A stretch of 20,710 nt of DNA from positions 1 to 20,710 of IMG/VR virus record IMGVR_UViG_3300009181_000440. One strand, written 5' to 3'. Below the pieces are notes generated by a model. It was not told the DNA's origin. It saw only the letters and a list, made by a program, of their open reading frames with translations, and did no database searches. Both the position numbers and the translations under genes were made by a program. Shown here one piece after another: positions 1 to 20,710 of the stretch. Origin of the DNA: a virus. How positions within the stretch are numbered: position 1 is the first letter of the stretch; each line of letters opens with the position of its first letter.

Positions 1-1
1 C

Positions 2-898
2 GCAGCTAAGGATCTAAAAGCCTCGATCGACGAGCTCACTAAGACAATTTCAGAGATTAAGGCGATACAGCAGGGCACAGGTGTTGGACCATCGGGCTCT
101 GCGTTATTAAACGATCTTGAGTTTAAACAGAAATCCACAGCGATGTCGGACAAATTAGGTGTAAATCACCAGCAACTGATGGGGTTGATGAATTTCGAGA
201 GTGCGGGGTTGAACCCCGGAGCAGTTAACACACAGTCTGGAGCTACTGGATTAATTCAGTTTTTGCCTAGCACTGCCCAGGAGTTAAAAACTTCGACAGC
301 GGCTCTGAAAAATATGTCTGGGGTTGATCAGTTACCATATGTTGAGAAATTTCTTTCCCCATTCCTGAAAAACGCAAAAGACCAAAACGGCAAGGTGTCT
401 GCTAGTGATTTATATGCTGCTGTGTTTATGCCCGCAGCGGTGGGAAAGGCTGATAATTTTGTTCTGGGAGAGCGAGGTAGTGATACCCTCTCTTTAGATA
501 AAAACGCATCTCTTGATAAAATTTATAGCCAAAATCCGGGATTAGATGTTAATAAAGATGGTAAAATTACCAAAGGTGAACTGGGCGACATAATTACGCG
601 GGAAACAAAAAATCTTTTTCCTGAATCACCCGGCAGAGCACTGGGCAGCTATGGCATGACCGGCAAACTATTCGAGGACTTTGGCGCTGGCACCGCCATC
701 ACAGCACATGGTTCCGAAGCCATAGTCACACAGCCGCAGATGGCCACCATTGTGGAAAGCAGTATGAGCAAGATCACCAGCACACTGATTCAGAGTCAGA
801 CAGATGGGCAGAATCAGATGATATCTTTGCTGAATGAGATGTTGTCAGTGCTGCGTCGAGCCAATCGTTACCAGGAACAGATTGCTCAGAATGTATAA
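2..898 (+). CDS. Tail tape-measure-like protein, C-terminal part with lytic transglycosylase domain (partial)
   Basis: The frame is open to the left edge, so this is the C-terminal part of a larger protein; the ATG at 143 lies inside it and is not the true start. Numbering from that ATG, residues 15-45 match a soluble lytic transglycosylase (SLT) core: FES with candidate catalytic Glu19, then GATGLIQFLPSTA. Residues 135-146 form a canonical 12-residue EF-hand loop (D-x-N-x-D-G-x-I-x-x-x-E), probably calcium binding. The last ~85 residues (GSYGMTGKLFEDFG, then AHGSEAIVTQPQMA, then a helical tail) resemble the C termini of phage tape-measure proteins. The likely role is local peptidoglycan cleavage during DNA injection, carried in the tail. 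It lies upstream of the portal gene, from which gene A separates it. The SLT call is good; the tape-measure call is inferred from the C-terminal motif. Confidence 0.7.
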   Translation, partial: AAKDLKASIDELTKTISEIKAIQQGTGVGPSGSALLNDLEFKQKSTAMSDKLGVNHQQLMGLMNFESAGLNPGAVNTQSGATGLIQFLPSTAQELKTSTAALKNMSGVDQLPYVEKFLSPFLKNAKDQNGKVSASDLYAAVFMPAAVGKADNFVLGERGSDTLSLDKNASLDKIYSQNPGLDVNKDGKITKGELGDIITRETKNLFPESPGRALGSYGMTGKLFEDFGAGTAITAHGSEAIVTQPQMATIVESSMSKITSTLIQSQTDGQNQMISLLNEMLSVLRRANRYQEQIAQNV

Positions 899-937
899 AA
901 GGCCAGTGAGTAATAGTCCAGGATACTGAAGTCAAGG

Positions 938-945
938 CTAAATAT
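938..945 (+). promoter_or_regulatory. T4-type late promoter-like element for gene A
   Basis: CTAAATAT ends five bases before the ATG at 950. It resembles the T4 late -10 element TATAAATA read by the gp55 sigma factor. Transcription would begin at or within a base or two of the start codon, giving a leaderless message. The same arrangement occurs before gene B. Confidence 0.4.
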
Positions 946-949
946 CAGC

Positions 950-2695
950 ATGACACTGGCAGAACAGCTGACATCATTGATTGCGGGTCTAAATTCCACA
1001 TCTTTTCCCAGACTGATTAAACGGCACGCTGGTATATTTCAGTCATTGATTTCAGCGACCGATAAGTTCAATCCCAAGAACATCAATCATAGAATTTGGA
1101 TAGTAATTCACGGTGAACCGCCAGTATGCAGTCAAGGCAATCAGTTGCAATTCAACACCTGGACCAAGGGTTACAGAAAAGGCTGTATACTGGGCAATAA
1201 ATGCCAGTGTGTGGGCGTAATACGAATGAAAGGCCAGCGAGCCACTTTGCAACAGAAGTATGGAGTAACCACAGTAAATGCTATACCTGGTGTCAACGCC
1301 CGCAGAGAACAAACCATGATTGACCGATTCGGGGTTCCGTTTGCAGCCCAGAATGCTGATGTAATGAGTAAACGAAAAGAAACTGTTAAAAATCATTCAG
1401 ATGCCCAACGGGCAGCACGCACACTCCGCGCCCGTGAGACCTTTATACAGCGTTACGGTGTTGATCATCATATGCAGACTGCGGCCAGTCTGGACAAACA
1501 ACAAGCAACTAATATACAACGATATGGTGTTGCTAGGCCCATGCAGAGCCCCGAAATAGCAGCCAAAGCCAGCGCAACTCAGCGGCAACATACTCAGATA
1601 CAGCGTCAACACAAATTATCAGCACAACAACAAACATTATTTACGAATCACGGAGTATCGGCAGCTAGTCGAGTTGGAATAGCTTTATCAGCCTTGGCGA
1701 TACTAGACGACCCAACGCTGTTCACTGAATATGCCAGTACTAGATCTCGTGAGCAAGTCAGTACTGACCTTGGCATTCATATGCATACAGTTTACATGTA
1801 TGCACGCAAACATAACTGTCAATCTGTGTTTCAGAAACCCAGCATGAGCAAGTTTGAACGCGAAGTTGGCGATTTTTTTCTGGGTCTGGGTATAACCACA
1901 GTTTCTGGAGATCGATCTATACTGGCTGGCCGCGAGCTGGATATTTGGGTACCTGATCATCAGTTAGCGGTGGAATGCTCGGGATTATATTGGCATTCAG
2001 AAAATTCCAGTGGCAGAACCAAGGAATATCATGCAACAAAATTTAAATCATGTTGGGCTCAGAATATCAACTTGGTTACTATCTGGGAAGATCAGTGGAA
2101 CAATCAACAAATTCAGATTAAGAATAGAATTCTGCACATGCTTAAACTCAGCCCCAGGGTTGCGTCTGCTAGACAATGTACTGCGAAATTGATAGATAAC
2201 GCCACAGCCGCAGATTTCTTACAACAACATCATCTGCAGGGAAAATCCAGAGCTAAAATAAATTTAGGACTATTTAATAATAATCAATTAGTCGCAGTTA
2301 TGACTTTTGGACAACCCAGATTTAGTACCCATGCTGACTGGGAACTTATACGGTATGCGTGTGCAGGGTCAGTACCAGGGGCGGCGCGGAAGTTGTTTGC
2401 ATATTTTGTCAATGAATATCGTCCAGCATCGGTACTGAGTTATGCAGACAACAGCTGGGGTCCAGGTAATATGTACCAGACACTGGGGTTTGAGTTTGTG
2501 AAGTCACAGACAGGTTACTGGTATACTGATTACCAACACAGATTTAATCGTATGGGATATCAAAAACACAAAATTGTGTCACTGGTTCCTGATGGTGCTG
2601 ACAAAACTGAATGGCAAATAGCACAAGAGCTGGGGTTAGACCGTATATGGGATTGCGGACAAAGCACTTACCAGTGGAGCAGTAAACATAAATAA
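950..2695 (+). CDS. Vsr-like (PD-(D/E)XK/EDxHD) homing endonuclease-type protein with C-terminal GNAT/Mom-like domain (gene A)
   Basis: Free-standing 581-residue protein. The N-terminal ~90 residues carry a Cys cluster (C60, C79, C85, C87) that may bind zinc. Residues ~100-240 contain five repeats centred on YGV/FGV/HGV, a pattern common in phage homing-nuclease DNA-binding regions, followed by a helix-turn-helix-like stretch around 265-288. Residues 300-400 form a Vsr-type nuclease fold: LDIWVP (D331), LAVE (E342), GLYWHS, then H361 and K364. After a linker ending ASARQC (~410), residues ~410-520 resemble a GNAT/Mom-type acyltransferase fold (LGLFNNNQLVAVMTFG; WELIRYAC; VLSYADNSWGPGNMYQTLGF). 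The C terminus ends in RIWDCG, shared with genes B and C. It sits between the tape-measure and portal genes and its stop overlaps a late promoter. I see no Shine-Dalgarno. Endonuclease fold confident; homing role inferred; acyltransferase fold tentative. Confidence 0.75.
   Translation: MTLAEQLTSLIAGLNSTSFPRLIKRHAGIFQSLISATDKFNPKNINHRIWIVIHGEPPVCSQGNQLQFNTWTKGYRKGCILGNKCQCVGVIRMKGQRATLQQKYGVTTVNAIPGVNARREQTMIDRFGVPFAAQNADVMSKRKETVKNHSDAQRAARTLRARETFIQRYGVDHHMQTAASLDKQQATNIQRYGVARPMQSPEIAAKASATQRQHTQIQRQHKLSAQQQTLFTNHGVSAASRVGIALSALAILDDPTLFTEYASTRSREQVSTDLGIHMHTVYMYARKHNCQSVFQKPSMSKFEREVGDFFLGLGITTVSGDRSILAGRELDIWVPDHQLAVECSGLYWHSENSSGRTKEYHATKFKSCWAQNINLVTIWEDQWNNQQIQIKNRILHMLKLSPRVASARQCTAKLIDNATAADFLQQHHLQGKSRAKINLGLFNNNQLVAVMTFGQPRFSTHADWELIRYACAGSVPGAARKLFAYFVNEYRPASVLSYADNSWGPGNMYQTLGFEFVKSQTGYWYTDYQHRFNRMGYQKHKIVSLVPDGADKTEWQIAQELGLDRIWDCGQSTYQWSSKHK
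2687..2694 (+). promoter_or_regulatory. T4-type late promoter-like element for the portal gene
   Basis: CATAAATA overlaps the stop codon of gene A and lies 22 bases before the portal TTG start. It leaves room for the GAGGA ribosome site at 2703-2707. The placement lets the portal be transcribed independently of the inserted nuclease gene. Confidence 0.5.
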
Positions 2696-2716
2696 CGGAA
2701 ACGAGGAATAACCCAA

Positions 2717-5662
2717 TTGTCCTGGAAAAAATACTTCAAAGCCCCTAATACTGGCGGTGGCCTAAGTCCAATTAATGGCGGAGGTGCTGCTCAGCAGAAC
2801 TTCAAGTTTCAGAATTATGGTAGTCTGCTGCCTGAAGTGTACATGGGCCATCCTAATCGCATTGAACGGTATAATCAATTCGAGAGCATGGACCTTGACA
2901 GTGAGGTCAACAGTGCATTGGACATCATCGGTGAATTCTGCACACAGCCCAACGAACAAAATGGATTAGCATTTGATATTCACTATCATGACAAGCCCAC
3001 TGAGACTGAGATTGGCATCATCAAGAAGCAGTTACAAGCATGGTGTAGCTTAAATCAGTTTGATCGCCGAACTTTCAAGATGTTCAGAAATGTGCTGAAG
3101 TACGGTGACCAAGTATTTGTCAGAGATCCCGAAACATTCAAGCTGATGTGGGTAGACATGAGTAATCTGTTGAAGATCATCGTTAACGAATCTGACGGCA
3201 AAGTACCCGAACAATATGTAATTCGTAACATCAACCCTAACCTGGAAAATATGAGTGTTACTCAGGTCAGTGCTGAAAACTTGTATTACAGTCAGCCTAA
3301 TACTGCTGGCTCAGGTGCATCAGCATACAATACACCCAACAGTCCTTTCAGCAACAACAGCCGGTTCATGCATGGCATCAGAGAAATCACACTGGATGCT
3401 GAAAATATACTACATTTAAGTCTAACAGAAGGTCTGGATGGAACTTGGCCATTTGGCAACAGTATCCTGGAAAATATCTTCAAAGTATACAAGCAGAAAG
3501 AACTGCTGGAAGACTGTATTGTAATTTACCGTGTGCAGCGAGCACCAGAACGGCGTGTGTTCAAGATTGATACTGGTAATATGCCCAGTCACATGGCCAT
3601 GGCGTTTGTGGAGCGTGTGAAAAACGAAATACATCAACGCCGTATACCCAACAGCAATGGCGGACAAAGCTTCATGGACAGCACATATAATCCCATGTGC
3701 TTGGATTTAACTACACGAATTCCGTTACTGGATGGCCGTACACTGCCGTTGGCTACAATCATTGATGAATTTGATGCTGGCAAAGAGAACTGGGTGTACA
3801 GTTGTGATCCCATAACTGGAGAAGTTATGCCCGGGGTAATTGACTGGGCAGGCATTACCAAACGCGATGCTGCTGTAATTAAGCTTACATTGGATAACGG
3901 AGAAGAATTAATTTGTACTCCGGATCACAAGATTCCGGTATTGGGTAAGGGGTTTGTTGCTGCTCGGGATCTCACCACTACAGATAGCCTGATCGCATAT
4001 AATACACAAGATAAAAAAATATCTAACAAATCATCTGAATATCAACAAGTTTGGGACCATAAATCCAAGTCCTGGGTATGGACTCATAGAATGGTAGGAG
4101 AATTTTTCAGAAAACTCAGTAAACATCAAGAATTTACATATCTTGAAGAAAATATTAGTAAAACTAAAGCTGTAATTCATCACAAAGACAGCGATAGATA
4201 CAATAACGACCCAAGCAACCTTGCTTACATGAACAAAGCTGATCATATCTTATATCATGCAGCTCAAAAGAAAAAATTCTGGGATGAAATGACACCAGAA
4301 TACCGGGCTCAGATGACCGGGAAGATTTCTGCAACAGTCAAAGATAACTGGAATAATTTAACACCTCGGGCTCGTCAAGTAGCTTTGGATAATATTCGTT
4401 CAGCACAGAAAAAAGCTATATGGATGCGACAGCATGATCCAACTACTATGGCAAATTATAAGAAAAATGCCGGGGCAAGTAGACGCGGGTACATTCAAAA
4501 AAATCCTGCTTGTAAGCAGCAACTACTTAAAAATTTAGAAAATCGTGTTTTCTTACAGAATCAGCACATAAATTTGACTCAAGAAATGCTGGGTGTTGTG
4601 GTAAATATTGTTAAATCAAACTCTACAAACAAGAATCAAGTACTGGATATTTGCGATCACCACACTGAATTATTGTCGTTAGTTAAACAAGCCAATCCGA
4701 TCATTGATGGTGTCCAATGTAAAATTGATTTCTCTAAATGGGGTTACAGTAAGATGGATAGGTTACTGAACCAGTTTGGTTATAAAAATTGGAAGACATT
4801 TGTTAAAAATGTTGACTTATATAATCACAAAATTGTCAGTATTGAAACTGTGGAGTCACGTGATGTGGGTACTATTACTGTTGACGGTAAAGAAAGATGG
4901 CATGCACATCATACATTCGCCATTGAGTCTGGCATATTCGTTAAGAACTCAATAAATGAGGATTATTTCTTCCCACAGACTGCTGATGGTCGTGGTAGCA
5001 GTGTGGATATCCTGCAGGGCGGGCAGAATCTAGGAGAAATAGATGATCTTAAATTCTTCACCAACAAGATGTTCCGTGGTTTAAGAATTCCCAGTAGTTA
5101 CTTGCCCACTGGCGCTGAAGATTCAGCAGCAGTACACAATGATGGTAAAGTAGCCACAGCATTGATTCAGGAACATAGATTTAATCAGTATTGTATGCGG
5201 TTACAGTCACTGATATGCAAGCCACTGGATACAGAATTCAAAGCATTCCTGATGTGGCGTGGATTCAACCTGGACAATACCATGTTTGAGCTGCGCATGA
5301 ATGAGCCACAGAATTTTGCTAAGTATCGCCAGGCTGAAGTAGACACTGCGAAAATTTCCAGCTTTAGTCAGCTGGAACAGACGCCCTACATGAGCAAACG
5401 TTTTATGATGAAGCGTTATCTGGGACTAAGTGAAGAAGAAATCCTGGAAAACAATAAGATGTGGCGTGAAGAAAACACCAAGCCTGAAGAAGCCGCTGAA
5501 GTAGACAGCAGCCTGAAGAATGTAGGTATCACATCTGGCAACATGGAAAGTGATCTGGAGTCACTAACACCACCTGAACCTGGTCCCACAGAAATCGGAG
5601 CAGAACCCATCACAGCTACCCCAGTTGCACCGCCACCCACTGGAACCGCGCCCACGGCATAA
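2717..5662 (+). CDS. 20: Portal protein gp20 interrupted by an intein (precursor)
   Basis: 981-codon precursor. The start is TTG, supported by GAGGA at 2703-2707 and by the N terminus SWKKYFKAP. Residues 1-327 and 745-981 are the exteins and join to a 564-residue portal, close to T4 gp20 (524). Recognisable portal motifs are the N-terminal GSLLPEVY...NRIERYNQFESMD, the SALDIIGEFC region, YGDQVFVRD, and after the intein SINEDYFFPQTADGRGS, then GGQNLGEIDDLKFF and MFRGLRIPSSYLP. The dodecameric portal forms the special vertex of the head: it nucleates prohead assembly and is the channel for DNA packaging and ejection. The C-terminal ~40 residues are Pro/Thr-rich and probably disordered. Function requires protein splicing of the intein. 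It begins the head-gene cluster, followed by core, protease, scaffold and capsid genes as in T4. Confidence 0.92.
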   Translation: MSWKKYFKAPNTGGGLSPINGGGAAQQNFKFQNYGSLLPEVYMGHPNRIERYNQFESMDLDSEVNSALDIIGEFCTQPNEQNGLAFDIHYHDKPTETEIGIIKKQLQAWCSLNQFDRRTFKMFRNVLKYGDQVFVRDPETFKLMWVDMSNLLKIIVNESDGKVPEQYVIRNINPNLENMSVTQVSAENLYYSQPNTAGSGASAYNTPNSPFSNNSRFMHGIREITLDAENILHLSLTEGLDGTWPFGNSILENIFKVYKQKELLEDCIVIYRVQRAPERRVFKIDTGNMPSHMAMAFVERVKNEIHQRRIPNSNGGQSFMDSTYNPMCLDLTTRIPLLDGRTLPLATIIDEFDAGKENWVYSCDPITGEVMPGVIDWAGITKRDAAVIKLTLDNGEELICTPDHKIPVLGKGFVAARDLTTTDSLIAYNTQDKKISNKSSEYQQVWDHKSKSWVWTHRMVGEFFRKLSKHQEFTYLEENISKTKAVIHHKDSDRYNNDPSNLAYMNKADHILYHAAQKKKFWDEMTPEYRAQMTGKISATVKDNWNNLTPRARQVALDNIRSAQKKAIWMRQHDPTTMANYKKNAGASRRGYIQKNPACKQQLLKNLENRVFLQNQHINLTQEMLGVVVNIVKSNSTNKNQVLDICDHHTELLSLVKQANPIIDGVQCKIDFSKWGYSKMDRLLNQFGYKNWKTFVKNVDLYNHKIVSIETVESRDVGTITVDGKERWHAHHTFAIESGIFVKNSINEDYFFPQTADGRGSSVDILQGGQNLGEIDDLKFFTNKMFRGLRIPSSYLPTGAEDSAAVHNDGKVATALIQEHRFNQYCMRLQSLICKPLDTEFKAFLMWRGFNLDNTMFELRMNEPQNFAKYRQAEVDTAKISSFSQLEQTPYMSKRFMMKRYLGLSEEEILENNKMWREENTKPEEAAEVDSSLKNVGITSGNMESDLESLTPPEPGPTEIGAEPITATPVAPPPTGTAPTA
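3698..4948 (+). mobile_element. In-frame intein with HNH homing endonuclease inside the portal gene
   Basis: 417 residues (328-744 of the precursor), bounded by Cys1 (CLDLTTRIPL) and a terminal Asn followed by Ser+1 (FVKN|SINEDY). Block A is CLDLTTRIPL, block B is LICTPDHKIPV with the T-x-x-H motif, and the C-terminal blocks are VSIETVESRDVGTITVDG and HHTFAIESGIFVKN. The residue before the terminal Asn is Lys rather than the usual His. Between the splicing blocks, around precursor residues 486-517, is an HNH-type endonuclease: IHHKDSDRYNNDPSNLAYM, then H and YH downstream. A Lys/Asn-rich segment (~520-690), probably DNA-binding, follows. The intein sits at the conserved EDYFFP-preceding position of the portal, corresponding to the stretch before EDFFLP in T4 gp20. 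Intein and boundaries are well supported; splicing activity is inferred. Confidence 0.9.
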
Positions 5663-5665
5663 ATA
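5658..5665 (+). promoter_or_regulatory. T4-type late promoter-like element
   Basis: CATAAATA overlaps the portal stop codon and ends five bases before the ATG at 5671. It has the same sequence as the element before the portal gene. The downstream gene has no visible Shine-Dalgarno, so it may be translated from a leaderless message or by coupling to the portal. Confidence 0.4.
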
Positions 5666-5670
5666 ATCAT

Positions 5671-5883
5671 ATGCTGCTAACTGAAATATATACTGCTGGT
5701 GCTCCTGGGTATAACCAGCCCAAGAACGATCAGAGCGAGCCCAGTCTCGGGGATGTAAGAAAAACTCGTCTCACACTGAGTCAGATTAATTCTCTGAGAT
5801 TGATGAACGATGTTCGTCGCTTTGAGGAAGAACATCGCCTAACTGACATACAGAGACAGTTTGGTGCTAAACCAGCTCAGTAA
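5671..5883 (+). CDS. Small prohead core-like protein (gp67 position)
   Basis: 70 residues, charged, with a predicted helical second half (TRLTLSQINSLRLMNDVRRFEEEHRL) and no membrane segment. It occupies the slot between portal and protease where T4 has the small core protein gp67, which is of similar length (about 80 residues). The N terminus MLLTE ends in L-T-E, which fits the (I/L)-x-E cleavage consensus of gp21-type proteases; removal of a five-residue leader is possible. The ATG lies nine bases after the portal stop, without a clear ribosome site. I do not recognise the family by sequence; the core-protein call rests on position, size and the protease site. Confidence 0.6.
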   Translation: MLLTEIYTAGAPGYNQPKNDQSEPSLGDVRKTRLTLSQINSLRLMNDVRRFEEEHRLTDIQRQFGAKPAQ

Positions 5884-5935
5884 TTTCAGAATCAGCGGTT
5901 TTGAGCTTTAATACTGGGGTTTTCTGTGTAGTAGA

Positions 5936-5943
5936 GTAAATAC
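5936..5943 (+). promoter_or_regulatory. Possible T4-type late promoter
   Basis: GTAAATAC is a weaker match to TATAAATA, 28 bases before the ATG at 5972 and upstream of its AAGGAG site. The spacing suits an ordinary short leader. Confidence 0.35.
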
Positions 5944-5971
5944 CTTTACGAATTCATTGCAAGGAGATCCT

Positions 5972-6844
5972 ATGGGACGTAACTTTGAAAAACTAATTGA
6001 GCATATCATTAATAGTGACGAGGCTGGCGCTCGTAAACTTTTTCACAGCATTGTGGTGAACAAGAGCCGCAGCATCTACGAACAAATTGAAAACGAAGGC
6101 ATGGGATACGGCGCCGAAGAAGAAATGGAAGAGGGCGCTGGTGACTTTGTTGATCAAGTAAACATGGATCATGAGTCAGGCGGCATGATGGAAGCCGATG
6201 ACGAAGACATGGTACCTGAAGATGGTGATGACGAAGACATAGACCTGGGCGGCGCTGACGAAGACATGGGCGTCGAGCATATGGGTGCTGAAGATGTAGA
6301 AGCCCGGGTTGACGATCTGGAATCTGCACTGGATGATCTCAAAGCTGAATTTTCCAAGCTGATGGCTGACGAAGACGACGACGAAGACATGGGCGACGAC
6401 GACGAAGACATGGGCGACGACGACGAAGACATGGGCGACGACGACGAAGACATGGGCGACGAAGACGCAGACATGGACGACGAAGACGAAGAAGACATGG
6501 AAGAAGGCTTCATTCGTGAATACACTGAAAATGTAGGAACACCGTACAAGGGTGGTAAAGTTGCCGGAACTTCAGAACACGACGTCAACTCTCGTAGTGT
6601 AGTTGCTGGTAAGAACAACATGGGTGGTTCTGCCCATAACCTAGCCCAGGGCGGTGAAGCCAAGGGTCGTCCAGCCCCCAGCACCAAGCCAATGAGCAGC
6701 GGCAAGTTCCAGAATGCCCAAGGTGGCGGCTCTGGCAAGCCCAGCGCAGGCCCCAAGGCTGTGAGTAAAGAACAAAGCGGTATCAACAAAGATAGCGTAT
6801 TTGAGTCTCGCAAGACTGTAAAACCTTCAAACAAAAAGAAGTAA
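5972..6844 (+). CDS. Acidic prohead core-like protein (gp68 position)
   Basis: 290 residues when started at the ATG at 5972, chosen because AAGGAG (5961-5966) lies just before it; an in-frame TTG at 5957 lies upstream of that site and is unlikely. Residues 1-45 form a conserved-looking helical head (NFEKLIEHIINSDEAGARKLF, then VNKSRSIYEQIENE). The middle is extremely acidic, with a coiled-coil-like segment (VEARVDDLESALDDLKAEFS) and then four perfect GDDDEDM-type repeats. The C-terminal ~110 residues are Gly/Ser/Lys-rich, basic and probably disordered. Position between a gp67-like gene and gp21 matches T4 gp68, a core protein. The charge split (acidic middle, basic tail) suits an internal scaffold component. 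The family is inferred from position and composition; no enzymatic motif is visible. Confidence 0.65.
   Translation: MGRNFEKLIEHIINSDEAGARKLFHSIVVNKSRSIYEQIENEGMGYGAEEEMEEGAGDFVDQVNMDHESGGMMEADDEDMVPEDGDDEDIDLGGADEDMGVEHMGAEDVEARVDDLESALDDLKAEFSKLMADEDDDEDMGDDDEDMGDDDEDMGDDDEDMGDEDADMDDEDEEDMEEGFIREYTENVGTPYKGGKVAGTSEHDVNSRSVVAGKNNMGGSAHNLAQGGEAKGRPAPSTKPMSSGKFQNAQGGGSGKPSAGPKAVSKEQSGINKDSVFESRKTVKPSNKKK
6374..6457 (+). repeat. Four perfect 21-bp tandem repeats coding (DDDEDMG)4
   Basis: Four identical copies of a 21-bp unit (gac gac gac gaa gac atg ggc) at 6374, 6395, 6416 and 6437, followed by a degenerate copy. The unit is in frame with the acidic core-like gene. Identity at third codon positions points to recent slippage expansion. 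Confidence 0.9.
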
Positions 6845-6871
6845 TCAACTCCGTAATGATTTCGTTTCTGG

Positions 6872-6897
6872 GCCCTGTGGTAGAGATATCACAGGGC
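6872..6897 (+). other. Intergenic hairpin upstream of the protease gene
   Basis: GCCCTGTG (6872-6879) pairs perfectly with CACAGGGC (6890-6897) around a 10-base loop. No T-run follows, so a simple terminator is unlikely. It could be an RNA processing or stability element, or an attenuator setting the ratio of core protein to protease. Confidence 0.55.
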
Positions 6898-6922
6898 ATA
6901 CAGAATAAAGGATTCAGAATAC

Positions 6923-7558
6923 ATGAATAAAACAGCACTTTACGAATATATCAACCCCAGTTCAGCTGCTGTGACTCTGGAATCTGACGAATCACACGGT
7001 GGTAAAAATCTCTACATGAAGGGTGTGTTTATCGAGGGTGGTGTGCGTAATGCCAACCAGAGAATTTACCCTGTCAATGAAATCGCCAGCGCCGTTAAAA
7101 CATTACAGAATCAGATTAATGAACACGGTGGTGTACTGGGCGAGCTGGATCATCCCAGTGATTTAAAAATCAATCTGGACCGCGTAAGCCATATGATAAG
7201 TGACATGTGGATGGACGGGGCCAAAGGTTGTGGTAAATTAAAAGTGTTGCCCACACCCATGGGTAACCTAGTAAAAACCATGCTGGAAGCTGGAGTCAAA
7301 TTGGGCGTCAGCAGCCGAGGCAGTGGTAATGTAAATGAGGGCAGTGGGCATGTAAGTGAATTTGAGATCATCACAGTAGATGTGGTGGCTCAACCCAGTG
7401 CTCCCAATGCTTATCCCACAGCCATCTACGAGGGATTAATGAATTATCGTGGTGGACAAAAGTTATGGGGAATTGCACAGGAGTCAGTGCATCGCCCAGG
7501 CGTGCAGAAGTACTTGCAGGCTGAAATTGTAAAATTGATTCAAGATCTTAAATTATAG
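6923..7558 (+). CDS. 21: Prohead maturation protease gp21
   Basis: 211 residues, the usual size for T4 gp21 (212). Family hallmarks of the T4 prohead serine protease (peptidase S77 type) are visible: FIEGGVRNANQRIYP near residue 36, the His motif GELDHPSD (~residues 73-80), the Ser motif LGVSSRGSG (~127-135) and DVVAQPSAPNAYP (~153-165). The enzyme sits in the prohead core, activates itself, and cleaves scaffold, core and capsid proteins after (I/L)-x-E before DNA packaging. AAAGGA (6907-6912) lies 10 bases before the ATG. It is followed after nine bases by the scaffold gene, so the two are probably co-transcribed and co-regulated. Confidence 0.93.
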   Translation: MNKTALYEYINPSSAAVTLESDESHGGKNLYMKGVFIEGGVRNANQRIYPVNEIASAVKTLQNQINEHGGVLGELDHPSDLKINLDRVSHMISDMWMDGAKGCGKLKVLPTPMGNLVKTMLEAGVKLGVSSRGSGNVNEGSGHVSEFEIITVDVVAQPSAPNAYPTAIYEGLMNYRGGQKLWGIAQESVHRPGVQKYLQAEIVKLIQDLKL

Positions 7559-7567
7559 GAGAGACCC

Positions 7568-8653
7568 ATGGATGCTCTAAAATCATTACTGGATAGTGGT
7601 GTGCTAACCGAAGAAACGCATACAGCTATCAATGAGGCTTGGGAAACCAAGTTGACAGAAGCTCGTGAGCAGATCCGTACAGACATTCGTGAAGAATTTG
7701 CTGGACGGTATGAGCACGACAAAACTGTAATGGTGGAAGCTATTGACCGCATGGTAACTGAAGCTCTTCAGGTTGAGATTGCCGAGTTCCAGAAAGACAA
7801 GAAAGCCATTGCTGAAAATCGTGTGCGCACAGTGCGTGAAATGCGTACTAAAAGTTCACGATTTGATCAGTTTATGACTGAAAGACTTGCTGAAGAAATC
7901 CGGGAGTTCCGTAAAGATCGCAAGCAGATGCAGGAATCAACATCTAAGTTGGAAAACTTTGTGTTCCGTGCATTGGCTGAAGAAATTTCGGAATTTGCCA
8001 AAGACAAGCGCAAGGTTGTTGAAACCCGCGTGCGTCTGGTAGCAGAAGCCCGTAATGAACTAGGTAAACTCAAGCAGAAGTTTGTGGCCCGCAGCAGCAA
8101 AGCGGTCGCAGAAACAGTTACCAAGCAGTTGAAAAACGAACTTTCACAATTACGTGAAGACATCACCGCAGCCAAGAACAACAACTTTGGTCGCAAAATT
8201 TACGAAGCATTTGCCAGTGAGTTTAGCAATTCACAGCTAAACGAAAGTGCTGAGCTGCGTAAGCTGTACAGCATTATTTCACAGAAAGATGCAAAACTTT
8301 CTGAATCTCAGAAGATTGTAAGCCAGAAGCAAGCAATGTTGGAGAGCAAAGAAGTAGAAATTCAGAAAATGGGCCAGCGTGCAACTCGTGCTGCCATTGT
8401 TAATGAACTCTTGAGCCCACTGAACAAGGATCGTCAAAGAACAATGAATGATCTCTTGGAGGGTGTGCAAACTAGCCAGTTAAGAAATGCTTATCAGAAG
8501 TATTTGCCCGCTGTGCTGAACGAGGCTGCACCAGTTGCTGCTAAAATCAAGACTGTGGTAACAGAAGGTAAAACTTCAGTCACAGGTAACAAGTCTGCCA
8601 AAGCTGATGACAAGAACAATATCATTGACATCAAGCGTCTGGCAGGGCTATAA
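7568..8653 (+). CDS. 22: Prohead scaffolding/core protein gp22
   Basis: 361 residues, almost entirely charged and helical, with strong coiled-coil character; longer than T4 gp22 (269). Three related helical repeats stand out: VEIAEFQKDKKAIAE, EEIREFRKDRKQMQE and EEISEFAKDKRKVVE, at ~residues 74, 110 and 138. GVLTE at residues 11-15 gives a (I/L)-x-E protease site near the N terminus. The C-terminal IVNELLSPLNKDRQRTMNDLLEGV (split here by helix breaks) and a basic tail resemble the end of T4-like scaffolds, which contacts the shell. AGGAGAG (7557-7563) precedes the ATG. It forms the inner core around which gp23 assembles and is later degraded by gp21. Position between protease and capsid genes supports the call. 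Confidence 0.88.
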   Translation: MDALKSLLDSGVLTEETHTAINEAWETKLTEAREQIRTDIREEFAGRYEHDKTVMVEAIDRMVTEALQVEIAEFQKDKKAIAENRVRTVREMRTKSSRFDQFMTERLAEEIREFRKDRKQMQESTSKLENFVFRALAEEISEFAKDKRKVVETRVRLVAEARNELGKLKQKFVARSSKAVAETVTKQLKNELSQLREDITAAKNNNFGRKIYEAFASEFSNSQLNESAELRKLYSIISQKDAKLSESQKIVSQKQAMLESKEVEIQKMGQRATRAAIVNELLSPLNKDRQRTMNDLLEGVQTSQLRNAYQKYLPAVLNEAAPVAAKIKTVVTEGKTSVTGNKSAKADDKNNIIDIKRLAGL

Positions 8654-8679
8654 GAATAAGGATTAGGAGAATTAGGAAA

Positions 8680-9840
8680 ATGAGTAATCTTTTACTAGAA
8701 AGTCGTTGGAATGATACCAAAGACGCCCTGCTGGAAGGCCTCCAGGGCGGCCGCCGTAGTGTAATGGCTACGGTTTTAGAAAATACCCGCAGAAACCTGC
8801 TGGAAACTGCAAGCAGCGGCGCAACAGCAGCTGGCAATATTGCCACACTGAATCGTGTGATCCTGCCGGTTATCCGCCGGGTGATGCCCACAGTTATTGC
8901 TAACGAAATCGTGGGCGTTCAGCCCATGACTGGCCCAGTTGGCCAGATTCACACCCTGCGTGTGCGTTATGCAGAAACTGACAGCAGCAGCACAGTCGCT
9001 CCTGGCGACGAAGCACTGAGCCCGTTTAAGATTGCTACCACTTATAGCGGTGCAAGCACTGGCAATGCAGCTGGGTCGGCCGCGCTGGAAGGCGCTGGCG
9101 GTAAGAAGTTGAACGTTCAGATTCTGAAGCAGACAGTGGAAGCCAAGACTCGTAAGCTGAGTGCTCGCTGGACATTTGAATCTGCTCAGGATGCACAGGC
9201 TATGCACGGCATCGATGTTGAAGCCGAAATCATGGCAGCCCTGGCACAGGAAATCACTGCTGAAATCGACCAGGAAATTTTGGCTAGCCTGCGCAGTTTG
9301 TCAGCTACCGAAGAAACCTTCGACCAGACCAGCCTCAGTGGTACCGCAACATTTGTTGGTGACGAACATGCCGCACTGGCTGTGTTGATTAACCGTGTTG
9401 CTAACAAGATTGCTCAACGCACTCGCCGTGGCGCAGGTAACTGGGCCGTGGTTAGCAGCGAAGCACTTACTGTGCTGCAGAGCGCAACAACTTCAGCTTT
9501 TGCTCGCACAACTGAAGGTACTTTTGAAGCTCCAACAAACACTAAGTTTGTGGGTACTCTCAATGGTGCAATGAAAATTTATGTGGATAGCTATGCTCCT
9601 GGAGGCACATCAGTACTGGTGGGCTACAAGGGCGCAAGTGAAAGTGACGCAGCAGCGTTCTACTGTCCATACATTCCGCTGATGAGCAGCGGTGTGGTGC
9701 TTGATCCTACTACCTTCGAGCCAGTTGTGAGCTTCATGACTCGTTATGGTTACGTAGAACTCAGCAACACAGCCAGCAGTTTGGGCAACGCGGGAGATTA
9801 TTTGGGCGAAATCACCATCGCAAACGTATACTTCAGCTAA
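8680..9840 (+). CDS. 23: Major capsid protein gp23
   Basis: 386 residues. The T4-type signature region is clear: NIATLNRVILPVIRRVMP, then IANEIVGVQPMTGPVGQI (residues ~55-88), followed by TRKLSARWTFESAQDAQAMHG and the C-terminal half typical of the HK97 fold in gp23. A gp21 cleavage site is likely after Glu42 (NLLE|TASS), which would free the mature shell subunit. It is shorter than T4 gp23 (521), and the stretch between the GPVGQI region and KTRKLSARWT is short, so the surface insertion domain seen in T4 is probably absent. AGGAG (8665-8669) and AGGA (8674-8677) precede the ATG; the former is a typical distance away. No separate late promoter is seen, so it likely shares the scaffold transcript. 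A strong hairpin follows the stop. Confidence 0.93.
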   Translation: MSNLLLESRWNDTKDALLEGLQGGRRSVMATVLENTRRNLLETASSGATAAGNIATLNRVILPVIRRVMPTVIANEIVGVQPMTGPVGQIHTLRVRYAETDSSSTVAPGDEALSPFKIATTYSGASTGNAAGSAALEGAGGKKLNVQILKQTVEAKTRKLSARWTFESAQDAQAMHGIDVEAEIMAALAQEITAEIDQEILASLRSLSATEETFDQTSLSGTATFVGDEHAALAVLINRVANKIAQRTRRGAGNWAVVSSEALTVLQSATTSAFARTTEGTFEAPTNTKFVGTLNGAMKIYVDSYAPGGTSVLVGYKGASESDAAAFYCPYIPLMSSGVVLDPTTFEPVVSFMTRYGYVELSNTASSLGNAGDYLGEITIANVYFS

Positions 9841-9865
9841 ACCTGATACAAACAATCAACATCAG

Positions 9866-9889
9866 AGCCGGCGAGCAATCGCCGGCTTT
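9866..9889 (+). terminator. Terminator-like hairpin after gp23
   Basis: AGCCGGCGA (9866-9874) pairs with TCGCCGGCT (9879-9887) around a GCAA tetraloop, a very stable nine-pair stem. The following TTGTTG tail is only modestly T-rich. It lies between the convergent ends of gp23 (9840) and gene B (9898), so it can act on both strands. Confidence 0.75.
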
Positions 9890-9897
9890 GTTGTGAG

Positions 9898-11574
9898 TCA
9901 CGCAGCACGCCAGACAAATTTAAGTTTACCACAATCCCAAATTCTATCAAATCCCAGTTCTTGCATTCGCTGCCATTCAGTCTGAGTGGAAAATTCCTCA
10001 CAAATCTTGCTTTTAGAGAATTGCAATTTGTGATATCTATGTGAGTAATTTTCCACATAACTTTGCATGGGTGGCACAGTACTGCCTAAGGTGAACCCCA
10101 GAGTATAATACAAATTGCCTTGACTCCAGCGCAAATCAGCAAAGCTATATACAGTCTGTGGAGCAAGGTTGGTGACAAAATGAGAAAATAACTTACTGGC
10201 GCCGCCCACGACTCTGAGCGCACTGGCAAATCGTACCAGTTCATATTCGTCGGTGGATTTTCTTTTGAAGCTCATAACACTGATTAATTCACCATTGTGA
10301 TATAACCCCAGAGAGTATCCCAGATATTTAGGACTGCCTTGAATATGATATTGATCATAGAATGATTTGGCTGTGCTGGACTCCAGATGTTGAACCTGAC
10401 ATTTTCTAGCGAAGACTTTGTGGCTATTCAGTCCCAGCACATCACGCAGTTTGCTCTGTGTTTGCACTTTTTTTAAATTCCACTCATCACTGAACAATGT
10501 GATTAATCTGATGTTCTGCCCCCGACACAGCTGAAGTTTTTTCTGGTGATAATTCCAACTCTTATGACCACCCAGTTCACTGTGCCAATATAACCCGCAA
10601 TACTCGATAGCCAGGTTCAGTTCAGGCAAGTAAATATCTAATTGAAACGGAGTAATCACTGAACGATCACCCTGAATAATCACACCAGAATAAATGGATT
10701 TGATAAAATCAAATACCTGTTGCTCTTCGCCCGACACATACTTAACTTTACTTGGATTACATTGGATACATGATGGAGGAGCAGCATAGTCAAATCGTTT
10801 CTCGAAACAATACCCGCATCTGGTGCATTTAAACTGCATCAGCGGTCTGCTTGCGACTCCGTGGTAATCTGAAACCAGAGTCAATACTATGACTTCCCAG
10901 TTGTTGGTGACCATCTCGCAGAATTTTGGAAAATTCTTTCTGTATAACTCGGCTGGATTAAACTGCTGTGCTCTGGATACTATGCTTTTGTTTTTAACAT
11001 CTGTGTTTTGCATGGGGTTACTGACACCAAATTTCGCCAGTACCGTGTCACGGATCTTGTCGTTAACCCCAGGAATATGGCGTGGATTGCTGACGCCATA
11101 TTTTGCCACCAGTGTAGTTTGCTGTGACAGCACTGCTGTTTTAACATTTTCATCGATATTGTAGAATTCTGTATGTTTTGCTCGAGCAGCCTGACTCTGG
11201 CCACTGTTGCTGACATTGTATCTCAGAAGATTTGTTTCTTCTCTCTTTTGATTAGTAATTTGCTTTTGCAAGGCGGTTTGTGCCTGCTTACTGATGCTGA
11301 CTGATTGAGATACTTGCTGATTAGCACACTGGCATTGACCAGCACGGTTGCAGAAACGCCAACCTTGCAGGAAATTGTGATATTGCTTGGTGTTTCCATT
11401 GATGCAAGTGGGTTCACCATGCAGAATACAGGCAACTTTAAATTTTAATTCATGATTGACATACTGCTGATCAACTTGTGAATCGATCCATGCCATTAAT
11501 TCCGGATTGGCGGAAATCATACGAGTCCAATGTTTTGGATACTGTGTATATAGTTGATGAATTATGTCGGTCAC
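9898..11574 (-). CDS. Vsr-like homing endonuclease-type protein with zinc ribbon and C-terminal GNAT/Mom-like domain (gene B)
   Basis: 558 residues, GTG start. The N terminus has a Cys cluster (C57, C75, C81, C83) aligned with that of gene A. YGV/FGV-type repeats span ~115-205 (AKYGVSNPRHIPGV, AKFGVSNPMQNTDV). Unlike A and C it carries a zinc ribbon, CTRC (250-253) and CIQC (269-272). The nuclease core at ~285-385 has GDRS, LDIYLP (D313), LAIE (E324), GLYWHS, H343 and K346. After the FARKC linker (~388), residues ~392-500 show the same GNAT/Mom-like region as A (SLGLYHNGELISVMSF; YELVRFAS; VYSFADLRWSQGNLYYTLGF), ending in RIWDCG. It converges on gp23 and follows gene C. The start follows a perfect TATAAATA directly, with no Shine-Dalgarno. 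Nuclease fold confident; target site and mobility inferred. Confidence 0.75.
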   Translation of the reverse strand: MTDIIHQLYTQYPKHWTRMISANPELMAWIDSQVDQQYVNHELKFKVACILHGEPTCINGNTKQYHNFLQGWRFCNRAGQCQCANQQVSQSVSISKQAQTALQKQITNQKREETNLLRYNVSNSGQSQAARAKHTEFYNIDENVKTAVLSQQTTLVAKYGVSNPRHIPGVNDKIRDTVLAKFGVSNPMQNTDVKNKSIVSRAQQFNPAELYRKNFPKFCEMVTNNWEVIVLTLVSDYHGVASRPLMQFKCTRCGYCFEKRFDYAAPPSCIQCNPSKVKYVSGEEQQVFDFIKSIYSGVIIQGDRSVITPFQLDIYLPELNLAIEYCGLYWHSELGGHKSWNYHQKKLQLCRGQNIRLITLFSDEWNLKKVQTQSKLRDVLGLNSHKVFARKCQVQHLESSTAKSFYDQYHIQGSPKYLGYSLGLYHNGELISVMSFKRKSTDEYELVRFASALRVVGGASKLFSHFVTNLAPQTVYSFADLRWSQGNLYYTLGFTLGSTVPPMQSYVENYSHRYHKLQFSKSKICEEFSTQTEWQRMQELGFDRIWDCGKLKFVWRAA

Positions 11575-11579
11575 ACTGA

Positions 11580-11587
11580 TATTTATA
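11580..11587 (-). promoter_or_regulatory. T4-type late promoter for gene B
   Basis: On the minus strand the sequence reads TATAAATA, a perfect T4 late -10 element, five bases before the GTG start of gene B. The junction (TAAATATCAG then start codon, then AC) matches that of gene A almost base for base. Confidence 0.6.
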
Positions 11588-11592
11588 CCTTT

Positions 11593-11605
11593 GAGCCTGT
11601 GGCTC
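11593..11605 (-). other. Small inverted repeat between genes C and B
   Basis: GAGCC and GGCTC pair around a three-base loop, just after the gene C stop and before the gene B promoter. There is no T-run, so it is at most a weak terminator or processing hairpin. Confidence 0.3.
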
Positions 11606-11607
11606 TA

Positions 11608-13041
11608 TTAACCCAGTAGGACCCAATTCCCACAATCCCAATACCTACGCCAGCCAGCAGCAAACATATTTTCACTTTCGCTCAGTGCTGGGTCAAAGTT
11701 GCTGAGCCATTTGCCTAACTGGTGTTTTTGTGATCGATATCTGGACACAGTAACCGTGCCATTGGTCCAGCAATATCCAGGATCAGTGGTTCTCAGTAAC
11801 TTAAACCCTGCTGCCTGATAACCAACACCATTGCTGATGGATCTGTCGCAATATGTGAGAATCTCAGCACATCCAATAGAGGATTTGGCATAAGCAATCA
11901 GACGACTCAGCCCACCAGTTATGTTTACCCCAGGCTGACTACACATGCGAATTAATTCCCAGGGATATTCCTTGTTCCAACGACTAGCACCAATGGTGAT
12001 GACCTGACTCAGCTGATCTTGATAGAACAAACCAAAATGATGAGCTGCTGCGCCTGCGCCTTGTAAATGATATTTTTTAAGAAAAGTGCTGGATTGTTTG
12101 CTGGTAATAGACTTCACCACACATTTTCTAGCTCCAATTTTTTGATTAACTCCCAACTTGGACTGAATGATACTCTGTACTATGTCAGGTTGATTGTGCC
12201 ATTGCCAGTCAGTGATATGCAGCAAGGTAATACCCAGCTCGGCACATCGCTGAGATTTGATCAGGTGGTGATTTCTCTTTTCTGGAGAGTTTTTGCTGGG
12301 ATGCCAGCTGTGCCAGTATAGTCCGTTGATTTCGATGGCTAACTTGTGAGTGGGTAGGTAAAGATCTAATTCCAGATTACCCAACATATCCCAGTTGCTA
12401 GTTTCATGCGGAACACTCAAGCTGGTCAACCAAGTACTTACTGCCAATTCTTCACGACTGTACTGACTACGTTGCCGAATAACCACTCCGAATTTTTTTA
12501 GATGATCTGACACTGTGCTGTAGTAGATACCCAATTGATCTGCGATATCCACCAGACTGCGGGATTGATTGATATATTGTTCTCTGAGCCAAGTCTCATC
12601 GTTCAACAATGCAGATACCGCATCTGAAGTTTTGTGTTTACTCCAGATATGGTGTATATCAGCCCGCTGACTATTGTAAGCTACGCCATATGTGGTCAAC
12701 ATGGTGTCTTGTCTCTTTTGTTTAATTGATACCTTTTTGTCGGCTGTGTAAGAACACTTGGCTATACTGACTTTTTTACTGAAATTCTGTGCCAGACATA
12801 CACAGGTTTTTGCTGGCCCGCAATATCCCCACCCGGCTTGTTGATTCAGCAGTGGCTGACTACATCCCTGTGGACACATACCCGGGGTGCCAGACACTGC
12901 ACTGAAAATTGTCGCTGCTATGGACCCCTCTGTGATCTGAGTATTGGCTAACACCCAGGACCACATCTCTGAGTTTTTTTTAATTATCTGGCTGTATCGT
13001 TTGGGATGATTTAGGATTATTTCTTGGATTTCAGTACGCAT
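11608..13041 (-). CDS. Vsr-like homing endonuclease-type protein with C-terminal GNAT/Mom-like domain (gene C)
   Basis: 477 residues, ATG start, the shortest of the three paralogues. The N terminus has a Cys cluster (C56, C60, C74, C80, C82) like A and B. Only one clear YGV repeat remains (TTYGVAYNSQ, ~117-125), followed by a helix-turn-helix-like stretch (LVDIADQLGIYYSTVSDHLK, ~163-182). The nuclease core has LDLYLP (D226), LAIE (E237), INGLYWHS, H258-H259 and K262. After the GARKC linker (~303), the GNAT/Mom-like region is recognisable but more divergent (HFGLFYQDQLSQVITIG; WELIRMCS; ILTYCDRSISNGVGYQAAGF). The C terminus ends in RYWDCG. It is the middle gene of the minus-strand island and has its own late-promoter-like element and a GTAGAAGG ribosome-site candidate. 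Nuclease fold confident; biological role inferred. Confidence 0.72.
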   Translation of the reverse strand: MRTEIQEIILNHPKRYSQIIKKNSEMWSWVLANTQITEGSIAATIFSAVSGTPGMCPQGCSQPLLNQQAGWGYCGPAKTCVCLAQNFSKKVSIAKCSYTADKKVSIKQKRQDTMLTTYGVAYNSQRADIHHIWSKHKTSDAVSALLNDETWLREQYINQSRSLVDIADQLGIYYSTVSDHLKKFGVVIRQRSQYSREELAVSTWLTSLSVPHETSNWDMLGNLELDLYLPTHKLAIEINGLYWHSWHPSKNSPEKRNHHLIKSQRCAELGITLLHITDWQWHNQPDIVQSIIQSKLGVNQKIGARKCVVKSITSKQSSTFLKKYHLQGAGAAAHHFGLFYQDQLSQVITIGASRWNKEYPWELIRMCSQPGVNITGGLSRLIAYAKSSIGCAEILTYCDRSISNGVGYQAAGFKLLRTTDPGYCWTNGTVTVSRYRSQKHQLGKWLSNFDPALSESENMFAAGWRRYWDCGNWVLLG

Positions 13042-13064
13042 GGTGATAGCTTAGCCTTCTACCT

Positions 13065-13072
13065 GTATTTAG
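13065..13072 (-). promoter_or_regulatory. T4-type late promoter-like element for gene C
   Basis: Minus-strand CTAAATAC, 23 bases before the ATG of gene C. It leaves room for a short leader with a GTAGAAGG ribosome-site candidate. Confidence 0.5.
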
Positions 13073-13092
13073 TATAACACAGGAGATCAACT
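13071..13092 (+). repeat. Vestigial copy of the endolysin 5' leader
   Basis: AGTATA followed by ACACAGGAGATCAACT. The 16-base part is identical to 14222-14237, the ribosome-site leader of the endolysin gene, and AGTATA matches 14209-14214. Relative to that leader, seven bases containing the promoter 3' half are missing. No start codon or + strand gene follows. Confidence 0.7.
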
Positions 13093-13114
13093 ATCTCAGC
13101 GTAAACACTGATTA

Positions 13115-14158
13115 TTAACTGTTCTGGTGGTAATGATTTAATTTATGCCACAGGTTTTCTGTGGCAAATTTTTCAGCCATACTCAGGGCATCAGCAGTAC
13201 CAAAGGTATGTGATGCTGCTTTAATTTCATGCTGAATACCCTGCAACACTAGGTTTTTAGCGTGGGTGGGGGTGATGCCATGATGGTCTGCCAGATCAAT
13301 AATTCTCCATTTAGATTTCAACGCTTTAACAAAATCTGGTAAAGTATACCTATTACGCTGCAATATTTCTATTATTTTGTTAGCAGTATCATAATTGCGG
13401 CTGGCAGGTTTTCGCTCGTTGCTGAGGTCAGTATCCAGTCCCAGCACATCCTGTGGGCGCCATTGATACTTGACGTTGTACAGCAGTTTAGCTGCTCTGG
13501 GACTTAGGTCAGCAGTGTTTTTTTTGTGCCAAAGTTCCAGCCAGTCTGCCAGATAATTGCTGGATCCATAGTCTTTACGAGTTGCTGGAGTACCCACTGA
13601 CATGAAATTTAATTGTTTTGAACTCAGTGCGCGGGCTTTATTTTGTGTCAGCCAATTTTTTGGATTAGCATATCCCCACAGTGGTATTCCCCGACGTTTA
13701 GCTATCAATCGTATATGTCTCAGCAGTTTACCGTACAACCGGGCCAAGTCTGGATTTTGAATAACTTCACCCACCAGCACATGTATTTCAGTAATAGCAT
13801 CAGCTGGTATACTGGGTTTCTTACTGAACACTCTGTCTTCTTGCTCGCTGGTGCGATTTGGGTTTCTCCCCCAGTAATCCACAGCAGCACTGCGATAGTG
13901 GCGATTAAACCAGTCGCCGTTTAATTTAAACACTACTCCGTCGTTGGTGTTTTTCTCATGATACCCGCCTGCACGGCTGCGAGATGTACTGAAGAAAAAT
14001 GGATACCCCGACGGTTGCATAGTATTTTCGTAAGAGCTGCCCACAGTACTGCTGAGCTTAAATTGCCAGGTTTTTAAAATTTCCGCAGCACCTTGCATAT
14101 TGGTATAATGATACACCACATCATGCACCCGTTCTGTGAGTAGTTCTTGGATTACCAT
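13115..14158 (-). CDS. ADP-ribosyltransferase-fold-like protein, candidate virion-packaged effector
   Basis: 347 residues, unrecognised by name. Residues 14-130 show a pattern seen in ART-fold (ADP-ribosyltransferase-like) proteins: VVYHYTN (H17, Y18) at the start of the domain, a helix AAEILKTWQFKLSS, then YPFFFSTSRSRAGGYH (STS 57-59), DGVVFKLNGDWF, and SEQEDRVFSKKPSIP, where E105/E107 could serve as the Glu motif, ending ITEIHVLV. The C-terminal ~200 residues are of unknown function; the last 90 look helical. The N terminus MVIQELLTE ends in L-T-E, a gp21-type cleavage site, so the first nine residues could be a prohead-targeting leader, as on T4 internal proteins and the packaged ADP-ribosyltransferase Alt. 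A TATAAATA promoter and a GCAGGA site precede the ATG. The ART call is motif-level only; catalysis and packaging are hypotheses. Confidence 0.5.
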   Translation of the reverse strand: MVIQELLTERVHDVVYHYTNMQGAAEILKTWQFKLSSTVGSSYENTMQPSGYPFFFSTSRSRAGGYHEKNTNDGVVFKLNGDWFNRHYRSAAVDYWGRNPNRTSEQEDRVFSKKPSIPADAITEIHVLVGEVIQNPDLARLYGKLLRHIRLIAKRRGIPLWGYANPKNWLTQNKARALSSKQLNFMSVGTPATRKDYGSSNYLADWLELWHKKNTADLSPRAAKLLYNVKYQWRPQDVLGLDTDLSNERKPASRNYDTANKIIEILQRNRYTLPDFVKALKSKWRIIDLADHHGITPTHAKNLVLQGIQHEIKAASHTFGTADALSMAEKFATENLWHKLNHYHQNS

Positions 14159-14189
14159 ATAAGTATTCGTTCCTGCGACTAGCTATCAG

Positions 14190-14197
14190 TATTTATA
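14190..14197 (-). promoter_or_regulatory. T4-type late promoter for the ART-like gene
   Basis: Minus-strand TATAAATA, 31 bases before the ATG at 14158, with GCAGGA (14171-14176) as ribosome site. It forms one arm of a perfect 10-bp inverted repeat with the divergent endolysin promoter. Confidence 0.65.
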
Positions 14198-14210
14198 CCA
14201 CCAAGCTCAG

Positions 14211-14218
14211 TATAAATA
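14211..14218 (+). promoter_or_regulatory. T4-type late promoter for the endolysin gene
   Basis: TATAAATA, 21 bases before the ATG at 14240 and followed by AGGAG at 14226-14230. AGTATTTATA (14188-14197) and TATAAATACT (14211-14220) are perfect inverted copies around a 13-base spacer, making a back-to-back divergent promoter pair. Confidence 0.7.
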
Positions 14219-14239
14219 CTCACACAGGAGATCAACTTT

Positions 14240-14866
14240 ATGCCCTTTGATTGTAACTTCAACGCTGATGTACTGGCACAGATGTTGCCCAACAACCAGC
14301 AAACTTCTGAATGGTTCTATTACATGGATCAGATCTTGCCCGACTATGGCATCACCACTGTGCCCAGAATAGCCGCTTTCATGGCGCAGTGTGCGCATGA
14401 AAGTGCTCAGTTTACTGTGCTGAAAGAAAACCTCAACTACAGTACTGAGGGTCTATGCAGAGTATTTCCCAAATATTTCCCCAATCCAGCATTAGCTCAG
14501 GCATACGCCCATAAACCTGAACAAATTGCCAACAAGATCTATGGTGGTCGTATGAATAACGGTGCTGAAGCCACTGGTGATGGCTGGAGGTTTCATGGTC
14601 GTGGTATTGTACAGATCACAGGTCGTGATAATTACACCCGATGCAGTCAGGATCTGTATGGTGATGACACCCTGTTACAAAATCCCGACAAGCTCACTGA
14701 CAAAGATGGAGCTATCTACAGTGCCTGTTGGTTCTGGTTTGGCCGTGATCTTAACACACTGGCTGACGCTGGTGATATGCTGAATATTACTAAAAAAATC
14801 AATGGTGGGACTAATGGTCTACAAGACAGAATGTCTCATTACAATGCTTATCTACAGATGATGTAG
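14240..14866 (+). CDS. GH19 chitinase-type endolysin
   Basis: 208 residues. The glycoside hydrolase family 19 signature of phage lysins is clear: AQCAHESAQFTVLKENLNYS, with candidate catalytic Glu54 and second acidic residue Glu63, IYGGRMNNG (~101-108), and DGWRFHGRGIVQITGRDNY (~113-131), followed by YSACWFWFGRDLNTLAD and ITKKINGG. Such enzymes cut the glycan backbone of peptidoglycan to release progeny at lysis. No signal peptide, membrane segment or separate wall-binding domain is visible, and no holin-like gene is adjacent in the window, so export must depend on a holin elsewhere. AGGAG lies nine bases before the ATG, behind a perfect late promoter. A virion-associated role is less likely given its small single-domain form, but it sits among structural genes. 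Confidence 0.9.
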   Translation: MPFDCNFNADVLAQMLPNNQQTSEWFYYMDQILPDYGITTVPRIAAFMAQCAHESAQFTVLKENLNYSTEGLCRVFPKYFPNPALAQAYAHKPEQIANKIYGGRMNNGAEATGDGWRFHGRGIVQITGRDNYTRCSQDLYGDDTLLQNPDKLTDKDGAIYSACWFWFGRDLNTLADAGDMLNITKKINGGTNGLQDRMSHYNAYLQMM

Positions 14867-14872
14867 ATAAAT

Positions 14873-14880
14873 CATAAATA
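14873..14880 (+). promoter_or_regulatory. T4-type late promoter-like element
   Basis: CATAAATA, followed by C, just after the endolysin stop. It precedes the mini-ORF at 14904 and the structural gene at 14963. Confidence 0.55.
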
Positions 14881-14903
14881 CAATATCCTCATACGGAGGT
14901 TTT

Positions 14904-14930
14904 ATGCGGGACTTGCCGCGTAGGGCTTAG
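14904..14930 (+). CDS. Eight-codon leader mini-ORF
   Basis: ATG to TAG coding MRDLPRRA, preceded by a strong CGGAGG site at 14894-14899, better than many ribosome sites of the real genes here. It lies in the transcribed leader of the structural gene at 14963. GGGC and GCCC (14923-14926 and 14934-14937) form a short stem spanning its stop codon. It may be a regulatory leader peptide or a remnant of a deleted gene; no homology can be judged at this length. Confidence 0.35.
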   Translation: MRDLPRRA

Positions 14931-14962
14931 AACGCCCAGAAGTACAACAAAGGAGATTTATT

Positions 14963-15943
14963 GTGGGAAGACCAATTAATAAGAAATATTTCGGAAATCG
15001 TAACACTGGTGATCCGCTGAGCACTGCTGATAACTACGGTATTGGTGGAGCAGGTGTCACGGCTGTGGCACTGGGAACTGCTGGCAGTGCATATTCGCAG
15101 GGTCTGACGGCAACATTCGCCGCTCCGGGTCTGCCTGGTGCCGCAGCTAGAATTCCAGGTGCTGTGCAAGCCACACTGAGTGTGGCTGTTTATTCCGCCA
15201 ATGGCGCAGTCAGTGGATACACTGTAACTGACGGTGGTTCAGGTTATCTATCAGCTCCTGCGGTCACACTAGTTCAGCCTGGCAATGTGAATCTATTGGC
15301 TGGTAATGTCACAGCCAGCGGCTCTGTTCTCACGGTGAGTAATATCAGCGGAATTTCTGTGGGTATGAGGGTTATTGATACCACTGCTGGTGGCAATATA
15401 GCCAGTGCCCCCAGAATTGTTACCAGCCTGGACACAGCCAACCTCACAGTCACAGTAAGTGGCGCAAGTATTCCCAACGGCAACGTAGTTGCTGACAACA
15501 TAAGATTCTATGACGCTGGTACCAGTGCAGTAGCTGGCTCAGTTACCATGACCGCAGTGGGTGTGAATGCTGGTTTCACGTTCCCCACCTTGAGTATCAG
15601 TGCTTATGTACCTGGCGGCAGTGCCAAGGTAGGCGACATCATCAAGCAGGAAAGCAAAACTCGTTTTAGAGTTGTTACTGCTGACGGCACTGCTGTATGT
15701 AAGCTGACCACCAACAGCAGTGTTGCCAGTGGTGAGATTCGTCTCAGTGCCACTGACAGCCACAGCAACACTTATTACATCAGAAAGATCAGTGGTAGAA
15801 CCGCCACAGTTTGGCCCAGTAACCAGACTGGTGGTGGAAGTTACGAGTTTGGAAATGTAAGTACCAACGTCAACGGAACCAGAGTGAGATGGAATGTTGT
15901 TGCTGCTGTGGACACCCAGAGTGTCGTAATTACCACAATATAA
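14963..15943 (+). CDS. Virion structural protein (MGRPINKKYFG family)
   Basis: 326 residues, GTG start supported by AGGAG at 14951-14955. The N terminus MGRPINKKYFG is, from memory, a recurring start of structural proteins in aquatic T4-like phages; their exact place in the particle is not known to me. The middle is a low-complexity, Gly/Ser/Thr/Val-rich beta-type sequence, including VSGYTVTDGGSGYLSAPAVT (~78-97), a motif frequent in phage tail and baseplate proteins. The C-terminal third (GDIIKQESKTRFRVVTADG, then RISATDS-type strands) is also beta-rich. No enzymatic motif or signal peptide is visible. It lies between endolysin and tail-fibre genes and is closed by a strong terminator. A tail-associated structural role is likely; the specific function is unknown. 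Confidence 0.65.
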   Translation: MGRPINKKYFGNRNTGDPLSTADNYGIGGAGVTAVALGTAGSAYSQGLTATFAAPGLPGAAARIPGAVQATLSVAVYSANGAVSGYTVTDGGSGYLSAPAVTLVQPGNVNLLAGNVTASGSVLTVSNISGISVGMRVIDTTAGGNIASAPRIVTSLDTANLTVTVSGASIPNGNVVADNIRFYDAGTSAVAGSVTMTAVGVNAGFTFPTLSISAYVPGGSAKVGDIIKQESKTRFRVVTADGTAVCKLTTNSSVASGEIRLSATDSHSNTYYIRKISGRTATVWPSNQTGGGSYEFGNVSTNVNGTRVRWNVVAAVDTQSVVITTI

Positions 15944-16005
15944 CTAATTGAATAATTAATTAGTTGCGCTGCGCAATGCAAGTTGCTATACTTAAAGTAT
16001 ACAAC
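15944..16005 (+). other. Cluster of three inverted repeats in the 3' untranslated region
   Basis: Three consecutive palindromes lie between the structural gene stop and the terminator: CTAATT/AATTAG (15944-15963), TTGCG/CGCAA (15964-15976), and a ten-pair hairpin with one bulged C built from GTTG-TATACT and AGTATA-CAAC (15982-16005). They abut one another. They may protect the mRNA 3' end; no coding sequence is seen. Confidence 0.5.
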
Positions 16006-16023
16006 TGACATTGTAACCTTTAT

Positions 16024-16051
16024 TGGGACGGCATTATGCCGTCCCATTTTT
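16024..16051 (+). terminator. Strong Rho-independent terminator
   Basis: TGGGACGGCA (16024-16033) pairs with TGCCGTCCCA (16037-16046) around a TTA loop, followed directly by TTTTT (16047-16051). It ends the endolysin/structural-gene transcription unit. Confidence 0.92.
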
Positions 16052-16076
16052 CTTGTCGTCGATACTGACTCAGAAC

Positions 16077-16084
16077 AATAAATA
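16077..16084 (+). promoter_or_regulatory. T4-type late promoter-like element for the tail fibre gene
   Basis: AATAAATA followed by C, 15 bases before the ATG at 16100, with AGGGA (16089-16093) as ribosome-site candidate. It is immediately downstream of the terminator, so the fibre gene must have its own promoter. Confidence 0.5.
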
Positions 16085-16099
16085 CATCAGGGAACGTCA

Positions 16100-19000
16100 A
16101 TGTCAACTCAAAATTTTAACGTAGAAACCGGACTAATCATTGGAAATGTTGTAGCCAATGCGGCAGCTAACAGTTTAACCACCAGCGGTAATATCACAGC
16201 TGGTAACCTGACAGCCAATATCCTGCTCAGCACTGTGAATCTCAGTGTGACCGGCGTCAGTAACCTGGGCTCTGTTGGCAACATCACCATCACTGGCGGA
16301 GCTAATGGTCAGTATCTACAAACTAATGGATCTGGCAATATCAGCTGGGTTAACGCCACTAGCACTGGCACGGTGAACAGCGGCACAGCCAATCAACTGG
16401 CATACTACAGCACCAGTGGCAATACGATATCCACTGCAGGTGCTAATTTAACCTGGAACGGCGCAAATCTATTAACCATCATTGGCAATGCTGCTGTGGG
16501 TAATATATCAGTAACCAGTAATGCCAGTGTGGGTAATATTGGTGCTACAGCCGCGGTGATCACAGCCAATGCTACATTTGGTAATATCAATAGTGTGAGT
16601 GGTATACTCAGTGTCAGTGGCAATGCCAATGTGGGAAATATTGGTACTAACAATGCAGTGATCTCAGCCAATGCTACCTTTGGTAATATTAACAGTGTAA
16701 GTGGTATACTCAGTGTCAGCGGCAACGCCAATGTGGGTAATATTGGTGCATTTGGTGCTTATGCTTCCTACCTGTCAGCCAGTGGCAACGCCAATGTGGG
16801 TAATTTAAATTCAGCTGGCAATGCCAATGTTCTGAATGTGTATACCACCAATGTTGTAGCAACCACTGGTAATTTTACTGGAAATATGGTTGCTGGTAAT
16901 GTGCTGGTGGGTAATATCACTATCTCAACTGACACCATCAGCAGCAGCACCAGCAATATCACTATTGACCCCAGTGGTGTGGGAGTTGGCGGAAATGTAA
17001 TTATTGCTGGCAACCTGCAGGTTACTGGAACCACAACCTCAATAAACAGCGTAACACTCACAGTATCAGATATCAACTTCACACTGGCCAAGGATGCTAC
17101 AACTTCAGCCCAAGCTGACGGGGGTGGCATAACTGTTGCTGGAGCAAATGCTCAGATCACATACAGCAACACTGGCGATCAGTGGCTAATCAATAAATCA
17201 GCTAATGTAGCTGGTAATATAACTGGATCAGGTATTTTAAGTATTACTGGCAATGCCAATGTGGGTAATATTGGCGCCAGTGGTGGATCAATCTCTGGTA
17301 ATTTGTATGTGGGTAGAATTGGAACCACCAGCGGCGCAGCTTATGCGTTACCCACTGGCGATGGCAGCAATGGTTCTGTATTAGCTACCTATGGAAATAG
17401 CCAGACATACTGGACTTCAGTAGCGACCAACGGCACGCTTGGACAGGCGCTGACAAGCAATGGCGCCGGTGGATTTGGCACAGCGGTGACGCTTGCCACC
17501 GTGGCAACATCGGGTAGCGCATCTGATTTGTCAGCCGGAACATTAGCAGCGGCTAGAATGCCAGCTCTGACCGGAGACGTTACCACCACGGTTGGCACGG
17601 TAGCAACCACGGTATCAAAGATTAACGGAACCACACTGTCTGGCCTTGCCACCGGCTTGTTGAAAAACACAACAGCGACCGGCGTGCCATCCATCGCGGT
17701 AGCTGGTACCGACTTCATCGGCGGCGTGGGCAACCTCACCACAGTTGGCTCGGTGCCGTATGTCTCGGCCTCTGGCACACTCGATCAGGACGCTGGCCAG
17801 TTCTTCTGGGATGCCACAAACAACAGGTTGGGGATTGGGACGGCAACGCCAGCGTATGCTTTAGATGTTCTGGGGGGTTTAAACACTTCAGACGTTGCTG
17901 CGTCTCAGTACCACACTACTTACGCGACTGGTGTTATAAACAATTTCGGTGCAAATAATTTTCTTGCATTCCAATCCGCTGGCGCAGAGAAGATGAGAAT
18001 CTCATCTACAGGAAACGTCGGCATTGGGACGAATGCACCGGGGCTATCACTGGACGTTAACGGTGTAATTAGGGCAGCATCAGAAGCTAATGCTATAAAC
18101 ACGATTAATATTGGATTAGTGGTCCAACGAACAACCAATGATTCCCAACTTGCTATAGGTTACAAGGCTACACCAGATGCTTGGATTATTGGATCAAGTT
18201 ACAATACCACAGGTGCGTATAAACCGATTGCATTCGCTACATCAGACGTAGAAAGGATGAGAATCCTGGCCAACGGCAACGTCGGCATCGGGACGACATC
18301 ACCGGGAGAAAAGTTGCATGTGAGTGGTGGAAATATCCTGCTCGATAACACTTATAGTTTGAAATTTAAAAATTCTGCTGGGACTGCGGTGAATATCCTG
18401 AATGTGAGTTCTGCGGACAATGTAACTTTGAGCACTCCTTCAGGCGGGGACTTGTACCTGAATCAATCCAGTTACCTTGTTGTGAAGAGCACTGGATCGG
18501 TGGGTATCGGAGCGGTTACTCCATCAAATAAACTTACTGTTGTGGGTTCAATGTCAGTAGGTTCTGCTACGTACAACACGGCGGCTCCGACAAATGGAAT
18601 GATAATAGAAGGCAACGTGGGCATCGGGACGACAAGTCCGTCAGCACCGCTTCAAGTTGTTGGAGCTGATGGCTTTTCCATCCCGCTAAAACTGACGCAG
18701 TCAAATGATGGGGCTGGAACGGAAGTCACCAACATAGGTTTCGGCTCAGCATTAGTGGCTGAAGGTGCGAACATTGTTAAAGCCGGAATAGGATTGCGGC
18801 GAACCAATAGTTTTGGCAGAGGATTTTTAGACATATATGTAAACAACACAGCAGACACTTCTGATATCAGTGCGACCAATGTGGTGAGTTTGTTTCATCC
18901 GACAGGTTTGGCTATTACCACATCAACCACTGCTCCTTATCAGGGATTCCAGCCGCTGACTGTGCGAGGTGGCAGTTTGTTTGTTGCATCAGCAATTGCC

Positions 19001-20710
19001 GGGGCATTTCTGCAATTATGGAAGGATGAAGCCGGGACATCTGGCGCTCCTACCAAAGCCGTCGCAGTGGGAATGAGCCAATCTGGTGGATCACCTGGAA
19101 ATGATTTGTTTCTAAACACGTTCGATGGGACTTCATGGGCTAGTCGGATGACGGTGTTAAATGCCAGCGGCAACGTGGGTATCGGGACGACAACGCCAGC
19201 TAACCTGCTAGACATTGCTACGCCACTAGGGTCTGGGTTTGGATTTGATAGTCCTGGTCATTTACCAACACTTAAATTTTACCGGTATGCTGGTGGAGCT
19301 TCTACAATTGGAGCTTATCAACTTGTGGTCGGCGAAACCGGAGCGAGCGCGGGTTCAGATCTTTCATTCAAAAGTGGAGGATACGCTGCTAGAGGTAGCG
19401 AGACGATTACAACCAAGGTTACTTTTACGAACACAGGCAACGTCGGCATCGGGACGACAACTCCCAGCACGTTTTTGCACGTATCCGATTCAACTAATAC
19501 GCCGGCCGTAATCGCAAGATTCCAGAATACTAGTATTAGTGGTGGTCCAATTCTGCAATTAGACCGACCCGCAGTTGAGCGAGTCACTGCATTGCAATAC
19601 AGCACTGCTGGAGTAGCCGAATGGAGTGTGGGAATATTCCGGGATGGTGGCAATTCAATCAAGAAATACGCCATCAATCTTGGGAATGATTATTTACTGG
19701 GGACTGCATCAAAGTTAGTAATAGACATAGCAGGTAACGTGGGGATTGGAAATACGTCGCCGGTCAATACCCTAAGTGTTACTGGTAGCATGTATGTAAG
19801 TGGCAATGCTGCTGTGGGAAATATCAGTGCAACCAGTATTGTGGGTACATTAACCACAGCAAGTCAAACCAATATTACGTCGGTTGGTACACTGGGCTCG
19901 CTGAATGTTACTGGCAACATCACTGGTGGAAACTTGATTGGAACACTGGCCAGTGGCACCAGCAACATCACCATCACGTCCAGTGGAAATGTCAGTATTA
20001 CATCAGCTGGTGCAGCCAATGTGCTGGTAGTCACTGGTACTGGTGCTAATATTGCTGGTACATTGAATGTTACTGGTAACGTCGGTATCGGGACGACTAC
20101 ACCTGTGTATGACATAGACATATATCGCAATTCCTCCGTCGTAGGTTTGCGAGTTGGCAATAGTTTTGGCACGATGACAGTTGGGCCATATACACTAACA
20201 TCAACACCAAACTCAACGGCAAGTGCCCCTAGAACTAATATGTATTTTGACCTAAACTCCGGTAATGGTGGCGCTATTGGTAGTTGGATCTTTAACAATG
20301 GGGCAGTAAATTCTGGAGTACTAAAAATCACTAACTCAGGCTCACTGATAGTAGGATCAATCAACACATCAGAGCCAGTTGATAATAATTTCAAACTGGA
20401 AGTGGCAAAGTCTGGAAGCGCAGGCACAGCACGGTTTTACGACCAAACCGCAAGCACTGGTTCAACGCTTGCAGTGTTTCGTGCTGGTGCAGGGCAAAGC
20501 ACTAACGACCTAACGCAGTGGCAAAACAACGCTGGAACTGCTTTATCGGTAGTTACATCCGCTGGGTGGCTGGGCATCGGGACGACTAGTCCTGCTTATG
20601 CTTTGGATGTTACAGGTACCATTCGATCTTCTGCCGGAATATTAAATACAACTAATACTTTTGAAAAAGTTTTTTCTTCAGTAGTTAATTTCCCCAATGC
20701 TGTAGCCAAC
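16100..20710 (+). CDS. Giant repeat-rich tail fibre/adhesin protein (partial, runs off right edge)
   Basis: The frame starting at the ATG at 16100 (AGGGA nearby) appears open to the right edge: 1537 codons without a stop in the stretches I translated, with frame also checked at several distal repeats. Residues 1-~310 are beta-helix-like repeats rich in GN(A/I)xVGNI, with a 34-residue tandem duplication at ~153-220. Residues ~312-372 hold a TLTVSDINFTLAKDA...ADGGGITV...ITY segment found in aquatic phage fibres. From ~580 on, about ten units end in GNVGIGTT-P-x-x-x-L-x-V, the fibre/spike repeat common in metagenomic phages (near 17829, 18011, 18274, 18499, 18611, 19169, 19437, 19733, 20077 and 20573). 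The likely role is host receptor binding as a long trimeric fibre. The C-terminal tip and any chaperone or autocleavage domain are outside the window. Confidence 0.85.
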   Translation, partial: MSTQNFNVETGLIIGNVVANAAANSLTTSGNITAGNLTANILLSTVNLSVTGVSNLGSVGNITITGGANGQYLQTNGSGNISWVNATSTGTVNSGTANQLAYYSTSGNTISTAGANLTWNGANLLTIIGNAAVGNISVTSNASVGNIGATAAVITANATFGNINSVSGILSVSGNANVGNIGTNNAVISANATFGNINSVSGILSVSGNANVGNIGAFGAYASYLSASGNANVGNLNSAGNANVLNVYTTNVVATTGNFTGNMVAGNVLVGNITISTDTISSSTSNITIDPSGVGVGGNVIIAGNLQVTGTTTSINSVTLTVSDINFTLAKDATTSAQADGGGITVAGANAQITYSNTGDQWLINKSANVAGNITGSGILSITGNANVGNIGASGGSISGNLYVGRIGTTSGAAYALPTGDGSNGSVLATYGNSQTYWTSVATNGTLGQALTSNGAGGFGTAVTLATVATSGSASDLSAGTLAAARMPALTGDVTTTVGTVATTVSKINGTTLSGLATGLLKNTTATGVPSIAVAGTDFIGGVGNLTTVGSVPYVSASGTLDQDAGQFFWDATNNRLGIGTATPAYALDVLGGLNTSDVAASQYHTTYATGVINNFGANNFLAFQSAGAEKMRISSTGNVGIGTNAPGLSLDVNGVIRAASEANAINTINIGLVVQRTTNDSQLAIGYKATPDAWIIGSSYNTTGAYKPIAFATSDVERMRILANGNVGIGTTSPGEKLHVSGGNILLDNTYSLKFKNSAGTAVNILNVSSADNVTLSTPSGGDLYLNQSSYLVVKSTGSVGIGAVTPSNKLTVVGSMSVGSATYNTAAPTNGMIIEGNVGIGTTSPSAPLQVVGADGFSIPLKLTQSNDGAGTEVTNIGFGSALVAEGANIVKAGIGLRRTNSFGRGFLDIYVNNTADTSDISATNVVSLFHPTGLAITTSTTAPYQGFQPLTVRGGSLFVASAIAGAFLQLWKDEAGTSGAPTKAVAVGMSQSGGSPGNDLFLNTFDGTSWASRMTVLNASGNVGIGTTTPANLLDIATPLGSGFGFDSPGHLPTLKFYRYAGGASTIGAYQLVVGETGASAGSDLSFKSGGYAARGSETITTKVTFTNTGNVGIGTTTPSTFLHVSDSTNTPAVIARFQNTSISGGPILQLDRPAVERVTALQYSTAGVAEWSVGIFRDGGNSIKKYAINLGNDYLLGTASKLVIDIAGNVGIGNTSPVNTLSVTGSMYVSGNAAVGNISATSIVGTLTTASQTNITSVGTLGSLNVTGNITGGNLIGTLASGTSNITITSSGNVSITSAGAANVLVVTGTGANIAGTLNVTGNVGIGTTTPVYDIDIYRNSSVVGLRVGNSFGTMTVGPYTLTSTPNSTASAPRTNMYFDLNSGNGGAIGSWIFNNGAVNSGVLKITNSGSLIVGSINTSEPVDNNFKLEVAKSGSAGTARFYDQTASTGSTLAVFRAGAGQSTNDLTQWQNNAGTALSVVTSAGWLGIGTTSPAYALDVTGTIRSSAGILNTTNTFEKVFSSVVNFPNAVAN
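16556..16759 (+). repeat. 102-bp tandem duplication in the tail fibre gene
   Basis: Two adjacent 102-bp units (16556-16657 and 16658-16759) encode nearly identical 34-residue segments (VI-T/S-ANATFGNINSVSGIL and onward). The copies differ mostly at silent positions. They fit duplication of a beta-helix coil set. Confidence 0.85.
17829..20602 (+). repeat. Dispersed GNVGIGTT-type repeats (about ten units)
   Basis: A short DNA motif close to GGCAACGTCGGCATCGGGAC recurs in frame at irregular spacing of roughly 110-560 bases, each followed by ACGAC(A/T) and a Pro codon. The units between motifs differ in sequence. Such shared boundaries are suited to homologous exchange of fibre modules. Confidence 0.8.

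Follow-up and report, generated by a model that had tools for sequence, protein, structure and literature searches.

In a T4-like phage, three genes of the head region, here called A, B and C, each encode a predicted nuclease joined to a domain resembling Mom, the DNA-modifying enzyme of phage Mu. The genes lie on a 20.7-kb virus record that was analysed over its whole length (20,710 nt; hereafter, the window), in which a hub-like ORF is followed by A, the portal gene with an HNH intein, prohead genes, gp23, B, C, a 347-aa ORF, a chitinase-like gene and tail genes, with B, C and the 347-aa ORF all on the minus strand (Table 1). The proteins encoded by A, B and C matched two PHROG families, phrog_3339 (homing endonuclease; E = 1e-114, 1e-104 and 3e-90, respectively) and phrog_559 (E = 1e-76, 6e-74 and 3e-84), the matches covering the greater part of A and of B and, in C, the later portion. 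A phmmer search of A against PDB sequences returned no match, nor did an NCBIfam search with A. Elsewhere in the window, the portal intein (approximately 3700–4950, +), which carries the HNH endonuclease, is variable among close relatives, being present in the portal of locus L005 and absent from those of L003 and L004. The ORF at 5957–6844 (+) contains a run of GDDDEDM-type acidic repeats, and the 347-aa ORF (13115–14158, −), which separates C from the chitinase-like gene, matched nothing in Pfam or NCBIfam at E up to 1 or in PHROG at E up to 0.1.

Table 1. Coordinates of the three genes, their domains and the neighbouring genes in the window.
Feature	Position (nt)	Strand	Description and basis
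Gene A	950..2695	+	Intact 581-codon ORF; Hef-type homing endonuclease with Mom-like domain; between baseplate-hub-like ORF and portal gene
A: N-terminal Cys cluster (C60, C79, C85, C87)	1127..1210	+	Probable zinc-binding element
A: YGV/FGV helical repeats, DUF7487 (PF24308)	1259..1669	+	Pfam E 6.6e-16, above cut-off; probable DNA-recognition module
A: Vsr-type nuclease core (residues 298–402; D331, E342, H349, H361, K364)	1841..2155	+	Fold match to 3hrl and conservation
A: Mom-like GNAT domain (residues 403–581)	2156..2692	+	Pfam Mom, hhalign, Foldseek, VIA
Portal protein gp20 (with intein)	2717..5662	+	Pfam Portal_T4; flanks A insertion site
Major capsid protein gp23	8680..9840	+	Pfam Gp23 E 1.5e-99; flanks B/C insertion site
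Gene B	9898..11574	−	Intact, 558 aa; convergent with major capsid gene; YGV-type repeats and zinc-ribbon-like CxxC pair
B: Mom-like domain	9901..10449	−	Core residues intact; in family alignment; HypA-like zinc ribbon and nuclease upstream in gene
Gene C	11608..13041	−	Intact, 477 aa; upstream of B, same strand; one YGV repeat and helix-turn-helix
C: Mom-like domain	11611..12129	−	Pfam Mom just below cut-off; core residues intact
C: Vsr-type nuclease core (approximate bounds)	12130..12459	−	Pfam Vsr 18.4 bits, below 27-bit cut-off; core residues present

All three proteins have one layout in common: a Cys-rich N-terminal region is followed by YGV repeats or a different DNA-binding module, then by a Vsr-type nuclease, and finally by a GNAT domain at the C-terminus. 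The nuclease is marked by ELDIWVP, QLDIYLP and ELDLYLP in A, B and C, respectively, and by GLYWHS in all three, and the linker by ARQC, ARKC and ARKC; W/YEL-I/V-R, Y/F-A/C-D and GF follow in the C-terminal part, which ends in RIWDCG (A and B) or RYWDCG (C). Among 85 non-redundant relatives (pairwise under 85% identical), R408, H428, R468, G477 and G570 (A numbering here and below) were 100% conserved and D331, E342, H349, D500 and Y509 99% conserved, with nuclease core and Mom core both intact in 80 of them; such conservation of shared motifs is far beyond chance. In the N-terminal part of A, C60, C79 and C85 were nearly invariant (64 relatives), and the four YGV/FGV repeats, at residues 104, 127, 169 and 192, were helical in the predicted structure. 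Models were made for A, both as the full protein and as the C-terminal domain alone. The full-length AlphaFold2 model, built with 63 relatives, reached a mean pLDDT of 93.9 but a pTM of 0.62, indicating well-defined domains whose arrangement relative to one another is uncertain.

An ELDIYIP...E...GLYWHS arrangement is that of Vsr, and the Vsr-type nuclease proposed in the initial annotation is borne out by the model of A, residues 298–400 of which matched 3hrl with Z 12.6 and rmsd 2.0 (88 of 94 residues). The five core residues were intact in 84 of the 85 relatives, the sole exception being a truncated frame. This fold match, together with the Vsr-like motif D...E...G-x-x-W-H, likens A–C to Vsr and the EDxHD nucleases, although none of the three reached the Pfam Vsr cut-off (A and B gave no Vsr match); I-Bth0305I, an example of the EDxHD type, is intron-encoded. 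DNA cleavage by A–C is a prediction.

The C-terminal part had been proposed to be GNAT- or Mom-like, and both profile and structure comparisons place it nearest to Mu Mom. Against the Pfam Mom family (PF25680; gathering cut-off 27.1 bits), A scored 30.5 and C 26.2 bits, with no match for B. Alignment of eight stand-alone phage Moms to the C-terminal domains of the 85 relatives with hhalign gave a probability of 98.5 (E 2.6e-15) and matched Mu Mom H58, G81, E108, R111, D149, G156 and Y159 to this domain. The isolated GNAT domain of A was modelled with a pLDDT of 94.6 and a pTM of 0.81, and its first Foldseek match in the PDB was Mu Mom (8bv8; E 1.2e-9, with the next GNAT at 3.3e-6), which was also the best match of the full-length model. 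In VIA, the domain aligned to 8bv8 with Z 14.5 (130 residues, rmsd 2.6), yet several ordinary GNATs acting on proteins or small molecules fell within one Z unit, so that the substrate cannot be read from the fold alone. For the Mom-like fold itself, our confidence is high.

To place A–C within a family, their relatives were collected. In tblastn searches, relatives of A occurred in 407 GenBank phage records, and at least 580 were found in IMG/VR. All three proteins aligned with Hef of Enterobacteria phage U5 (AY262133), which is encoded between nrdA and nrdB and has the same layout; its match to A was 30% identity over 440 aa (E 2e-45). According to PMC3322345, Hef is an active endonuclease that has sites close to its own locus and resembles no known homing endonuclease; PMC2988022 states that it cleaves nrdB. 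Apart from U5 Hef, the Hef-like proteins F-LimIII, F-LimVII, F-LimVIII and F-LimX, those of Acj9 and CP220, and Hef34 of NCTC12673 resemble A–C in nuclease and C-terminal domain as well as in location, as free-standing genes beside conserved ones. Homing endonuclease identity is supported at the level of the family, and we assign A, B and C to the Hef family with high confidence. The domain order and motifs noted initially for A–C are real, but the fusion is not special to the window: the three genes are ordinary members of a widespread phage family, some of which carry the GenBank label 'putative nuclease/acetyltransferase protein'.

Among 109 nuclease-bearing ORFs, 103 had the Mom domain, six lacked it and none consisted of Mom alone, in a sample whose retrieval with full-length queries favours the fusion. 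One GNAT-less relative (L021:3565–4695, +; 377 aa) retains a closely related nuclease and the WDCG end, and directly precedes a full-length member at 4695–6698. Prokaryote genomes contained 45 relatives, about 28 of which extend into the C-terminal domain; as these are mostly on metagenome-assembled contigs, the family is mainly one of phages.

With the family in hand, individual Mom positions could be compared. The residues invariant in the eight stand-alone Moms (H58, E108, D149 and Y159) and Mu R111 correspond to H428, E465, D500, Y509 and R468, and these, as well as G477, are intact in A, B and C. With a GNAT fold modelled for A and these residues kept in all three, the cofactor pocket does not look destroyed. 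The domain also contains a glycine-rich V-x-G-(G/A) turn; such a turn is where GNATs bind the acyl-CoA pyrophosphate. H428, R468 and G477 were invariant in 115 of 115 distinct members. At position 500, 101 of them, including A, B and C, have the Asp that is kept in all eight solo Moms, 13 have Asn (the T4-type genes of TG1, Acj9 and Lazarusvirus, CP220 and one contig; loci including L091, L092, L093, L096 and L273), and Bakedbeans has Arg. U5 Hef likewise carries Asn, and the N-terminal modules of U5 Hef and the Hef-like proteins named above also differ from those of A–C. We considered whether the Asp is lost in phages with hypermodified bases, but abandoned the idea because F-LimVIII and PBS1, whose phage DNAs are modified or unusual, keep the residue.

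The proteins also differ from Mu Mom. Mu Mom is a stand-alone protein of 241 aa without a nuclease, whereas A–C are fusions with a distinct, WDCG-bearing C-terminal end. The title of 8bv8 calls the S124A mutant inactive; Ser124 falls opposite position 476, which varies among members (P, V and T in A, B and C), in a loop where the alignment is uncertain; position 480, one helical turn further, is Ser in most members and Arg in A. As the Ser124 position is not conserved, we refer to the domain as Mom-like rather than as Mom.

Family members adjoin genes for portal, gp23, tail sheath, gp21, tail tube, terL or nrd. In a tree of 58 nuclease–Mom sequences, insertion site required 10 changes, as opposed to 26.9 under shuffling, where none of 200 replicates reached so low a value, a difference to which near-identical phages contribute. 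All seven portal-adjacent genes, including A, formed one clade (support 97), B grouped with gp23-adjacent genes (support 98), and C with the likewise gp23-adjacent gene of L004 (support 100). The term 'three paralogues', if taken to mean local duplicates, was hence mistaken: A, B and C belong to three separate clades, and a single clade of the three was rejected (p-AU 4.9e-59).

The sites themselves are variably filled. In the fetched relatives, which are a non-random sample, the portal site was occupied at seven and free at 84 loci, and the gp23 site occupied at eight and free at 60. The interval between gp23 and the chitinase-like gene holds one Hef each in L004, L005 and L017, which represent different lineages, and two in the window; in L004 and L005 it has room for one Hef gene only. 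In Acinetobacter phages of the genus Lazarusvirus, the gp23–gp24 junction contains a Hef gene in opposite orientation; in Minot and Acj9, this junction is bare. In these respects the genes behave as Hefs do, standing alone next to conserved genes and occurring in some related phages but not in others. For F-LimVIII (L267:5093–6947), the GenBank record shows tail tube gp19 and tail sheath gp18 as the flanking genes; the LIMEstone paper places it between tail tube and portal.

Pooled over seven Lazarusvirus genes, without two recombinant ones, omega was 0.055 for the nuclease, 0.089 for the Mom domain and 0.17 for the N-terminus, the pairs being non-independent. Purifying selection on this Asn-type domain implies either that it has a function there that does not need the Asp, or that the Asp is not essential for catalysis. 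The two recombinant genes, from KARL-1 (L097 5114–6655) and LemonAid (L268 1–1404), share 90–100% DNA identity with other Lazarusvirus Hefs in N-terminus and Mom domain, but 42–64% in the middle, i.e. the recognition module and the first half of the nuclease. Here the targeting part was exchanged naturally while the Mom domain stayed constant. Distance correlations as a measure of domain co-inheritance (nuclease–Mom 0.40; the two Mom halves 0.36; random column splits 0.50–0.65) were uninformative.

Taken as a whole, the favoured reading, to which we give an even chance, is that A–C are free-standing Hef-type homing endonucleases with a Mom-type domain that acylates adenines in DNA and thereby marks their own target as self. 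The N-terminal Cys cluster, together with repeats, zinc ribbon or helix-turn-helix, would guide the protein to a target close to its gene. Where a co-infecting genome is without the gene, the Vsr-type nuclease would cut this target, and recombinational repair would then copy the gene into the cut genome. Acylation of adenines by the GNAT domain may mark the carrier's own target as self, much as in a one-polypeptide restriction–modification enzyme. Homing is supported by homology to U5 Hef, the site-linked tree, and the occupied and empty sites among relatives. DNA acylation we rate as about evenly balanced; against it stand the variable Ser124 position, the tie with ordinary GNATs in VIA, the Asn of the T4-type clade, the Arg of Bakedbeans and the existence of a GNAT-less relative. 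Self-protection is plausible, at lower confidence than acylation. More tentatively, a working DNA acyltransferase would let the homing endonuclease cut rivals without a changed target sequence, with the Asp lost secondarily in the T4-type clade.

The same observations may be read differently. In Hef-type homing endonucleases, the Mom-like domain might be a reused fold that is no longer a DNA acyltransferase and binds DNA or scaffolds the nuclease. This is rather unlikely in our judgement, but it would fit the replacement of the conserved Asp by Asn or Arg in the T4-type clade, CP220 and Bakedbeans, in the first of which the domain is nonetheless under purifying selection, as well as the unkept Ser124 position and a domain that stayed near-identical in KARL-1 and LemonAid while the protein middle was exchanged. 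However, a pure scaffold need not retain a Mom-like active site, yet most members, A–C included, have kept the Asp, H428, R468 and G477 never vary, and the V-x-G-(G/A) turn sits at the place that contacts the acyl-CoA pyrophosphate in GNATs.

A restriction–modification fusion, in which Mom would give the phage genome broad protection and the nuclease would be aimed at DNA of the host or of a superinfecting phage, without any homing, was published as a proposal for jumbo-phage REase–Mom fusions (Iyer et al., PMC7824862) and would suit genomes with many copies, for example the 10–11 matching places in LR756500 and NCTC12673. We consider it improbable for A–C, since adjacency to the same essential genes, a site-linked phylogeny and a mixture of occupied and empty sites are what homing predicts, and the literature presents U5 Hef as a homing endonuclease cutting close to its own locus. 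Acylation of a protein, such as a host or repair protein, would be compatible with the many protein N-acetyltransferases lying within one Z unit of Mom in VIA, but is very improbable: by sequence, the nearest family is the DNA-modifying Mom, 8bv8 has a better Foldseek E-value than the other GNATs, and the fusion partner of the domain is a DNA nuclease.

Neither the nuclease–Mom fusion nor the restriction–modification idea is new. Both were published in 2021 for jumbo phages (Iyer et al., PMC7824862), where homing goes unmentioned; there, too, a restriction-fold nuclease is joined to a Mom domain, and PA5oct, with five momylating enzymes, is among our matched records (5 places), whereas the phage in the window is T4-like. 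Two literatures thus deal with the same proteins, as Hef homing endonucleases and as REase–Mom fusions, with no cross-naming in the literature searched. Our search, which covered few subscription papers, found no paper joining Hef and Mom, and the Hef literature covered does not discuss the C-terminal half as Mom-like, although U5 Hef itself is a nuclease–Mom fusion. Hef is reportedly able to cleave the DNA of its own phage; if this holds, there would be a problem for a modification domain to solve. Joining the two literatures opens to direct experiment the question of how a free-standing homing endonuclease can keep its target and yet not cut its own genome.
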